DNA of 64,000 bases, taken from NCBI RefSeq assembly GCF_020386615.1, contig NZ_CP077769.1, positions 620,001 through 684,000 on the forward strand, written 5' to 3'. This document shows, piece after piece, positions 1 through 64,000 of this stretch. The stretch is from Chitinophaga pendula (GTDB lineage: Bacteria; Bacteroidota; Bacteroidia; Chitinophagales; Chitinophagaceae). The notes under the pieces were generated by a model, which saw only the letters and a list, made by a program, of their open reading frames with translations, ran no database searches and was not told the DNA's origin. Positions within the stretch are counted from its first letter, which is position 1. The number at the start of each line of letters is the position of its first letter. The position numbers were made by a program, and so were the translations under genes.

Positions 1-1
1 C

Positions 2-466
2 GGCGGATATGCAGTAGAACAATCCGTAGATTATCTCCGCAGGCAGGAGGCTAAAATAGCAGAGAGTACTGCAAAAGCAGATATTGTGATCACTACCGCT
101 CAGATCCCTGGCAAACAGGCGCCTGTACTGATCACGACGGACATGCTGGAGCGTATGCGTCCCGGTGCTGTGATCGTTGATCTGGCAGCTGCTACGGGTG
201 GTAATACTGCTGTGTCGCGGAACAATGAAACCGTTATCCACAATGGCGTTACCGTTATCGGTCATTCCAGCCTGGCAGCTACCATGCCTGCCGACGCGAG
301 TAAGTTATATGCCAGGAATGTTTCCAACTTCCTGCAGCTACTGTGGAAAGATAATCAGTTATCGCTCAATTTTGAGGACGACATTGTCCGGGGCGCCTGT
401 ATCGTGCATAACGGGGATATACTGATGGAGCGGTTGAAGACAGTGACATTGCCAGGCAATGTATAA
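2..466 (+). CDS. pntAA: NAD(P) transhydrogenase subunit alpha, C-terminal part (5' truncated)
   Basis: The open frame enters from the left window edge and ends at 466, giving about 154 residues. It matches the C-terminal half of the NAD(H)-binding domain I of proton-translocating transhydrogenase: the stretch around ITTAQIPGKQAP, then MRPGAVIVDLAAATGGN, then a short tail that closes the domain. In this family domain I exchanges hydride between NADH and NADP+ held by domain III, coupled to proton movement. The two other subunits follow in the same direction after 25 and about 89 bp, so this is a three-gene split transhydrogenase operon as in many Bacteroidota. The true start lies outside the window. 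Confidence 0.93.
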   Translation, partial: GGYAVEQSVDYLRRQEAKIAESTAKADIVITTAQIPGKQAPVLITTDMLERMRPGAVIVDLAAATGGNTAVSRNNETVIHNGVTVIGHSSLAATMPADASKLYARNVSNFLQLLWKDNQLSLNFEDDIVRGACIVHNGDILMERLKTVTLPGNV

Positions 467-491
467 GCAACGCACCTAAATCTTCATACAT

Positions 492-806
492 ATGGAACCC
501 ATTATCTTCTTTGTACAACAGCATATATCGCTGATATATATTGTGATCCTGTCTGTATTTCTGGGCATCGAAGTGATATCCCGCGTTCCCGCTGTCCTGC
601 ATACACCCTTGATGAGCGGGGCCAATGCCATACACGGTGTCGTGATCATCGGCGCTATTATCGTGATGGGGCAGGCAGCTGCAGATAATTACCTGGCGCT
701 TATATTGGGATTCCTGGCCGTTATATTGGGTACGCTCAATGTAGTGGGCGGTTTTGTTGTGACGGACCGCATGCTGGAAATGTTCAAAGGGAAGAAGAAA
801 AGCTGA
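492..806 (+). CDS. pntAB: NAD(P) transhydrogenase subunit alpha part 2 (membrane)
   Basis: A 104-residue, strongly hydrophobic protein with about three membrane segments. In organisms with a split alpha subunit this small protein carries the first helices of the membrane domain II. Sequence features are an N-terminal segment starting near residue 15, a middle helix around the VVIIGAIIVMGQAA stretch, and a last one around YLALILGFLAVILGTLNVVGG, with a lysine-rich end. It sits between the domain I gene and pntB, and its length and place match the family. It probably forms the proton path together with PntB. Confidence 0.93.
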   Translation: MEPIIFFVQQHISLIYIVILSVFLGIEVISRVPAVLHTPLMSGANAIHGVVIIGAIIVMGQAAADNYLALILGFLAVILGTLNVVGGFVVTDRMLEMFKGKKKS

Positions 807-895
807 CTGCCATCGCCTGACAATGAGGGCAGCCCTATATTGTTATGTGAACCCTGACAGTGAATACAGGATTACAGGATCTAATAAAAACCTTT

Positions 896-2305
896 ATGCA
901 AAGCAGCCTACTTTCTATTATCTACCTGATCGGATCTGTTACTTTTATTATCGGACTTAAAATGCTGAGCCATCCGGCAAGTGCCCGTAAAGGCAATCTG
1001 GTGGCGGCGGGAGGTATGACACTGGCTATACTGGGTACTATTTTCCTGTATGAGAAAGAGGGGGTACGTCTACATAACTATGGATGGATATTCGGAGGGC
1101 TGGCCATCGGTGCTTTTGTGGGGGTATTGGCGGCCAGGAAAGTGAAAATGACCGCTATGCCCGAGATGGTCAGTTTGTTCAACGGAATGGGGGGGGCCTG
1201 TGCTGCGCTCATCTCTGTGGTAGAGTATAATCACCTGCTCTCGTCGCAGCAGATGCCGGCAGGGTTGTCGCTGATCATCCTGTTGGGGTTGATTATCGGC
1301 ATTGTCTCCTTTGCCGGAAGTATGATCGCCTGGGGAAAATTGAATGGAAGTATCAGGGACTATTCTTTCAAAGGGCAACATATTTTCAATCTGGTGATCC
1401 TGGCGGTACTGCTGTTATTAGCGGCTTATCTGGTCGTGATCGCCGGTAATACCGGTGCTGTTTTTACCCGGGCACTGTTCTTTTATACCTTACTGTTATT
1501 GTCAATCGTCTATGGGATCTGTTTTGTAATGCCTATCGGCGGGGCCGACATGCCGGTGGTGATTTCCCTGCTGAATTCCTTTACAGGTGTTGCAGCTGCC
1601 TGTGGCGGTTTCCTTTATGACAATCCGGTCATGCTGACTGGGGGGATACTGGTAGGTTCTGCCGGTACGATACTTACAATACTCATGTGTAAGGCTATGA
1701 ATCGTTCTCTTAAGAATGTACTCATCGGCTCGTTCGGTGGTACGAAAGCGGGCGCTTCAACAGGAGTGCAAGGTGTATATAAGGCGATCAGTCTTTCTGA
1801 TACAGCGGTGGTACTGGCTTACGCCAACAAGGTGATGATCGTTCCGGGATATGGCCTGGCAGTGGCGCAGGCGCAACATGTATGTCACGAACTGGAAAAA
1901 TTACTGGAGGAAAGGGGGGTGGAGGTGAAATATGCGATCCATCCGGTTGCGGGCCGCATGCCCGGACACATGAATGTATTGCTGGCGGAAGCGGATGTAT
2001 CGTACGATAAACTGTTGGAAATGGAAGCGGCTAACAGTGAGTTCCCGACGACCGATGCAGTGTTGATATTAGGGGCTAATGATGTGGTGAACCCCGCTGC
2101 CAAACACGATCCCGCCAGCCCGATCTATGGCATGCCCATCCTGGAGGTAGAGCTGGCCAAAGCCGTTGTTGTTAACAAACGTAGTATGAAGCCCGGTTAC
2201 GCAGGTATAGAAAATGAATTGTTCTTTCAACCCAAGACATCTATGCTATTTGGCGATGCCAAAAAGGTCCTGCAGGAGTTGCTGACGGAGATACGAAATG
2301 TATGA
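896..2305 (+). CDS. pntB: NAD(P) transhydrogenase subunit beta
   Basis: Membrane part of domain II (residues about 1-270, many hydrophobic helices) followed by the NADP(H)-binding domain III. Domain III shows GYGLAVAQAQH, GRMPGHMNVLLAEA, GANDVVNPAA and a KRSMKPGYAG stretch, all typical for PntB. I place the start at ATG 896 (469 residues) because known PntB proteins begin directly at the first helix. An in-frame GTG at 860 would add 12 residues. The enzyme makes NADPH using the proton gradient. It is the last gene of the pnt operon; a separately oriented unit begins about 60 bp later. Confidence 0.93.
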   Translation: MQSSLLSIIYLIGSVTFIIGLKMLSHPASARKGNLVAAGGMTLAILGTIFLYEKEGVRLHNYGWIFGGLAIGAFVGVLAARKVKMTAMPEMVSLFNGMGGACAALISVVEYNHLLSSQQMPAGLSLIILLGLIIGIVSFAGSMIAWGKLNGSIRDYSFKGQHIFNLVILAVLLLLAAYLVVIAGNTGAVFTRALFFYTLLLLSIVYGICFVMPIGGADMPVVISLLNSFTGVAAACGGFLYDNPVMLTGGILVGSAGTILTILMCKAMNRSLKNVLIGSFGGTKAGASTGVQGVYKAISLSDTAVVLAYANKVMIVPGYGLAVAQAQHVCHELEKLLEERGVEVKYAIHPVAGRMPGHMNVLLAEADVSYDKLLEMEAANSEFPTTDAVLILGANDVVNPAAKHDPASPIYGMPILEVELAKAVVVNKRSMKPGYAGIENELFFQPKTSMLFGDAKKVLQELLTEIRNV

Positions 2306-2366
2306 TGGGCTGCTAACTTTATTTCCGTAATTCCTCAAAGGATTTTTACTTTGCTGAAAAAAAGCG

Positions 2367-3743
2367 TTGGCCGTATTACCTGAAGATTTTATAGCAACCC
2401 TCCCTTCATTGCCAGGTATGCAACTGGCATCCTTTCTGGAAGTGCATGCGCATCCTGGCAGAGTGACCTCTCTTCGATTCAATCCCTATAAGACGGATAT
2501 ATCTAACCGGCAACGTATTATAGCTGCCATGGAAGCGACTGCCTCGCCGGTACCCTGGAATGGGCTGGGAGCGTATCTTTCCCAGCGTCCGTCCTTTACG
2601 CTGGATCCTTATTTTCATGCAGGCGCCTATTACGTTCAGGAGGCATCTTCTATGTTCACGGGCTATGCTTTGCAACATACCTGTGCACTCTCACAACCCC
2701 TAAAAGTATTGGACCTTTGTGCGGCACCCGGAGGTAAATCGACCCTGATACAATCCCTGATCTCAGCAGATAGCCTGCTTGTTGCCAATGAGGTGATAAG
2801 GCCAAGGGCAGCGTTGCTGGCAGATAATATAACCCGCTGGGGCGCAGCGAATGTGGTAGTGACCAATAATGATCCCCGGGATTTTGCCCGTTTACCGGGT
2901 TATTTTGACGTTATGGTCGTAGATGCTCCCTGCTCGGGTTCCGGTCTTTTCCGGCGCGATCCGGAAGCTGTGAAAGAATGGTCTCCTGAAAATGTGATGC
3001 TTTGCAGCCAGCGGCAGCAGCGTATTTTAGCCGATGTGTTACCCGCGCTGCGTGAAGATGGCACATTGATCTATTCTACCTGCTCGTATTCCCGGGAAGA
3101 AGACGAAGACATCATGGAGTGGCTGGCTACGCATGAGGCCCTGGAAAATGTACCACTTCCTGTACCGGCAGACTGGAATATCGTTACTACTGAGGTGAAT
3201 GGTATGCAGGGGTATCGTTTTTATCCCGATAAGATACAAGGGGAGGGATTTTTCTTGTCCTGTTTCCGCAAAAAACAAGGCGGCCATTTCCAGCCAGGTA
3301 AACAGCGGAATGCGCTTAATACCATTGTCAAAAAAGATATTGAAAAGTTACAGCCGTGGATACGATCAGCGGCACCGCTGGCGATGGTGGAACACCAGGG
3401 AGAGGTGTTGCTGTGGCCGGAAGTGATCGCACCCGCAATAGCGCTGCTACAACAGCATTTATACTTGCGTAAGGCAGGCGTAAAGGCCGGGCAGCCGGGC
3501 AAGGAGCTGATACCTGATCATCAGCTGGCAGTGAGCTTGCTGGCGGCACCGGAGATACAACGTATATCCCTTACCTTGGATCAGGCATTGCAATACCTGC
3601 GTAAGGAAGATCCGCAACTGGGCAGTGTCGGAAAGGGCTGGGCCCTGATGTGTTATGAAGATATGCCATTGGGGTGGGCCAAGTTACTGCCCAATAGGAT
3701 GAATAACTATTATCCTAAAGAACTGCGGATACTTAAACAATAA
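2367..3743 (+). CDS. RsmF-like 16S rRNA m5C methyltransferase (NOL1/NOP2/Sun family)
   Basis: Predicted S-adenosylmethionine-dependent RNA cytosine-C5 methyltransferase of 458 residues. The SAM-binding motif CAAPGGKST lies at residues 118-126. The catalytic pair of the family is visible as Cys189 in DAPCSGSG and Cys239 in STCSYS. The C-terminal 150 residues resemble the RsmF/PUA-like RNA-binding extension, including a KGWALMCYEDMPLGWAK stretch. The start is a TTG at 2367, chosen because the family motif LPEDF follows at once and no in-frame ATG precedes it. The gene stands alone. RsmF modifies 16S rRNA in E. coli; the exact site in this organism cannot be told from sequence. Confidence 0.88.
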   Translation: MAVLPEDFIATLPSLPGMQLASFLEVHAHPGRVTSLRFNPYKTDISNRQRIIAAMEATASPVPWNGLGAYLSQRPSFTLDPYFHAGAYYVQEASSMFTGYALQHTCALSQPLKVLDLCAAPGGKSTLIQSLISADSLLVANEVIRPRAALLADNITRWGAANVVVTNNDPRDFARLPGYFDVMVVDAPCSGSGLFRRDPEAVKEWSPENVMLCSQRQQRILADVLPALREDGTLIYSTCSYSREEDEDIMEWLATHEALENVPLPVPADWNIVTTEVNGMQGYRFYPDKIQGEGFFLSCFRKKQGGHFQPGKQRNALNTIVKKDIEKLQPWIRSAAPLAMVEHQGEVLLWPEVIAPAIALLQQHLYLRKAGVKAGQPGKELIPDHQLAVSLLAAPEIQRISLTLDQALQYLRKEDPQLGSVGKGWALMCYEDMPLGWAKLLPNRMNNYYPKELRILKQ

Positions 3744-3883
3744 TATGGCACATTGCTTGCTGCTGGTCGTCTTTGAAAGATATATACACACAACAAAAGG
3801 CACTTTCTGTCGTTAGGGATATCGAACTGATTTATCAATTTTTACACATATATTCGTTGCCGGAAAGTATAAAATGAGTTAGT

Positions 3884-4888
3884 ATGGTTAAATCGATTAT
3901 GCCTGTTTTGGCATTTGTATTGAGTGCTGCTACGGTGCAAGCACAAGATACATTGGAGGTACAGGGCACCACACCAGATCTTTATGTAACGCACGCGGTC
4001 AAAAAAGGAGAAACCTTCTATAGTCTGGGCCGCGCGTACGGACTACCCCCGAAAGAAATTGCTGCAAAGAATAACCTGGCCTTTGATCAGGGTTTACAAC
4101 TCGGACAGCATGTCCGTATACCGTTGACAGGTGCAAACTTTTCGCAGGCCGGAGATGTAGGAGCACCTTCTTATCGTCCGGTATATCACCGGGTAGCTGA
4201 AAAAGAAACACTTTACCGCATCAGTGTTAATTACAACAAAGTAGCGCTGGATAATGTACGGCACTGGAATAATCTTAATGGTGATGGACTGAAAAAAGAT
4301 AGCTATGTGATCGTAGGATGGGTGAAAGGTAATGGCTCATCGGCGGTGTTGGCAGCCAATACACCGGCACCGGCACCGGCACCTGTTGTCAAACAGACAC
4401 CAGCTCCTGTATCTGCGCAGCCAGCACCAAAACCACAAGAGACGGTTAAACAGGATAGCAATGTCAGCACACCTGCTCCGGTAGCCAGTAAGCCGGTGAC
4501 GACTCCACCGCCAACACCTACGGCACCTGCTCCAGCGCCCTCTTCGACCCCACCTGTTACAGTGGCCTCAGATGCGAGCTTTGAACAGTTGTATCAGCAG
4601 CAGGTAGGCAATGGAAAAGGAGTAACGACGGAAAAAGGTCCTGGTTCCTGGTTTAAGAGTAATGCAGGCCCGGGCAAGTACTATGCCCTTCATAATACCG
4701 CCGCCAGAGGTACGATCATCAAGGTGACCAATCCGCTGAATGGCCGTGCTATCTATGCGAAGGTGCTGGATGCTATTCCCCAGCTCAAAACAAACGCCAA
4801 CCTGATCATCAAACTCAGCGATGCAGCGATGTCTGCGTTAGGCACTAACGAGACAAAGTTCTATTGTGAACTGAGTTACGATGACTAA
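3884..4888 (+). CDS. Secreted LysM protein with C-terminal RlpA-like double-psi beta-barrel
   Basis: 334 residues. A signal peptide ends near residue 20 (AATVQAQ). Two LysM repeats follow: residues about 34-80 (YVTHAVKKGETFYSLGRAYG) and about 98-145 (YHRVAEKETLYRISVNYN). A 70-residue linker rich in Pro, Ala and Thr leads to a C-terminal domain (about 250-334) with GSWFKSN, LHNTAARGTIIKVTNPLNGR and VLDAIP. That domain fits the double-psi beta-barrel of RlpA, expansins and EG45 proteins. LysM binds N-acetylglucosamine in peptidoglycan, so this is probably a periplasmic wall-associated protein. Whether the barrel cleaves glycan is not shown. It is monocistronic with its own terminator. Confidence 0.85.
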   Translation: MVKSIMPVLAFVLSAATVQAQDTLEVQGTTPDLYVTHAVKKGETFYSLGRAYGLPPKEIAAKNNLAFDQGLQLGQHVRIPLTGANFSQAGDVGAPSYRPVYHRVAEKETLYRISVNYNKVALDNVRHWNNLNGDGLKKDSYVIVGWVKGNGSSAVLAANTPAPAPAPVVKQTPAPVSAQPAPKPQETVKQDSNVSTPAPVASKPVTTPPPTPTAPAPAPSSTPPVTVASDASFEQLYQQQVGNGKGVTTEKGPGSWFKSNAGPGKYYALHNTAARGTIIKVTNPLNGRAIYAKVLDAIPQLKTNANLIIKLSDAAMSALGTNETKFYCELSYDD

Positions 4889-4907
4889 AGATATTTTTCA
4901 ATCCATA

Positions 4908-4944
4908 AAAAAAGGCCCGTGATCCTGATCATGGGCCTTTTTTA
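4908..4944 (+). terminator. Rho-independent terminator after the LysM gene
   Basis: Eleven-base arms ggcccgtgatc and gatcatgggcc pair with one G-U, flanked by an A run and followed by a run of six T. It lies about 20 bp behind the LysM/RlpA-like gene. Confidence 0.85.
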
Positions 4945-5052
4945 TGCATCGTTGGGAATTGGGCTTAACTATTTATTTATACACACCTGGTAAATAAATA
5001 ATGGGGTTTTACGACATTTGACACAGTTAATGAACAACCTATATTTTGATTT

Positions 5053-5997
5053 ATGAGACATCTGTACCTATGTACCTTGCTGATTATCGTTTGTTGTCTG
5101 TCAGTTTCTGCACAAAACAAATTTCCGACTTCTGGTGCTGTTGGGATTGGTACCACTGAGCCGAGTGCATTATTACATGTAAATAATGGTAACATCAGGC
5201 TGACGAACCCTTCCGTATATCCTTATGGCGTCAATATTGACCTGTCATTGACTGGCAACTGGGCGCGGGAGTTCAGTTTTTCTGCCAATAGCAACGGAAA
5301 ACTCTTCTCGTTGGGTGCCTTAAGCGACAGTGCTGGTTTTATTTACGGATATATCGGCGGTAATACCGTTGAGAATACTGCCTATCGTACTCCCTGGATG
5401 GTATTTAAGAGTAACGGTTATATCGGGATCAATAATAAGACACCCAATGCACAGCTGGAGATCAGCGGAGGACCGGTATGGACTTCCAATGGCTGGACAA
5501 AATCCCTCAAACTGCAGAATGGTGCAGCCGTCGAACTAGCGGGGAGTAAAAGAACCTTCGGCCTGGGTACGTCAGGAGATAAATTATATCTTTTTAACAT
5601 TCAGCCTGATGGCAATGCCGCTGCTCAGTATTTCCTGGTAGCCGATGGCAATACCGGGAATGTGACGATTGGTAACGTAAATACAGATTACAATGGCAAT
5701 AATTATAAACTGGCGGTGGATGGTGCTATCGGTACGCGTAAGATCCGTGTTCAGCAAGGTGCCTGGTCCGACTTTGTATTTCATGACAACTATGATCTGC
5801 CCAAATTATCTGCGGTGGAAAAATACATACGTGAACATAAGCACCTGGAGGGGATACCTTCAGAAAATGAGGTAAAAAAAGACGGGATAGATGTAGGTGA
5901 GATGAACAAGTTATTGCTACAGAAAATAGAAGAACTGACCTTACATATTATCGAGCTGAATAAAAGGCTTGAAAAAGTGGAAGCAAAACAGCTATAA
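5053..5997 (+). CDS. Secreted surface or fibre-like protein of unknown function
   Basis: 314 residues with a signal peptide (about 1-21, ending SVSAQ). The mature start contains GAVGIGTTEPSALLHV, a motif seen in many Bacteroidota surface and phage-tail-fibre-like proteins that fold as beta-rich stalks. A second GIxxxTPNAQLEISG repeat occurs near residue 130. The C-terminus has the family stretch LPKLSAVEKYIREHKHLEGIP followed by a coiled coil (last 40 residues, Leu/Ile heptads with Glu/Lys), likely a trimerisation or attachment module. No enzyme motif is visible. It has its own terminator and is probably a single gene. Function unknown. Confidence 0.75.
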   Translation: MRHLYLCTLLIIVCCLSVSAQNKFPTSGAVGIGTTEPSALLHVNNGNIRLTNPSVYPYGVNIDLSLTGNWAREFSFSANSNGKLFSLGALSDSAGFIYGYIGGNTVENTAYRTPWMVFKSNGYIGINNKTPNAQLEISGGPVWTSNGWTKSLKLQNGAAVELAGSKRTFGLGTSGDKLYLFNIQPDGNAAAQYFLVADGNTGNVTIGNVNTDYNGNNYKLAVDGAIGTRKIRVQQGAWSDFVFHDNYDLPKLSAVEKYIREHKHLEGIPSENEVKKDGIDVGEMNKLLLQKIEELTLHIIELNKRLEKVEAKQL

Positions 5998-5998
5998 A

Positions 5999-6040
5999 GA
6001 AAAAGGCCCGGATGCACTACAGTACACCGGGCCTTTTTCT
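5999..6040 (+). terminator. Bidirectional terminator between the fibre-like gene and fmt
   Basis: Perfect eleven-base arms aaaaggcccgg and ccgggcctttt around a 15-base loop, with A before and T after. It lies between converging genes and can serve both strands. Confidence 0.85.
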
Positions 6041-6060
6041 TTATGTGTGATGGGAGTGAT

Positions 6061-6996
6061 CTATTCAAAACGATATCCTCTCAGGAAGGCGACGATATCC
6101 ATCCGTTTTTTGCCTTCCAGCTGTAATTCTTCCAGCTGAATATAGCCATCAGCAGCGGCCATCTTCAGGAATGTTTTCTGATCGCTTACTACCGTGCCAG
6201 GTGCTTCTTTCGGAGCAGTATGGTCTTTGGTGGCTTTAAATATCTTTACGCTCTTACCATGCAGTTGTGTCCAGGCAGTGGGATAGGGACTAAGTCCTCT
6301 GATCAGGTTGTAAATGTGATCCATTGGTTGTTGCCAGTCGATGCGGCAATTCTCTTTGAATAGTTTGGGTGCATGCTTCAGTGTGTCAGGGTCCAGATGG
6401 GCTTGTGGAGTACCTTCCAGGGTATCATTACAAAGTGCATCTACTGTTTTGAGTAATACGCCTGCACCTTTTTGCATCAGTACGTCATGCAATTCTCCGG
6501 CAGTTTCATCTTCCCGTATTTCCACTGTATCGCTGAACAGTATATTGCCGGTGTCTATTTCGTGTTGTAAACGGAAGGTGGTGACACCGGTCTGTTTTTC
6601 TCCGTTGATCACTGCCCAGTTGATGGGCGCTGCACCTCTGTAATTGGGCAGGAGTGAAGCATGTACGTTAATAGTACCCAGTGGGGGCATATCCCATACT
6701 GTTATCGGCAGCATACGGAATGCTACTACGACCTGTAAGGTCGCATTGAGGCTACGCAGTTCTTCCTGGAATGCCGGGTTCTTTAGCTTTTCCGGTTGCA
6801 GCACTTTCAGTCCTTTGCTGACCGCGTATTTTTTAACCGCACTTTCCTGAAGTTGCAATCCTCTGCCCGCTGGTTTGTCGGGAGCCGTGACCACTCCCAC
6901 GACATGGTAGCCATGCTGTATGAGTATATCCAGGGAGGCCACCGCAAAGTCGGGTGTTCCCATGAATACGATCCTTAAATCTTTCTTATCTGTCAT
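6061..6996 (-). CDS. fmt: Methionyl-tRNA formyltransferase
   Basis: 311 residues from the ATG at 6996. Fmt transfers a formyl group from 10-formyl-tetrahydrofolate to initiator Met-tRNA. Visible signatures: FMGTPDFA near the N-terminus, NVHASLLPNYRGAAPINWA with the catalytic Asn and His, EIDTGNIL with the catalytic Asp, and a C-terminal OB-like domain starting near HAPKLFKENCRIDW. The frame stays open upstream for 49 more codons, but these would run into the neighbouring gene and do not look like Fmt. The length and MxDKKDLRIVFMG start fit the family. The NamZ-like gene lies 55 bp upstream on the same strand and may be co-transcribed. Confidence 0.97.
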   Translation of the reverse strand: MTDKKDLRIVFMGTPDFAVASLDILIQHGYHVVGVVTAPDKPAGRGLQLQESAVKKYAVSKGLKVLQPEKLKNPAFQEELRSLNATLQVVVAFRMLPITVWDMPPLGTINVHASLLPNYRGAAPINWAVINGEKQTGVTTFRLQHEIDTGNILFSDTVEIREDETAGELHDVLMQKGAGVLLKTVDALCNDTLEGTPQAHLDPDTLKHAPKLFKENCRIDWQQPMDHIYNLIRGLSPYPTAWTQLHGKSVKIFKATKDHTAPKEAPGTVVSDQKTFLKMAAADGYIQLEELQLEGKKRMDIVAFLRGYRFE

Positions 6997-7051
6997 ATTA
7001 TAGTGTCGTAAAGGCGTGAGGCAATGCCTGCAAAAATACGGTATTAACGGC

Positions 7052-8227
7052 TCATTCGAAATCAGGATATAGCAGGTAACGTTTCCGTATTTCTTTAAAC
7101 GCGGTAATAGCGGGTTGCCAGCTCTGCCGGATGCTGGCTTCACTTTTACCAGCTTTGATCTGTTCCTGCAAGGTGCTGTTGCCTGCTAGTTTATTGAAGA
7201 AATTATTAAAAAAGCCCGCTTTATCGGGATACTTACTGTAGGCTTCGAGTAGCCATTTCAGCTGCAGCTGATGATTGTTTTGAGGGGAGAGGGCGGCTGC
7301 ATCCCGGGAGAGGTCATAGCCATTACAACGTTGCCCTTTCAGTACCGGATCTTTGGCACCTGGCAGGCTACGAGGGGTAAAAGTATATGCGGTAGCGGGG
7401 AACTTAGGATGTCCAAATACCTGGAAAGGCTTGTCGGTACCTCTTCCCAGGCTGAATACAGTGCCTTCAAACAGGCAGAGGGAGGGATATAAATAGATGG
7501 CTGCCATATCGGGTAGATTGGGAGACGGCTTGACCGGCAGGCGATACAGGGTGCGATGGGTGTATTGCTGGCAGGGGATGACCATCAGCTGGCATTGCAG
7601 TTTGTTTTGCAGCCACTGTTCACCATTGAGCATGCGGGCATATTCACCGGTGGTCATACCGTGTACGATGGGGATGGGCTGCATGCCTACAAAAGACCGG
7701 AAGGAGGTATCCAATACCGGTCCATCCACATAATGACCGTTTGGATTGGGCCGATCTAATACGATGAGGGGTTTGTTGTAAGTGGCGGCGGCCTCCATCA
7801 GTTCCTGCAAGGAAGAGATATAGGTATAGAAGCGGGCGCCTGCATCCTGGATGTCAAAGATCAGGACATCCACATCCGCGAGGTCTGCGGCATCTGCTTG
7901 CCGGTGTTTGCCATACAAGGATACGATGGGAAGTCCTGTCTGTGGATCGGTGCTGTTACCTACTTTCTCTCCTGCATCTGCCTGTCCGCGGAAGCCGTGT
8001 TCAGGGCTGAATATCTTTTTGATGTTTACTTTCAGCTGCAGCAGGGAGTCTACCAGGTGACGACGGCCCAATGTAGCGGTCTGGTTGACCAGCAAGGCTA
8101 CACGTTTACCTTCCAGGAGTGGGAGGTAGGCGGCGGTCCTTTCGGCACCGGTGATCACCGGCGATTGTGCATGTGCCAGGTATGTCATGCAGAGGAGCGA
8201 GCCGCAAAACAACAGGAATTTGTTCAT
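7052..8227 (-). CDS. Exo-beta-N-acetylmuramidase NamZ-like protein (DUF1343, GH171)
   Basis: 391 residues with a signal peptide (about 1-20, TYLAHAQ). It shows the DUF1343 pattern: KRVALLVNQTATLGRRHLVD, FSPEHGFRGQADAGEKV, LPIVSLYG, DVLIFDIQDAGARFYTYI, VLDRPNPNG and a GVEGT-type FEGTVFSLGRGTDKPFQVFG segment. Members of this family (NamZ of Bacillus subtilis and Tannerella) release terminal N-acetylmuramic acid from peptidoglycan fragments. The role here, cell-wall turnover or muropeptide scavenging in the periplasm, follows from the family. It lies directly upstream of fmt and is divergent from the SlyD-type gene. Confidence 0.88.
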   Translation of the reverse strand: MNKFLLFCGSLLCMTYLAHAQSPVITGAERTAAYLPLLEGKRVALLVNQTATLGRRHLVDSLLQLKVNIKKIFSPEHGFRGQADAGEKVGNSTDPQTGLPIVSLYGKHRQADAADLADVDVLIFDIQDAGARFYTYISSLQELMEAAATYNKPLIVLDRPNPNGHYVDGPVLDTSFRSFVGMQPIPIVHGMTTGEYARMLNGEQWLQNKLQCQLMVIPCQQYTHRTLYRLPVKPSPNLPDMAAIYLYPSLCLFEGTVFSLGRGTDKPFQVFGHPKFPATAYTFTPRSLPGAKDPVLKGQRCNGYDLSRDAAALSPQNNHQLQLKWLLEAYSKYPDKAGFFNNFFNKLAGNSTLQEQIKAGKSEASIRQSWQPAITAFKEIRKRYLLYPDFE

Positions 8228-8406
8228 AAGTAGTGAATAGCTAAGCAGTAAAAATAGTAAATTGTTTACACTCGCGAGAAAGCTGCAGCAGAGGAGTTTT
8301 GAAATATCGCTACCGTACTGTAGTGCAGGAGCAGTAGCGATTTTGACTTTATACTATTTTACTTACCTTGCGGGTATATTCAGATAACACTTAATAATTT
8401 TTATTT

Positions 8407-8835
8407 ATGCAAGCAGTAAAAAACGGGGATACAGTGAAGGTGCATTATCACGGCCGTCTCACCAACGGAACAACTTTTGATTCCTCTGAAGGCCGTCAGC
8501 CACTGGAGTTCAAAGTGGGCGCGGGCATGGTTATCAAAGGATTTGATAATGGCGTGCTGGATATGAAACCGGGTGATAAAAAAACCGTACATATCCCTGT
8601 TGTTGAGGCTTACGGCCCCAAAAACGAAGAGTTGATCATGGATTTCCCGAAGGCTAATATCCCGGAGGATCTGAAGCCTGAGATAGGTATGGAGCTGCAG
8701 ATGAGCAACCCTCAGGGCAATGTATTTCCTGTGAAAGTGGTAGCTGTGAAAGATGAATTCATCACCCTGGATGCCAATCACGCACTGGCTGGTGAAGACC
8801 TGGTATTTGATATCGAACTGGTAGAGATCGTATAG
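8407..8835 (+). CDS. FKBP-type peptidyl-prolyl isomerase, SlyD type
   Basis: 142 residues. The FKBP core shows VHYHGRLTNGTTFDSS, PLEFKVGAGMVIKGFDNGVL and GDKKTVHIPVVEAYG. It is interrupted after about residue 75 by an insert-in-flap chaperone domain and closed by NHALAGEDLVFDIELVEI, the SlyD ending. The metal-binding His/Cys tail of E. coli SlyD is absent, as in many short SlyD proteins. It catalyses Xaa-Pro isomerisation and acts as a cytoplasmic folding helper. It is a single gene divergent from the NamZ gene. Confidence 0.93.
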   Translation: MQAVKNGDTVKVHYHGRLTNGTTFDSSEGRQPLEFKVGAGMVIKGFDNGVLDMKPGDKKTVHIPVVEAYGPKNEELIMDFPKANIPEDLKPEIGMELQMSNPQGNVFPVKVVAVKDEFITLDANHALAGEDLVFDIELVEIV

Positions 8836-8853
8836 TTTGTCAGACCATAATAG

Positions 8854-8909
8854 ACCGGGCTCCTGCATGAGATGGATGATTATCGTCCATATAGCTGCAG
8901 GAGCCCGGT
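8854..8909. terminator. Hairpin between converging slyD-type and thioesterase genes
   Basis: Perfect 14-base inverted repeat (accgggctcctgca / tgcaggagcccggt) with a 28-base loop, between two converging genes. The T run is weak on both sides, so this is a probable but not classic terminator. Confidence 0.6.
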
Positions 8910-8924
8910 GTTATTTAAGGATAT

Positions 8925-9329
8925 TTAATCCTGCTCGTTGGGTAGGACGATCTCCATCGGTCTTTTCTGTTCATCGATCGCCACGAATATGAAAGAGCCG
9001 GTAATGGCCTTTTCCCGCTTACTGGAATACATTTGTTCCACGAAAACTTCCACCTCCACTTTCAGGCTGGTCTTACCTACATGCGAGACGGTGCCTACCA
9101 GCTCCACGATAGTTCCGTGTGGGATAGGCTTTTTAAAATCAATACGATCGGTAGATACTGTTACCATCCGCATGCGACTGAACCTTGTAGCTGTAATAAA
9201 GGCTACTTCATCCATCATATGCATGGCTGTACCGCCGAATAAAGTGTCATAATGGTTCACCGTATTTGGAAATACAGCTTTAAAGATCCGTGTTACGGAA
9301 TGCTCAATTTGTTTCTCGTACATATTCAT
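8925..9329 (-). CDS. Acyl-CoA thioesterase, hotdog fold (YciA/Acot type)
   Basis: 134 residues. Hotdog-fold thioesterase features: VNHYDTLFGGTAMHMMDEVAFITATRFSRMRMVTVST, where the GG and Asp/Glu on the central helix are the usual active-site region, then FKKPIPHGTIVELVGTVSHVGKTSL. The family hydrolyses acyl-CoA to free acid and CoA in the cytoplasm; substrate range cannot be told. The start may be the Met at codon 1 or codon 3. It converges with the SlyD-type gene. Confidence 0.88.
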   Translation of the reverse strand: MNMYEKQIEHSVTRIFKAVFPNTVNHYDTLFGGTAMHMMDEVAFITATRFSRMRMVTVSTDRIDFKKPIPHGTIVELVGTVSHVGKTSLKVEVEVFVEQMYSSKREKAITGSFIFVAIDEQKRPMEIVLPNEQD

Positions 9330-9414
9330 CTGTTAAAGACTGCCCGGGGCAGTCTGGTGTGTTGAAAGCAGGGTGGCTATCTGGCCGCAGTACAATGGAG
9401 AGAGGAGTGATCTT

Positions 9415-9666
9415 TTATCTTTTCCCGAACAATTTCATGACCCTGGATACTTTGTAACGAAATCCTTGCTGACGATAATTGTTTTTGATCTCTTGCAGAC
9501 AATTTGCACAGAGACAGCCGTTGAATTGTTCACTGATATGCTGCCGTTCTGCTATTGTCAGGGTGACTTCCTGGCATTGGCAACGCAGGATAGAGCCTAC
9601 GCGGCATTCAAAAGTAGCCGCACAGCGAGGACAACTTACGGTTTCATGATCAGCCATAATGTGCAA
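9415..9666 (-). CDS. Small cysteine-rich CWC-family protein
   Basis: 83 residues (80 if the Met at 9657 is used). It contains CPRCAATFECRVGSILRCQC near the start and CLCANCLQEIKNNY further on, eight cysteines in the arrangement of the Cys_rich_CWC family, which probably binds zinc. The basic C-terminal tail (RYKVSRVMKLFGKR) may touch nucleic acid or membrane. Function is unknown. It lies behind the thioesterase on the same strand, 85 bp away. Confidence 0.75.
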   Translation of the reverse strand: MHIMADHETVSCPRCAATFECRVGSILRCQCQEVTLTIAERQHISEQFNGCLCANCLQEIKNNYRQQGFRYKVSRVMKLFGKR

Positions 9667-9714
9667 ATTTAAGTATTAATCGGCAGTATGTTTTTCAGCA
9701 GGTCAAACGGTCAG

Positions 9715-9765
9715 CAAAAGCTTCCTCTTATTACGACGATATATAGCCGCAAAAAAGAGGAAGCT
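9715..9765 (-). terminator. Terminator of metE
   Basis: Arms agcttcctctt and aagaggaagct (11 bp, perfect) with a 25-base loop and a short T run on the minus strand, just behind metE. Confidence 0.65.
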
Positions 9766-9775
9766 GTTATGGGGC

Positions 9776-12079
9776 CTAGTTCACTAATACCGCGCTTCTG
9801 CTTTGAACAGCGGCAGCCACCATGTTACGGAGGGATTGCTCTGTTTCCGGCCAGTTACGGGTCTTCAATCCACAGTCGGGATTTACCCAGATGTTACGGG
9901 CCGGCAGCAGTGTGCTGGCTTTCTGTAGTAAGCTGGACATTTCTTCTACTGTTGGTACACGGGGAGAGTGGATATCATATACGCCAGGGCCGATCTCGTT
10001 AGGATACTTGAAGCGGGCGAATGCTTCCAGCAGTTCCATCTGAGAGCGGGAGGTCTCGATCGTGATAACATCCGCATCCATTGCAGCGATGCTGTCAATG
10101 ATGTCATTGAACTCAGCATAACACATGTGAGTATGGATCTGTGTATCATCCAGTACGCTACAAACAGCAATACGGAATGCCTGTACTGCCCATTGCAGAT
10201 AGGCATCCCAATTGGCTCTTCTTAATGGTAAGCCTTCTCTTACAGCAGGTTCATCTACCTGTATCACTCTAATACCGGCTTTTTCGAGATCAGAAACTTC
10301 ATCGCGGATAGCCAGTGCTATCTGGAAAGTTGTATCTGCACGGGGTTGGTCATTGCGTACGAAAGACCATTGCAGGATGGTGACAGGCCCTGTCAGCATT
10401 CCCTTCATGGGCTTTTTGGTGAGCGATTGGGCATAGCTGCTCCAGGCTACTGTCATCGGATGTGTACGTTGCACATCGCCGTAAATAATGGGTGGTTTTA
10501 CACAACGGCTGCCGTAGCTCTGTACCCATCCGTTTTGGGTGAATACAAAACCTTCCAGCTGCTCGCCGAAATATTCCACCATATCATTACGCTCAAATTC
10601 GCCATGCACCAGTACATCCAGGTGCAGGCTTTCCTGCCATTTCACGGTCTCGGCGATCGCTGCTTTGATCCGCTGATGATATTCTTCGGAAGAGATAGTG
10701 CCTTTTTTCAGCTGTGCACGTAGCTGACGGATCTCTGCCGTCTGCGGGAAAGAACCGATGGTTGTGGTGGGGAACAGCGGCAATTGAAAGGCTACTTCCT
10801 GCGATTCCTGCCTTACATGGAATGGGCTCTTACGGGTAGCATGCGATTCGTCCAGTGCTGCTACCCGCGCTTTTACTGCAGGTTTGTGGATCAGCGGAGA
10901 ATGCTGCTTTGCTTGCATCGCTGCCATATTAGCCGCCAGCGAGGTGTTGTTGCCGGTAGCAATCTGTGCCAGGTCAGCGATCTCATGCAGCTTCTGTTTT
11001 GCAAATGCCATCCAGTGTTTGATCTCCCTTGTCAATACCTGTTCGTCTTGTTCCAAATCCAGATCGTAGGGAGTATGGAGTAAGGAGCAAGCGCTGCTGA
11101 TCCATACACGATCCTGGCCGATTGCTTGCACAGCTTCGTTGATCAATGCGAGTGATAGCTGATAATCATTTTTCCATATGTTACGGCCATCTACCACACC
11201 CAGCGACAGTTGCATACCAGCCGGCAGCTGTTGTAATACTGTGGTCAGCTGTTGAGGTGCGCGTACCAGGTCAATATGCAGGGCCTGTACCGGTAGTTGC
11301 AGCGCCGTTGCCAGGTTGTCGCCCAAGGCATCAAAATAGGTGGCGATCAACAGTTGCAGACCAGGTATAGCCTGGTGGATACGGTTGTAAGTATTGATAT
11401 ACAGCTGATGTATAGCCGGGTTGAGATCCATCGCGAGGTAAGGCTCATCGATCTGTATCCAGGTAGCGCCAGCTTCCTGTAGTGCGGTCAGCAGCTGCAG
11501 GTATACTGGTAGTAACTGCTCCAGCAAACTATGTAGGTGCAGGGAGTGATCCTTGATCTTACCAAGCAACAGGAATGTCAGGGGGCCAATGATTACCGGT
11601 TTAGTGTGGATACCGAGGCTTTTCGCTTCGCGGAACTCCTCTACACATTTATGGCTTAACAGCCGGTATTGCTGGGTAGTATCGAATTCGGGGACCAGAT
11701 AGTGATAGTTGGTATCAAACCATTTTGTCATCTCCATGGCGGTAATGTCGAGCCCGTTTTTCTGATAGCCCCTGGCCATCGCGAAATACAGCTCCAGGCT
11801 TTGGGGACTGGCCAGCCGCTCCAGTAATGGCTTGAACCTGGCAGGGATTGTACCCGTCATCAGACACATATCGAGCACCTGATCGTAGTAAGAAAAATCG
11901 TTGGAAGGGATGAGGTCAATACCGGCCTGCTGCATCGCCTCCCAATTCTGGCGGCGGAGCTGACGGGCAGTAAGTTGTAGTTTTTCGAGGGAAGCTGTGC
12001 CCGCCCAATAAGCCTCGTTGGCTTTTTTTAGTTCCCTGCCGCTACCGATACGCGGGTAGCCTGGTACGTTTGTTAACAT
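9776..12079 (-). CDS. metE: Cobalamin-independent methionine synthase
   Basis: 767 residues, full length for MetE. It transfers a methyl group from 5-methyl-tetrahydropteroyl-triglutamate to homocysteine without B12. The N-terminal barrel starts with NVPGYPRIGSGRELKKANE, and the C-terminal barrel with PTTTIGSFPQTAEIR. Zinc ligands are visible as His and Cys in IHTHMCYAEFND, a Glu further on (ITIETSRS) and Cys in NPDCGLKTR. A cobalamin riboswitch lies about 170 bp upstream, so the gene should be shut off when B12 is present; a B12-dependent MetH is then expected elsewhere in the genome. It is monocistronic. Confidence 0.98.
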   Translation of the reverse strand: MLTNVPGYPRIGSGRELKKANEAYWAGTASLEKLQLTARQLRRQNWEAMQQAGIDLIPSNDFSYYDQVLDMCLMTGTIPARFKPLLERLASPQSLELYFAMARGYQKNGLDITAMEMTKWFDTNYHYLVPEFDTTQQYRLLSHKCVEEFREAKSLGIHTKPVIIGPLTFLLLGKIKDHSLHLHSLLEQLLPVYLQLLTALQEAGATWIQIDEPYLAMDLNPAIHQLYINTYNRIHQAIPGLQLLIATYFDALGDNLATALQLPVQALHIDLVRAPQQLTTVLQQLPAGMQLSLGVVDGRNIWKNDYQLSLALINEAVQAIGQDRVWISSACSLLHTPYDLDLEQDEQVLTREIKHWMAFAKQKLHEIADLAQIATGNNTSLAANMAAMQAKQHSPLIHKPAVKARVAALDESHATRKSPFHVRQESQEVAFQLPLFPTTTIGSFPQTAEIRQLRAQLKKGTISSEEYHQRIKAAIAETVKWQESLHLDVLVHGEFERNDMVEYFGEQLEGFVFTQNGWVQSYGSRCVKPPIIYGDVQRTHPMTVAWSSYAQSLTKKPMKGMLTGPVTILQWSFVRNDQPRADTTFQIALAIRDEVSDLEKAGIRVIQVDEPAVREGLPLRRANWDAYLQWAVQAFRIAVCSVLDDTQIHTHMCYAEFNDIIDSIAAMDADVITIETSRSQMELLEAFARFKYPNEIGPGVYDIHSPRVPTVEEMSSLLQKASTLLPARNIWVNPDCGLKTRNWPETEQSLRNMVAAAVQSRSAVLVN

Positions 12080-12249
12080 ACGGGTACGGTTGTTTTAAGT
12101 GAAAAATACCGGTATTACTACGCGTACACTTGCCGAAGGGAGCTGGCAGGATAAAGGAATGGAACAGTAACAGGCACACGATGCCTGTGGGGGGAAGTAC
12201 TGCCAATTGCCTGAATAATGCTTTTTTTCCGCGAAGCATACATCAATTT

Positions 12250-12425
12250 GTTTACGGCAAGTCTCCTGGCTTGTAACGGCTATGACCACCCTTCTCATCC
12301 CTAACAGGGATAATGGGTATCGTTGGTCATAACCTTTTTCAAAGGTTACTTACAGTTGCGCGTCAGCCCGTGATTTTCACACGGTTCCTTTTTAATCCCG
12401 GTCACAGACCGGAAACCGCAAACAG
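12250..12425 (-). promoter_or_regulatory. Cobalamin riboswitch controlling metE
   Basis: Read on the minus strand, the leader holds the conserved parts of the cobalamin aptamer in order: a P3-like stem around ccggtctgtgaccgg, then gtgaaaatcacgggctgacg, cgcaactgtaagt, and at the 3' side caagccaggagac (12261-12273), the B12-box partner. The order and sequence leave little doubt. Genes with this element are repressed by adenosylcobalamin, which fits metE. Confidence 0.93.
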
Positions 12426-12449
12426 CATTGAGTGTGTAAAGAACCATTA

Positions 12450-12457
12450 CAAATATA
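12450..12457 (-). promoter_or_regulatory. -7 box of the metE promoter
   Basis: TATATTTG on the minus strand matches the Bacteroidota TAnnTTTG box and lies about 25 bp before the riboswitch. Confidence 0.55.
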
Positions 12458-12558
12458 GGATTTAAGCGCGTAATATCCGGTACCACGTCCTATCTGTCTG
12501 TTTTTGTTATCTCTTTCTTTAGCGCCTGGCAGATAGATAGCACAGCAAAAAAAATCCT

Positions 12559-12566
12559 TAGGTTTG
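12559..12566 (+). promoter_or_regulatory. -7 box directly at the pepT start
   Basis: TAGGTTTG fits TAnnTTTG and ends only 4 bases before the pepT ATG. If used, transcription would begin at or next to the start codon, giving a leaderless or nearly leaderless mRNA. Confidence 0.5.
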
Positions 12567-12570
12567 TAAA

Positions 12571-13818
12571 ATGTTTACAGATTACCAATATACCGTAGTG
12601 GACCGGTTTATCCGCTATGTACAGATAGATACCGAATCGGATCCGCTGAGCCATACCTATCCCAGCACAGAAAAACAAAAGGAGCTGTCCCGCCTGCTAG
12701 TACAGGAACTACGGGAAATGGGGATCGAAGATGCGGTATTGGATGAATACGGATATGTCTATGCTACCATCCCCGCGAATACCGACAAAACCGTACCTGT
12801 GATCTGTTTCTGTTCGCATGTCGATACCTCCAGCGATTGCAGCGGAAAGGATGTAAAACCGATCATCCATCATCAGTACGATGGTACGGATATTATCCTG
12901 CCGGATGACGACACACAGGTGATCCGTGCAGCCGAACATCCTTACCTGGCTTCCCGCAAAGGAGATGATATCATCACTGCGAGTGGTACTACGCTGCTGG
13001 GTGCCGATGACAAGGCAGGCGTGGCAGAGATCATGGATGCTGCCCACTTCCTGCTGCAGCACCCCGAGATCAAACATGGCGCGATCCGCATCCTCTTTAC
13101 CCCCGATGAAGAGATCGGAAGAGGCGTGGACAAAGTGGATATGCAGCGATTGGGTGCTTCTTTCGGCTATACGATGGATGGAGGTGAGCGGGGATCAGTG
13201 GAAGATGAGAACTTTTCCGCTGATGCCGTAAAGATCACTATAAAAGGGGTAAGTGCACATCCGGGATCCGCCAAAGGTAAGCTGGTAAGTGCCATCAAAA
13301 TAGCGTCGGAGATCGTAGATGCGTTGCCGAAAGAGATACTGTCTCCCGAGACGACAGAAAACCGCCAGGGATTCATTCATCCCGTACGTATACAGGGAAT
13401 AGTTGAAAAAGCCGAGATCGACTTTATCATCCGTGATTTCACCACACCGGAACTGGAGGGACATGAGTTTTACCTTCGTCGCCTTATGGAACATGTTATG
13501 AGCAAGTATCCTACCGCTATCGCTACTTTCCAGGTAACAGAACAATACCGTAATATGAAAGAGGTACTGGATAAGCATCCGCAAGTGACCGTCTATGCTG
13601 CTGAGGCTATGAAAAGAGCTGGTGTGGCACCGCTCAAGATGATCATCCGCGGTGGTACAGATGGCGCCCGGCTTTCTTTCCTGGGCTTGCCCTGTCCGAA
13701 TATATTCACAGGGGAAATGGCCTTGCACAGCAAGCATGAGTATGTAAGCATACAGGACATGCAAAAAGCCGTGCAGACCATCGTCTATCTGGCACAAATA
13801 TGGGAAGAGCATAGCTAA
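12571..13818 (+). CDS. pepT: Peptidase T (tripeptidase)
   Basis: 415 residues, M20 zinc peptidase that removes the N-terminal residue from tripeptides. Metal and catalytic motifs: CSHVDTSSD (His, Asp), LGADDKAGVAEI (bridging Asp), TPDEEIGRG (Glu pair) and the late His in MALHSKHEYV. GVSAHPGSAKGK belongs to the dimerisation (lid) domain. The ATG at 12571 gives the usual PepT start. The gene stands alone in the cytoplasmic peptide-degradation pathway. Confidence 0.97.
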   Translation: MFTDYQYTVVDRFIRYVQIDTESDPLSHTYPSTEKQKELSRLLVQELREMGIEDAVLDEYGYVYATIPANTDKTVPVICFCSHVDTSSDCSGKDVKPIIHHQYDGTDIILPDDDTQVIRAAEHPYLASRKGDDIITASGTTLLGADDKAGVAEIMDAAHFLLQHPEIKHGAIRILFTPDEEIGRGVDKVDMQRLGASFGYTMDGGERGSVEDENFSADAVKITIKGVSAHPGSAKGKLVSAIKIASEIVDALPKEILSPETTENRQGFIHPVRIQGIVEKAEIDFIIRDFTTPELEGHEFYLRRLMEHVMSKYPTAIATFQVTEQYRNMKEVLDKHPQVTVYAAEAMKRAGVAPLKMIIRGGTDGARLSFLGLPCPNIFTGEMALHSKHEYVSIQDMQKAVQTIVYLAQIWEEHS

Positions 13819-13897
13819 GTACTAGAATTGCTGGTTATTGCGTTTAAACTTTAACTATTTTATTAGTACCTTACCCTATTATTGCTTCTGAAATTAA

Positions 13898-13905
13898 TAC
13901 TTTTG
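13898..13905 (+). promoter_or_regulatory. -7 box before the ExbB-like gene
   Basis: TACTTTTG fits TAnnTTTG, 20 bp upstream of the ATG at 13925. Confidence 0.45.
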
Positions 13906-13924
13906 CAGGGTTAAAATTTTATTC

Positions 13925-14641
13925 ATGCTCTTAGGACTTGTTACTTTACTGCAGGATACTCTGCTGGCGCCAAAAGCAGACACTGTAGCACATGCAGCCA
14001 CTGCTGCTACCGGCGCTGCCCAGGAAATGAAACTGCTGGATATGCTTTCGAAAGGTGGTGTGCTGATGATACCATTAGCTGTACTCTCCCTGGCAGCAGT
14101 ATACGTTTTTGTAGAGCGTTACCTCGCTATCGCCAAAGCAGGTAAACTGGAAGACAACTTCATGCCGATGATCCGGGATCATATCACCACCGGCAATATA
14201 CAAGGTGCCCGCTCCCTCGCTAAAAATACCTCCGGTGCCATCGCCCGCATGATCGATAAAGGTATACAACGTATCGGCAAGCCCATTGACAACATTGAAA
14301 AGTCTATGGAAAATGTGGGTAAACTGGAAATATACAAGATGGAAAAGAACCTGGTCATTCTCTCTATCATCGCAGGTATCGCTCCCATGTTCGGGTTCCT
14401 AGGTACTATCGCCGGTATGATCCAGACGTTCTTCAATATCTCCATCACCTCCGATATTACTCTGGGTACGATCGCCGGTGGTATCTATGTGAAGATGATC
14501 ACCTCCGCTACCGGTCTTATCATCGGTATCATTGCCTTCATCGGTTATAGCTTCCTGAATGCACAGATAGATAAAGTGATCAATAAAATGGAGTCCTCCT
14601 CTGCAGAGTTTATCGATGTGCTGCAGGAGCCAACCCGCTAA
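13925..14641 (+). CDS. ExbB/TolQ/MotA-family proton channel protein
   Basis: 238 residues. Three membrane segments: about 42-62 (GGVLMIPLAVLSLAAVYVF), about 140-160 (ILSIIAGIAPMFGFLGTIAGM) and about 185-210. The conserved channel segment with GxxPMFGFLGTIAGMIQTF is present. With the ExbD-like protein 45 bp downstream it forms a proton-driven motor in the inner membrane that energises a TonB or Tol system. An Ala/Thr-rich N-terminal extension before the first helix is typical for Bacteroidota members. The TonB component itself is not in the window. Confidence 0.92.
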   Translation: MLLGLVTLLQDTLLAPKADTVAHAATAATGAAQEMKLLDMLSKGGVLMIPLAVLSLAAVYVFVERYLAIAKAGKLEDNFMPMIRDHITTGNIQGARSLAKNTSGAIARMIDKGIQRIGKPIDNIEKSMENVGKLEIYKMEKNLVILSIIAGIAPMFGFLGTIAGMIQTFFNISITSDITLGTIAGGIYVKMITSATGLIIGIIAFIGYSFLNAQIDKVINKMESSSAEFIDVLQEPTR

Positions 14642-14686
14642 CGATCCTTCACCGCTTTCTAATTTTAACGCTTAACGACAGAACGT

Positions 14687-15097
14687 ATGAACTTACGCAG
14701 CAGGAGAGGCAAACGGCATGTGGAAATGCACAACTCAGCATTGAACGATATCTTGTTCATATTACTGCTGTTCTTCCTCATCGTATCTACGCTGGCTAAT
14801 CCTAACGTGATCAAACTCACACTGCCCAAGGCGAAAAGCAATACCAAGGCAAAACAGACCGTAGTAGTCAGCATCAATGATAAACGCGAGTTCTTCGTAG
14901 GGACCAACAGGGTACCCTTCGAGAGCCTTAAACAAATGCTGGTACCCGCTCTCGTAAGAGAACAGGTAGACCCTACTATCGTTATCAATGCCGAAAAATC
15001 CGTGCCTGTCGAAGATATCGTCAAGGTCATGGAAGTAGCCAGGGAGATAGGGGCTAAAGTAGTACTCGCCACCGCCAATCCCCTCCGCAAAGACTAA
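14687..15097 (+). CDS. ExbD/TolR-family biopolymer transport protein
   Basis: 136 residues with one N-terminal membrane helix (about 18-40: LNDILFILLLFFLIVSTL). The Asp in this segment is the conserved proton-carrying residue of ExbD/TolR. A periplasmic domain follows (INDKREFFVGTNRVPFE, DPTIVINAEKSVPVEDIVKVM). It pairs with the preceding ExbB-like channel and shares its terminator. Confidence 0.92.
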   Translation: MNLRSRRGKRHVEMHNSALNDILFILLLFFLIVSTLANPNVIKLTLPKAKSNTKAKQTVVVSINDKREFFVGTNRVPFESLKQMLVPALVREQVDPTIVINAEKSVPVEDIVKVMEVAREIGAKVVLATANPLRKD

Positions 15098-15118
15098 TCA
15101 CTGGTAATAGCTGATATA

Positions 15119-15148
15119 TAAAAGGAACCAACTGGTTCCTTTTTTTTA
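15119..15148 (+). terminator. Terminator of the exbB-exbD unit
   Basis: Perfect 9-base arms aaaggaacc / ggttccttt with a 4-base loop and a long T run. Confidence 0.9.
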
Positions 15149-15170
15149 TTTTAGCATTTATTCAATACAA

Positions 15171-15665
15171 ATGGACATCTTCACCACCCCCCGACTCAGG
15201 ATCAGACAGCTGACCCCCACCGATGGGGATTATTGGTTCCGGATCAACGGAGACCCCGAAGTCATGCAGTTCATCCGCCCGGTGCAAAAACGCGAAGATT
15301 CTGATCTCTTCCTGCTGGAAAATATATTGAACTATGAGATCTTTCCTGCCTATGGCCGCTGGATAGTAGAAGACAGGCTCAATGCAGCCTTTATCGGTAT
15401 GCTGATGATACGGCCCCTGCAAGGCCGACCGGAACTCGAATTGGGATATGCGCTCGAAAAGGGAAGCTGGGGTAAAGGATATGCGACCGAGTTAGTGAAA
15501 GGAGCATTGGAATACGCTGTTCATCAGTTAAAACACCCGGGTATCATCGCGCTCACCGATCCGGGCAACAAGGCCTCTCAACAGGTATTGTTGAAATGCG
15601 GCTTTGCTTACGATCAGGATATGTTTGTTGATGGTAAACTAGCCCGCTTATATAAACTGTCGTAG
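15171..15665 (+). CDS. GNAT-family N-acetyltransferase (RimJ/RimL-like)
   Basis: 164 residues. The order TPRLRIRQLTPTDGDYWF, then LELGYALEKGSWGKGYATELVKG (the acetyl-CoA-binding loop with Gly-x-Gly-Tyr-Ala), then TDPGNKASQQVLLKCGF is the RimJ/RimL-type acetyltransferase pattern. It acetylates an amine with acetyl-CoA; the substrate is unknown. It ends 15 bp before the converging prmC. Confidence 0.88.
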   Translation: MDIFTTPRLRIRQLTPTDGDYWFRINGDPEVMQFIRPVQKREDSDLFLLENILNYEIFPAYGRWIVEDRLNAAFIGMLMIRPLQGRPELELGYALEKGSWGKGYATELVKGALEYAVHQLKHPGIIALTDPGNKASQQVLLKCGFAYDQDMFVDGKLARLYKLS

Positions 15666-15680
15666 CAGGCTAGCATAGCA

Positions 15681-16538
15681 CTATCTGAAGGCCTTCACCA
15701 TCCGGTCCTTTCCGAAGATATCCTTCCGCAGCGTTGGCTCCCGGAAGCCTTGGGCAGTTAGCAGTGTAATCACTTCCTGACCATATGCTTCGTTGATCTC
15801 AAAATAAAGCGTGCCCCCGGCCTGTAGTTTGTGCTGCGCCAGTGCTCCGATATGCCGGTAAAATAACAAGGGGTCCTGATCGGGTACAAACAGTGCCAGC
15901 GCAGGCTCAAATCCCCATACCTGCTGTTGCATATCCGCCTGTTCTTCCTGCCGTATATAAGGTGGATTGCTGACGATCACATCAAACAAGGGTAGGTTTT
16001 CCACGGCCGTTTCCTCCAGTATATTGACCTTTTCAAAATGAACGGCCTGTTGGAGTTTAGAAGCATTCAGCGCCGCTATCTCCAGTGCGCCAACGCTTAC
16101 ATCAATGGCCCATACCGTAGCGGAAGGGCATTCCTTTTTGATGGCAATGGGAATACATCCGCTGCCGGTGCCGATGTCCAGCACATGGGCCGTCTCCCGG
16201 CCGGCGGTCTGCAGCTCTTCCACTATCCAGGATACCAGCTCTTCCGTTTCCGGGCGGGGGATCAATACATCCGGGCTAACAGTGAACTCCAGCCCGTAAA
16301 ACCAGCTGCTGCCGGTAACATACTGTACCGGCTCTTTACGGAGCAATGCCTGCAAGGCCGTCTCTAGCTGCTGTTGCTGCGGTGCTTCCAGCGGCCGGTC
16401 TTTATATACGACACGGTCCAGCCGGCTCATACCCGTTATATGTTCCATGACGATATGTGCGATATTGGCCGCTTCCCGGTTGTCGTACAAGGGGCTGATC
16501 GTGTGTATTATATAGGCAAAAGCGGCTTGAATGGTCAT
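15681..16538 (-). CDS. prmC: Release factor glutamine methyltransferase
   Basis: 285 residues from the ATG at 16538. PrmC methylates the GGQ glutamine of peptide-chain release factors. Signatures: PVQYVTGSSWFYGLEFTV with the following LIPRPETEELV, the SAM-binding VLDIGTGSGCIPIAI, and the catalytic NPPY motif in VSNPPYIRQEE. The frame stays open upstream, but those residues overlap the divergent ribD start and do not resemble PrmC. It is divergent from ribD with an 82-bp gap. Confidence 0.95.
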   Translation of the reverse strand: MTIQAAFAYIIHTISPLYDNREAANIAHIVMEHITGMSRLDRVVYKDRPLEAPQQQQLETALQALLRKEPVQYVTGSSWFYGLEFTVSPDVLIPRPETEELVSWIVEELQTAGRETAHVLDIGTGSGCIPIAIKKECPSATVWAIDVSVGALEIAALNASKLQQAVHFEKVNILEETAVENLPLFDVIVSNPPYIRQEEQADMQQQVWGFEPALALFVPDQDPLLFYRHIGALAQHKLQAGGTLYFEINEAYGQEVITLLTAQGFREPTLRKDIFGKDRMVKAFR

Positions 16539-16620
16539 GGTAATAGCTTGCAAGGAATTAATAGTCAAAGGAAAATAGCGGCTGAAACGATATTTTTGCA
16601 AAAATATAGTGTTTGCTACC

Positions 16621-17667
16621 ATGGACCATATCACTGACGAAATATTTATGCGCCGCTGCATCACCCTGGCAAAACTGGGGGCCGGACATGCCGCACCTAA
16701 CCCAATGGTAGGCGCTGTGCTGGTGCATGAAGGTCGTATCATAGGAGAGGGATATCATCGCCAATATGGGCAAGCCCATGCGGAAGTCAACTGTGTACAT
16801 AGCGTAACGCCGGAAGACCGGTTGCTGATCCCCTTGTCTACAATGTATGTGAGCCTGGAGCCTTGTGCTCATTTTGGTAAGACACCTCCCTGTGCAGACC
16901 TGATCGTCCATGAACGTATTCCACAGGTGGTCATCGGTTGTGTAGATACCTTTTCCAAAGTAGCAGGCAAAGGTATCGAGAAAATGACCGCCGCCGGCAT
17001 ACAGGTGCGCACCGGCATCCTCGAGCAGGAATGCCGCGAACTCAACCGCCGGTTCTTCACTTATCATGAAGCGCAACGACCTTATGTCATCCTCAAATGG
17101 GCACAGGATCCGAATGGTTTTATCGCAGGGCCGGACAAACAGCCGGTGAAGATATCCAATACCTGGAGCAATCGCCTCGTCCATCGCTGGAGAAGCGAAG
17201 AAGCCAGCATACTGGTGGGCACCGGCACCGCACTGGCAGATAATCCAATGCTTAACAACCGCCTGTGGACAGGTAAAGATCCGCTGCGGCTGGTAATAGA
17301 TCGCTCCCTTAAAGTACCGCCGACCCACCACGTGTGGGATGATAGTATACCGACCCTGTTCATCACCGAACAGGTGCCTCCTGACACCTATACACAGACT
17401 TCCGGTATCCGCCTGGATTTCGGACAACCTATACTACCGGCCTTATTGCAACAATTGTATGAAAGACAGGTATTGAGCGTCCTGGTAGAAGGAGGCGCAT
17501 ATGTATTACAACGTTTCCTGGAGGCCGGCCTGTGGGATGAAGCTCGTGTGATCACCGGGCAGCAATATGTCGGTCCCGGTACCGCGGCGCCCGTATTACC
17601 CGGATATATACCACAGCGGGAAGAATGGCTGGAAGGAGATAATATCAGATATTACAGACGTAAATAG
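16621..17667 (+). CDS. ribD: Bifunctional riboflavin deaminase/reductase
   Basis: 348 residues from the ATG at 16621; a GTG at 16609 would add four residues. The N-terminal zinc deaminase domain has HAEVNCVH and EPCAHFGKTPPCAD, and the C-terminal reductase starts near YVILKWAQDPNGFIAG. RibD deaminates the pyrimidine intermediate of riboflavin synthesis and then reduces the ribosyl side chain. Both domains are complete. It is followed in the same direction by the YigZ gene after about 32 bp. Confidence 0.96.
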   Translation: MDHITDEIFMRRCITLAKLGAGHAAPNPMVGAVLVHEGRIIGEGYHRQYGQAHAEVNCVHSVTPEDRLLIPLSTMYVSLEPCAHFGKTPPCADLIVHERIPQVVIGCVDTFSKVAGKGIEKMTAAGIQVRTGILEQECRELNRRFFTYHEAQRPYVILKWAQDPNGFIAGPDKQPVKISNTWSNRLVHRWRSEEASILVGTGTALADNPMLNNRLWTGKDPLRLVIDRSLKVPPTHHVWDDSIPTLFITEQVPPDTYTQTSGIRLDFGQPILPALLQQLYERQVLSVLVEGGAYVLQRFLEAGLWDEARVITGQQYVGPGTAAPVLPGYIPQREEWLEGDNIRYYRRK

Positions 17668-17699
17668 TCGCCGCTTAGTGCACGACTGCAAATACAGGA

Positions 17700-18296
17700 A
17701 TGGAGACATACTTTACAATAGAAAAAACAGCTACCGCTGAATTCAAAGACAGAGGCAGCAAGTTCCTCGCATACGCTTTCCCGGTCAAGACCGCCGAGGA
17801 AGTGAAAGAACGATTGCTGGAAGTTAAAAAAGAACACCCCAAAGCTACCCATCACTGCTATGCCTACCGCTTAGGCACCGACGGCCTGCAATACAGGACC
17901 GTAGACGACGGCGAACCTTCCGGTTCTGCCGGCAAACCCATATTAGGACAAATAGACAGCAAACAACTGACCGATACTTTCGTAGTGGTAGTCCGCTATT
18001 TTGGGGGTACCCTGCTGGGGGTACCCGGCCTGATCAACGCTTATAAATCAGCCGCAGCACTGGTGTTACAGCTCATACCTGCTATACAGAAAAACGTAGA
18101 GATCAGATACCGGCTGAGCTTCGACTATACCACCATGAATGAAGTGATGATGGTCGTAAAACAGACCAACTGCACCGTACTGTCGCAGGAGTTACAATTA
18201 TTCTGTGAGATGGAGATTGGTGTGCCCAAAGCCAGCGAAGAACTGGCGATGCTCCGGCTGGGAGATATACAGGGGCTGGTCGTAAAACGTAAATGA
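17700..18296 (+). CDS. YigZ/IMPACT-family protein
   Basis: 198 residues. The N-terminal domain carries the family signature: FKDRGSKFLAYAFPV, then HPKATHHCYAYRLG, DDGEPSGSAGKPIL and VVVRYFGGTLLGVPGL. The C-terminal domain has the ferredoxin-like fold seen in bacterial YigZ. The cellular role is not settled; eukaryotic IMPACT acts in translational control. It ends 6 bp before a converging gene with no terminator visible between them. Confidence 0.92.
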   Translation: METYFTIEKTATAEFKDRGSKFLAYAFPVKTAEEVKERLLEVKKEHPKATHHCYAYRLGTDGLQYRTVDDGEPSGSAGKPILGQIDSKQLTDTFVVVVRYFGGTLLGVPGLINAYKSAAALVLQLIPAIQKNVEIRYRLSFDYTTMNEVMMVVKQTNCTVLSQELQLFCEMEIGVPKASEELAMLRLGDIQGLVVKRK

Positions 18297-18302
18297 TCTT
18301 TG

Positions 18303-19547
18303 CTAATGTTTTATAAGCGACGATAGGTCGCTGCCAAACAGGTATTTGCTCAAGGTGTTGAGATGCTTTTCTGCACCCGTGATGTGGAAGGTCCGGTGGT
18401 AATGGTCATGATGCCCGCCGGGAGTAAGCCGCATAGCAGGAGAGGAGCTTTCCATCTCGTAGAAGTTACCGAGTGGTTTCACAGAGTCCGAAGGAGGACC
18501 GTCATTATACGCATTCACCGCATCCCCATGATAAGGATCTGCCTGTTGCTCCCAGGCACTGTTCACATACAACAATGGTTTGGCAGGTAATGTAAACTGT
18601 ATGATCGTCAGCACATGATTGACGGCATCATAACTACCCATGTAATTATAGCTGTTATGCTGTTTTACACCTATCTTACTACGATAGGTAGCATCTGCCT
18701 TGAACAGGATGACCTTTTCGTTTATTGTTAACCGTTCCTTTGGAACTTTACCGAAGTAGTGATCGTTTACTAGCCCTGTCTCCTGCGATTTACCTTTGTA
18801 GGGAATGATCACGGTAGTGGCCGGAGACGCAGGGAACATTCCCAGTATCCAGATGGAGGGAAGTCCATGTGCAACATCCCAGGTGTTATGCCCGGTATTG
18901 GTGACTACGTTGGCACTTTGGTAGGCGACCGCTTTGAGGGATTTATGTAGGTCTACTCCCAGGTAATTAGGAATATCCTTCCGCGCGATCAGTGTGATGG
19001 TACGGTCTACCTGCAGGTTAAATACCGTTCCCTGGTAGTTGGTCAGCTGCATCTTTTTCTGTAGTACGATAGCGGCTTTTTGCTGGCTGATCACGGTAAA
19101 GGGCTCCGTATCCAATGGTGCAGGCGTCTGCCAGTGTTCGCGGTCGAACGGGCTGCCAGGTGCAAAGAATAATGCATACTGGCCACCTTCAGGGCCCATC
19201 CAGAAACGATCTTCTCCGCCGTAGGCGTTGATGTGCGGTTGTGGCTGTCCATCCTCGACAAGGTCATAGTTGATCCAGCCATAACTACGACCGGTATCGC
19301 CGGTAGCCGTGCTGGTCATCACCCGTCCCTGCCAGGCGGGTACCACCACGATAGCCGATTTGCTGGTACTATCTTTCAGCACGATCGCATCCATATGCTG
19401 CTTCAGAAAACTGACATCACCCCCAAACGTAATGGCCGCAGCTTGCAAGGTAGCTTGCTGGTTACCGGAAGAAGCGGGCTTTTGTTTACAGGCAATAAGA
19501 CTGTAACAAAGAGAGAGCGCCAGGATTTTTCCGGTATAGTTACGCAT
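18303..19547 (-). CDS. Secreted lipoprotein of unknown function
   Basis: 414 residues. The N-terminus is a lipoprotein signal with the lipobox LIAC (Cys near residue 20). The mature protein contains VPAWQGRVMTSTATGD, YGWINYDLVEDG and a strongly conserved-looking GGEDRFWMGPEGGQYALFF. The family occurs in Bacteroidota, and I recall it as a DUF6786-type lipoprotein without being sure. The all-beta, galactose-mutarotase-like look with the GGEDRFW and HDHYH motifs may indicate sugar binding; this is inference. It is a single gene converging on yigZ. Confidence 0.65.
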   Translation of the reverse strand: MRNYTGKILALSLCYSLIACKQKPASSGNQQATLQAAAITFGGDVSFLKQHMDAIVLKDSTSKSAIVVVPAWQGRVMTSTATGDTGRSYGWINYDLVEDGQPQPHINAYGGEDRFWMGPEGGQYALFFAPGSPFDREHWQTPAPLDTEPFTVISQQKAAIVLQKKMQLTNYQGTVFNLQVDRTITLIARKDIPNYLGVDLHKSLKAVAYQSANVVTNTGHNTWDVAHGLPSIWILGMFPASPATTVIIPYKGKSQETGLVNDHYFGKVPKERLTINEKVILFKADATYRSKIGVKQHNSYNYMGSYDAVNHVLTIIQFTLPAKPLLYVNSAWEQQADPYHGDAVNAYNDGPPSDSVKPLGNFYEMESSSPAMRLTPGGHHDHYHRTFHITGAEKHLNTLSKYLFGSDLSSLIKH

Positions 19548-19580
19548 GCATTTGGTTTTTCGTGATAGGAGTATGGATAT

Positions 19581-19613
19581 AAAACACCCTGCAGATAGCG
19601 TATCCGCAGGGTG
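19581..19613 (-). terminator. Terminator of the 3-hydroxybutyryl-CoA dehydrogenase gene
   Basis: Arms caccctgc / gcagggtg with a 13-base loop followed on the minus strand by T residues, directly behind the gene. Confidence 0.65.
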
Positions 19614-19622
19614 AAAGTAGTA

Positions 19623-20510
<888 letters not shown>

Positions 20511-20673
20511 GGTGTATAGATTTGTGCTTAATACCACGAATTAAAGTGAATTATGCGACAATTCAAAGCTTACACTACTGTAAAAGCTTCCGTGTGCAGC
20601 CACTGGCAATGCCATGTCAGCCCGCAGCAGCCAAGAAAATAATAACCGTAAATATGCAGGAACAAATCAGGTG

Positions 20674-21321
20674 TTAGTCATCTTTCCGTTTAAAATCCCC
20701 TCGTTTCCAGGCTTGGATAAACTGTGCCCAGGCCAGCGGATTAAAGATATTCTGTGGAGGCACCTGGCCGGCATAGTAAAGCGATTGTGCCTGCTTTTGC
20801 AGGAACATATTCACCCCTTCCCGTCCGTCGATAGGGGTATAACGTGCCAGGGCACGTATGCGGGCCATTTCAGTATTCTTGCGGGCGATCTCATAGGCAT
20901 CGTCCGGGATATCCATAGAGGCAAATGCTTTTTCAAACTCTTCTTTGGTAGGATATGGTTTGATGATGGTCACCGGCAGATAAGTCGTGTCTTCTACCAG
21001 CAGCTGTATCATGGAGAAATTATTGCCTTGCAAACCGTTTGGTATCTTATAATCCTTTCTTTTAAAGCCTACAGCACTGAAAGAGAGGGTATCGCCTTTA
21101 AAGGCAACGATAGAGAACACCCCCTGGGAATTGGAAATAGTACCACGGCCCTGTCCTCTTACCAGTATACTCACTGCCGGGATCGCCCGCAAGCTGTCTG
21201 CCGTCATGGTAAGACCGGATATCTGGATGATGCTATCTTTAAACTGTGTGATCTGCGCTTTGACAAAAAACGGTGACAGTAATAATACCCAAAACAGTAT
21301 GTAGGAACTCTTCTTCTGCAT
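20674..21321 (-). CDS. Secreted protein with carboxypeptidase-like regulatory domain
   Basis: 215 residues with a signal peptide (about 1-22, FFVKAQ). Residues about 30-105 form a CarboxypepD_reg-like beta sandwich (ISGLTMTADSLRAIP, then QGRGTISNSQGVFSIVAFKGD, then FSAVGFKRKDY), the module also found at the start of SusC proteins. The rest is charged and alpha-helical, with no known motif. Proteins of this kind are common in Bacteroidota envelopes. Function unknown. Confidence 0.7.
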   Translation of the reverse strand: MQKKSSYILFWVLLLSPFFVKAQITQFKDSIIQISGLTMTADSLRAIPAVSILVRGQGRGTISNSQGVFSIVAFKGDTLSFSAVGFKRKDYKIPNGLQGNNFSMIQLLVEDTTYLPVTIIKPYPTKEEFEKAFASMDIPDDAYEIARKNTEMARIRALARYTPIDGREGVNMFLQKQAQSLYYAGQVPPQNIFNPLAWAQFIQAWKRGDFKRKDD

Positions 21322-21424
21322 GCGGCCCTAAGATAAAGAAAATTGTAGGAATGTCTCCGCCGCTGCTATCAAGGCATAGACAAAAACTATACAAATATTA
21401 AGACAAATTAAGTTTCAATTGGGT

Positions 21425-21432
21425 TAACTTTG
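21425..21432 (+). promoter_or_regulatory. -7 box before the Mrp gene
   Basis: TAACTTTG fits TAnnTTTG, 29 bp upstream of the ATG at 21462. Confidence 0.55.
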
Positions 21433-21461
21433 CTGTCTGAAATCAAATTTAACAACAATTT

Positions 21462-22559
21462 ATGATCACGAAAGAGCAGATACTACAGGCCCTGAGTAAC
21501 GTGGAGGAACCCGATCTGGGGAAGGACCTGGTGACGCTGAACATGGTGAAGGACATAGAGATAGATGGCAATGAAGTTAAGTTTACAGTAGTACTGACCA
21601 CACCGGCATGCCCTATGAAGGACATGATCCGTAATGCCTGCGTAAATGCGGTACATCACCTCGTTAGCAAAGAGGCAAAAGTACAGGTGAATATGACCGC
21701 TAACGTAAGCTCCAACCGCAAAGACGCCAGAGCTACCTTACCCAACGTGAAAAATATCATCGTAGTGGCTTCCGGTAAAGGTGGAGTAGGAAAATCTACT
21801 GTAGCGGCCAACCTCGCCCTTGCACTGGCTGCCGATGGCGCTAAAGTAGGCCTGATGGATGCCGATATCTATGGTCCCTCCGTTCCCATTATGTTCGGCG
21901 TTCGTGGCGAACGTCCTATGATGGTAAACGTAGAAGGCAAAGGCATGATCGTTCCCCTGGAAAAATACGGCATCAAGGTCATGTCCATCGGACTGCTGAT
22001 AGACGAAAGACAAGCAGTAGTATGGCGTGGTCCTATGGCCAGCTCCGCCCTCAAACAGTTCATCACCGATGTATACTGGGATGAACTCGACTACCTCATC
22101 ATCGATATGCCTCCCGGTACCGGCGATATCCACCTCACCCTCGTACAGACCGTACCTGTCACCGGTGCTATCATGGTCACCACCCCACAGGATGTAGCCC
22201 TTGCTGATGCCAAAAAAGGTATCGCTATGTTCAGCGGCTCCCAGATCAAAGTACCTATCCTCGGTCTCGTCGAAAATATGTCTTACTTCACACCCGCCGA
22301 ACTGCCGGATAACAAGTACTACATCTTCGGAAAAGATGGGGGTAAATACCTCGCCGAAGACCTGGAAATACCCTTCCTCGGACAGATACCGCTGGTGCAA
22401 AGCATCCGGGAAGGTGGCGATGATGGAAAACCAGCGATGCTCGGCGACGACAAGATCAGCAAGCAGGCATTCATGGAGTTTGCCGGCAATGCTGCCAGAA
22501 GTATCGCCATGCGCAACGCAAACATGGCGCCCTCCAAGATCGTAGAGATCGTACAATAG
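21462..22559 (+). CDS. Mrp/ApbC iron-sulfur cluster carrier ATPase
   Basis: 365 residues. The N-terminal MIP18/DUF59 domain (about 1-85, LSNVEEPDLGKDLVTLNMVK) is followed by a P-loop ATPase with the deviant Walker A GKGGVGKSTVAANLA (about 105-118), DADIYGPSVPIMFG, and DYLIIDMPPGTGDIHLTL. The CxxC expected near the C-terminus of some members is not seen, which is common in this long DUF59-fused form. It carries Fe-S clusters to target enzymes in the cytoplasm. It is monocistronic. Confidence 0.93.
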   Translation: MITKEQILQALSNVEEPDLGKDLVTLNMVKDIEIDGNEVKFTVVLTTPACPMKDMIRNACVNAVHHLVSKEAKVQVNMTANVSSNRKDARATLPNVKNIIVVASGKGGVGKSTVAANLALALAADGAKVGLMDADIYGPSVPIMFGVRGERPMMVNVEGKGMIVPLEKYGIKVMSIGLLIDERQAVVWRGPMASSALKQFITDVYWDELDYLIIDMPPGTGDIHLTLVQTVPVTGAIMVTTPQDVALADAKKGIAMFSGSQIKVPILGLVENMSYFTPAELPDNKYYIFGKDGGKYLAEDLEIPFLGQIPLVQSIREGGDDGKPAMLGDDKISKQAFMEFAGNAARSIAMRNANMAPSKIVEIVQ

Positions 22560-22578
22560 TACGACCGCCCATAAAATA

Positions 22579-22621
22579 ACAGGAGAAATGGAAGGTGCAA
22601 CGCCCCATCCATTTCTCCTGT
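22579..22621. terminator. Hairpin between Mrp and the converging oxidoreductase
   Basis: Perfect 14-base arms acaggagaaatgga / tccatttctcctgt with a 15-base loop between converging genes. No clear T run follows on the plus strand; the minus strand has T-rich sequence. Confidence 0.5.
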
Positions 22622-22703
22622 CGCTTTTATAACCTTTTGCACTATCCGCACCTGCATTGGCAGTCATCATGATCGTATAGGGTGCAACGTTATCTTTCGG
22701 TAA

Positions 22704-24071
22704 TTACAGGGTAAATACTTTACCTCCTACCATCACCTCTTGTGTAGCTTCATCAAAGGTGGCTTTCTCTCCGGTGCGATACGCTGCCGTACCCATAATC
22801 AGCGCAATAGAGTGGGAGTAGGCCGCTTCTATCGGCGCGTTGGGTTGCTTACGGGCCCGTACACTCTCCATCCAGTTCTGCACGTGCGCATCCGTAGTAG
22901 GATCGCCGCCGGTGTTGGCGCCGGCAGCTACAGACGCTGCTTTGCTTACTAATGTCATCTCCGGCAGCTGGTTGGCATGCAACCCCATTTCCTGCGCTTC
23001 CCGCTCCGTCAATCCACCGGTAGGTGTTATTTTGTTGTTGGCCATATCAATGGTACCACCATTAGAAAAGTATACTTCTTTGGTGCCACCTGCTGAGTTA
23101 TGGAAACGGGAACTGTATACTACCTGGAAGCCGGTAGATGGATCATTCTGCGGACCGTAGTCAAATACTGCTGTCAGCGTATCTGCATTGGTACGGCCGT
23201 CTTTCCACATATAGATGCCGCCGTTGGCCACCGCGCTGCGCGGATGTTTGAGGCCGCTAAACCAGTGTACGGTATCGATCTGGTGAGTCATCCATTGCCC
23301 GAATATACCGGAAGAGTAAGGCCAGAACAAGCGATATTCCAGGTACTTACGTGGGTCCCAGCTATCCTGTGGACGACCCGCCAGGAAACGTTTCCAGTCC
23401 GTATCCGATTCTTTGATCTGTTTTACCAGCTCCGGCCGGCGCCAGCGCCCTGGCTGATTCACATTCCATGTCATCTCTACCATCGTGATAGGTCCGAACT
23501 TACCTTCCTGTATGAACTTCGCTGCCGCATGATACCCCGGGCCACTACGGCGTTGGGTACCTACCTGGAAGATCTTGCCCGATGCTTTCACCGCTTTCAG
23601 CGCATCACGGGCGTCTTTCATCGTCTCCGCAAATGGTTTCTCACTATACACATCACATTTCGCTTTCACCGCCTCTATCGTGTGATAAGCGTGCTGAAAG
23701 TCAGCAGATGCAATGATCACCGCATCCAGGTCCTTGATACGATACAACTCGTCGTTGTTCATACAGGCCTGTACTTTGTGCCCTGCACGTTGCTCCAGGA
23801 AAGCTTTGCCTTCCTCCCGGCGACGGCTCCATATGTCCGACACGGCGATCATGTCAAAGTTCAGCTCCTTATGATGATTGAAGAAACAAGGCAGCAATGC
23901 CTGCCTGGCCCGGTCTGAAAAACCTACCAATCCTACATTGACACGATCATTAGCGCCTAATATACGCGCATAGCTGCTTGCCGGCATACCCATAGCACTG
24001 ATCGTAATACCAGCGCCACCCAGCAGCGACTGCTTCAGGAATTCACGGCGTGATTTCGTTGACATTGACAT
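22704..24071 (-). CDS. Tat-exported Gfo/Idh/MocA-family oxidoreductase
   Basis: 455 residues. The N-terminus carries a twin-arginine signal (KSRREFLKQSLLGGAG). The NAD(P)-binding region follows (NVGLVGFSDRARQALL), then DAVIIASADFQHAYHTIEA and the catalytic-region motif SEKPFAETMKDARDAL. The second domain contains WPYSSGIFGQWMTHQIDTVHWF. These Tat-exported members act on sugars or inositols in the periplasm with a tightly bound cofactor. It forms a likely two-gene unit with the TIM-barrel gene just upstream (22-bp gap); the pair could process the same sugar. Confidence 0.88.
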   Translation of the reverse strand: MSMSTKSRREFLKQSLLGGAGITISAMGMPASSYARILGANDRVNVGLVGFSDRARQALLPCFFNHHKELNFDMIAVSDIWSRRREEGKAFLEQRAGHKVQACMNNDELYRIKDLDAVIIASADFQHAYHTIEAVKAKCDVYSEKPFAETMKDARDALKAVKASGKIFQVGTQRRSGPGYHAAAKFIQEGKFGPITMVEMTWNVNQPGRWRRPELVKQIKESDTDWKRFLAGRPQDSWDPRKYLEYRLFWPYSSGIFGQWMTHQIDTVHWFSGLKHPRSAVANGGIYMWKDGRTNADTLTAVFDYGPQNDPSTGFQVVYSSRFHNSAGGTKEVYFSNGGTIDMANNKITPTGGLTEREAQEMGLHANQLPEMTLVSKAASVAAGANTGGDPTTDAHVQNWMESVRARKQPNAPIEAAYSHSIALIMGTAAYRTGEKATFDEATQEVMVGGKVFTL

Positions 24072-24092
24072 CTTATTTGCGATTTAGAATTT

Positions 24093-24968
24093 TTACTTGG
24101 AAGTATATCCTTTATCATATGCGGCGGCCAGCTGCTGCTGCAGGTAAGCGATGGCCGGCCCGCATTCTGCCGCTATATTCCCCCAGCGGGATTCTACCAT
24201 GATACGGCCCTTAAAACCGATCTGCTTCAACGCCGCAAAGTAAGGCCGGAAATCATCCCCGGCCACTCCCGGTGCCGTCCGTTTCTCCCGCTCCGCAATA
24301 TGACAGTGTACCAGGTTAGCCCCCGCTTTTTCAATACTGGCAGCAGTCTCTCCTTCTTTTAACATATGATAGATATCCGCTGTCAGCTTAAAACGCGGAT
24401 GCGCAATAGCAGTCACCACCTCGTTAGCTTCCTGTAAGGTGTTGATGAAATTGGTCTCCGTACTGTTGAGATTTTCCATGGCGATAGTACAATCATAACG
24501 GGCGGCGATCTGCGCCATCTTGCGGCACAACGCGATAAAGGCCGGTTTGGCTTCCGCCGGCGTCATCCCGTCGGGCAGCTTACGCGCTCCGCCACTGCCC
24601 AGTACGATCAGCCGGATGCCCGCTGCCCTGGCCCGCTGCATCACCGTATCCACATATCCCAGTACCCGCTCCTCCTGCACTGCCGGCCCTACGATCTTGA
24701 TCTCTGCCGGGATAAACAGGTTACAGGTCTCGATCTTGCAACGCGAACGCCGCAACTGCGCCACCTGCTCCCGGAATACAGACGCCTCCACCGATGGGGA
24801 TAACAACTTGCGCACCGTCTCCTCGATGTATACAAAACCAGCCGCATATAAAACACTGTCATTGTCATAACTGGTCGCTACGCCCAAAGCAGGATACCGC
24901 TTTTGTGCATTCGATTGCAATATGCTGGCAATAATGACGAAAACTAGTAAGAGGAATCGCTTTTTCAT
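24093..24968 (-). CDS. Secreted sugar phosphate isomerase/epimerase-like TIM barrel
   Basis: 291 residues, signal peptide about 1-21 (ILQSNAQ). The barrel has the xylose-isomerase-like AP endonuclease 2 pattern: RLIVLGSGGARKLPDGM, IAMENLNSTETNFINT, LTADIYHMLKEGET, LVHCHIAEREKR and GRIMVESRWGN, with the Glu, Asp, His and Glu residues expected as metal ligands. It lies directly upstream of the Tat-exported oxidoreductase, so both probably act on one sugar in the periplasm. The substrate is unknown. Confidence 0.85.
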   Translation of the reverse strand: MKKRFLLLVFVIIASILQSNAQKRYPALGVATSYDNDSVLYAAGFVYIEETVRKLLSPSVEASVFREQVAQLRRSRCKIETCNLFIPAEIKIVGPAVQEERVLGYVDTVMQRARAAGIRLIVLGSGGARKLPDGMTPAEAKPAFIALCRKMAQIAARYDCTIAMENLNSTETNFINTLQEANEVVTAIAHPRFKLTADIYHMLKEGETAASIEKAGANLVHCHIAEREKRTAPGVAGDDFRPYFAALKQIGFKGRIMVESRWGNIAAECGPAIAYLQQQLAAAYDKGYTSK

Positions 24969-25073
24969 ATACGTGGAACGAAGATTTATCGCTGATTAGT
25001 GGAAAGAAAAGTTAGCAACTATATTCCGAAAATCAAAATCCGGGGGCAGATTTACTGAAAGGAGAGAAAATAG

Positions 25074-25111
25074 TATTACTACCGGTGCATAACGGCACAG
25101 CGGTAGTAATA
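25074..25111 (-). terminator. Terminator of the HAD hydrolase gene
   Basis: Arms tattactaccg / cggtagtaata (11 bp, perfect) around a 16-base loop, behind the gene on the minus strand with T-rich sequence following. Confidence 0.6.
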
Positions 25112-25122
25112 CAGCTAATTGT

Positions 25123-25734
25123 TTAACGGGTCAGGTTCTGTAGCAGGGATTGGGTCTGCTCGAATGATTGGTGGTGAAAAGCATTGATACCCAGCTTTTC
25201 TGCTGTCTTTACCAGCATCAGCCGGTCGTCAAAATAATAACATTGCTCCGGCCTTGCCTGTGCGATACCCATCGCCAGCCGGAATATCTGCGGGTCCGGT
25301 TTACGCAATCCCACCTCGCACGAAGACACAAACGCGTCAAAACATTGATGCAGTTTGAACTTCTCAATACGATAGTCATTCAATTCCTTGCCTTCATTGT
25401 TGATCGAAATGATACGGAAACCACAATCCCGCCGCCACTCTTTCAACCATGCCAGCATACCCGGTAGCTCTACGGAACGGGAAAACATAAAGGCCTTAAA
25501 ATCCTCCCGCGTAAAATCCCGGGGATGATTAAACACCACCGTATCCAGGTATTGATCCAGCGAGATACTGCCGATCTCATACACATTGAAAATAAAATCA
25601 TGCAAAGTATCCATCTCTGCATAGTTCAATCCAAACTCCTTGGCGGCCAGTTCCCGGGACTCATGCCCCCAGCCGTTTGACAACAATACACCGCCTACAT
25701 CCAGGAAGAGTATCTTTAATGCTGATTGATTCAT
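25123..25734 (-). CDS. HAD-superfamily hydrolase
   Basis: 203 residues. Motif I is ILFLDVGGVLL (nucleophile Asp, second Asp replaced by Gly as in the epoxide-hydrolase/YihX-like group). Motif II is IISINNEG (an unusual Asn instead of Ser/Thr-Asn spacing), motif III is the Lys in GLRKPDPQIF, and motif IV is CYYFDDR. A helical cap lies between residues 20 and 90. Probably a cytoplasmic phosphatase acting on a small sugar or nucleotide phosphate; the substrate is unknown. Confidence 0.85.
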   Translation of the reverse strand: MNQSALKILFLDVGGVLLSNGWGHESRELAAKEFGLNYAEMDTLHDFIFNVYEIGSISLDQYLDTVVFNHPRDFTREDFKAFMFSRSVELPGMLAWLKEWRRDCGFRIISINNEGKELNDYRIEKFKLHQCFDAFVSSCEVGLRKPDPQIFRLAMGIAQARPEQCYYFDDRLMLVKTAEKLGINAFHHQSFEQTQSLLQNLTR

Positions 25735-25786
25735 AGTGTCAATTCTTTTATGTAAAAACAGCGCAAATACGTAGGCTGCTGATAAG

Positions 25787-25954
25787 TTAAGTTAGTGCTT
25801 TTTCACGGGCAATATCAATGCTATCTTCGGCAAACAAATATTTCCGGGTGCGCCACAATATGCTTAACTTGACCTCAAATGAAAGCGACAGTTGTACAAA
25901 GTTTTGTTCAGCCAACTCCGGAAACGTTACGTACCCTTCTTCCAGAGAGCGCAC
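25787..25954 (-). CDS. Possible small protein or gene remnant (55 aa)
   Basis: A minus-strand frame starts at a GTG (25954) directly after an in-frame stop and runs 55 codons. It contains LEEGYVTFPELAEQNF, LSFEVKLSILWRTRKYLF and EDSIDIAREKA, a composition that looks coding rather than random. No family is recognised. It lies upstream of the HAD gene and back to back with the pyrF promoter. It may be the end of a decayed gene or a genuine short ORF. Confidence 0.3.
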   Translation of the reverse strand: MRSLEEGYVTFPELAEQNFVQLSLSFEVKLSILWRTRKYLFAEDSIDIAREKALT

Positions 25955-26004
25955 TTATAGCAGCGGAGTTATTTATAGCAGTCTATTATATATGTTTCGT
26001 TCAC

Positions 26005-26033
26005 TTGCAATGATTAAGTTTTACTTAACTTTG
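26005..26033 (+). promoter_or_regulatory. Promoter of pyrF
   Basis: TTG at 26005 and TAACTTTG at 26026, about 18 bp between them, match the Bacteroidota -33/-7 pair. The ATG is 20 bp further on. Confidence 0.6.
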
Positions 26034-26053
26034 CGCCCCAAATTTATCTAATT

Positions 26054-26866
26054 ATGAACCGACAGGAACTGGTACAGCTTATCAAGGAACGGCAATCCTA
26101 TCTTTGCGTAGGACTGGACACAGACATACAGAAGATCCCTAAACACCTGTTGTCTCACGCAGACCCTGTATTTGCTTTCAACAAGGCCATCATCGATGCA
26201 ACGAAAGACTTGTGCGTAGCCTATAAGATCAATACAGCTTTTTATGAATGTATGGGTATCCGCGGCTGGGAAAGCCTGCAACGTACCGTAGAATATATTC
26301 CCTCCGGTATCTTCACCATCGCAGATGCTAAACGGGGCGATATCGGCAATACCTCCGTACAATACGCAAAAACATTCTTCGATACTTATCATTTCGATTC
26401 CGTTACCGTCGCTCCCTATATGGGAAAAGACAGCGTAGCGCCCTTCCTCGGATTCTCCGAAAAATGGGCTATCGTACTCGGTCTTACCTCCAACGAAGGC
26501 AGCCAGGATTTCCAGCTACAACAGGCGGGTGATGAACTGCTTTACGAAAAGGTGATGAAGACCTGCGCTTCCTGGGGCACACCCGACAACATGATGTTTG
26601 TCGTAGGCGCCACCCATGCAGAACAATTAGGCGCGATCCGCCAGCTCATACCCGACCACTTCTTCCTGGTACCGGGTGTAGGCGCTCAAGGCGGCAGCCT
26701 GCAGGAGATCTCCGCACATGCCATGAACAAAGATTGCGGACTGCTGGTCAATGCCAGCCGCTCCATCATTTATGCCGGCAACGGAGAAGACTTTGCCACC
26801 GATGCCAGACAAGCAGCACAGGCACTCCAGCAGGAAATGGCAGAATACCTCATGCAAATGGCTTGA
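26054..26866 (+). CDS. pyrF: Orotidine 5'-phosphate decarboxylase (type 2)
   Basis: 270 residues. It decarboxylates OMP to UMP, the last step of pyrimidine synthesis. Visible: CVGLDTD at the start, the catalytic [11 protein letters not shown] motif (Lys-x-x-Asp), [12 protein letters not shown], and the phosphate-binding [10 protein letters not shown]. Its length and the separated DAKRGD region are those of the longer type 2 enzymes common in Bacteroidota. It has its own promoter and terminator. Confidence 0.97.
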
Positions 26867-26895
26867 TAAAAAGAATTTTATTTTCCCATCTTCCG

Positions 26896-26931
26896 GAGGG
26901 TACGTTCATCGTGACGTACCCTCTTTTTTTA
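26896..26931 (+). terminator. Terminator of pyrF
   Basis: Ten-base perfect arms gagggtacgt / acgtaccctc, 8-base loop, then seven T. Confidence 0.92.
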
Positions 26932-27029
26932 TTGCATCTTCTCCGTTTTATACCTATTTTATTGCTTTGTCACACATAGGTACTGTACTTGATAAAATCA
27001 AGCATACTTCACCCTTAAAACCATGGAAA

Positions 27030-27695
27030 ATGCATCGTTTTACCATCGCTTCAATCACTAACTGTCTGTGCATACTGTTGCTAACGGCCAACGTATATGC
27101 ACAACAGATCGACATTGCAGAACAATTCAATAAAGCACGCGTAACAGTGGTCAACAGAAAAGTAACCTTGATAAAAGGAGATGGCCGCCACAAAGGAATA
27201 CACCTCAACGAACAGCCGGGTGCCGGCATCATCTGGCTTAATGATACCGACTTCTCAAATGGCACCATCACCTTCGAAGTAAAAGGGAAAGATGTGTTGC
27301 AGAAAAGTTTTGTAGGACTGGCTTTTCACGGCACCAACGATAGTCTGTACGATGCCGTCTATCTCCGCCCTTTTAACTTTAAAGCACCTACGCAGGATCG
27401 CAGAAATCACGCCGTACAATACATCTCCCTACCGGGATATGATTGGGAAATACTACGCAACCAGTTTCCCGGGAAATACGAAAAGCCCATCCATCCGGCA
27501 CCGGATCCTAACCAATGGGTCAAAGTGCGTATCACCGTCAAACATCCGCAGGTTAGCGTATATATCAACGACGAAAACACCCCTTCCCTGGTGATAGAAC
27601 AGCTGAGCAAACAAGGCACCGGCAAGGTGGGCTGCTGGGTAGGTAACAACTCCGGTGGCGAATTTGCCAACCTGCAGATCACTCCCTCCGAATAA
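27030..27695 (+). CDS. Secreted lectin-like protein (concanavalin A-like fold)
   Basis: 221 residues from the ATG at 27030. The signal peptide ends near residue 22 (ANVYAQQ). The mature part has the jelly-roll pattern of concanavalin A-like lectin/glucanase or DUF1080 domains: GAGIIWLNDTDFSNGTITFEV, FVGLAFHGTND and VKVRITVKHPQVSVYIND. The end GKVGCWVGNNSGGEFANLQI is very typical. It probably binds a glycan; no catalytic residues can be assigned. The frame stays open into pyrF upstream, but those codons overlap pyrF and the terminator and are not real. Confidence 0.8.
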   Translation: MHRFTIASITNCLCILLLTANVYAQQIDIAEQFNKARVTVVNRKVTLIKGDGRHKGIHLNEQPGAGIIWLNDTDFSNGTITFEVKGKDVLQKSFVGLAFHGTNDSLYDAVYLRPFNFKAPTQDRRNHAVQYISLPGYDWEILRNQFPGKYEKPIHPAPDPNQWVKVRITVKHPQVSVYINDENTPSLVIEQLSKQGTGKVGCWVGNNSGGEFANLQITPSE

Positions 27696-27717
27696 CTGAT
27701 ACTGCGAACAAATAACA

Positions 27718-27748
27718 GAAGGCCTTCCCCCATTAAGGGAAGGCCTTC
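27718..27748. terminator. Hairpin between converging lectin-like and YciI genes
   Basis: Perfect 12-base arms gaaggccttccc / gggaaggccttc with a 7-base loop. A short A/T run lies further out; probably bidirectional. Confidence 0.6.
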
Positions 27749-27773
27749 GCATATCAGTAAAAAAAAGTTCGTC

Positions 27774-28199
27774 TTAATGTGCCTGTGTCCACCAGGGCCG
27801 GATATCGTATGCCAGCTTACCCGACAATACCGCTGTATCGGAATGCATCAGCCGGTTCACTTCCACACTATCCCGGCAGTTCATAATGAAGATACCACAG
27901 GGCTCCTGCTGTACATCAAAAGGTCCCGCGATCAGCACCTTGCCCATGGCTTGCAAACGGTCCAGCGAAGACTGATACTGCGCGGCAGTAGCTGCCTCAT
28001 CGGCGGCTCCCTGGCAAGGGTGGGTACCCGGACGTAATACCACCATCCAGTATTTTTTCCAGCCTTGTGCCGCACTATCCGTCGCATTCGCCTGACCGGC
28101 AGCAGCCGGCGCATGAATGATCGAAGAAGATTTAAATGTAAGCAACATCACGGCCAGGAAACCAATCAACAACAATGCAGGAAATATTTTGCTTGCCAT
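27774..28199 (-). CDS. Membrane-anchored YciI-related protein
   Basis: 141 residues. An N-terminal hydrophobic segment (about 6-22) may be a signal anchor. The remainder has the YCII fold pattern: WMVVLRPGTHPCQG, HxxYQSSLDRLQAMGKVLIAGPF, and GIFIMNCRDSVEVNRLMHSDTAVLSG. Cytoplasmic YciI proteins are small ferredoxin-fold dimers of unclear function; an exported form is less usual. Converges with the lectin-like gene. Confidence 0.7.
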   Translation of the reverse strand: MASKIFPALLLIGFLAVMLLTFKSSSIIHAPAAAGQANATDSAAQGWKKYWMVVLRPGTHPCQGAADEAATAAQYQSSLDRLQAMGKVLIAGPFDVQQEPCGIFIMNCRDSVEVNRLMHSDTAVLSGKLAYDIRPWWTQAH

Positions 28200-28358
28200 A
28201 ACCTTCTATTTACCACGAAGTTAGTAAGTTATTGGCAAAACCAAGGGCTTATTCACATTACCGGCATAAAGAAATCACGGACCTGTCAGGGGCACACTAA
28301 AAAAATTGTGGGTCAGCCCCGATTTAGTATATTGCTGAAACAACAAAATGAGTTCCAC

Positions 28359-29537
28359 ATGTTAAAAGACCTGTTTCAATCCCCTGATTATTTTCTGCTG
28401 GATGATTTGTTAACCGAAGAACATAAACTGATACGTGAATCTGTACGTCAATGGGTGAAAAAAGAAATATCACCGATCATTGAAGATAGCTGTCAACAAG
28501 CAAAATTCCCTTCTCATATTCTTGCCGGCCTTGGTGAACTGGGTTGCTTCGGCCCCACGATACCTGTCGCTTATGGCGGCGGTGGCCTCGATCATATCGC
28601 TTACGGACTGATGATGCAGGAACTGGAAAGAGGCGACAGCGGCATTCGCTCCACTGCTTCCGTGCAGGGCTCGCTCGTCATGTACCCCATATACACCTTC
28701 GGTAGCGAAGAGCAACGCAATAAGTACCTACCTAAACTGGCCAGCGGCGAATGGATGGGTTGCTTCGGACTCACAGAACCGGATCATGGCTCCGACCCTT
28801 CCAGCATGATCACTAACTTCAAAGACGCAGGAGATCATGTGATCCTCAACGGCGCCAAAATGTGGATATCCAATGCGCCTTTTGCAGATGTGGCAGTAGT
28901 ATGGGCCAAGGATGATCAGAACGTCATCCGTGGTATCATCGTGGAGCGGGGTATGGAAGGATTCACCACCCCCGAGACCAAAGGCAAATGGAGCCTGCGT
29001 GCCAGCGCCACCGGCGAGCTGGTCTTCGACAACGTTAAAGTACCGAAGGAAAATATACTGCCCAATGTGAAAGGACTGAAAGGTCCCCTCAGCTGCCTGT
29101 CGTCCGCACGTTATGGCATTGCCTGGGGCGTGATCGGCGCTGCCATGGATTGTTACGATGCCGCCTTACGCTATTCTAAAGAGCGTAAACAGTTCGACCG
29201 CGCCATCGGCGGCTTCCAGCTCACACAGAAAAAGCTGGCAGAGATGATCACCGAGATCACCAAAGCCCAGCTGATGAACTGGCGGCTGGGGGTGCTGAAA
29301 AATGAAGGCAAAGCCACCCCTGCACAGATATCCATGGCCAAACGGAACAGCTGCGAAATTGCCAGCCGTATCGCCCGCGATGCCCGTCAGATATTAGGAG
29401 GAATGGGCATCACCGGCGAGTTCCCCATCATGCGCCATATGATGAACCTGGAAAGTGTGATCACCTACGAAGGTACCCACGAAATACACCTGCTCATCAC
29501 GGGCATGGATGTAACAGGCCTGGATGCTTTCCGGTAA
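28359..29537 (+). CDS. Glutaryl-CoA dehydrogenase
   Basis: 392 residues from the ATG at 28359; longer forms run through the divergent YciI gene. Acyl-CoA dehydrogenase fold, with FGLTEPDHGSDPSSM, KMWISNAPFADV, the helical domain SARYGIAWGVIGAA, and the catalytic Glu in VITYEGTHEIH. That segment and LGGMGITGEFPIMRHMMNLE are characteristic of glutaryl-CoA dehydrogenases, which oxidise and decarboxylate glutaryl-CoA to crotonyl-CoA in lysine/tryptophan degradation. The downstream apbE begins 17 bp after its stop. Confidence 0.9.
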   Translation: MLKDLFQSPDYFLLDDLLTEEHKLIRESVRQWVKKEISPIIEDSCQQAKFPSHILAGLGELGCFGPTIPVAYGGGGLDHIAYGLMMQELERGDSGIRSTASVQGSLVMYPIYTFGSEEQRNKYLPKLASGEWMGCFGLTEPDHGSDPSSMITNFKDAGDHVILNGAKMWISNAPFADVAVVWAKDDQNVIRGIIVERGMEGFTTPETKGKWSLRASATGELVFDNVKVPKENILPNVKGLKGPLSCLSSARYGIAWGVIGAAMDCYDAALRYSKERKQFDRAIGGFQLTQKKLAEMITEITKAQLMNWRLGVLKNEGKATPAQISMAKRNSCEIASRIARDARQILGGMGITGEFPIMRHMMNLESVITYEGTHEIHLLITGMDVTGLDAFR

Positions 29538-29553
29538 TTGTGTATTATTGTTG

Positions 29554-30564
29554 ATGCGTTTTCTGATCTTTTTATGCGCCATAGGCTGTTGCCTGCGGTC
29601 CTATGCTCAACAACAGGTAGTCTGCGAAGGCAAAGCACAGGGTACCTACTATATCGTCAAATATCTCACAGACAGCGATACCTCGTCCCGGCGTAAGGCT
29701 TTCGATTCTATCTTCGCCGTCATCGACCAATCCCTATCGCTGTACCTGCCCGGCTCACTCATCAACCGTTTTAATAGCGGTACTGCGGTAGTCACCGACG
29801 AACACCTGCATGCCGTCATCACAAAAGCACTATCGGTCAGTAACTGGACCGGTGGTGCTTTTGACATTACGGTAAAACCTCTCGTCGATCTGTGGGGGTT
29901 CGGTGTCGTAAGGCCCGCACATCCCGTTGTACCCCCTCCGGATAGCATCCGGGCGGCCATGCGTCACGTAGGATACCAACACCTGCAATTGAAAGGGCGG
30001 CAGCTGCGCAAACGGCAGCCGGGTGTAGCCATAGATTGCAATGGTATCGCACAAGGGTATACCGTAGATGTGATCGGCCGCTACCTCGAAGCACAGGGCA
30101 TCCGTAACTACCTGGTAGATGTAGGAGGGGAGCTGAGAGCCAGAGGCCGCAACCAGAAAGGACTGCCCTGGAGTGTCGGTATCGAACGGCCCTCCGGCGA
30201 AGACGATGAAGTAGCGCCTGCCACCGGCATCCTGCGTCTCAATGACAAAGCCGTCGCCACCAGCGGTAACTACCGCCGCTTCTTCGACCAGGGAGGCACC
30301 CGCTTTGCCCACACCATCGACCCGCACACCGGCGCCGCATTACATAGCAACATCGTCAGCGTTACCGTCCTTGCTCCAGACTGTATCACCGCCGACGGGT
30401 TTGATAATGCACTGATATTAATGGGAGTGGAGAAAGGAATCAAATTCGTACAACAGCACCGGGAGTTCGGACTGGAAGTGTACTATATTTTCAAAGATGA
30501 ACAGGGGCATATCACTGAACGGTATTCCCCCGGATTTGCTACCTACCTGGAAGCAGCAGAATAA
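29554..30564 (+). CDS. apbE: FAD:protein FMN transferase (ApbE)
   Basis: 336 residues from the ATG at 29554; an upstream ATG at 29524 would overlap gcdH. Signal peptide to about residue 19 (CLRSYAQ), so the enzyme works in the periplasm. Visible: QGTYYIVKYL, GGAFDITVKPLVDLWGFG, AIDCNGIAQGYTVDVI, YLVDVGGELRARGRN, and the metal-binding end FAHTIDPHTGAALHSN with ITADGFDNALILMG. ApbE attaches FMN to a Ser/Thr of target proteins such as Na-NQR, Rnf or periplasmic reductases. No such target lies in the window. It is transcribed together with gcdH or on its own. Confidence 0.93.
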   Translation: MRFLIFLCAIGCCLRSYAQQQVVCEGKAQGTYYIVKYLTDSDTSSRRKAFDSIFAVIDQSLSLYLPGSLINRFNSGTAVVTDEHLHAVITKALSVSNWTGGAFDITVKPLVDLWGFGVVRPAHPVVPPPDSIRAAMRHVGYQHLQLKGRQLRKRQPGVAIDCNGIAQGYTVDVIGRYLEAQGIRNYLVDVGGELRARGRNQKGLPWSVGIERPSGEDDEVAPATGILRLNDKAVATSGNYRRFFDQGGTRFAHTIDPHTGAALHSNIVSVTVLAPDCITADGFDNALILMGVEKGIKFVQQHREFGLEVYYIFKDEQGHITERYSPGFATYLEAAE

Positions 30565-30579
30565 CAACGCCTCCAGAAG

Positions 30580-30627
30580 ATATTCCCGCTTACCTGGCAG
30601 CTCTCACTACCAGGTAGGCGGGAATAT
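30580..30627. terminator. Long hairpin between converging apbE and outer-membrane protein gene
   Basis: Arms of 18 bases (atattcccgc...tacctgg / ccaggta...gcgggaatat) pair throughout with one G-U, around a 12-base loop. There is no clear T run, so the terminator function is inferred from its place between converging genes. Confidence 0.55.
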
Positions 30628-30672
30628 GGGTATGAACGGGAAAAGACCGGCATACCCATGTTGCCTGCTTAT

Positions 30673-31299
30673 TTAGTTGATATGTAATCGCAAGCCCACA
30701 TTCGCCTGTACCGCGTTGAAGCTCGTGATCTCTCCTACATTGTAAGGAGAATAATTGTATTGTACGCTGGCATTGAACAGTAATGGGGAGGTCCTGCCGA
30801 AGGGGATATTCACACCTACTTCCGGCGCTACCTGGAAGGCCCACTTCTTTTCCTGCTCTACAAACTGCCCCCAGTATTTTTCATAGTTAAGATGAGCGCC
30901 GCCAATACCTATGCCTACATAAGGGATCACCGCCGATTCCGGTTTGGTGAGCTGATATTGCGCAGTGGCCAGTATCGGGATGACCTGTAAGGTACGTGTC
31001 TGCACAGCAGAAATATCACCGCTCTTATCAGGGTATACCGCCCGTGGCAGCCGCTCATAGTAGTCCTGGTAACCCGTCCGCAGCCCTACCGAAAACCGGT
31101 CGTTCAGCGAGTATTGTAAACCTGCACGCCAGCCACGGAAACTTGTTTTGTTAGCATAGTCCTTCAGCGACCCAAGAGGTTGGGCAATAGAATAATCCAC
31201 CTGCACTGACAGCGGGGAACGCACCTGCGCAGTAGCCGCCTGCATACCCAAACAACCTGCCAGCAACAGTATCCAGTTTTTTATGCTTTTCATCGTCAA
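30673..31299 (-). CDS. Outer-membrane beta-barrel protein
   Basis: 208 residues, signal peptide about 1-24 (AATAQ). The mature part consists of amphipathic beta strands ending in LRLHIN with a terminal aromatic/polar pattern, preceded by ALRT-like strands such as FRGWRAGLQYSLNDRFSVGLRTGYQ and VIPYVGIGIGGAHLNY. This is the small 8-stranded porin-like (OmpX/OmpW-like) type common in Bacteroidota. It follows the DUF4136 lipoprotein after 13 bp and is probably in one operon with it. Substrate or role unknown. Confidence 0.82.
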   Translation of the reverse strand: MTMKSIKNWILLLAGCLGMQAATAQVRSPLSVQVDYSIAQPLGSLKDYANKTSFRGWRAGLQYSLNDRFSVGLRTGYQDYYERLPRAVYPDKSGDISAVQTRTLQVIPILATAQYQLTKPESAVIPYVGIGIGGAHLNYEKYWGQFVEQEKKWAFQVAPEVGVNIPFGRTSPLLFNASVQYNYSPYNVGEITSFNAVQANVGLRLHIN

Positions 31300-31312
31300 T
31301 CGCTTTAATTGT

Positions 31313-31960
31313 TTAACCGTTGGTTTTGTTAGTCAGATAGGCAGATTGGTCAAACACCTGCTTGATCATACTGTCCACATTATTGAGATTCCATACACCC
31401 GTACCGCGTAACAACGCATTCCACACCGCGTGTAGCTGCTTGTCCTGTTGGTTCTTCAGATCCAGGAGGTCAATCACCACCGACTTCTCACTGGTACGGT
31501 ATACGACATAGTAGGAGGGGAAGAAGTAACCGTAACCGGGAAAACCCCAGTAACCAGGGTCCCAATAGCCACCCCAGCCTGTCCAGTAACCGGGATCATA
31601 GTACACACTGTTGAAGGAATTGTCCATACGGGTCAGGTTGATCGCCAGGTCGGGTTTAGCCGTCTTGTCTACCAGTATGTACCCTTTCGCTTGCAACTGC
31701 GTCTTCACCGACGCAATTAGTTGTTTGTCATAGTCCGTCAACTCCTTCTTGGCCTGGTCACGATTGTTGATAACTGCCACCGAATCGACAATACTCACCG
31801 TTTTGTAGCTGGCAAAGTTGGCATTCTGGTCTTTGTTGGTGATATAAATACGGGATTCCTCCGGTGACATATCTTTCAGAGGGTCCTTCCTGCAGCCGGC
31901 TAGTGACAGGGTGCCGATCACGGCGGCTGCTACACTCAGTAAATAAATGGTCCTTTTCAT
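31313..31960 (-). CDS. DUF4136 lipoprotein
   Basis: 215 residues with a lipobox LAGC near residue 22. The DUF4136 pattern is visible: FASYKTVSIVDSVAVI, then VKTQLQAKGYILVDKTAKPDLAINLTRM, and VVIDLLDLKNQQDKQLHAVWNALLRGTG. A Gly/Tyr/Trp-rich stretch (about 128-160, YYDPGYWTGWGGYW) is inserted. The family is periplasmic and of unknown function. It is the first gene of a two-gene unit with the barrel protein. Confidence 0.82.
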   Translation of the reverse strand: MKRTIYLLSVAAAVIGTLSLAGCRKDPLKDMSPEESRIYITNKDQNANFASYKTVSIVDSVAVINNRDQAKKELTDYDKQLIASVKTQLQAKGYILVDKTAKPDLAINLTRMDNSFNSVYYDPGYWTGWGGYWDPGYWGFPGYGYFFPSYYVVYRTSEKSVVIDLLDLKNQQDKQLHAVWNALLRGTGVWNLNNVDSMIKQVFDQSAYLTNKTNG

Positions 31961-32183
31961 ATTCTCGCGTATTTTATATGTGATGTAACGTTGCAGGAGT
32001 GGCTAAGCGGCAGACCTATCCGCGGGTTCGTCTGTTACATGGTCCCCCTGTAAAGCAGTAAAACATTACCTTCTAACATTCAACGCGTTAGAATGGCAGA
32101 TGTTACACCTGGTTTACAGTAGAAATGTTAAGTTCTTCCTAAAGAAATGTTAAACCGGAGTGAGCCGCTGCCTTCCCCCCTGG

Positions 32184-32360
32184 CTATAGCATTCCTATAG
32201 CATTCCCGTAGCATTCGTATAGCATTCGTATAGCATTCCTATAAGCAAAGCATAGGCAATGATATACATTCCCTATACCATGCTTATACCTTACTTATAC
32301 CTCGCTTATAGGTTGCATATAGGACGCTTAAACAATGCTTATACAAGCTATATGCAATGC
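32184..32360. repeat. Degenerate 11-bp tandem array with TATA-like steps in helical phase
   Basis: TATA or one-base variants begin at 32185, 32196, (32207), 32218, 32229, 32240, (32251), 32263, 32274, 32285, 32296, 32307, 32318, (32329), 32340 and 32349, nearly always 11 bp apart. The left half follows tatagcattcc, the right half ttatacctcgc/caatgcttata, which is close to the reverse complement of the left half. It lies between the start of the DUF4136 gene and the end of the DUF2130 gene. Confidence 0.8.
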
Positions 32361-32386
32361 AACTCATGCAACAAGTAAAAATGGGC

Positions 32387-32423
32387 AAAAAAAGACCGGC
32401 GTCCTGGTAAGGAGACGCCGGTC
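32387..32423 (-). terminator. Terminator of the DUF2130 gene
   Basis: Ten-base perfect arms gaccggcgtc / gacgccggtc, 10-base loop, followed on the minus strand by seven T. Confidence 0.88.
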
Positions 32424-32446
32424 ATACTTAACACGATAAGTAAAAG

Positions 32447-33721
32447 CTATTCGTCGAGCAAGTTATCTGCTGCATCTTCCAGCAAGCGCAGATCCACCGA
32501 GTCGCTGCCCGCGATCCCTTCTATAGACCCTTTGATATGCGCCGCATTCAGCAACACTTTCTCCAGGTGTTTCTCGCGCGATTTCCACAATTTTTCCATC
32601 GCATCCCTTTCCTTCTGAATGGAGATCTTCATTGCCATAATACCTTCCCGGATGGCTTTCCACTGCTCTGCGAACTCACTGCTCGTCAGGTAACCATATA
32701 ACATATGCACCTTGTCGCCCTTGTTCTCCTGGGTACGTATCGCTCCCGCGATCTTGATCACCCCTTCCCGCAACACATGTGTCAGGGCTTTCACCTCGGT
32801 AAACGTACAGATCCACACCCCTTCTTTCTCTCCGAAGCGATCCATGTCTTTGGGCATCGCCTGCGTGACCAGTATCGCCACATCGGCTCCCTGGCTGCGC
32901 ATGTCTGCCTTCAGCTTTTCTACCCATTGGATCGAAAAATCCTTGGTACGTTTACTTTCGAAGATGATTTTACCGCAATCCTGCCCATATTGGTTACGGA
33001 TCAGCTGGATACAGTCGGCGCCGCGTACCCCTTTTCCCACCTCGGAGATCTCGTCGAAAGGAAAGGTCATCCGCAACAACTCTTCCAGCACCAGCTCCTG
33101 CACTTCGCCTTGCAGCTGCATAGAGCCTTGCTCTGCCTTACGTTTCATCTCCTCTGCCAGCTTACGCTGATCTTCCAGTTGTTTTTCCATCTCCCGCAGC
33201 CGCAACTGATATTCCGTTTCTTTCAAAATGTTGCGGTCGGCTTCTTCCCGGCGGATGGTCTCTGCCAGCTGGGAACGTGCCTCCAGCAATCGCTTCTGCA
33301 ATGATATCTCCAGTGCCTCTTCCTTACTTTTTAATTCCTGCTCTTTACGCAAGAAATCCAGCTCTTGCTGCCGCGCTGTCCGCAACTTCTCCTCCTGGTC
33401 ACGGTTCGCCTCCTGCAGCACCCGCAACTGGTTGTCAAAGTCCGCACTGATATTTTTACGGATATCTTCGCTCAACGTATCCTGCAGCTTCTGCCGCTCC
33501 TGCTGCAAACGCCGCTGCAGCTCTTCGTCCTGCACCTGTTTCTGTATTTCCACCTGCTGCCGTAACTGTGCCAGCTGCTGCTTTTCCGATTGCAGCGCAT
33601 CCACACGTTTACGCCATTCCGTTTCCATCTTGCCACGCATCTCCTTTTCGATATCCGCAGCAAAAGCATCTTCCATCACAAACTGGTGTTTGCAGTTAGG
33701 GCAGGTAATTGAAGTTCCCAT
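32447..33721 (-). CDS. DUF2130 coiled-coil protein with nuclease-like C-terminal domain
   Basis: 424 residues. Residues 1-20 hold one CxxC pair (ITCPNCKHQF), half of a zinc ribbon. A coiled coil runs from about 35 to 210 (dense Gln/Glu/Lys/Arg heptads), then the DUF2130 domain (about 210-380). In that domain GKGVRGADCIQLIRN...GKIIFESKRTKDFS...WVEKLKADM has the Asp...Glu-x-Lys spacing of PD-(D/E)XK nucleases. The family is widespread but uncharacterised. It is monocistronic with its own terminator. Confidence 0.82.
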   Translation of the reverse strand: MGTSITCPNCKHQFVMEDAFAADIEKEMRGKMETEWRKRVDALQSEKQQLAQLRQQVEIQKQVQDEELQRRLQQERQKLQDTLSEDIRKNISADFDNQLRVLQEANRDQEEKLRTARQQELDFLRKEQELKSKEEALEISLQKRLLEARSQLAETIRREEADRNILKETEYQLRLREMEKQLEDQRKLAEEMKRKAEQGSMQLQGEVQELVLEELLRMTFPFDEISEVGKGVRGADCIQLIRNQYGQDCGKIIFESKRTKDFSIQWVEKLKADMRSQGADVAILVTQAMPKDMDRFGEKEGVWICTFTEVKALTHVLREGVIKIAGAIRTQENKGDKVHMLYGYLTSSEFAEQWKAIREGIMAMKISIQKERDAMEKLWKSREKHLEKVLLNAAHIKGSIEGIAGSDSVDLRLLEDAADNLLDE

Positions 33722-33850
33722 AGTAGCTATAATCCTGAGTATTAAAGATTTGATCGTACTGCCGTGATTTACTACAGCCGACTTGCACCTGTAAAGGTAG
33801 CGAAAAGGCCCTAAGCAAGACCAGCAATAGGGCAGGGGTGTGGAAAACTA

Positions 33851-33893
33851 AATGAAAATAAAAACGGGAAAGGAAGCATATCTCCCTTTCCCG
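33851..33893 (-). terminator. Terminator of the small acidic protein gene
   Basis: Arms cgggaaagg / cctttcccg with an 11-base loop, followed on the minus strand by ttttattttcattt. Confidence 0.8.
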
Positions 33894-33924
33894 CCGTAAC
33901 AAACAAGGAAAATGAAAGGCCGCG

Positions 33925-34185
33925 CTACTCTTCTTCCGGGCCTTCCTCAAATTCGTATTCGTCCATGAGCGAATTGTTGTACTCATCCAGCTCATCATTC
34001 AATATGAACAGTAAGGTAACGTTGTTGGAATTGGTGCCTAAAGTATCCCATTCTTCGATGATCCAGCCTTCTTCCAGCAGGGCATTCACCTCCGGTATCT
34101 CCCGTACAAATGAGTGGTTCGCATCCTGCTCAGAAGCAGCTTGTAGTTTTTCCAGGTTGATAGTAACAGTAAGGATCTTTTGCAT
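33925..34185 (-). CDS. Small acidic protein of unknown function
   Basis: 86 residues, beginning KILTVTINLEKLQAASE and containing EVNALLEEGWIIEEWDTL, then a strongly acidic tail (about 15 of the last 22 residues Asp/Glu). The pattern of a short beta-alpha-beta domain with GWxIEEW is seen in small cytoplasmic proteins of Bacteroidota. No motif identifies the function. It has a terminator of its own. The composition differs from its neighbours only by acidity. Confidence 0.65.
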   Translation of the reverse strand: MQKILTVTINLEKLQAASEQDANHSFVREIPEVNALLEEGWIIEEWDTLGTNSNNVTLLFILNDELDEYNNSLMDEYEFEEGPEEE

Positions 34186-34255
34186 GATAAAGGGTTTTAA
34201 CGTCGAATATCTTACACCCCTGTTAGCCCTGTATTAAGGCAGTTTTAAGTAATTG

Positions 34256-35590
34256 TTAATTGCCGGGACCGCGTTGTTTCATCTCCCGTAACATCCGCAG
34301 CGAAATGACTGCCAGCAGACCGATCACAAGGATGAGGCCGATCCATATCCAAATTTTGCTCTGGAATACGGTGGGCGTCGCTGCGGCTTCTTTTCCGTTG
34401 ATCTGTACGATCATTCCGGGTAACAGTACCGGCAGCTGTGCCGGCAGGCTGTCTGTAAAATAGGTCAGGTCGTACACCGGCGCCGCCAGGTGCGCATCCC
34501 CGCCTTTCAACTGGTAAGTGCCTCCTTTCTCCAGGTAAGCCACCAGGTAAGTGATCTGCTGAAAGGTATGCACCCGGCCGATCTGTAACGGAGGACTATC
34601 CCCGTCCGTCACCAGCAGGTATAACTGCTGTTGCTTCACCGGTGATGGCAGTTGTATGCTGGTCTGCCCCGGCCGCAGCGTGAAATGGGCAATGGGATGA
34701 TAAGCAGGTCCGCTTTTCGAATGGGATTTGTCCTCCGCAGCGACAGCTACCACCACCGGCCGCCGGTATAAGGTCGGCGCGGAAATATCTATACTGATCT
34801 TGTCTATCACATAAGCCGCATCAGCGTCGATACGGAAGATGCTTTCCTGCGCATTTTGAGCCGTTATTTTGGTCAGTTTAGGCGTAGGGTTAGGTATGTA
34901 GTCGGCAGGCCGGGTAGAGATCAGAAAACGGCCTATTTTTTCGATATAGAGGGGCGCGCTGGCAGAATCGTTCACCTGCAGCTGATACCAGGTATAGTCC
35001 GTTGCCGGCAAACGAAAACTTACCTGCTGATCGCCTTCCGTACCGTTCATACTCTCCGGGTCGAACAACAACCACCCGCTGATCGCATACCACTCGTGCC
35101 CATCATTGCTTCCGCTCACCCGTAACAGCTTACGTACGCCGGTATTTTTGACCTGTAATACCAGCTGGTCGAGCAGCGTATGCCCTTCCTGGCCCGCCTC
35201 CGGCCCGCGGAAAGTGACCGTCGTCAGCTGCGCCGGTGTACGCTGCCGCTCCATGATCTCCAGCGCCTGGAAACGGGTCGTATCATAAAAACCTTCCTGT
35301 TGCAGTATATAGGGCTGCTGTTGCCCATCCCGCAACAAGCGCAGGTCTTGCAAGGTCACCTTCGCAGCGACGGCACTGATAGCAGGACCGATCGCAATCC
35401 GGTAAAATCCCGGTTGTACCGGCGCCGGTACCGGCGCTTCCCAGCTAAATCCGGAAGACTCCGATGACGATGACGACGATGACTGCGCCACCGCCACCTG
35501 CATACCTGCCGTCAACAGGAACAGTAACGGTAACAGCCCATAACTATGCTTGCTCTTCCGGGGTAGCATCGCCCACGTTCTTATTTTCAT
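34256..35590 (-). CDS. DUF3999 membrane-anchored protein
   Basis: 444 residues. An N-terminal signal segment is followed by a Ser-rich stretch, then a mostly beta extracytoplasmic domain with LVLQVKNTGVRKLLRVSGSNDGHEWY (discoidin-like). One C-terminal membrane helix follows (about 412-434, WIWIGLILVIGLLAVISL). It overlaps the end of the DUF2339 gene (47 bp, or 26 bp if the second Met is the start), so the two are translationally coupled. The DUF2339-DUF3999 pair occurs in many bacteria; the function is unknown, though a cell-envelope role is likely. Confidence 0.82.
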   Translation of the reverse strand: MKIRTWAMLPRKSKHSYGLLPLLFLLTAGMQVAVAQSSSSSSSESSGFSWEAPVPAPVQPGFYRIAIGPAISAVAAKVTLQDLRLLRDGQQQPYILQQEGFYDTTRFQALEIMERQRTPAQLTTVTFRGPEAGQEGHTLLDQLVLQVKNTGVRKLLRVSGSNDGHEWYAISGWLLFDPESMNGTEGDQQVSFRLPATDYTWYQLQVNDSASAPLYIEKIGRFLISTRPADYIPNPTPKLTKITAQNAQESIFRIDADAAYVIDKISIDISAPTLYRRPVVVAVAAEDKSHSKSGPAYHPIAHFTLRPGQTSIQLPSPVKQQQLYLLVTDGDSPPLQIGRVHTFQQITYLVAYLEKGGTYQLKGGDAHLAAPVYDLTYFTDSLPAQLPVLLPGMIVQINGKEAAATPTVFQSKIWIWIGLILVIGLLAVISLRMLREMKQRGPGN

Positions 35591-38021
35591 CTGTCAATAG
35601 CATTTTTTTAAGCCGCTGATACATAAAGGAAATGATCAGCAACAACACACCGAGTGAAATAAAGGCGGCTATCTTACCTCCTTCCGGCAACGACCGGAAA
35701 TCTACCAGGAACAACTTCGCCAGTGTCAGCCCGAATACATTGATCGCAATAATACGTACTGCTTTCGACTTCCAGCGCAGCCCCAGGTACATTAGCACAA
35801 AAGCATACGCTCCCCAAAGTATCGCCCAGCCGGTACGGTGACTGTTACCCAGTAAACTATGCATCTCTGACTCCTGGTGCGGTACCACCGCCAGTATGAT
35901 ATGATCCAGCTCCGCACTGGCCATGATCAATACCATCAATGCCACCACCCACTGGGTCAACATCGGCAGGCGGCTCCAGGGCAGTCCTTGTACCGCCCGG
36001 TGCAATTGGTACAGCATTACCCCTACCGGCACATACAGCAAGTAATGCAGCCACAGGTAGGGGAACTTGTTATGCCCGTAAATACCCGAGGACTGCACAT
36101 CCAGTGCATCCGGTACATAGTAAGCCGCAAATGCGATCATGGCCACGCCTGTCAGTACCAGCAATGCGGCCCGTACCCACGGCTGGGCATGCCGGTTCAT
36201 ATACAACAACACACTCACTGCAATGAAGTTGAAACTACCGGTGATCAAGGGCGATAACAACGGGAAATGATGCTGGGCCTGGAACCATAACTCCGATTGT
36301 ATACCGGTGTAGATCAGGACAATCGTCATCGCCCGCAGCAAAGGCCGGAGCATATACACCGGGAACCCGGGTAACAGGTTCGTCTCCCGTGACTCCTGCC
36401 GCACTAACCGCCCGAGTAGTATAAACGATAGGGTAGCCACCACGCTGGTCACAAATGCCTTGTTGGCAAATGGCAGCATCGGGGCTGCACGGTCGAAATA
36501 CAACTGCTGCCAGTCCATCAGCAGACTGAATACCATCAGTACCAGTATCAGCATCGATGCATAACGCATCAGCGCAATACCAGAACGTTGCGATAACCAG
36601 AACAGCAATACCGTTTCCGCCGCCCAGAATAAAGTAATGTAGTTACCCTCCAGCTGTACCGGCGCTGCCAGGCTCACAAAGGTCAGCACCAGCCCAATCA
36701 GCAGGTAGATCAGCGTACGGTCGGCCTGCTCACGGCGATACAGGCTAAAGGCAAACAGGCAGTTGAACACGGCCATCAATGCCGTGAACAACCCTTGGTA
36801 CATGGTCGCATGCAACTGCGACAGCAACAGCATGCCAGCCGTATAATACAGGAAGGTATTACTGAGTAATATACAGATATCAAATGCACCGAACCGCTGC
36901 CGGTTGCGTACATTGTTGATCACGTTCATCAGGAAGAACACAACATAGAACAAGGTGGCGAACACCAGCGCCGTACCGTAGTGCGGCTGCTTTGGCGGGT
37001 TGGTAATGGACACTGCCAGCCAGCTGCCGAAAAGCAGGACGGTCGCCACATAGGAAATGATGTTGACAATATTCCATTTCTTATAGTAAGCCAGTACCAG
37101 CATACCGATGTTCAGCGTCAGGATGTACGTGAACAATACCACCACATTGCCGGCGCCATTACTCACCATGAAAGGTGCGGAGAACCCACCCAGTATAGCC
37201 AGCACTGCCAGCTCCCGCCGGTCGTAACTCAAGGCCAGCACCACAGAGAAAGCAGTGATCAGGATAGTGAGTATAAATGCCAGCGGCTGTGTGATAAGAT
37301 GGTATTCCTGGAAGGCTATCGTTACGGTAAAGTACAAGGTAGCTACCCCGCCGCCTACCAGTACCGAACTGAAGGCAGCAAAGGTCTTACGCATACGATG
37401 CGCCAATCCTATCAGCAGGCCACCGCAGATAATACCGATGAAAGTCCGGCCGATCTCGTTGATCCAGTCTTTGTCAATAGCATACTTGAGGAAGAAACCA
37501 ATACCCAATACCAGGATGGCGATCCCGATCTTGTTGAACAGGTTCTCCCCGATGAATTTCTCCAGGTCCGGATACCGCTCCTGGAAAGAAGGCCGTTTGG
37601 GTTTAGCCGCAACGGGGGCCTCCGGCGGCGCTGCTGCCACAGGTAGCTCTTCCTGCCATTCTGCTTCCGGCAGATCTATCGGTACCGGAGGAACGGAGAC
37701 GGCAGTAACCGGAGGCAACACGGGAGCAGGAGGCTCCACCGGTATGACCGGTGATACCGGTATGGGCACCGCATCAGGTTGTGGTACCAGGTCAGGCAGG
37801 GGCCGTTGCCAGGTAGATATTGGCGGCGGTGGCGGCGGAACGACCGGCGTAGGGGTGTCCGCGTTAGCTACAGGGCCAGGTTCAGTTTCGCTGGTTCTTT
37901 GCTTGTACAGCTGATCGATCTTCAGGTGCAGCAACAGTAGCTGCTTGTTGATATCTCCTTTGAACTGGATGATAACCACCAGGATGACGATCAGTAAAAT
38001 GACGATAACGGTCTCGAACAT
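35544..38021 (-). CDS. DUF2339 large polytopic membrane protein
   Basis: 825 residues. A single N-terminal helix (about 2-17) is followed by a coiled-coil and Pro-rich cytoplasmic or periplasmic region (about 20-130, with several PVVPPPPPP-type stretches). Then comes WQEELPVAAA... and about 20 membrane helices to the end. FQERYPDLEKFIGENLFNKIGIAILVLG is the family entry. It is the first gene of the pair with DUF3999. No transport signature allows a substrate to be named. Confidence 0.85.
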   Translation of the reverse strand: MFETVIVILLIVILVVIIQFKGDINKQLLLLHLKIDQLYKQRTSETEPGPVANADTPTPVVPPPPPPISTWQRPLPDLVPQPDAVPIPVSPVIPVEPPAPVLPPVTAVSVPPVPIDLPEAEWQEELPVAAAPPEAPVAAKPKRPSFQERYPDLEKFIGENLFNKIGIAILVLGIGFFLKYAIDKDWINEIGRTFIGIICGGLLIGLAHRMRKTFAAFSSVLVGGGVATLYFTVTIAFQEYHLITQPLAFILTILITAFSVVLALSYDRRELAVLAILGGFSAPFMVSNGAGNVVVLFTYILTLNIGMLVLAYYKKWNIVNIISYVATVLLFGSWLAVSITNPPKQPHYGTALVFATLFYVVFFLMNVINNVRNRQRFGAFDICILLSNTFLYYTAGMLLLSQLHATMYQGLFTALMAVFNCLFAFSLYRREQADRTLIYLLIGLVLTFVSLAAPVQLEGNYITLFWAAETVLLFWLSQRSGIALMRYASMLILVLMVFSLLMDWQQLYFDRAAPMLPFANKAFVTSVVATLSFILLGRLVRQESRETNLLPGFPVYMLRPLLRAMTIVLIYTGIQSELWFQAQHHFPLLSPLITGSFNFIAVSVLLYMNRHAQPWVRAALLVLTGVAMIAFAAYYVPDALDVQSSGIYGHNKFPYLWLHYLLYVPVGVMLYQLHRAVQGLPWSRLPMLTQWVVALMVLIMASAELDHIILAVVPHQESEMHSLLGNSHRTGWAILWGAYAFVLMYLGLRWKSKAVRIIAINVFGLTLAKLFLVDFRSLPEGGKIAAFISLGVLLLIISFMYQRLKKMLLTDENKNVGDATPEEQA

Positions 38022-38164
38022 GGATATCGGGATTGTTTTAAGCGTAACTGCAAATATAACCGGAAATCCTATGTACAGCTATCAGTGGATCAAGGGATAT
38101 TTAAGATATCTCCTGCTTTTCCCCGGTAGTCGCTGATCCGGCCCTGTCCGCGTACCATCTGCCA

Positions 38165-38337
38165 GCCGGCAGGTATTTCTACCTGAATTAAAATTCCAGG
38201 GTAATACGCTGATCTGATGATTGTGAATCCGACAATTTTGTGAGGTGTGAATGAAGCGCTTCCACATACCCCGGGTCGAAGCCGAAAAACCTTTTAACGA
38301 GTAGGCAATTAACCCCTCAAAAAAAACACCATAAACT
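38165..38337 (+). repeat. Duplicated leader, copy 1 (before A1)
   Basis: This leader is near-identical to 39448-39613. It holds the inverted repeat caggta-tttc-tacctg, a gggtaatacgctgatctgatga block, a CAnnTTTG box at 38233 in the place of a -7 element, and then a hairpin with the palindrome gaagcgcttc in a conserved 5' leader of about 95 bases before the A1 start. Confidence 0.8.
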
Positions 38338-38811
38338 ATGACACAAGCACAATTGGATGCCCAAAAAACACAACGATCCTCCATCAATCCTTCCTCATGC
38401 AGTCCCTTCATCATCGGGTTTGTAGACTCCCGTGTCATCCAGAATGGCAAACCCGACGGCTTGTTTTTTATCGACACTAACGGCACCATCGATGACAGGA
38501 GACATGGACTGACCGGCAGTACAGGTGAAGGTACTAACCACCTGAGCGCTGCTTGCAAGCTCAATGCTTACATCGCCTGGGTCGCCTATGGTTTCAATCC
38601 CTATGATAGTGTGCAGATACAGGTGATAGGCAACAGCGCTGCCTGGGGCGCCAAAGGCCAGCCCTTTCCCGCAGGAGACGATGTATTTACGGGCCAGGTG
38701 GTCAATCCCGTTGGCGGAAACTACCAGATAGAACTGGCTGTTAAGCCGGCGAATGCCCCCAATTTTGTCCACCCGCAGACAAAACTCGATATGAACGTAG
38801 TCTCCCAATAA
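38338..38811 (+). CDS. AidA/PixA-like protein A1
   Basis: 157 residues, no signal peptide. The pattern FIIGFVDSRVIQ, GLFFIDTN, CKLNAYIAWVAYGFNP, WGAKGQPFP, DVFTGQV and FVHPQTKLDMNV follows the order of AidA/PixA inclusion-body proteins. It is clearly paralogous to the gene at 39614 (same length of 157) and more distantly to its downstream neighbour, 32 bp away. PixA and AidA form intracellular inclusions or are quorum-controlled in other bacteria; the function here is unknown. The assignment rests on pattern only. Confidence 0.7.
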   Translation: MTQAQLDAQKTQRSSINPSSCSPFIIGFVDSRVIQNGKPDGLFFIDTNGTIDDRRHGLTGSTGEGTNHLSAACKLNAYIAWVAYGFNPYDSVQIQVIGNSAAWGAKGQPFPAGDDVFTGQVVNPVGGNYQIELAVKPANAPNFVHPQTKLDMNVVSQ

Positions 38812-38843
38812 TCCTTTTTGACACCCCTTAAAATCATGACCCC

Positions 38844-39320
38844 ATGGCAGTTAATAATGCAAGAGATTTCGTAGTCTCCAAAAAGCAAATAGGTATCGTA
38901 TTTGACACCGCCTACCTGAGAACGCAGCCTTCCGGCTCCGGACCCGACACCGGCATCTATATGGTAGACAATGCACTGGCCGAAGGCAGTTCGGATGAAG
39001 ATGGCCAGGAACTGGTTACCGTCTGTAAAGTGAACGACACCGTTAGTTGGTATGCAGTACCCATGAACCCTACCCTGAATGACACCGTAGTCATCACAGG
39101 ATGGTCATTCAACAATGGTGATACCTACGATATATTCAATGGCGGACAAGGCAAACCTGCCAGCGTAAATGGTGAGGATACCGGCAATTACTGGGCGGGT
39201 AAAGTGTTCAAAAGCACAGATGGAACCGAAGTCGGCTATCAGCTGCAAATACTCATCACTTATGGCGCAGATGGTTACCAGCATCCCATTAACTGGGACC
39301 CCTTCATTGTCGTGAAATAA
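38844..39320 (+). CDS. AidA/PixA-like protein B1
   Basis: 158 residues, no signal peptide. Order of motifs: QIGIVFDTAYL, IYMVDNALAEG, LVTVCKVNDTVSWYAVPMNP, VITGWSFN, YWAGKVF and HPINWDPFIVVK. The VxDT...W..VP and WDPFI ending match the AidA/PixA family better than the A protein does. It is co-transcribed with A1 and followed by a terminator. Its paralogue is at 40113. The A and B proteins may assemble together; that is inference. Confidence 0.75.
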   Translation: MAVNNARDFVVSKKQIGIVFDTAYLRTQPSGSGPDTGIYMVDNALAEGSSDEDGQELVTVCKVNDTVSWYAVPMNPTLNDTVVITGWSFNNGDTYDIFNGGQGKPASVNGEDTGNYWAGKVFKSTDGTEVGYQLQILITYGADGYQHPINWDPFIVVK

Positions 39321-39375
39321 CCACTATTTATCCCTTTAGTACGCATAACAACAAACGCTACACCTAACAGGTAGC

Positions 39376-39405
39376 AAAAGGCGTCTCTCATGGGAGGCGC
39401 CTTTA
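39376..39405 (+). terminator. Terminator of the A1-B1 pair
   Basis: Eleven-base arms aaaggcgtctc / gaggcgccttt with one G-U; weak T run. The same position behind B2 also holds a hairpin, and both are preceded by the 20-base identical cataacaacaaacgctacac. Confidence 0.7.
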
Positions 39406-39447
39406 CATCTTTATCAACACAGCGCTCGTTCACATACGATCTACCGA

Positions 39448-39613
39448 CCGGCAGGTATTTCTACCTGACTAAAAATTCCAGGGTAATACGCTGATCTGAT
39501 GATGATGAATCCGACACCTTTGTAGTGTGAATGAAGCGCTTCCACATACCCCGGGTCGAAGCCGAAAAACCTTTAACCGAGTAGGCAATTTAACCCCCTC
39601 AAAACCATGTACT
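39448..39613 (+). repeat. Duplicated leader, copy 2 (before A2)
   Basis: Near-copy of 38165-38337 with the same elements in the same order, including CAnnTTTG at 39515. It marks the second copy of a duplicated block of about 1.28 kb. Confidence 0.8.
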
Positions 39614-40087
39614 ATGACACAAACACAATCTGCGACGGAAAAACTTTCCAGTATCAATCCCGGCGACTGTAGCATCTGGGTCCTGGGATTTGTAGATGCT
39701 GGTATCGTACAAGATGGAAAACCAGATGGACTTTATTTTATAGATACCAATGTCAACGCAGGTATTATTTCGGCTTCTTCTGAGAACCCCTCAGAAGCTA
39801 CCAACAGCCTTAATACACTTTGTTCGAATAATGACAACATCGCATGGACCGTGTACGGGTTCAGTCCATACGGCGGTACCAACTTCCCCCAGATCTATTA
39901 TATCGGCGGCAGCAACGTGTGGGGCGCCGACGGCCAGCCTTTCCAGATCTCATCCGATATGGATGTATTCACCGGAAAAGTAGAAAGCACCAGCGGTGGC
40001 AGCTATGCCATCAACCTCTACGCCAAACAAGCCACCACCGGCAAATTCGTACAGCCGTCCACCACACTCAATATCACCGTTCAATAA
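39614..40087 (+). CDS. AidA/PixA-like protein A2
   Basis: 157 residues from the ATG at 39614, chosen because it matches the start of A1 (MTQ-Q) and follows the duplicated leader. It shows WVLGFVDAGIVQDGKPDGLYFIDTN, NIAWTVYGFSP, VWGADGQPFQ and DVFTGKV. It differs from A1 mainly in the loop around residues 48-65 and after residue 90. Same proposed role as A1. B2 follows after 25 bp. Confidence 0.7.
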   Translation: MTQTQSATEKLSSINPGDCSIWVLGFVDAGIVQDGKPDGLYFIDTNVNAGIISASSENPSEATNSLNTLCSNNDNIAWTVYGFSPYGGTNFPQIYYIGGSNVWGADGQPFQISSDMDVFTGKVESTSGGSYAINLYAKQATTGKFVQPSTTLNITVQ

Positions 40088-40112
40088 TTTCCCATTGTAA
40101 AAAAGATTGCTC

Positions 40113-40601
40113 ATGTCTCAGGAAAAAACAACACCCCCCTCGCAAGCATTCGTAACACCACAAACACAAATAGCACTTGCCATAGATACCGCCTATGTAA
40201 TAGGCCAGAAAGGACCCGCTACCAAATCCGGTAAAAAGGTGTTTATGATGGATAACCACCGGTCGCAGAACAGTACAGACGAAGGTGGAGACGAACTAAG
40301 CACCGTTTGCAAAGTAGGAGATACCATCAGCTGGTACGTAGTACCGCTAGACCCTACTACCGGACATACCGTAGAGATCTACGACTGGAAGTTCTATGAT
40401 GAATCCCAATCCTACAACATATTCGGTATCCCGCAGGATAAACCCCAAAAAGACCCTAATTATCCTTCCTATTGGCTGGGAGTATTGCAAAAGCCCTCCA
40501 TGAACCAAAAGGTGTGCTATAACCTGTATATCAACATCCATTACGGCAACGGTCAGGTATATCCCTTTACCTGGGACCCCTTCCTGATCGTTAATCCTTA
40601 A
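40113..40601 (+). CDS. AidA/PixA-like protein B2
   Basis: 162 residues from the ATG at 40113; a TTG six bases earlier is possible. It shows IALAIDTAYVIG, VFMMDNHRSQ, STVCKVGDTISWYVVPLDP, YDWKFYD, YWLGVLQ and YPFTWDPFLIVNP. It carries an extra N-terminal Thr/Pro-rich stretch relative to B1. It is the second member of the second A-B pair and converges on the cysteine-rich peptide genes. Confidence 0.75.
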   Translation: MSQEKTTPPSQAFVTPQTQIALAIDTAYVIGQKGPATKSGKKVFMMDNHRSQNSTDEGGDELSTVCKVGDTISWYVVPLDPTTGHTVEIYDWKFYDESQSYNIFGIPQDKPQKDPNYPSYWLGVLQKPSMNQKVCYNLYINIHYGNGQVYPFTWDPFLIVNP

Positions 40602-40674
40602 ACGTCACCATCGATTCCTGTTTATCTCTTAGTACTCATAACAACAAACGCTACACGTACGTACCCGGTAGCAA

Positions 40675-40707
40675 AAAAAAGTCGTCTCCAACAGGAGACG
40701 ACTTTTA
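40675..40707. terminator. Bidirectional terminator between B2 and the cysteine-rich peptide gene
   Basis: Perfect arms aaaagtcgtctcc / ggagacgactttt (13 bp), 4-base loop, with an A run before and T after. Confidence 0.9.
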
Positions 40708-40727
40708 CATTTTTCAATAGTATTTGA

Positions 40728-40916
40728 TCAATTACGCGGAGGGATATACCGGCAACTACCAAATAAGCAGACGCAATCAGGATAACCACCAAACTGACAT
40801 CCAAAGCCGTTACAGGTGCCAAAACAGATAGGTACGCCGGCGCCGGTTCCGCCACCAGCTACACCTTTTAATTCGTTACGGCTAAGGGTGTTGCTGAAAC
40901 TTTTCAGTTTTTTCAT
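40728..40916 (-). CDS. Double-glycine-leader peptide with six-cysteine knottin-like core (1)
   Basis: 62 residues. The leader MKKLKSFSNTLSRNELKGV ends at AGGG, the Bacteroidota GG-type bacteriocin/natural-product leader. The core then runs TGAGVPIC to the end with six Cys in the spacing C-x3-C-x4-C-x7-C-x1-C-x4-C and ends PPRN. That spacing falls within the ranges of cystine-knot miniproteins (including cyclotide-like ones). Only one Ser and one Thr lie in the Cys region, so lanthionine rings are unlikely. It follows the second peptide by 64 bp on the same strand. Processing protease and transporter are not in the window. Confidence 0.8.
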   Translation of the reverse strand: MKKLKSFSNTLSRNELKGVAGGGTGAGVPICFGTCNGFGCQFGGYPDCVCLFGSCRYIPPRN

Positions 40917-40980
40917 GTTTCTTAGGATTTTAATGATAAATATGGGAAATGATGACGTTTGGGTGGTGCTACTGGACCCA

Positions 40981-41178
40981 TCAGAAGGAGGTGCCGGCAG
41001 GAAAAGTATCCCTGCTGCTCACGCAAATATTGCGGGCATTACAGTAACAGGAAAACGAAGGGCAATCAAAAATGATACTACAGGGAGCATTCGGACAGCT
41101 GGCAGCCACCGGCTTACCACCGCCTCTGATATGCCGCAGTTCATGACGGGAAATAGGTAACAGGGCGATTTTTTTCAT
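40981..41178 (-). CDS. Double-glycine-leader peptide with six-cysteine knottin-like core (2)
   Basis: 65 residues. A shorter leader MKKIALLPISRHELRHIR ends in GGG, sharing (L/I)SRxEL(K/R) with the first peptide. The core has six Cys spaced C-x4-C-x5-C-x4-C-x1-C-x5-C, with SIIFDCPSFSCYC in the middle, resembling the spacing of squash trypsin-inhibitor knottins. It ends in a Thr/Ser/Gly tail with no Cys. It is the upstream gene of the pair; the plus-strand tRNA-Leu starts 177 bp further. Function unknown; antimicrobial or inhibitor activity is a guess. Confidence 0.78.
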   Translation of the reverse strand: MKKIALLPISRHELRHIRGGGKPVAASCPNAPCSIIFDCPSFSCYCNARNICVSSRDTFPAGTSF

Positions 41179-41355
41179 AAGTAGATTTTGCCGCTAATCT
41201 AAGTGCAGTTGACTGTAATCACACCGCGGCCAGTCGCCTGTTATGGGAATTGTGTGCAGCGCCAATGTGCTATCAGTCAATATTTTAGGGAAAATAGAGA
41301 AATAAATTTGCTTATTATTAAAAACATACTATTTTTGCAACCCATTCTACCAGAT

Positions 41356-41439
41356 GCGGAGGTGGCGAAATTGGTAGACGCGCTACTTTGAGGTGGTAGT
41401 GCCTGAAAGGGCTTGGGAGTTCGAATCTCCTCCTCCGCA
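41356..41439 (+). tRNA. tRNA-Leu (GAG)
   Basis: Acceptor gcggagg / cctccgc, D-arm with ggtagac, anticodon arm ctact-ttGAGgt-ggtag, a long variable arm (gcctgaaagggct), and T-arm gagttcgaatctc. Type II tRNA, close to E. coli tRNA-Leu(GAG). The 3' CCA is not encoded. Confidence 0.95.
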
Positions 41440-41452
41440 CACAAACTGAATT

Positions 41453-41488
41453 AAAGGAGTTATTTCTTAATGAAATAACTCCTTTTTG
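41453..41488 (+). terminator. Terminator behind tRNA-Leu
   Basis: Perfect 14-base arms aaaggagttatttc / gaaataactccttt, 5-base loop, T run. Confidence 0.92.
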
Positions 41489-42079
41489 CTTTTAACATTG
41501 TTAGTGGCTGGAGACCAACTTGATAGGGGTTCAAAGAATTCTCATGAGGTATGTTTGAACTCAGGAAATATTTGATCGAATTTTGCTAATGCTTCCCTGC
41601 ATTACAAAATCGATTATGATAACTGCTATGAAATCCAATAGCGCTTTCTCTTCCTTGGAAATGGTGTTTGCTTTTACGGGTATAGCTGCCATAATTATTC
41701 ATTTTTACATGCTGCAGATTAGGCACAAGTGTACACCCGGAAAATAATCCTGCAATATCTTCCGGGTGATTGTAGCTTCTTGCTCTTTAATCAGCAGGAT
41801 ACTTTGCCTGAAAAGTCCTCGCTATTCTGATAAACGAATGGCGCTTTCTGTACCAATCTTCCGGATTCTATGGCATTTCTTATTCCATTCTTTAGACGCT
41901 TCCGGATGTTGAGCCGCGACTGAACCGGTCATGATCTATGACGATCAGGAGTTTCTTATAAAAGATATCTGTTGTGCGCATAGATATCGAAGACGCCCTT
42001 TTCTAACAGGAAAAGTAAGGATAGTACAGAGTGATAAAATAGGCTTAAGTTCGTAAAGGTTATAACATAATAAACTTAT
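41488..42079. other. Gene-poor AT-rich stretch beside tRNA-Leu
   Basis: No solid gene. It contains a possible 43-codon plus-strand ORF (41616-41747) and, on the minus strand at 41705-41932, a 76-codon frame with a single TAG. The latter includes ASKEWNKKCHRIRKIG and ILLIKEQEATITRKILQDYF and could be a decayed gene. The two overlap, so at most one is real. Base composition is AT-richer than the flanking housekeeping genes. Confidence 0.4.
41616..41747 (+). CDS. Possible small membrane protein (43 aa)
   Basis: From the ATG at 41616: after a polar start a hydrophobic stretch (MVFAFTGIAAIIIHFYML, about 16-33) and a basic end. Single-helix membrane peptide if translated. No promoter or family recognised. 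Confidence 0.2.
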   Translation: MITAMKSNSAFSSLEMVFAFTGIAAIIIHFYMLQIRHKCTPGK

Positions 42080-42766
42080 ATGGATAAAAAGCTGGAGCAA
42101 CTCCTTGGAGAAGCAGAGATCAAAATGGATGGTTGGGTAAAGGCTATTAATGAACACAATAGAAGATGGTTTCATCTCGATGAAACGACTGCTGACGACA
42201 AATCGGAATATATGAATGCAGCTACAGCCGTGCTCCACGAAATTACGGAGTTGCTAATCGGTTACTGTGCCGCCAAAGACCATTTTGAAAATAACAAAAT
42301 GTACTTGAACCTAAACGGTCCGGCATTGATCATAAAAAGTGAGAAAATGAATGTGGAGATGCAGCTAGGAATCGATAATCGGGGAATGTTTCTTACTGGG
42401 CATCTGTACAATATTGAAAACGTCAGGTACATGGGGGATGATTTTTACCGACAGCTTTTAAGTCTGGAAGAGATAGGCGAGTTTGAAGTCCCGGAGCATG
42501 AAAGGTACGCCGAAGAGGTAAAAGCTCAATTTGGAGATATATTTGCCAACGGGAAAAGTAAGCTATTTCGAATAGTACGCAGTGGCATAATAGCTGCCAG
42601 CAAAAAAGCAAAATATACGATATCTCCCCAGCTTGAAATATGCTGGTTCTATGATTGTGGGATAAAAGAGGCCGTAACTGCTGCCTGCAAAGCATTTAAG
42701 ATTATGTATAAGCTCAATTATGATTTGTGGAAGGTGAATGATCTGAAGCGAAAAGGAAGCTGGTGA
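42080..42766 (+). CDS. Orphan protein of unknown function
   Basis: 228 residues, acidic and mixed alpha/beta, no signal peptide and no membrane segment. The start ELxxLLGEAEIKMDGWVKAINEHNRRWFHLDE looks helical. The middle has MNVEMQLGIDNRGMFLTGHLYN, and the end repeats YKLNYDLWKVN. I recognise no family. It lies in an AT-rich islet behind tRNA-Leu, away from any operon. Size and isolation would fit an immunity or accessory protein, but there is no direct evidence. Confidence 0.6.
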   Translation: MDKKLEQLLGEAEIKMDGWVKAINEHNRRWFHLDETTADDKSEYMNAATAVLHEITELLIGYCAAKDHFENNKMYLNLNGPALIIKSEKMNVEMQLGIDNRGMFLTGHLYNIENVRYMGDDFYRQLLSLEEIGEFEVPEHERYAEEVKAQFGDIFANGKSKLFRIVRSGIIAASKKAKYTISPQLEICWFYDCGIKEAVTAACKAFKIMYKLNYDLWKVNDLKRKGSW

Positions 42767-42836
42767 GCGCCCAATACGACATCCAGATCATCAATACATA
42801 AAGAGAATGCATAAGTCGGGTCATTGTCATGCAGGG

Positions 42837-43046
42837 TTAATAATAAATCCAGATTGGCTTACCTTCTTTATCATAAATGTCAAATGCTCTTCTGTCTTTA
42901 AAGAACTGTGTTATCCGCCAGCTCTGATCATAGCCTTCCTGGACAGCTTTCTCAAATGATAGCCCATCTTTTCAAAGGACTTTCTCACGTTTCGCATTGT
43001 TCTGCTTCGCGGCCAGCTTACTTTTTTTGTTTTTATACCGTTTCAT
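42837..43046 (-). pseudogene. Interrupted small gene overlapping the response-regulator stop
   Basis: A 70-codon minus-strand frame starts at an ATG (43046) inside the last codons of the response-regulator gene (ATGAAACGGTATAA overlap). It reads MKRYKNKKSKLAAKQNNAKR, hits a TGA after codon 24, and then continues in the same frame with DGLSFEKAVQEGYDQSWRI, KDRRAFDIYDKEGKP and IWIYY to a TAA at 42837-42839. The second half looks well coding. Most likely a gene disabled by one nonsense mutation, formerly translationally coupled to the regulator. A sequencing error is possible. Confidence 0.5.
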
Positions 43047-43743
43047 CAGCTGGACAGATCAACTTATAACCGATCCCCCTGATATTAATGATCTGTACTT
43101 CTGTATTATCCCGCAACAATTTTCGCAGGTGCGTCATAAACACATCCATACTACGTGTATTGTAGTAACTGTCATCGCTCCATATCTTCAGCAGGGCCTC
43201 CTGCCGTTCCAGCACATTGTTCTTCCGTTGTATCAGCAACTCCAGCAATGCCACTTCCTTAAATGACAGGCTATGTACGCCGGATATCGTCTTCAGGGTC
43301 TGATGTACCGTATCCAGTATGGAATGGCCGAAATGATACACCGTCACTTTGGTGACAGGCGCTATGACCTTCGCATTACCGAAACGCATCAGCAACGCTT
43401 CAATGCGTACCAGCAACTCATCCATACTAAAGGGCTTTTTCAGGTAGTCGTTACCACCTGTCTTAAAACCTTTTACTACATCCTTCGCCAACGACTTGGC
43501 ACTGACGAAAATAATAGGGACCTCGTGGTCCACTTTCCGGATCTCTTCCGTTACCATATACCCGTCTTTCGAGGGCAACATGATATCCAGCACACAGATA
43601 TCCGGCTGGAAACGGTGGAAGGTATCTATCACTTGCCCTCCATCCGTAACGATCTCTACTTCGTAACCACTGGTTTTTAAACCATCGCTGACAATACGTG
43701 ATAAAAATGGTTCATCTTCGGCGTATAAAATTTTATAACTCAT
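43033..43743 (-). CDS. OmpR/PhoB-family response regulator
   Basis: 236 residues. The receiver domain has AEDEPF near the start, the phospho-acceptor Asp in CVLDIMLPSKDG, IFVSAKS and the Lys in NDYLKKPFS. The C-terminal winged helix has DTRSMDVFMTHLRKLLRD and IRGIGYKLI. It overlaps its kinase by 4 bp. OmpR-type regulators bind direct repeats with about 10-bp phase, and three such repeat promoters lie just upstream of the kinase. It is thus the likely activator of those units. Confidence 0.93.
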   Translation of the reverse strand: MSYKILYAEDEPFLSRIVSDGLKTSGYEVEIVTDGGQVIDTFHRFQPDICVLDIMLPSKDGYMVTEEIRKVDHEVPIIFVSAKSLAKDVVKGFKTGGNDYLKKPFSMDELLVRIEALLMRFGNAKVIAPVTKVTVYHFGHSILDTVHQTLKTISGVHSLSFKEVALLELLIQRKNNVLERQEALLKIWSDDSYYNTRSMDVFMTHLRKLLRDNTEVQIINIRGIGYKLICPADETV

Positions 43744-45173
43744 TCTATTGAGGGAAGTTTTATGATAAATATGCAGCCTTTACCAGGCTCACTTTGTACG
43801 TTAATAGTGCCTTCATGCATATCGATGATCTGCTTTACATAACTTAATCCTAACCCCGACCCCTTTACACTATGTATATCTCCTTTAACAGGTACGCGGA
43901 AAAATCGTTCAAAGATCTGATCATGATAAATGGCAGGAATACCGGGTCCATTGTCCTTAAAGGTGATCACCGTCCACTCTTCATCTGCTTCACAACGGAT
44001 CACCATTCGCAGAGGTTTATCTGCATACTTGATCGCATTTTCTATCAGGTTGTAGAATACATCCGTTATGTGTACAATATCGCCGTCCACAAAACAGGGC
44101 TCGGGAAATCCGATAAACTCACATTCCGCATGCACATTCCGGAATTGTAACTCCATCGCCCGGATCATTTCCTTCAACACCACTTGCACATCGAAAAAGG
44201 TCTTTTGTAAGGTAAACTGTAACTGGTTGTTACTTAAGCTCAGCACCTTTTCTACCATGGCGTCCAGGCGGCGTAGTTCCAGCCGTCCTATGTCCAGGTA
44301 ATTCTTCAGCTTCTCAGGATCTTCCGTCAGGTTGTATTTGATGATAGACTCCAATGCCAGCGCCACCGTAGCGATAGGCGTTTTGATCTCATGCGTCATA
44401 TTGCTGGTAAAAGCCACCCGCGCATCGGCATATAGCTGCCTGCTCCGCATCAGCTTAAGAATATAGTAAAACGCCACGCCCGTCAAAACAACCATCAGTA
44501 CGGAAGATGCCAGGTAATAACGCATCCTGTACCAGGCTACCTTATTCAGCGAAGTAACCAGCAATTGATATTTGTACAGGTGTTCCAGGTTATAAGACAC
44601 CCGCTTGCTCACATAGGCATAGTCCTTATTATCACTCGCATCATTACTCAACGCTCCTCCATAGGGATACAACCGGTGGCTATATCCTCCTTTAAACCCC
44701 ATCGATCTCATTCCCTCTGCCACTAACTTATTCATAGAAACTAACGATATGCTGTCGGTACGGTAAATATCCTGCATCGCTCCCGAATTAATAAAATGCG
44801 CCACACCATGAGAAGGAGAGGCCTTTTTACGAAAGGTGAGCCGGAATACGATCACAGAGCTATCCTCATTCTGGTTGGCCTCAAATCCTTTACTGATATT
44901 ACTACCACGGGTGTCGTCGAATCCCTGCCTGATCTGCACCCATTCGGGAGAAAGAAAATATTCATGGAAATATTCGTATTGAGAGGAATCAGACTGACAG
45001 CTCAGGTACAGGTTCTTTTTTGCGGTGTTGGTAAACATATTGTCGATATCCTGCACGATGTGCGATCGCTGCTCGATGAATAGCTGGGAGAGCCAAGCTA
45101 CTTGTAATATCACGCTCACAACTATCGCCAGTATGACAAGGGGATATGTATATTTTGCCGCGTATGATTTCAT
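43740..45173 (-). CDS. Membrane sensor histidine kinase
   Basis: 477 residues. Helix about 8-28, an extracytoplasmic sensor region to about 210, helix about 215-235. The H-box SNMTHEIKTPIATVALALES carries the phosphorylated His. The N-box is NLIENAIKYAD, with DNGPGIP, IFERFFRV and GSGLGLSYV of the ATPase domain. RprX-like in the general Bacteroidota sense. It is translationally coupled to the regulator (ATGA overlap). The sensed signal is unknown. It is divergent from the first TTTAAC promoter, 50 bp away. Confidence 0.92.
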   Translation of the reverse strand: MKSYAAKYTYPLVILAIVVSVILQVAWLSQLFIEQRSHIVQDIDNMFTNTAKKNLYLSCQSDSSQYEYFHEYFLSPEWVQIRQGFDDTRGSNISKGFEANQNEDSSVIVFRLTFRKKASPSHGVAHFINSGAMQDIYRTDSISLVSMNKLVAEGMRSMGFKGGYSHRLYPYGGALSNDASDNKDYAYVSKRVSYNLEHLYKYQLLVTSLNKVAWYRMRYYLASSVLMVVLTGVAFYYILKLMRSRQLYADARVAFTSNMTHEIKTPIATVALALESIIKYNLTEDPEKLKNYLDIGRLELRRLDAMVEKVLSLSNNQLQFTLQKTFFDVQVVLKEMIRAMELQFRNVHAECEFIGFPEPCFVDGDIVHITDVFYNLIENAIKYADKPLRMVIRCEADEEWTVITFKDNGPGIPAIYHDQIFERFFRVPVKGDIHSVKGSGLGLSYVKQIIDMHEGTINVQSEPGKGCIFIIKLPSIE

Positions 45174-45223
45174 ATGTCAAAGTTCATTATTCCTAGGGTG
45201 TTATCATAACGATGAGGCGCGGA

Positions 45224-45279
45224 TTTAACTCTATTTAACCATGTTTAACCTCCACTTACAAAGTACCATCCTAAGTTTG
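45224..45279 (+). promoter_or_regulatory. Triple-TTTAAC promoter P1
   Basis: TTTAAC at 45224, 45234 and 45244 (exactly 10 bp apart), then TTACA at 45256 and the -7 box TAAGTTTG at 45272. The arrangement is identical in P2 and P3. The third box overlaps the -33 region, as expected for an OmpR/PhoB-type activator. Confidence 0.85.
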
Positions 45280-45284
45280 CACCA

Positions 45285-45666
45285 TGTTAGCATGATACGA
45301 AGGTATCAGCTGCTGCTGCCAGTCATATTTTATTGAGAAACCAACCAACCGTGTGCTTAATAACTACCTGCTGACTATACCATAGACAGACAATCGAACT
45401 GTCACAATATAAACCTGTTCTAAAATATAAAATTATACATTTATTCTGTAAGTATATGAGCCTGCATGTACGGTCTTTATTGTTGATTATCAGTTAGTGA
45501 TGTGTTTTCAAATACACCTTCGCACTACGGGTTCGGCAGTGGGAATGTGAAAGCAGCCCGCAGCTGGAAACAGGTATTGAAGAGGAGAAAAGCCGTGCCG
45601 GTAGCTAACCTGCCAGACAGCTATTATTTCAGCTTTCCTAATACAGAGAGTTATACTCTCTTTTTA
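45285..45666 (+). ncRNA. Candidate small RNA 1 (TCS-linked)
   Basis: From the expected start behind P1 to a hairpin agagagt-tat-actctct plus five T at 45645-45666; a second terminator follows at 45732-45761. No conserved protein is seen. A plus-strand ORF at 45502-45729 begins with a plausible ATG but crosses the first terminator. Whether the product is an RNA or short peptides cannot be decided here. Confidence 0.5.
45645..45666 (+). terminator. Terminator inside unit 1
   Basis: Seven-base perfect arms agagagt / actctct, 3-base loop, then ttttt. Confidence 0.75.
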
Positions 45667-45731
45667 ATACAGACGAGGATGTTTCCTCTGGAACGACCTC
45701 CAGGTGATAATGTATATTGTTCAAGCTAAAT

Positions 45732-45761
45732 GGGATGTCTCTTCCGGGACATCCTCCTTTT
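45732..45761 (+). terminator. Second terminator of unit 1
   Basis: ggatgtc / gacatcc hairpin with T run; closely related in sequence to the hairpins at 46079 and 46134. Confidence 0.75.
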
Positions 45762-45783
45762 AAAGCCAGCGGATCAATGATTA

Positions 45784-45839
45784 TTTAACTCTATTTAACC
45801 ATGTTTAACCGTCACTTACATAGCTTCCATCTAGGTTTG
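45784..45839 (+). promoter_or_regulatory. Triple-TTTAAC promoter P2
   Basis: TTTAAC at 45784, 45794 and 45804, then the -7 box TAGGTTTG at 45832. The distance from first box to -7 box is 48 bp, the same as in P1 and P3; the first 30 bases match P1 almost exactly. Confidence 0.85.
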
Positions 45840-46078
45840 CATTAAAATGGGGATGTCATGCAAGGTATTTAGTCCCTTAGTACTACAGACAGAACGCCGA
45901 TTAAACAGATATAACAAAGAATGCCGGGAATGTAAGCGGGTCCTGCTGCCGGCAGTGTGTGATAGTGATCGCTGCAACGCGTAGGCAGAATAAACCGGCA
46001 GCAGCAGGTAAAATGCGTACAACAATATGACCTTTCGTATAGTGATAGAAGAGCCTAGCGCTCACTTCCGTTTAAAAC

Positions 46079-46102
46079 GGGATATCCTTTCCGGGATGTC
46101 CC
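46079..46102 (+). terminator. Hairpin in unit 2 (no T run)
   Basis: gggatatc / gatgtccc hairpin; homologous to the neighbouring terminators but without a clear T run. Confidence 0.5.
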
Positions 46103-46133
46103 CTGATCTGATAATTATATAGCGTTTCCAAAC

Positions 46134-46163
46134 GGGATGTCTCTTCCGGGACGTCCTTTTTTT
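46134..46163 (+). terminator. Terminator of unit 2
   Basis: ggatgtc / gacgtcc with one G-U and seven T. Confidence 0.8.
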
Positions 46164-46184
46164 ATACAGACAGGGGGGAAGGGA

Positions 46185-46240
46185 TTTAACTCTATTTAAC
46201 CATCTTTAACCTTCATTTACAGTACTTGCCGCTACATTTG
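46185..46240 (+). promoter_or_regulatory. Triple-TTTAAC promoter P3
   Basis: TTTAAC at 46185, 46195 and 46205, and the -7 box TACATTTG at 46233, 48 bp after the first box, as in P1 and P2. Confidence 0.85.
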
Positions 46241-46245
46241 CTTTA

Positions 46246-46410
46246 GCTTTTCGGTAGGGAACAGCTACATACTATAACGGTAACGTTCCCGAACATATGA
46301 ACAATAACCATTCCTATAGTAATAATATCCATCAAAAACCAAACGAGGGGGAATAGTTCGCAGTCTTCCGCCAGGAGCGAGGCAACATTGTTTGTCTCGT
46401 TTCCTTTTTA
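46246..46410 (+). ncRNA. Candidate small RNA 3 (TCS-linked)
   Basis: Behind P3, with a stem gggaac / gttccc, a 19-codon ORF at 46297-46356 (MNNNHSYSNNIHQKPNEGE), and an end at the hairpin 46378-46399 plus T-rich tail. About 165 nt. Confidence 0.5.
46378..46410 (+). terminator. Terminator of unit 3
   Basis: cgaggcaa / ttgtctcg with one G-U, 6-base loop, then tttccttttta. Confidence 0.7.
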
Positions 46411-46426
46411 CCCCAACGGTGCCTCA

Positions 46427-47575
46427 TTATTTACGCAGCCAGATACGGAAGGTGGAACCTTTGTTGATCTCTGATGATTTGACGCTGAGTCGTCCTTTGT
46501 GGTAATCTTCAATGATACGTTTGGACAAAGAAAGGCCTAAACCCCATCCTCTTTTTTTAGTGCTGTAACCAGGTGTGAAGATCTTTTCGAATTGTGATTT
46601 GGGAATGCCCTTGCCTGTATCGCTGATATCGATGATGATATGTGCGGGATGGTTCTCTATGTAGAGATCAATGCTGCCTTTTCCTTCCATGGCATCCAGT
46701 GCATTCTTCAGCAGGTTTTCCACTACCCAGTCGAATAGCGGGGGAGAGATCATGGCCGGCAGTTCTTTTTCGGCGGCATGTACGGTGAATATTACTCTTT
46801 GCGGTGCCCGCCGGCGGATATAGGAAGTCATGTTCTCGATCTGCCGGATGATATCTTTTTCTTCCAGTTTAGGGACACTGCCGATCTTGGAAAAACGATC
46901 GGTGATCAGTTTCAACCGGTCTACATCCTTCATTAGTTCTGCTACCATGGGCGCATTACCATCATTTTCCTTCAGCAGTTCCAGCCATGCTTCCATGGAG
47001 GACAGCGGGGTGCCTAGCTGGTGGGCGGTCTCTTTAGCCAGCCCTACCCATACAAGGTTCTGCGTAGCGCGGTTGGTGGTGGAGATCGCATATAGGACCA
47101 CCCCGATGAACAGGGCGACTACGAGTAACTGGATATAGGGGTAGTACCTGATCTGGCGGAGGATGAGAGAGTCGCCGTAATAGATATAGTTATAGGTCTT
47201 CTGTGCGGCATCGATCTCCATGATAAAGGGGGGATGTTGCTTACGGAATACCTTCAGTTGTTCTTTGAGATAGTCAGGGTACTGGGCGATCTTGGCGGAG
47301 TCTATATTACGGTTATCTATAATATTGCCGGATTCATCTGTCAGTATCAGTGGGATGGTGGTGTTGGTGGTGACTATTTCCACGGCCAGGTTGAGGTTGG
47401 CTTCTGAGGATGCTTGCAGCAGTTCGCGGTTAGCGGCAACCCAGGTAGCTACTTTTTTGGCTTCTTCCTGTTGTATTTGTCTGGATAGGTTGCTGACAAA
47501 CCAGATGGTGGTGACAATGATGATCACTGCGATAGATATCAGCAAAAACCTCCAGCCTATATACTGTTTAAACAT
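46427..47575 (-). CDS. Orphan membrane sensor histidine kinase
   Basis: 382 residues. Helices about 10-30 and about 150-168 flank a periplasmic sensor region. The H-box ETAHQLGTPLSSMEAW carries the phosphorylated His, and the ATPase part has ENLLKNALDAMEG, DTGKGIPKSQF and GWGLGLSLS. No HAMP domain or response regulator is adjacent, so the partner must be encoded elsewhere. Its 3' end faces small RNA unit 3 with 16 bp between the terminator and its stop. Confidence 0.9.
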   Translation of the reverse strand: MFKQYIGWRFLLISIAVIIIVTTIWFVSNLSRQIQQEEAKKVATWVAANRELLQASSEANLNLAVEIVTTNTTIPLILTDESGNIIDNRNIDSAKIAQYPDYLKEQLKVFRKQHPPFIMEIDAAQKTYNYIYYGDSLILRQIRYYPYIQLLVVALFIGVVLYAISTTNRATQNLVWVGLAKETAHQLGTPLSSMEAWLELLKENDGNAPMVAELMKDVDRLKLITDRFSKIGSVPKLEEKDIIRQIENMTSYIRRRAPQRVIFTVHAAEKELPAMISPPLFDWVVENLLKNALDAMEGKGSIDLYIENHPAHIIIDISDTGKGIPKSQFEKIFTPGYSTKKRGWGLGLSLSKRIIEDYHKGRLSVKSSEINKGSTFRIWLRK

Positions 47576-47681
47576 ACGGAATACTTCTCCAGCGTAAATT
47601 AAGATAATGTATAGATATTATTCGACCGGTTTGTTGCATATTTGCAACGCTAAATATTATTCACGCATAAACGAAAAAGTT

Positions 47682-48713
47682 TTGTCGGTATTGCCATCGG
47701 TCGCTGTTGTTATTTTGAACTGGAACGGAAAACACTTCCTGGAAAAGTTCCTGCCGTCCGTATGCCGTAGTACTTATGGCCATCTTCAGCTGTATATGGC
47801 AGACAATGCCTCTACAGATGGGAGTGCCGAGTACGTGCGTACGCATTTTCCACAGGTAAAGGTCATACAAAATCCTGATAATAATGGTTTTGCGGGAGGT
47901 TATAACCAGGCGTTACAACATGTGGAGGCGGATATTTATGTATTGTTGAACCAGGATGTGGAAGTGGAGCCGGGCTGGATCGAGCCGGTGATTGCCCAGA
48001 TGCAGCAGGATGAGCGTATTGCGGCCTGTCAGCCTAAGATGAGGGCCTATCATGAACCTGAGCGTTTTGAGTATGCCGGTGCTGCTGGTGGTTGGATGGA
48101 TATCCTGGGATATACTTTCTGCCGGGGCCGGATATTATATACTACTGAAGTAGATGAAGGGCAATATAATGATGCACAGGATATTTTCTGGGCAACAGGG
48201 GCTGCATTGTTCATCCGTCGTCACTGCTTTTACGAAGTAGGCGGATTTGATGCGGATTTTTTTGCCCATATGGAAGAAGTAGACCTTTGCTGGCGTTTAC
48301 AACGTGCCGGGTACAGGGTTTGTTATTGCCCGGGTGCGCAGGTGTACCATGTGGGTGGCGGTAGTTTACCACAGGGGAATCCCCGGAAGCTATACCTCAA
48401 CTTCCGCAATAACCTGATGATGCTCTGGAAGAACCTGCACCCGACTGACCGCTGGATCATCCTGGTACAACGGGTGTTCCTGGATCTGCTCGCTGCTGTG
48501 AAAAGCCTGGTATCGGGTAAACCGCGGGATATGACCGCTATCTTCCGGGCCTACCGGGATTACTATAAATGGAGAGCCCGCTATCAACGGAAAAAAGATA
48601 CGCTGCCGCAACGCCGGTTGCTGGATATCAAAGGTGTCTTTCATGGGATTATGATATGGCGTTATTATTTTCTGAACCGCAAAAAATTCAGCGAGCTGGA
48701 AAAACGAGGCTGA
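47682..48713 (+). CDS. GT2-family glycosyltransferase
   Basis: A TTG start at 47682 gives 343 residues (another TTG at 47691 is possible). An ATG at 47607 exists, but a CATATTTG -7-like box at 47637 would place it before the transcription start. GT2 features: VVILNWNGKHF, ADNASTDGS, LNQDVEVEPGW (metal-binding Asp), ATGAALFIRR and DADFFAHMEEVDLCWRL. The C-terminal segment is basic. Rhamnosyltransferase-like members of this type act in polysaccharide synthesis. It is a single gene. Confidence 0.88.
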   Translation: MSVLPSVAVVILNWNGKHFLEKFLPSVCRSTYGHLQLYMADNASTDGSAEYVRTHFPQVKVIQNPDNNGFAGGYNQALQHVEADIYVLLNQDVEVEPGWIEPVIAQMQQDERIAACQPKMRAYHEPERFEYAGAAGGWMDILGYTFCRGRILYTTEVDEGQYNDAQDIFWATGAALFIRRHCFYEVGGFDADFFAHMEEVDLCWRLQRAGYRVCYCPGAQVYHVGGGSLPQGNPRKLYLNFRNNLMMLWKNLHPTDRWIILVQRVFLDLLAAVKSLVSGKPRDMTAIFRAYRDYYKWRARYQRKKDTLPQRRLLDIKGVFHGIMIWRYYFLNRKKFSELEKRG

Positions 48714-48768
48714 CGAGCGACAAAGAGTATATTTTTAAATAATACTTTGATTATTATCTGACATAACG

Positions 48769-48776
48769 TAAGTTTG
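48769..48776 (+). promoter_or_regulatory. -7 box before the small membrane protein
   Basis: TAAGTTTG with TTG about 20 bp upstream (48747); 19 bp before the ATG. Confidence 0.6.
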
Positions 48777-48795
48777 CATCGCGAAAAAAGTAGTT

Positions 48796-48996
48796 ATGGA
48801 GCAAAATAACATTGAAAATAACAGCGATTTTACCCGTAGCTGGGTATCCTCCTCCAGGTTTTTATTTTATGTGAAAGTGGGTTGTATACTGGCCTTCGTA
48901 TTAGGTGGCTGCTATAACCTCTACAAACATCGCTATAAAGGTAAACCTGATGTAGCCGTACCTGAAAGTACCCTGTACAATCCTAAGTACAAATAA
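48796..48996 (+). CDS. Small single-helix membrane protein
   Basis: 66 residues: polar start (EQNNIENNSDFTRSW), one helix (about 22-42, FLFYVKVGCILAFVLGGCYNL), then a basic KHRYKGKPD and a short tail ending YNPKYK. It has its own promoter and terminator, so it is a real gene. Function unknown; no homologue recognised beyond its general type in Chitinophagaceae. Confidence 0.7.
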   Translation: MEQNNIENNSDFTRSWVSSSRFLFYVKVGCILAFVLGGCYNLYKHRYKGKPDVAVPESTLYNPKYK

Positions 48997-49030
48997 TTGC
49001 ATCTCAGCTGTCTGTCAGCTTAACATAATT

Positions 49031-49062
49031 AAAACCCGGCGTATACTGCGCCGGGTTTTTTT
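49031..49062 (+). terminator. Terminator behind the small membrane protein
   Basis: Perfect arms aaacccggcg / cgccgggttt with a 7-base loop and a T run. Lies before the converging lipoprotein gene. Confidence 0.92.
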
Positions 49063-49100
49063 GTGCGATTGGTTATTTGATTATTTATTTGTGCGGTTGA

Positions 49101-49637
49101 TTATTTGACTGCTGCATTTGATTTGGTCGTTGCCAGTTCTTTTTCCATATGTGCGGGCAGGGTGATATTTCCCTTTTCGGCATATACTTTCAGCTTTCCT
49201 TTCCGGAGATTATACACATTGATATTGTCGTTTTTAAGGTCTGCATACAGCAGGTAATCATCGTCGGGGCAGGCATGTTGTTTACAACCCGATGTTGCTA
49301 CCACTTCTTCTTCCACGATGATAGGCGTTTCCACATTCCAGTTTTTGCTGAAGGTGGCATATTCATCTCCCAGTAAGGTCTGCAACCGTTTGGCGAGGGC
49401 TTCGTTTTTGAACAGCTCTACGCTGGCGGGGTATTTGCCGGCCAGGTTTTTCATAAACACCAGTTCGGATACGGTGGTGGCAGGGGCTGCCTGTTCGGCA
49501 GGAGCACTGGTGACTACCGTATCTCCTCCTGTATTGGTGGTGATACCGTCGGTTGTTTTGGAGCCGGATTCATTACCCGAATGTTGACAGGCTGCAAAGG
49601 AGAGAGCAGTGGCTAGTAGCCATACATGATGTTTCAT
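49101..49637 (-). CDS. Lipoprotein resembling lysozyme inhibitor Ivy
   Basis: 178 residues. Lipobox SFAAC near residue 17. A Thr/Ala/Gly-rich linker (about 20-55) leads to a domain with LLGDEYATFSKNW, a beta strand VEEEVVATS and then GCKQHACPDDDYLLYADLKND. In Ivy, the protein that blocks C-type lysozyme, the loop CKPHDC with its protruding His is the inhibitor element, followed by the same kind of beta strand (IAVMW). Here the loop CKQHAC is in the same context. The Ivy-like role is inference from this motif; function untested. Confidence 0.6.
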   Translation of the reverse strand: MKHHVWLLATALSFAACQHSGNESGSKTTDGITTNTGGDTVVTSAPAEQAAPATTVSELVFMKNLAGKYPASVELFKNEALAKRLQTLLGDEYATFSKNWNVETPIIVEEEVVATSGCKQHACPDDDYLLYADLKNDNINVYNLRKGKLKVYAEKGNITLPAHMEKELATTKSNAAVK

Positions 49638-49734
49638 AACAATGCAGTTTAGGTTTCTCGTATAAACATATCGATACCGCTAAAGTTCGCTTAGCGGATG
49701 TTACCAGCCATCACTCCAACAAGCTTGCCATTCT

Positions 49735-50607
49735 TTAGCCTGCCTTATATTTCTTCTGGTAAATGCCCGGTGCATAACCGGTGATGTCTTTGAAGGTGCG
49801 GTTAAAACTGGTGACGTTACTGAATCCGGATTCGAAGGCGATCATTGCGAAAGGCAGTTCTTTATCGCTTTTCAGCAGTTTGCAGGCGTGGCTGATCCGC
49901 AGTTCGTTGAGGAACCGGATATAGGTTTTACGGGTGCGTTTTTTGAAATAGCGGCAGAAAGCTGGTACGGTCATATGTGCGATGCCAGCGATTTCGTCGA
50001 GGCTGATAGGTTTCCGGAAATGCCGGATGCTGTGCTGGTAGATCTCATTCATACGTACGCCCTCTGCCTCACTGAAGTTCCAGTCATTTTTCTCCTGGGA
50101 AAGGGCTGTTCGCTGGCATTGCTGGTGGATGGTATCGAGCAGGTCTAGGAAGGCCATGAGGCGGCGTACGCCCTCTTGCCGGAACAGCTCCCGGAATTGT
50201 TGTTCCAGCTGCACGGTATGGGGAGGGGTGATACGGAATCCGTTGGCGGACTGGCGGACCATTTCCCGGATCAGCTGCATTTCAGGTAGCTGTAGTAACT
50301 CAGCGGCCGTTTGTGTGGGATGGAAGAAGAAGGTGAGGGCATGTATGTATAGTGTGCTGCCTGCGGCAAAGTAGGCAGGATCACTTTTAAAGATATGTGG
50401 TTGTCCGGCGCCGATCCAGTAGATATCTCCCGGTGCGAAAGCCCCCATGTAATTGCCCGCTATTAAGGTACCTTCTCCCTTTAATATGAGGCTGACCTGT
50501 ATTTCCGGATGTTGATGCAGGTGGTCATAGAAATAGGGCATACGGTCCTCCTGTACGATGACGGAGGCTTGTTGTGCGACGGGTATTTTGAATGCGAGGA
50601 CTTTCAC
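49735..50607 (-). CDS. AraC-family regulator (divergent from the hydroxyproline operon)
   Basis: 290 residues. An N-terminal cupin-like sensor domain (YFYDHLHQHPEIQVSLILKGEGTL) is followed by the two helix-turn-helix motifs of AraC. The second is ACKLLKSDKELPFAMIAFES, then FNRTFKDITGYAPGIYQ. It lies divergent to the hydroxyproline genes, so it is the probable activator responding to hydroxyproline or its breakdown product. The ligand is inferred from position only. Confidence 0.9.
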   Translation of the reverse strand: MKVLAFKIPVAQQASVIVQEDRMPYFYDHLHQHPEIQVSLILKGEGTLIAGNYMGAFAPGDIYWIGAGQPHIFKSDPAYFAAGSTLYIHALTFFFHPTQTAAELLQLPEMQLIREMVRQSANGFRITPPHTVQLEQQFRELFRQEGVRRLMAFLDLLDTIHQQCQRTALSQEKNDWNFSEAEGVRMNEIYQHSIRHFRKPISLDEIAGIAHMTVPAFCRYFKKRTRKTYIRFLNELRISHACKLLKSDKELPFAMIAFESGFSNVTSFNRTFKDITGYAPGIYQKKYKAG

Positions 50608-50710
50608 GTTTTACTGAAATTTATAACAGTTTTATGGAAGGTAGCATATATGGGTTAATTTCTGTAAAGAAATGATTAATTACTGCCCTATGGCATGCGT
50701 ATCCCCCGGC

Positions 50711-50718
50711 TAATTTTG
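50711..50718 (+). promoter_or_regulatory. -7 box of the hydroxyproline operon
   Basis: TAATTTTG fits TAnnTTTG and lies 23 bp before the first ATG. Confidence 0.55.
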
Positions 50719-50741
50719 TTCTTATACAAAAACAGCATGAT

Positions 50742-51665
50742 ATGCAACAGATACAATGGCAAGGGGTATTTCCGGCGTTATTAACTCCATTTGATGCGAA
50801 TGACCAGGTGGATCATTCCATGTTTACCTACAATTTACAGGCACAGCTGGCAGCGGGTGTGAGCGGTATTATCCTGGGGGGCTCTTTGGGAGAGGCTAGC
50901 AGTTTGCAGAATGAAGAAAAGTATGCGTTGGTGCGCTATGCTGTGGAGCAGTTGAAGGGGCGTATACCGGTGATCATGAACATTGCGGAGCAGACTACGA
51001 GTGCGGCCATTGCGAGTGCACAAGCGGCGGAAGCGGCAGGTGCCAGTGGCCTGATGTTACTGCCACCTATGCGTTATAAAGCAGATGATGCGGAAACAGT
51101 CGCTTATTTCCTGGCGGTGGCTAAAAGTACGGCATTGCCTATCATGATCTATAATAACCCGGTGGATTACAAGATCACCGTAACGCTGGATATGTTTGAG
51201 GCGATGGCCGGGCAATCCAATATCCAGGCGGTGAAGGAGTCCACACGGGACATTACGAATGTGACGAGGATGATCAACCGTTTTGGGGATCGTTTCAGCA
51301 TTCTCTGTGGCGTAGATACGCTGGCGTTAGAAAGCCTGCTGATGGGAGCTCATGGTTGGGTAGCGGGATTGGTGGATGCTTTTCCGGCAGAGACGGTGGC
51401 GATCTACCGGCTGGCCAAAGCGGGAGAGGTAGCGAAGGCGCTGGCGATCTACCGTTGGTTTATGCCGTTGCTGGAGCTGGATATACACCCTAAGCTGGTG
51501 CAGTATATCAAACTCGCGGCGACAGCTACTGGTATCGGTACGGAGACGGTACGGGCGCCACGGCTGCTGCTGGAAGGAGCAGAAAGAGAGCAGGTATGGC
51601 AGACGATCCAGCAGGCGTTGGCCCAGAGACCGGTATTGCCTGACTATTTAAACATACCTGTATGA
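50742..51665 (+). CDS. DapA-like 1-pyrroline-4-hydroxy-2-carboxylate deaminase
   Basis: 307 residues. Dihydrodipicolinate synthase fold with GGSLGEASSL, MLLPPMRY, MIYNNPVDY and the Schiff-base Lys in QAVKESTRD. In operons with hydroxyproline epimerase and a D-amino-acid dehydrogenase, this family member deaminates 1-pyrroline-4-hydroxy-2-carboxylate to alpha-ketoglutarate semialdehyde. The four-base ATGA overlap with the next gene shows translational coupling. Assignment by context; a plain DapA is unlikely here. Confidence 0.85.
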   Translation: MQQIQWQGVFPALLTPFDANDQVDHSMFTYNLQAQLAAGVSGIILGGSLGEASSLQNEEKYALVRYAVEQLKGRIPVIMNIAEQTTSAAIASAQAAEAAGASGLMLLPPMRYKADDAETVAYFLAVAKSTALPIMIYNNPVDYKITVTLDMFEAMAGQSNIQAVKESTRDITNVTRMINRFGDRFSILCGVDTLALESLLMGAHGWVAGLVDAFPAETVAIYRLAKAGEVAKALAIYRWFMPLLELDIHPKLVQYIKLAATATGIGTETVRAPRLLLEGAEREQVWQTIQQALAQRPVLPDYLNIPV

Positions 51666-53236
51666 ATATTACCGGAAGGAACAGTATCGGCTATAGCTGG
51701 ACGGCCACTGGAGATACGGTGTTATCAGCGTACAACCCTGTCAGCCGGGAAATACTCCCGGAACGGTTCATCGCCGCTACGGAGGCGGAGATGGAGACTG
51801 CACTGACGCGGGCTACGGCGGCATTTACGATATACCGGCATATCAGTGGGGCGGACAAGGCGACATTTCTGGAAGCGATTGCGGCAGAGATACTGGCATT
51901 GGGAGATGTGTTGTTACACCGGGCGGTCGCCGAATCGGGGTTGCCGCTGGCACGTATTACCGGTGAGCGCGGGCGTACTATGCAGCAGTTGCAGTTGTTT
52001 GCTACGCTGTTACGGGAAGGCTCCTGGGTGGAGGCTGTCATTGATACGGCTATACCCGACCGGCAGCCATTGCCCCGACCGGACCTGCGTACGATGTGGC
52101 AGCCACTGGGGCCTGTGCTGGTATTTCCCGCGAGCAATTTCCCGCTCGCATTTTCTACTGCTGGTGGGGACACTGCTGCAGCGCTGGCGGCCGGTAACCC
52201 GGTCATTGTAAAAGCACATGAATCCCATCCCGGCACGAACGAGCTGGTAGCGGGTGCTATATCGAGGGCAGCCGCAACATGCGGTATGCCGGACGGCGTA
52301 TTCTCCAGTCTTAACGGCTACGGTCATACGTTAGGGCAGGCATTGGTAAGACATCCTGCTATCAAAGCGATCGGGTTTACGGGTTCTCAACGAGCCGGAA
52401 AAGCGATTATGGCGACGGCTGCTGCCCGGCCTATCCCGATACCGGTATATGCCGAAATGGGCAGTATAAATCCTGTATTGCTATTGCCCGGCAAGGTAGC
52501 GACATCGGCAGCGGCACTGGCACAACAATATGCAGCTTCCATCACGCAGGGTGCGGGGCAGTTCTGTACGAACCCTGGGTTGTTGATTGCCATGGCTGGT
52601 CCTGACACGGATCATTTTGCGGAGCTGCTGGCTCTGGCATTACAGCAGGTACAGCCTGCTCCTATGCTGAACAAGGGGGTATATGAACAGTACTATGCCG
52701 GGTTGAAAAGTTTACAGCAGCAGGACGGCGTGCGTACGTTACAGGCAGGAGTGCCTGCTGCCGATGCGCTGGCATATCCTGCTTTACTGCAGGTAGACAG
52801 TGAGGTGTTTACCACGCATGCGCATCTGCAGGAGGAGGTGTTTGGTCCTTCTTCTTTGCTGGTGACCTGTAAGGATATGGTTGCCTTGCAGCAAACCATT
52901 ATACAGCTGCAAGGGCAGTTGACGGCGACGGTGTTGGGAGATCGGTATGATCTGCAGCAATATGCTGTTGAGATACAGCTGTTGCAGGACAAGGCCGGTC
53001 GTATCCTGTTTAACGGGGTACCTACTGGTGTGGAGGTATGTGAGGCGATGGTGCACGGAGGGCCTTTTCCGGCGAGCAGTGATGCGCGCAGTACCTCTGT
53101 GGGTACGGCCGCTATCCGTCGTTTTGTAAGGCCGGTGTGTCTACAGGATTGTCCGCCGGCTTTGTTGCCGGACGCCTTGAAAGAGGATAATCCGCTGCAT
53201 ATCTGGCGTAAGGTAAACGGTCAATGGACCCGATAA
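51662..53236 (+). CDS. Aldehyde dehydrogenase, alpha-ketoglutarate-semialdehyde type
   Basis: 524 residues. NADP-type ALDH fold with VFPASNFPLAFSTAGGDTAAAL, VKAHESHPGTN, FTGSQRAGKAI, the Glu-containing YAEMGSINPVLLLPG and the catalytic Cys in GAGQFCTNPG. This branch oxidises alpha-ketoglutarate semialdehyde to alpha-ketoglutarate, the end step of hydroxyproline degradation. It overlaps the deaminase gene by 4 bp. The epimerase gene follows. Confidence 0.9.
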   Translation: MNITGRNSIGYSWTATGDTVLSAYNPVSREILPERFIAATEAEMETALTRATAAFTIYRHISGADKATFLEAIAAEILALGDVLLHRAVAESGLPLARITGERGRTMQQLQLFATLLREGSWVEAVIDTAIPDRQPLPRPDLRTMWQPLGPVLVFPASNFPLAFSTAGGDTAAALAAGNPVIVKAHESHPGTNELVAGAISRAAATCGMPDGVFSSLNGYGHTLGQALVRHPAIKAIGFTGSQRAGKAIMATAAARPIPIPVYAEMGSINPVLLLPGKVATSAAALAQQYAASITQGAGQFCTNPGLLIAMAGPDTDHFAELLALALQQVQPAPMLNKGVYEQYYAGLKSLQQQDGVRTLQAGVPAADALAYPALLQVDSEVFTTHAHLQEEVFGPSSLLVTCKDMVALQQTIIQLQGQLTATVLGDRYDLQQYAVEIQLLQDKAGRILFNGVPTGVEVCEAMVHGGPFPASSDARSTSVGTAAIRRFVRPVCLQDCPPALLPDALKEDNPLHIWRKVNGQWTR

Positions 53237-53260
53237 TATTCACCGATCATTTTAAGGTAT

Positions 53261-54262
53261 ATGTCCACCAAAACATTCTTTTGTATAGACGCTCATACCT
53301 GCGGCAATCCGGTACGGGTAGTAGCTGGCGGGGGGCCGGTATTGAACGGCCAGAGTATGATGGAGCGGCGGCTGCATTTTCTCCGGGAATATGACTGGAT
53401 ACGGAAGGGGTTGATGTTTGAGCCGCGGGGGCATGATATGATGAGTGGTAGCATCCTGTATCCACCGACAGACCCTGCTAATGACAGCGGGGTGCTGTAT
53501 ATTGAAACCAGCGGATGCCTGCCGATGTGCGGGCATGGCACCATTGGTACTGTTACGATCGCTATAGAACAGGGACTCATACAACCGAAGGTGCCCGGCC
53601 AGTTGAGACTGGAGACGCCTGCAGGTCTGGTGTTGGTTTCTTATCAGCAGGAAGGTGCGAAGGTGACGTCTGTCAAACTGACGAACGTGCCTTCTTTCCT
53701 GGCTGCGGAAGCTTTGGAGATAGACTGTCCTGGCCTGGGCGCTTTACAGGTAGATGTGGCGTATGGTGGTAACTTCTATGGTATCATAGATCCGCAGGCG
53801 CATTTTCCCGGTATGGAACATTTTAAGGCCGATCAGCTGATTGCGTGGAGCCGTATCTGCCGGCAGCAGTTGAATGAGCGTTATACGTTCCGGCATCCGG
53901 AACAGGAGCATATCTACGGGCTTAGTCATATTATGTGGACGGGCGCTACGATGTCGGCTACGGCGACGGCACGCAATGCGGTGTTTTACGGGGATAAGGC
54001 GATCGACCGTTCGCCCTGCGGTACCGGTACTTCTGCGCGTATGGCGCAATGGTATGCAAGAGGGAAGTTACAGCCGGGAGATCGTTTTGTGCATGAAAGC
54101 ATCATAGGTTCGGTATTCAACGGCACGATAGAAGGGGTTACCCAGGTAGGGGAGTTGCCTGCTATTATTCCCGGTATAGAAGGATGGGCAATCGTAACGG
54201 GGTATAATACCATTTTTATCGACGATAAGGACCCTTATGCACACGGTTTCCAGGTAATATGA
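53261..54262 (+). CDS. 4-hydroxyproline 2-epimerase
   Basis: 333 residues of the proline racemase family. It has CIDAHTCGNPVRVVAGGG at the start, the first catalytic Cys in CGHGTIG and the second Cys in RSPCGTGTSARM. Having Cys in both positions points to an epimerase of trans-4-hydroxy-L-proline (3-hydroxyproline dehydratases replace one of them). It produces cis-4-hydroxy-D-proline for the next enzyme. Third gene of the operon. Confidence 0.92.
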   Translation: MSTKTFFCIDAHTCGNPVRVVAGGGPVLNGQSMMERRLHFLREYDWIRKGLMFEPRGHDMMSGSILYPPTDPANDSGVLYIETSGCLPMCGHGTIGTVTIAIEQGLIQPKVPGQLRLETPAGLVLVSYQQEGAKVTSVKLTNVPSFLAAEALEIDCPGLGALQVDVAYGGNFYGIIDPQAHFPGMEHFKADQLIAWSRICRQQLNERYTFRHPEQEHIYGLSHIMWTGATMSATATARNAVFYGDKAIDRSPCGTGTSARMAQWYARGKLQPGDRFVHESIIGSVFNGTIEGVTQVGELPAIIPGIEGWAIVTGYNTIFIDDKDPYAHGFQVI

Positions 54263-54296
54263 GTACCATTTTTTTCAACACTATTTTAAGCAATAT

Positions 54297-55541
54297 ATGC
54301 AAGCCGTTATCATAGGAGGAGGCATCATCGGATTGAGTAGTGCTTATTACCTGCGGGAGAGTGGGTGGGAGGTGACTGTGATCGACAGTGGGAATATGCA
54401 GGACAATTGTTCTTTCGGTAATATGGGGATGATCGTACCCAGTCACTTTGTGCCGCTGGCGGCGCCAGGGATTGTACAGCAAGGTATCCGGTGGATGTTC
54501 AATTCACGTAGTCCGTTTTATGTAAAGCCCCGTTTCAGCCGGGCGTTGTTATCCTGGGGCTGGCAATTTATGCGCAGTGCTACGCGTGAGCATGTAGTGA
54601 AATCGGCGGTGCCGTTAAGAGATATCAACCTGCTGAGTAAGTCGCTGTATGCACAATGGGGATCAGCGGAGTGGATGAATGCCGGGCTGACACACCGTGG
54701 TATCCTGATGTATTACCGGACGCCGGAGGTGGCGGAGGAAGAGGCGCATCTTGCGGCGACGGCCAGGCAGATGGGACTGGATGTACAGGTGCTCAATAGC
54801 CGGGAGTTGCAGTTGCTGGAACCGGAGGTGGCGATGGATGTTCTGGGGGCGGTGCATTACCGCTGTGATGCGCACCTGTATCCTAATGCTATGATGCAGC
54901 AATTATACCGGCAGCTAACAGTAATGGGAGTACGATTTGTACCGCAGCAGGCAGTAACGGCTATCAAACATGCCGGCCGTGCGATACAGGCGGTGGTAGG
55001 GGGGCAACAGACGTATACGGCTGATCTGTTTGTATTGGCGGCGGGATCATGGTCGCCGGCATTGGCTGAAATGACGGGTATACGCATACCATTGATGGCC
55101 GGTAAGGGGTATTCCTTTACGCAGAATATGCCGGCCAAGCTGTTGCAGGTGCCGGCTATACTTTGTGAAGCGCGGGTAGCTATTACGCCGATGCAGGGGC
55201 ATATGCGTTATGGTGGTACGATGGAATTGGCAGGGATAAATCCGCAGGTGAATATGAAACGGGTGGAAGGTATCGTGCGGGCTGTACAGCAGTATCTGCC
55301 GGGGCTGGAGGTGGGGATGCCTGCCCAGGAGCAGGTGTGGCATGGATTCAGGCCCTGTTCTCCGGATGGGCTACCTTATATCGGCTATACGAAGCGTTAC
55401 AACAATTTATTAATGGCTACGGGGCATGCGATGATGGGAATGAGCCTGGGACCTGCTACTGGTAAGCTGATAGCGGAGCTGGCGATGGAGCAACCTGGTA
55501 GTGTGGACATCCGGGCTTTTGATCCGGACCGGTTTGGTTGA
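54297..55541 (+). CDS. D-hydroxyproline dehydrogenase (FAD-dependent)
   Basis: 414 residues. FAD-binding motif VIIGGGIIGLSSAYYLRESG at the start and a D-amino-acid dehydrogenase (DadA/DAO-like) layout, with LFVLAAGSWSPALAE and FRPCSPDGLPYIGYT. It oxidises cis-4-hydroxy-D-proline to 1-pyrroline-4-hydroxy-2-carboxylate, the substrate of the DapA-like enzyme. Last gene of the operon, with a terminator behind it. Confidence 0.9.
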   Translation: MQAVIIGGGIIGLSSAYYLRESGWEVTVIDSGNMQDNCSFGNMGMIVPSHFVPLAAPGIVQQGIRWMFNSRSPFYVKPRFSRALLSWGWQFMRSATREHVVKSAVPLRDINLLSKSLYAQWGSAEWMNAGLTHRGILMYYRTPEVAEEEAHLAATARQMGLDVQVLNSRELQLLEPEVAMDVLGAVHYRCDAHLYPNAMMQQLYRQLTVMGVRFVPQQAVTAIKHAGRAIQAVVGGQQTYTADLFVLAAGSWSPALAEMTGIRIPLMAGKGYSFTQNMPAKLLQVPAILCEARVAITPMQGHMRYGGTMELAGINPQVNMKRVEGIVRAVQQYLPGLEVGMPAQEQVWHGFRPCSPDGLPYIGYTKRYNNLLMATGHAMMGMSLGPATGKLIAELAMEQPGSVDIRAFDPDRFG

Positions 55542-55562
55542 GGAGAAGGGATGGATGTGCAT

Positions 55563-55597
55563 AAAAAAAGCCTGATTGATATCAATCAGGCTTTTTA
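55563..55597. terminator. Terminator of the hydroxyproline operon
   Basis: aagcctgattg / caatcaggctt with flanking A and T runs; can stop transcription from both sides, including tRNA-Gly. Confidence 0.9.
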
Positions 55598-55603
55598 TTT
55601 CAG

Positions 55604-55676
<73 letters not shown>

Positions 55677-56065
55677 ATGTAGACGTTGAATGTCTGTGTT
55701 TTAAGAACTGCCCCGTGTGTTTCGGGAGTGCAAATATACGCAAGAGTTATAAATCACAAAATATTTTCTGTCTTTTTCAGAAAAAAAACTGATCCTTCTA
55801 CTGTTGATATCCTGTAATCCTTTACCACAAAGGGTTACAGGCTGTTGTGAAAGTTGAAGCATATTATGATCATGTACATTTTATGATCGATGTGATAAAA
55901 ATATTTTATTGACTGCTATGGCTGTAATGCTTGCCGCGTAAGGGTTTGAGAGGGAACGGGTGAAAGGTGTATTCTTTTTGATCAAAAAAAGTTGTTCTTT
56001 TTGATCAAAAAATTTGATCAATTAAACAAAACATCGTAATGTTGCATCCCGTTTGAAACAGTAAT
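55677..56065. other. Gene-free stretch before tRNA-Arg
   Basis: No ORF stands out. It is AT-rich; the right half holds the TTTTTGATCAAAAA palindromes listed separately and, at 55871-55899, two ttatgatc repeats. Confidence 0.5.
55975..56021. repeat. Repeated TTTTTGATCAAAAA palindromes
   Basis: Two perfect palindromes tttttgatcaaaaa at 55975-55988 and 55998-56011 (23 bp apart, inside the direct repeat ttctttttgatcaaaaaa), plus a shorter ttgatcaa at 56014-56021. They lie 45-90 bp before tRNA-Arg and look like protein-binding sites. Confidence 0.65.
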
Positions 56066-56139
56066 GGCTGCGTAGCTCAACTGAATAGAGCATCTGACTA
56101 CGGATCAGAAGGTTTCAGGTTTGAATCCTGACGCGGTCA
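56066..56139 (+). tRNA. tRNA-Arg (ACG)
   Basis: Acceptor ggctgcg / cgcggtc (with G-U pairs), D-arm agctcaactgaatagagca, anticodon arm ctgactACGgatcag, T-arm caggtttgaatcctg. The A34 would become inosine. CCA is not encoded. Confidence 0.88.
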
Positions 56140-56153
56140 CAGGTTTTCACAAG

Positions 56154-56187
56154 AAGGTTCCGGTATATATACTGGAGCCTTTTTTTA
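56154..56187 (+). terminator. Terminator behind tRNA-Arg
   Basis: aaggttccggtat / atactggagcctt with G-U pairs and a run of seven T. Confidence 0.75.
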
Positions 56188-56282
56188 TGCCCGGATATTA
56201 CTCCTGATATTGCTGCTGCACACTCCCCATTTATCACGTTGCTTTCTTTGTTTTTGCGGGTCTGATGGCTGTTCATGAACGT

Positions 56283-57461
56283 TTATTTTACAGTCATGGA
56301 AGACGTGTGTGTAGGGTTATTGCGGTATTGTGTAGGCGTGAGGCCGGTACGTTTTTTAAACGCGGTATTAAAGGATGATTTTGAGTTGAATCCTACTTCG
56401 TATAATATTTCCTGGATGTTGCGTTCTTTTTTGGCGGTGTCTTCCAACAGGGACATTGCCTTTCGTATGCGATAGTCATTTACAAAATCAAAAAAGTGCT
56501 GATTGAGGTGATGGTTGATGAGTACAGAGAGATCGCGGGCAGGCATGCCTGTTTGCCGGGCGAGGTCTTGTACGGTGAGTTCGGGATCGAGATAAGGCGC
56601 TGTTTCTTCCATGTACTGTTTCAAGGTGTTGATCTTATCCTGGTAAACGGGCACGGCAGTGTTCGTGCTAATATCGGTGGTGTCATTGTGTGGGGAGGTT
56701 TGCAGGAGGGTGTTGACGGAAGGTAAGGTAGAATCGACACCACGGAAGAGTACGGGTTGGTATAGTGCTTTGAGTACAAACCAGCAAAGCAGCAGCAATG
56801 CGGCGACGATCAAGGCGAATTGCAGCCAGGTGAGCCAGGCAGCGGTAATGGAAAAGAGAAAAAGCAAGCGGATGGTGGATAGCGCTAGCAGCCCGGACAG
56901 CAGTATGGTGGCCTGTGACAGCCATTGGTAGATCATGGTAGCTGATGCGGTATAGTTTTGTTGGTAGATGATCCGGAATCTTTTTAAGGTAAGGAAGGTA
57001 GCGATCAGGTAAAAGGCAGCCTGGAGATACAGTGATATGCGTATCCAGTTGTTTTCCGGGACGTCGTTGAAGTGAGTGAAGTATTGTTCGCGGGCAGCGT
57101 CGCCGGCCATATAAAATATGGGCAGGAGCAGGGCGTTGCTGGCCAGGAAGGGTAGCAGGTGGAGGAGATGTATGGGGCTGAGTCTGAAGTCGGCGTAACA
57201 GACGGAGAGCACGTACAGGTAGAATGCCGGCATGAGGAGGAAGGCGACTTGTTCTCTCCCTACTTCTAAGGAAGGAGAGTGGCGGAACAGCCATCCGCTG
57301 AAGATGCCGCCGAGGTCCAATGTAAATATCAGCAGGAAGGAGGCGAACAGTACGTTACTTGTTTTACGGCTGGTTTGAACGGTGAGTAGGAACAAGGCCA
57401 GTAGTAATGATAGGGCGATTCCGATAAGGCATACTGTATTAAAAAAGGAAGCTTCAGTCAT
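56283..57461 (-). CDS. Membrane-anchored AraC-family regulator
   Basis: 392 residues. The N-terminal 230 residues hold about seven hydrophobic helices; the C-terminal 110 residues are an AraC HTH domain (LTVQDLARQTGMPARDLSVLI, then YRIRKAMSLLEDTAKK, IQEILYEVGFNSKSSFNTAF). Such 7TM-AraC fusions occur in Bacteroidota and may sense a lipid or small molecule in the membrane. The target genes are unknown. It is on its own, converging on tRNA-Arg. Confidence 0.88.
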   Translation of the reverse strand: MTEASFFNTVCLIGIALSLLLALFLLTVQTSRKTSNVLFASFLLIFTLDLGGIFSGWLFRHSPSLEVGREQVAFLLMPAFYLYVLSVCYADFRLSPIHLLHLLPFLASNALLLPIFYMAGDAAREQYFTHFNDVPENNWIRISLYLQAAFYLIATFLTLKRFRIIYQQNYTASATMIYQWLSQATILLSGLLALSTIRLLFLFSITAAWLTWLQFALIVAALLLLCWFVLKALYQPVLFRGVDSTLPSVNTLLQTSPHNDTTDISTNTAVPVYQDKINTLKQYMEETAPYLDPELTVQDLARQTGMPARDLSVLINHHLNQHFFDFVNDYRIRKAMSLLEDTAKKERNIQEILYEVGFNSKSSFNTAFKKRTGLTPTQYRNNPTHTSSMTVK

Positions 57462-57519
57462 TCCGGTGCTGGGTTGATTATGGTGCTAAAATATGCATTC
57501 CGGTGGTGGTTTTAAAAGG

Positions 57520-57555
57520 CAAAGGGTTGATCATTATAAGATCAACCCATTTTTT
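57520..57555. terminator. Terminator between M28 peptidase and membrane AraC gene
   Basis: Arms gggttgatc / gatcaaccc (9 bp) with a T run on the plus side and T-rich sequence on the minus side; the M28 gene ends just before it on the minus strand. Confidence 0.65.
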
Positions 57556-57578
57556 ATGTTGTGAACAGTTATGGCTGA

Positions 57579-59135
57579 TTATAGCGGATCGTCTAGGTCG
57601 AAGATGAACCTGGCTGGTTTGGGTAATTCTTTACGCGGGAGTTTTTCTTCCCGCATAGCGGTATTGTAGACAAACGCAGCGACGATGGTAGCGGCTTGTT
57701 TAAGATCTTCTATGGACAGGTGGTCGTAGGTATCCATATTGGTGTGGTGGGTACGAGTTTCGTACTCGAGTGGGTCCTGGATGAACTGGAATCCGGGGAT
57801 GCCTACTGCGTCGAAAGCGAGGTGGTCGGTGCTACCGCTGTTATTGCGGGAGACGCCGGTGGCATCGAGGTCGGCGAAGGGCTGTAGCCAGCTGCGGAAG
57901 ATGGGGCCTACTGCATCGTTGTTCTGGAGGAAGATGCCTCTGATCTTACCCGAGCCATTATCGAGATTATAGTAGGCGGATACTTTTTGCTGAGCCGGTG
58001 TCACTTGCATGTTGAGCGGATTGCCGTAATGGCGTTTTACGTAGTTGAATGAGCCCAGTAGTCCTTGTTCTTCTCCACCCCAGAGGGCGATGCGTACGGT
58101 ACGTTTGGGTTGTATGTTTAGGGAGCGGAGGATGCGGATAGCTTCCATCATGACAATGCAGCCAGCACCGTTGTCGGTGGCGCCGGTGCCGGTATGCCAG
58201 GAGTCCAGGTGTCCGCCGATGATGACTAGTTCATCTTTGACTTTAGGATCTGTGCCCGGGATGTCTGCCACGACGTTATAGCCCTGTTGGTCGGCATCAT
58301 GCCATTGGTTGCGGATATCCAGTTCCAGTGTGAGGGGGATATTGGCATGTACCAATCTTTTGAGTTGGAGCAGGTCTTCTTTGGCGAGCACTACTTCGGC
58401 GAGGGGAAGTTCTTGTCCTTTGACGTATCCGGCTCTGCCGCTTACTTCGATGGTGCCGTCGCGGCTACCCGGGTGGGTGGATACGAGGGCTAGTATGCCT
58501 TTGCTGGCGAGGTGTCTTTTGATCGCTGCTTTTTCGTTGGCGATGCCCTGGTATTTGACGATCTCATCGCGGTTGTTTATCATATACATGTCCGGGAGTG
58601 TATCGAGGGTATTGGCGTTATACCGGGTATAGTAGGCGCTGGTAGCTGCTTTAAGGAGTGTATCGGGATTGTCGACGATCACTATTTTTCCTTTGAGGCT
58701 ATTGCCGGCTTTATCGATGGCAGCGAGGGTGAGTTGATCCAGTATGATGACATTGCCTGATACGAGGCCTTTGGTGCTGGCGCTCCAGGCTTTGGGATAG
58801 GCGATCAGTGGCTGGTAATAAGGTGTTTTGATGGCTGCGTAAACTTTCTCTGTGCTCCAGCCTCTGCCGAAGCGGCCCCAGGGTTCCAGGGTCGCATTTT
58901 GGAGGCCCCATTGTTTTAATGTCTGTGCGGCCCAGCGGGCAGCTTTCATATATCCCGGTGAATTGGTTAGCCTTGGACCGGACACATCGGTCAGTTGGCT
59001 GGCGATGAAAGGTACCTGTGAATGTTCATAGGCTTCTGTTCGGATACGTTGCATTACCTGTTGGTCGATGGTTTCCTGTGCATAGGTTCCGGTTGATAAC
59101 AAGGTGCTGAGCAAGAGGGGTAGGGTCTTTCTCAT
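57579..59135 (-). CDS. Secreted M28-family zinc aminopeptidase
   Basis: 518 residues, signal peptide about 1-20 (LLSTGTYAQE). A protease-associated-like insert (about 130-260, GLVSGNVIILDQLTLAAI) precedes the catalytic domain. Zinc ligands and catalytic residues: IGGHLDSWHTGTGATDNGAG (His and bridging Asp), LWGGEEQGLLGS (catalytic and ligand Glu), then a late Asp and His near DPLEYETRTHHTNMDTYDHL. It removes N-terminal residues from peptides outside the cell or in the periplasm. Monocistronic. Confidence 0.9.
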   Translation of the reverse strand: MRKTLPLLLSTLLSTGTYAQETIDQQVMQRIRTEAYEHSQVPFIASQLTDVSGPRLTNSPGYMKAARWAAQTLKQWGLQNATLEPWGRFGRGWSTEKVYAAIKTPYYQPLIAYPKAWSASTKGLVSGNVIILDQLTLAAIDKAGNSLKGKIVIVDNPDTLLKAATSAYYTRYNANTLDTLPDMYMINNRDEIVKYQGIANEKAAIKRHLASKGILALVSTHPGSRDGTIEVSGRAGYVKGQELPLAEVVLAKEDLLQLKRLVHANIPLTLELDIRNQWHDADQQGYNVVADIPGTDPKVKDELVIIGGHLDSWHTGTGATDNGAGCIVMMEAIRILRSLNIQPKRTVRIALWGGEEQGLLGSFNYVKRHYGNPLNMQVTPAQQKVSAYYNLDNGSGKIRGIFLQNNDAVGPIFRSWLQPFADLDATGVSRNNSGSTDHLAFDAVGIPGFQFIQDPLEYETRTHHTNMDTYDHLSIEDLKQAATIVAAFVYNTAMREEKLPRKELPKPARFIFDLDDPL

Positions 59136-59307
59136 AACTATTTTGATTTAGTGAATAAATATAAATAAAGGTCATTCATTACGGGACAGAAAATGTGATG
59201 AGAGGATTAACATTATGCCACTCTCTTTTATATCTTTATCAAATAAAACAAGCCAACCGGAGATCACCCTATGTTAACGTTCCGGAAAGATCGTGTAAAT
59301 GTGTAAA

Positions 59308-59334
59308 TAAACCCTCTAAACCCTCTAAACCCTC
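59308..59334 (+). repeat. Three perfect 9-bp repeats before the DinB gene
   Basis: taaaccctc repeated three times without change, ending 11 bp before the ATG at 59346. Confidence 0.85.
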
Positions 59335-59345
59335 GGAGTTGCCAT

Positions 59346-60029
59346 ATGAACCCTCAGATGTCTTTATTTGATCGCCGATCATTTTTAAAATCCGCTGCTA
59401 CTATTACCTCTGGTGTTGCCGGTCTTGGTATGTTGCCCCTGGAAGGATGGGCGATACCGACGGTTGCGGGGGCGAGCGGTAATATTCACCTGGTAGGTCC
59501 ACAGGAGGGGTATGCTCCGCAGGTGGGTACGCTGGTGTCGATGATGAACTGGATGCGTGCTACGGTATTAGCAGCTGTAAAGGGGTTGGACCGGGATGCG
59601 CTGGATTTTTTGTTTGACGAAAAGTCGAACACTATAGGTGCTATGTTGATGCATTTGGCAGCTACGGAGCGTTTTTATCAGCTGCATACTTTTGAAGGCC
59701 GGAGATGGGGGGATTGGCCGGAGCCGGATATCCGGCGCTGGAGTGCTGCGAGCCGGTTAGGTATGGCGGGGAGGATGTTGATTGGCGGGGAGGATCTGTC
59801 GTATTACCTGGATCTGTTGTCGGAGGTAAGGGCGTCGACGTTGGCGACGTTGCGTAACCGGGATGATAAGTGGTTATTGTCTGTAGACGGTGGATGGGTC
59901 TGGGGGCCTACGAATAATTACTGCAAATGGTTTCATGTGGTGGAGCATGAGTCGAATCACAATGGGCAGATCAAATGGATCAGGGGGCGTTTGCCCGGTG
60001 GGAGTGGGGGTGTGTTGCCGGGAGATTGA
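59346..60029 (+). CDS. Tat-exported DinB-like protein
   Basis: 227 residues. Tat signal: DRRSFLKSAATITSGVAG. The mature part has the DinB four-helix pattern (MLVSMMNWMRATVLAAVKGL) with metal-ligand candidates His in MLMHLAATERFY and His in VVEHESNHNGQIKW. DinB-like proteins are metal-dependent thiol-transfer or hydrolase enzymes; an exported form is less usual. Converges on the sigma factor, 5 bp away. Function not predictable. Confidence 0.78.
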   Translation: MNPQMSLFDRRSFLKSAATITSGVAGLGMLPLEGWAIPTVAGASGNIHLVGPQEGYAPQVGTLVSMMNWMRATVLAAVKGLDRDALDFLFDEKSNTIGAMLMHLAATERFYQLHTFEGRRWGDWPEPDIRRWSAASRLGMAGRMLIGGEDLSYYLDLLSEVRASTLATLRNRDDKWLLSVDGGWVWGPTNNYCKWFHVVEHESNHNGQIKWIRGRLPGGSGGVLPGD

Positions 60030-60034
60030 TAGGA

Positions 60035-60613
60035 TCAGGCGTTGCGGGCCATTTCCTGTTCGAGGGTGAAGTTGACTGCCTGCGTAAGTTTCTGCATGGC
60101 GATGGCCAGTTGATTTTCTACTGTTTTAACGGAGAGTTGTTGTAGGGCGGCTACTTCTTTGTACTTCAATCCATATTGTTTAACGAGTATGAATATGGTG
60201 CGGCATTTAGGAGGTAGTTGTTGTACGGCATCTTCTACTTTGCGCATCATTTCGGCGGTGATGAGCAGTTTTTCGGGATCGCTATTAAAGCGGACGTGTT
60301 GTTCATCGAGTTCTGTCATGCTAACGATCTGCCTGGAGGAGGGGTGTTTGCGGGCGTGGTCTATTGCGCGGTTTTTGGCGCATACGAAGAGGAATACCTG
60401 TGGATTTTTGATGTTGGTGAGTTCTTTTCGTTTTTGCCAGCAGTGGAGGAATACATCGTTGGCGATTTCTTCTGCGATTTCTTTGGAGCGGGTATAATTG
60501 TAGGAAAATCTCAGTACTGGCAGGAACAGCAATTTGTAGAAGCTATTGAATGCTTCCTGGTCGTCCTGTTCTGTTATCCTCCTGAATAGCTGATTGATTA
60601 CCTGATGCTCCAT
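60035..60613 (-). CDS. ECF-type RNA polymerase sigma factor
   Basis: 192 residues. Region 2 (RFSYNYTRSKEIAEEIANDV, then FLHCWQKRKEL) and region 4 (LPPKCRTIFILVKQYGLKYKEV, then SVKTVENQLAIAMQKL) are clear. It is the sigma factor of the divergent FecR/SusC locus, a sigma-FecR-SusC trans-envelope signalling system, as is usual in Bacteroidota. Confidence 0.93.
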   Translation of the reverse strand: MEHQVINQLFRRITEQDDQEAFNSFYKLLFLPVLRFSYNYTRSKEIAEEIANDVFLHCWQKRKELTNIKNPQVFLFVCAKNRAIDHARKHPSSRQIVSMTELDEQHVRFNSDPEKLLITAEMMRKVEDAVQQLPPKCRTIFILVKQYGLKYKEVAALQQLSVKTVENQLAIAMQKLTQAVNFTLEQEMARNA

Positions 60614-60859
60614 TCACATAGTTGGTTACTGAAAGTGCTGCAAGGTAAAGATTGCAGGTTACGCTAAAGTTAACAAAATAAATTATTGGTGGTATGTGTC
60701 TTGTGCGTAAATGATCAAAAGCTTTGAAATTCATGCTATTGTTGATTATGGTGGTTATAATGGGGGATGTGAAGAAAATAAAAATGCATTTTTCCGGATT
60801 TCTTTTGGGGGTTTTTAAAAAAGCTTACGTCCTCCCGGTATAATACGCATGTAATAGCA

Positions 60860-61930
60860 ATGAAAGAAACCGAAAGGATATATATACTGATGGCCCGGAA
60901 GATATCGGGAGTAGCTACTGAGCAGGAGGAGCGGGAGTTGAATGCGATACTTGCTGAGCGGCCGGAGTTGCAATATTCCTTTCATATGATCACGGAATTG
61001 GAGGACATGCGGGCGATAGAGGGCTTTACGGAGGAGGAGGAGGAGAAGTTGCAAGCGAAGGGATTGGAGCAGTTGAATGAGCGGATTGCGTTGTTGCCGG
61101 AGCAGGAGTCTGTTTCGCCTTATATTATCAGCGGCCGGCGTACGATATGGAAACGGCTGGCGCCGATAGCGGCGGTGGTGTTGTTGTTGGCAGGTATTTA
61201 CCCGGTGATGCGATATGCTACTAAGGAGTCGCAGCGGATGAATGAGGTGGTAACTACTACGGGGTCGCGTACTTCAGTGATATTGCCGGATGGTACGATG
61301 GTGATGCTGAATGCCTGTAGTAAGCTGGAGTACGACATACACGATTTTATGAAAGGCAACCGGGAAGTGACGTTACAGGGGGAGGGTTATTTTGATGTGA
61401 AAACGGATGCGGGGCATCCTTTTATTATAAAGGCTGGTCAGGTAGATGTGCGGGTGTTGGGAACGGTATTTAACCTGAAAGCGTATCCGGAGGACGGTAT
61501 TACGGAGACGACCCTTATCAGTGGTAAGGTGGAGGTGGCACTACTTGGCGGGGAGGAGAAAAAGGTGGTGTTGGCGCCTCAGCAGAAATTATCGGTGAAA
61601 CATGAACCGGCGGCGGCTACTACGCCTGCTGCTATAGCATATAATGTGACCTCTGTCAAGGGGGCGACGACCGCGGATAGCGTTACCAGGGAAGTAGCCT
61701 GGATGACCAACAAATTAGCATTTGAGAATATGAGTTTTGCGCAACTGGCGCGGGAACTCGAACGGTGGTACAATGTGAAAATAAAGTTCCGGAATGACCG
61801 GTACAAAGAGGAGCGTCTCAGTGGCGCTTTCAAGGAGCAGCCGGTGGCCGATGTGCTTGCGGCGCTTCAGCTTACATCTTCATTCAGATACAGTATAGAT
61901 TCATCACAACACATCATTGACATATGGTGA
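60860..61930 (+). CDS. FecR-family anti-sigma factor
   Basis: 356 residues. A cytoplasmic N-terminal part (LMARKISGVATEQEERELNAI) is followed by a single membrane helix (about 94-112, LAPIAAVVLLLAGIYPV). The periplasmic FecR domain shows TTGSRTSVILPDGTMVMLNA, GEGYFDVKTDAGHPFIIKAG and LVNKLAFENMSFAQLARELERWYNVKI-like strands near the end. It is transcribed divergently to the sigma factor (246 bp) and upstream of the SusC gene. It passes the TonB-linked receptor signal to the sigma factor. Confidence 0.93.
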   Translation: MKETERIYILMARKISGVATEQEERELNAILAERPELQYSFHMITELEDMRAIEGFTEEEEEKLQAKGLEQLNERIALLPEQESVSPYIISGRRTIWKRLAPIAAVVLLLAGIYPVMRYATKESQRMNEVVTTTGSRTSVILPDGTMVMLNACSKLEYDIHDFMKGNREVTLQGEGYFDVKTDAGHPFIIKAGQVDVRVLGTVFNLKAYPEDGITETTLISGKVEVALLGGEEKKVVLAPQQKLSVKHEPAAATTPAAIAYNVTSVKGATTADSVTREVAWMTNKLAFENMSFAQLARELERWYNVKIKFRNDRYKEERLSGAFKEQPVADVLAALQLTSSFRYSIDSSQHIIDIW

Positions 61931-62235
61931 TTCATTAAACCGTAAAACAAATTGCATGTATACTTAACCATTTTACCAGGCTAACAGCCGGAAAACTGGA
62001 AGTAACAAAGGTGTATCGGATAGCGGCAACTATCCGGCAGTACTGCTTTTGCCTTTACATTCCGGGGGGACAATGAAAATAAGCGATCTAAGCTTCTGTA
62101 ACACATTCCATCACCTATTTATCTGCCTGCGAACAAAAAAGGGAAGTGCGGCAACACCTCCCTGACAGCAGGTTAAACAATTAGTCGGATCTCATCAATC
62201 GACGGGTTCATTATTTAACCTAACTACACAAAATT
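61931..62235 (+). other. SusC leader region
   Basis: 305 bp between the anti-sigma gene and SusC. It contains a hairpin cggatag / ctatccg at 62017-62036 and no ORF. No clear TAnnTTTG box is visible; read-through from the FecR promoter or an ECF-type promoter is likely. Confidence 0.5.
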
Positions 62236-64000
62236 ATGCAAAAAAACTATTTGGGTCCTGTATTTATACCCAGGCAGGGTATAAGGAAACTAATACTGTA
62301 TATGAAACTTGTCTCCATTTTAATGTGTGTGGCCTTTATGCAGGTAAGTGCGCATAGCTATTCACAGGAAAAGATCAGTCTCGACTATGATAATATTCAT
62401 ATCAGCCGGTTGCTGCATGTCATCGGTAAAAAGAGTGAGTACACCTTTTTATACAAGACGGCTATCCTACCGGATGAGAAGGTTGCTATCCGTGTAAAAG
62501 ATGCGAGCCTGACGACAGTACTGGATAAGGTGCTGGCGGGTACTACGCTCTCTTACAAGCTGATGCCTAACCGTCTGATCGTTATATTACCGCAAGGTAC
62601 TACCGTTGCGGATGCCCATGTAAAAGGGCGTGTGAGGGATGAAAGCGGGCAGCCGCTGATCGGTGTGAATGTGCATATTAAAGGGACTACCCGTGGTACG
62701 CAGACGGACAGCAAAGGGTACTTTGAGTTGAATGTGCCGGACAATGCGGTACTGGAATTCTCTTACGTCGGCTATGAGCGTAAGGAGCTGGCGGTGTCTG
62801 GTACGAGGGACTATGATGTGGTATTGCAACCTAATGCCAGCGGTCTTAACGAGATTGTGGTAGTGGGTTATGGCAAGCAACGTAAGATCAATCTGAGTGG
62901 TGCTGTGGATGTGGTATCCGGTAAGGAGCTGGATAGCCGTCCGCTGACGAATGTGAGCTCCGGCTTACAAGGTCTGATCCCCAATCTTAACATCACCCAG
63001 AACAATGGTAGTCCGAATGCGGCACCGACGTTTAACATACGCGGTTTTACATCCATCAACGGTGGCGAACCCTTTATACTCGTAGACAACGTGCCGGTGA
63101 CCATACAGGAGCTGACGCTGGTGAACCCGGCTGATGTGGAAAGTGTGACGGTACTGAAAGATGCGGCAGCAGCCGCCATCTACGGTGCGAGAGCTTCTTT
63201 CGGTGTGGTATTGATCACTACCAAAACGGGCCGCAGTGATAAGCTGGCCGTATCCGTAAATGCCAACTATGCCTCTCGTTCTATCGGACGTATTCCCAAG
63301 ATCATTACTGATCCGCTGGTGACCATGCAGATGAAGCATGAAGCAGCGACGCCATTATATAACCTATATCCTGATGCTGTAAGGGCTTATGCCAAACGCC
63401 GCAGTGAAGATCCCTCCCTGCCCGCGGTTATCGTTGATCCTACCAACCCTAATAAATATGCTTATTACGGTACGACCAACTGGCTGAAAGAACTGTATAA
63501 TGATGCAGCACCTGCTTACTCTGCCAACTTCAACGTGTCCAAGGCAGACAAGAAGCTGAGTTTTTATTTCTCCGGGGAGTATTACAAACAGCAAGGTATG
63601 ATCAAGTATGGTACGGATGATTTCAGTCGTTATGGTTTGCGGGCGAAAGCTACTTACCAGGTGACCGACAGAATAAAGATCGGTACCAACTCGGTATTCA
63701 CTAACAATGTGTATGATCGTCCGTACTTCCTGAGTGGAGATTTCTTCCACAATGTGAACAGGACGCCTTCTCTTTCTGTGCCTTACAATCCTGACGGTAG
63801 CTTTACACAGGACGGTGCTGCGCTGATCGGTGTGATCCGTGATGGTGGACGTACTAACAGCAACCTGAACGACTACCTGACGACACTGAATGCGGATATC
63901 TCGCTGGTGAAGGATGTGTGGGATCTGAAGGGGGATGTTACTTTCCGCCGTACTTCTTCTACGCTTAAATCTTTTGGTTTGCCGGTGCCTTATACTACAG
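62236..64000 (+). CDS. SusC/RagA-type TonB-dependent outer-membrane transporter (3' truncated)
   Basis: 588 codons without a stop, starting at ATG 62236 and running out of the window. The signal peptide follows an unusual N-terminal extension (cleavage near SAHSYSQ). Then an STN/secretin-like domain (about 50-120), a carboxypeptidase-like regulatory domain (VKGRVRDESGQPLIGVNVHI), the SusC box LNEIVVVGYGKQ, the plug (IRGFTSINGGEPFILVDNVP, then VESVTVLKDAAAAAIYGARA) and the barrel start. The STN domain means it takes part in sigma/FecR signalling. Substrate, probably a glycan or peptide, is unknown; a SusD partner is expected downstream. Confidence 0.95.
   Translation, partial: MQKNYLGPVFIPRQGIRKLILYMKLVSILMCVAFMQVSAHSYSQEKISLDYDNIHISRLLHVIGKKSEYTFLYKTAILPDEKVAIRVKDASLTTVLDKVLAGTTLSYKLMPNRLIVILPQGTTVADAHVKGRVRDESGQPLIGVNVHIKGTTRGTQTDSKGYFELNVPDNAVLEFSYVGYERKELAVSGTRDYDVVLQPNASGLNEIVVVGYGKQRKINLSGAVDVVSGKELDSRPLTNVSSGLQGLIPNLNITQNNGSPNAAPTFNIRGFTSINGGEPFILVDNVPVTIQELTLVNPADVESVTVLKDAAAAAIYGARASFGVVLITTKTGRSDKLAVSVNANYASRSIGRIPKIITDPLVTMQMKHEAATPLYNLYPDAVRAYAKRRSEDPSLPAVIVDPTNPNKYAYYGTTNWLKELYNDAAPAYSANFNVSKADKKLSFYFSGEYYKQQGMIKYGTDDFSRYGLRAKATYQVTDRIKIGTNSVFTNNVYDRPYFLSGDFFHNVNRTPSLSVPYNPDGSFTQDGAALIGVIRDGGRTNSNLNDYLTTLNADISLVKDVWDLKGDVTFRRTSSTLKSFGLPVPYTT

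Follow-up and report, generated by a model that had tools for sequence, protein, structure and literature searches.

Two orphan GG-leader peptides of Chitinophaga pendula belong to a large family of putative disulfide-bonded miniproteins with a candidate export and oxidation machine

Two short open reading frames (ORFs) lie in tandem on the minus strand of the window, the 64,000-nucleotide stretch of Chitinophaga pendula DNA analysed here. Precursor peptide 1 (40728-40916, 62 aa) and precursor peptide 2 (40981-41178, 65 aa) both start with ATG, contain six cysteines each with gaps of 3-4-7-1-4 and 4-5-4-1-5, respectively, and are separated by 64 bp according to the ORF list. This list agreed with the strand, lengths and positions given in an earlier note on this DNA, and the cysteine gaps that we re-read from the translations were identical to those it had reported. 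The leader of peptide 1 (40848-40916, minus strand, residues 1-23) was delimited by the leader columns of an alignment of paralogues (A3, see below) and ends in LSRNELKGVAGGG, where a cut would fall after the second or third Gly; the core follows as residues 24-62 (40731-40847, minus strand). The leader of peptide 2 (41116-41178, minus strand, residues 1-21) ends in ISRHELRHIRGGG, and its core comprises residues 22-65 (40984-41115, minus strand). GGG ends both leaders, conserved hydrophobic residues and a GG precede the core, and re-reading the leader, which is common to the paralogues, upheld its description as the GG type that serves export in Bacteroidota.

A terminator-like hairpin with a 13-bp stem (40677-40706, both strands) closes the peptide unit and its convergent neighbour; two such sites were found, against a shuffle mean of 0.6. 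To the right of the peptide pair lies a tRNA-Leu(gag) gene (41356-41440), and past it a response regulator and a histidine kinase form a pair on the minus strand (43033-45173). To the left, four ORFs of about 160 aa (38338-40601) had been called AidA/PixA-like; they gave no match in Pfam, and this family was absent from the listed groups of recurrent neighbours of the peptide clusters. Peptides 1 and 2 themselves had no match in Pfam or PHROGs, and NCBIfam yielded leader matches only, all below threshold.

The two peptides were each used to query the 7.66-Mb genome, which consists of the single contig G000:C1, and 48 and 38 matches were obtained at E ≤ 10, the query included. We aligned 30 of these matches (A1) and used the alignment as a genome search profile. 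With 150 of 268 candidates scored, it yielded at least 83 matches (E ≤ 1e-3), which sets a minimum for the size of the family. Among the ORFs of the fetched genome stretches, 88 reached E < 1e-3, and the conservation of the cysteines, on which the earlier note had staked its claim, was borne out by six cysteines in 81 of them, found with a search profile that was itself built from six-Cys peptides. The remaining ORFs contained eight (three ORFs), four (three) or five cysteines (one), and the lone odd number belongs to a copy interrupted by a stop, in which the counting rule, applied over all 88, registered three of the five cysteines. The C-C-C-CxC-C layout was found in 71 of the 88 family ORFs and a C-C-CC-C-C layout in three members. 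When the two matches that lacked a Gly motif at the prescribed position were set aside, the other 86 mapped to 44 sites separated by more than 10 kb. Judged from these sequence matches, this single genome encodes a family of about 85 such peptides, and the window pair are orphans within it.

For a closer view, 70 members with the C-C-C-CxC-C layout were aligned (A3), and the cysteine columns are invariant because the rows were chosen by this layout. In the leader, one Arg and the GGG vary little or not at all; entropy is above 3 bits in most non-cysteine columns of the core and in several columns of the leader. Length ranges from 2 to 14 residues for loops 2 and 3, loop 1 has 3-5 residues in 67 members and 3-4 in 59, and the net charge of the core is zero or below in 26. 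An HMM made from 68 paralogues, with both window peptides excluded, retrieved peptide 2 at E 4.3e-13 and peptide 1 at E 4.7e-11. The best E at the same search size was 0.045 among 16,897 ORFs of Markov-shuffled loci, so the window peptides, scoring far beyond this, are not products of chance. An even cysteine count was found in 135 of 136 matches from the fetched stretches of five genomes (the four besides our own, G127, G123, G126 and G146, were each fetched in part), the odd one being stop-interrupted.

The cores of two close pairs for which core dS was computable gave dN/dS of 0.16 and 0.27; in a third close pair the cores differ by 21 silent changes and five replacements, and a fourth was far diverged. 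These low ratios and the excess of silent changes suggest that some cores are maintained, seemingly with lasting tasks. Stop-interrupted copies were observed at G000:C1:2361044-2361205 and 3526187-3526339, indicating that the family also decays. P0003 and P0011 share an identical core behind different leaders, and P0001 and P0006 have a near-identical leader before diverged cores; these pairs look as if leaders and cores had been swapped.

Both window peptides show six cysteines in knottin order with roughly knottin spacing, by the rule in general use. The earlier note had called for structure prediction of the cores, and we built models with 17 proteins for one peptide and 16 for the other, of 18 proteins found. 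The model of peptide 1 contained a beta-hairpin (48-51/54-57) with a mean pLDDT of 70-77, and that of peptide 2 a hairpin (44-46/51-54) with a mean pLDDT of 68-82, each over the blocks 31-60. Foldseek comparison with the PDB returned cyclotides in nine of nine matches for peptide 1 and knottins, mostly squash inhibitors, in 14 of 15 for peptide 2, none of them significant, and sequence searches against knottins gave no significant match. The earlier reading as knot-type miniproteins is thus partly supported, by the layout and by structural neighbours that are nearly all knottins, and lacks a significant match to any of them.

The assignment to particular knottin families fared less well. Cyclotide spacing is found in peptide 1 alone of the 70 members, and the exact squash spacing of 6-5-3-1-5 in none of them. 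Cyclotides carry a conserved Glu in loop 1; in peptide 1 this loop reads FGT and lacks the Glu. Squash trypsin inhibitors have a six-residue inhibitory first loop with a basic P1, and peptide 2, with the four residues PNAP and no K/R in loop 1, departs from this as well. The D-C-P-x3-C-x-C motif that had been ascribed to peptide 2 is in fact D-C-PSFS-C-Y-C, with four residues between the cysteines where squash inhibitors have three. Protease inhibition, also suggested earlier, found no specific support: the first loop of squash inhibitors has six residues, and loop 1 has 3-5 in nearly all paralogues of the same layout (67 of 70).

Other scaffolds occur in the same family. For the peptide at G000:C1:4747860-4748051 (L188), all 17 PDB sequence matches were defensins or venom toxins by name, with a best E of 1.3e-3; for that at G000:C1:2895653-2895964 (L186), all 18 were, going by their names, potassium-channel toxins of scorpions, a defensin or a designer toxin, with a best E of 7e-3. 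We take these PDB matches to be of the CS-alpha-beta fold. As far as such matches tell, the two are bacterial defensin-type peptides with a C39-type leader. Five members in total, of the same genome and with the same kind of leader, fit the bacterial-defensin cysteine pattern of PMC11561630; four of the five were searched against the PDB, two of which gave no sequence match, and four had defensin or toxin matches in Pfam, all below the cut-off.

Nine family members are grouped on a single strand at G000:C1:4,210,462-4,212,870, 3.5 Mb from the window pair. They form part of a cluster (G000:C1:4,207,648-4,214,598) in which all genes share the same strand, with a gene for a 548-aa protein upstream of the peptides and genes for a 733-aa and a 171-aa protein downstream. 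In Pfam, the 733-aa protein comprises peptidase C39, ABC membrane and ABC ATPase domains, and the 171-aa protein matches HlyD_3. The 548-aa protein is a fusion of a peptidase C39 domain (49.5 bits, from profile position 18) with VKOR and Thioredoxin_4. The C39-type peptidase/ABC transporter that the earlier note had proposed to seek in the genome therefore exists and adjoins the nine paralogues; neither it nor the fusion stands beside the window pair. The fusion is also the only VKOR match of the genome, and DsbB was not found there by a search that recovered DsbB in 6 of 14 genomes as a control. VKOR and DsbB form disulfides de novo and pass the electrons to quinones. A sole VKOR in the peptide cluster of a genome where no DsbB was found is the strongest argument for disulfide-bonded cores.

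A filter over 31 loci returned 20 distinct fusions, and 12 of them make up the set A2. The VKOR loop cysteines, the VKOR CxxC and the thioredoxin CxxC are invariant in all twelve, partly by choice, since the filter required the VKOR cysteine motifs and a later CxxC. In the C39-like domain, the catalytic Cys column holds Cys in none of the twelve fusions and the His column holds His in one; five of these fusions do carry a Cys one column further on. Because the catalytic residues are missing, this degenerate domain probably binds leaders without cleaving them.

Genome searches showed a linkage between the peptides and VKOR. Within the genus, A1 matches at E ≤ 1e-3 were present in 13 of 79 genomes: 77 in our own (81 candidates scored), 33 in G127, six in G146, four in G123, two in G126 and one in each of eight others. 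A family-level draw gave A1 matches at E ≤ 0.01 in nine of 98 genomes, our own included, and the best of the other eight was 7.0e-7. At most 81 candidates per genome were scored in the genus search and 66 in the family search, and genomes with no match may hold other layouts because both searches sought the A1 layout alone. VKOR was found in all 13 peptide-bearing genus genomes compared with 37 of 79 overall (Fisher p 1.3e-5, kinship ignored), a peptide lies at most 5.5 kb from VKOR in all 12 peptide-bearing genus genomes other than our own, and 24 genus genomes have VKOR and no A1 match. At G146:C2:30070-34004 (L219), seventeen tandem peptide matches (E < 1) of the six-Cys type with a GG leader fill 4 kb and adjoin a VKOR. 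Two listings from a search of 5.8 billion proteins contained 13 and 7 proteins, among them the Chryseobacterium protein P0013, and each window peptide was itself listed on two contigs.

When genome records were scanned with A2, 282 relatives emerged, and we retained 79 fusion loci, whose genera include Chitinophaga, Mucilaginibacter, Pedobacter and Sediminibacterium. A small ORF with a GG leader starts 38-499 bp downstream of the fusion (searched within 1.5 kb) in 62 of these 79 Bacteroidota loci. Among the 75 such ORFs, 73 contain at least two cysteines and 71 of these 73 an even number; the mirrored control strand gave four ORFs with 0, 1, 1 and 5 cysteines. The ORFs were not chosen by cysteine number, and the even counts therefore suggest paired cysteines. 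A C39-bearing exporter was present at 53 of the 79 loci and an HlyD-like protein at 42. Near VKOR fusions of Chitinophaga varians (L229, 10079-10267) and C. fulva (L273, 10078-10269), GG-leader peptides of the C-C-CC-C-C layout were observed, with a sub-threshold match to the WAP domain.

We consider it fairly probable that the window ORFs are precursors of secreted three-disulfide miniproteins, most likely with inhibitor-cystine-knot folds, which are orphans of the family of about 85 and are matured in trans by the cluster machine, probably for antagonism. For leader recognition, the order of the steps, service in trans, knot topology and function, we infer the following scheme. The SRxELKxIxGGG leader would be recognised by the C39 domain of the exporter and cut at the Gly motif, and the core would be moved to the periplasm, and then out, by the exporter with its HlyD-like partner. 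The degenerate C39-like domain of the fusion would hold the same leader, and the quinone-linked VKOR and the thioredoxin domain would form the disulfides in the core. Scattered copies, the window pair included, would be served in trans by the machine at 4.21 Mb. The use would be antagonism against other microbes, with many binders on few rigid scaffolds; antagonism is favoured as the most likely use because bacteroidetocins, the nearest tested case, offer an analogy. Whether the system amounts to a venom-like platform is evenly balanced in our estimate: one leader, one exporter and one VKOR/thioredoxin machine would yield about 85 rigid miniproteins on three or more scaffolds familiar from plants and venoms (knottins of the C-C-C-CxC-C and C-C-CC-C-C layouts and the CS-alpha-beta defensin), and the same machine would serve other even-Cys cores across Bacteroidota.

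A use other than antagonism is a serious possibility, to which we give distinctly less weight: the mature peptides could be signals, enzyme inhibitors or surface or matrix components, and their variety would reflect many specific partners. Signals would suit leaders that match those of ComC pheromones (17 of 70 members at E ≤ 0.1) besides those of class II bacteriocins (13 of 70), although about 85 different cores would, in our judgement, be an unusual number for a family of pheromones. Roles other than toxins are in keeping with the frequent net charge of zero or below, with the purifying selection on the cores of the two pairs with computable core dS, and with recurring neighbours among which no immunity-like family was listed; the neighbours listed are, however, generic by our reading of their sequences (sigma factors, kinases, regulators and outer-membrane proteins). 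The fold could also differ with the same export and oxidation, and we regard as rather unlikely an EGF-like pairing (1-3, 2-4, 5-6) or another three-disulfide fold, in which C-x-C would stand at cysteines 4-5 too. Among the weak PDB matches of the A3 profile, EGF modules are about as many as knottins, and 17 of the 70 peptides have EGF-permitted spacing (with the EGF ranges as generally known), but 53 do not, loop 1 is mostly of 3-4 residues, and both models retrieve almost knottins alone, none significantly.

That the cysteines serve thioether (lanthionine) or radical-SAM modification instead of disulfides appears very unlikely to us. The genome has five LanC-like matches above the cut-off, and 12 of 70 members match TIGR04149 (rSAM-modified GG peptide) at E ≤ 0.1; the window peptides reach 9.3 and 11.4 bits in this model against a cut-off of 25, and in the search for the LanC-like type the nearest match above the cut-off lies 20.7 kb from any family member found. 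Thioether rings moreover do not require the even cysteine counts seen in 135 of 136 matches, and it is a VKOR with thioredoxin that sits in the family cluster. Chance ORFs or decayed genes with no product are scarcely credible: a few copies are stop-interrupted (those at 2361044 and 3526187), but the leave-out HMM scores stand far apart from those of shuffled ORFs, a neighbour of the same kind recurs in many genera, and silent changes exceed replacements per site in the cores of close pairs with computable dS. Disulfide-bonded, exported miniproteins remain the preferred reading of the window ORFs.

If this reading is true, bacteria produce numerous knottins and peptides of the defensin type and have an enzyme dedicated to folding them, and a natural, genetically simple production line exists for scaffolds whose folding is difficult in laboratory work. 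It would also provide a large set of candidate antimicrobials or inhibitors, a concrete case on whether these scaffolds converged between bacteria and eukaryotes, and a testable substrate for the Bacteroidota fusion of C39-like, VKOR and thioredoxin domains. Among the open-licence PMC papers listed, at most 20 per search, we came across neither a family of bacterial knottins nor any study that links such a fusion to GG-leader peptides.

The family resembles knottins (cyclotides, squash inhibitors and spider toxins) in the cysteine order, the predicted hairpin core and the PDB neighbours of the models, and differs from them in the bacterial GG leader, the lack of a significant sequence match and the short loop 1. 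Bacterial CS-alpha-beta defensins, in the excerpted text of PMC11561630, were filtered for predicted signal peptides; the defensin-pattern members described here have GG leaders instead, and the window pair have another layout. A related leader of the Chryseobacterium type is already named 'bacteriocin-like' by NCBI (NF047798, leader_Chryseo, 'bacteriocin-like protein'): its model matches 27 of the 70 aligned peptides with E ≤ 0.1 and a best E of 3.3e-4, and the Chryseobacterium protein P0013 shares the six-Cys layout. This model spans 18 positions, of the leader alone, and peptide 1 falls below its cut-off (14.9 against 23.5 bits), while peptide 2 is absent from the matches listed at E ≤ 10. 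Prochlorosins also combine many variable cores with one conserved leader, scattered precursors and one enzyme; they are lanthipeptides made by LanM, whereas a VKOR/thioredoxin fusion takes that place here.

The closest known kind is the bacteroidetocins (class IIf), which are likewise small GG-leader cysteine peptides of Bacteroidota. According to the excerpts of PMC6671954, their GG cleavage was established by mass spectrometry, their migration was altered on reduction, and their activity was attenuated on deletion of the thiol oxidoreductase or transmembrane protein gene. Their loci, in the same excerpts, link a C39/ABC exporter, a thiol oxidoreductase and a transmembrane protein; we suggest that this five-TM protein may be a separate VKOR. 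Bacteroidetocins A and B have four similarly placed cysteines (two or more suffice for the wider set) and are likened there to class IIa (PMC6671954), whereas the peptides described here mostly have six in knottin or defensin layouts. Compared with the loci in those excerpts, the present system has a single protein in which VKOR and thioredoxin follow a C39-like domain, and about 85 precursors in one genome.
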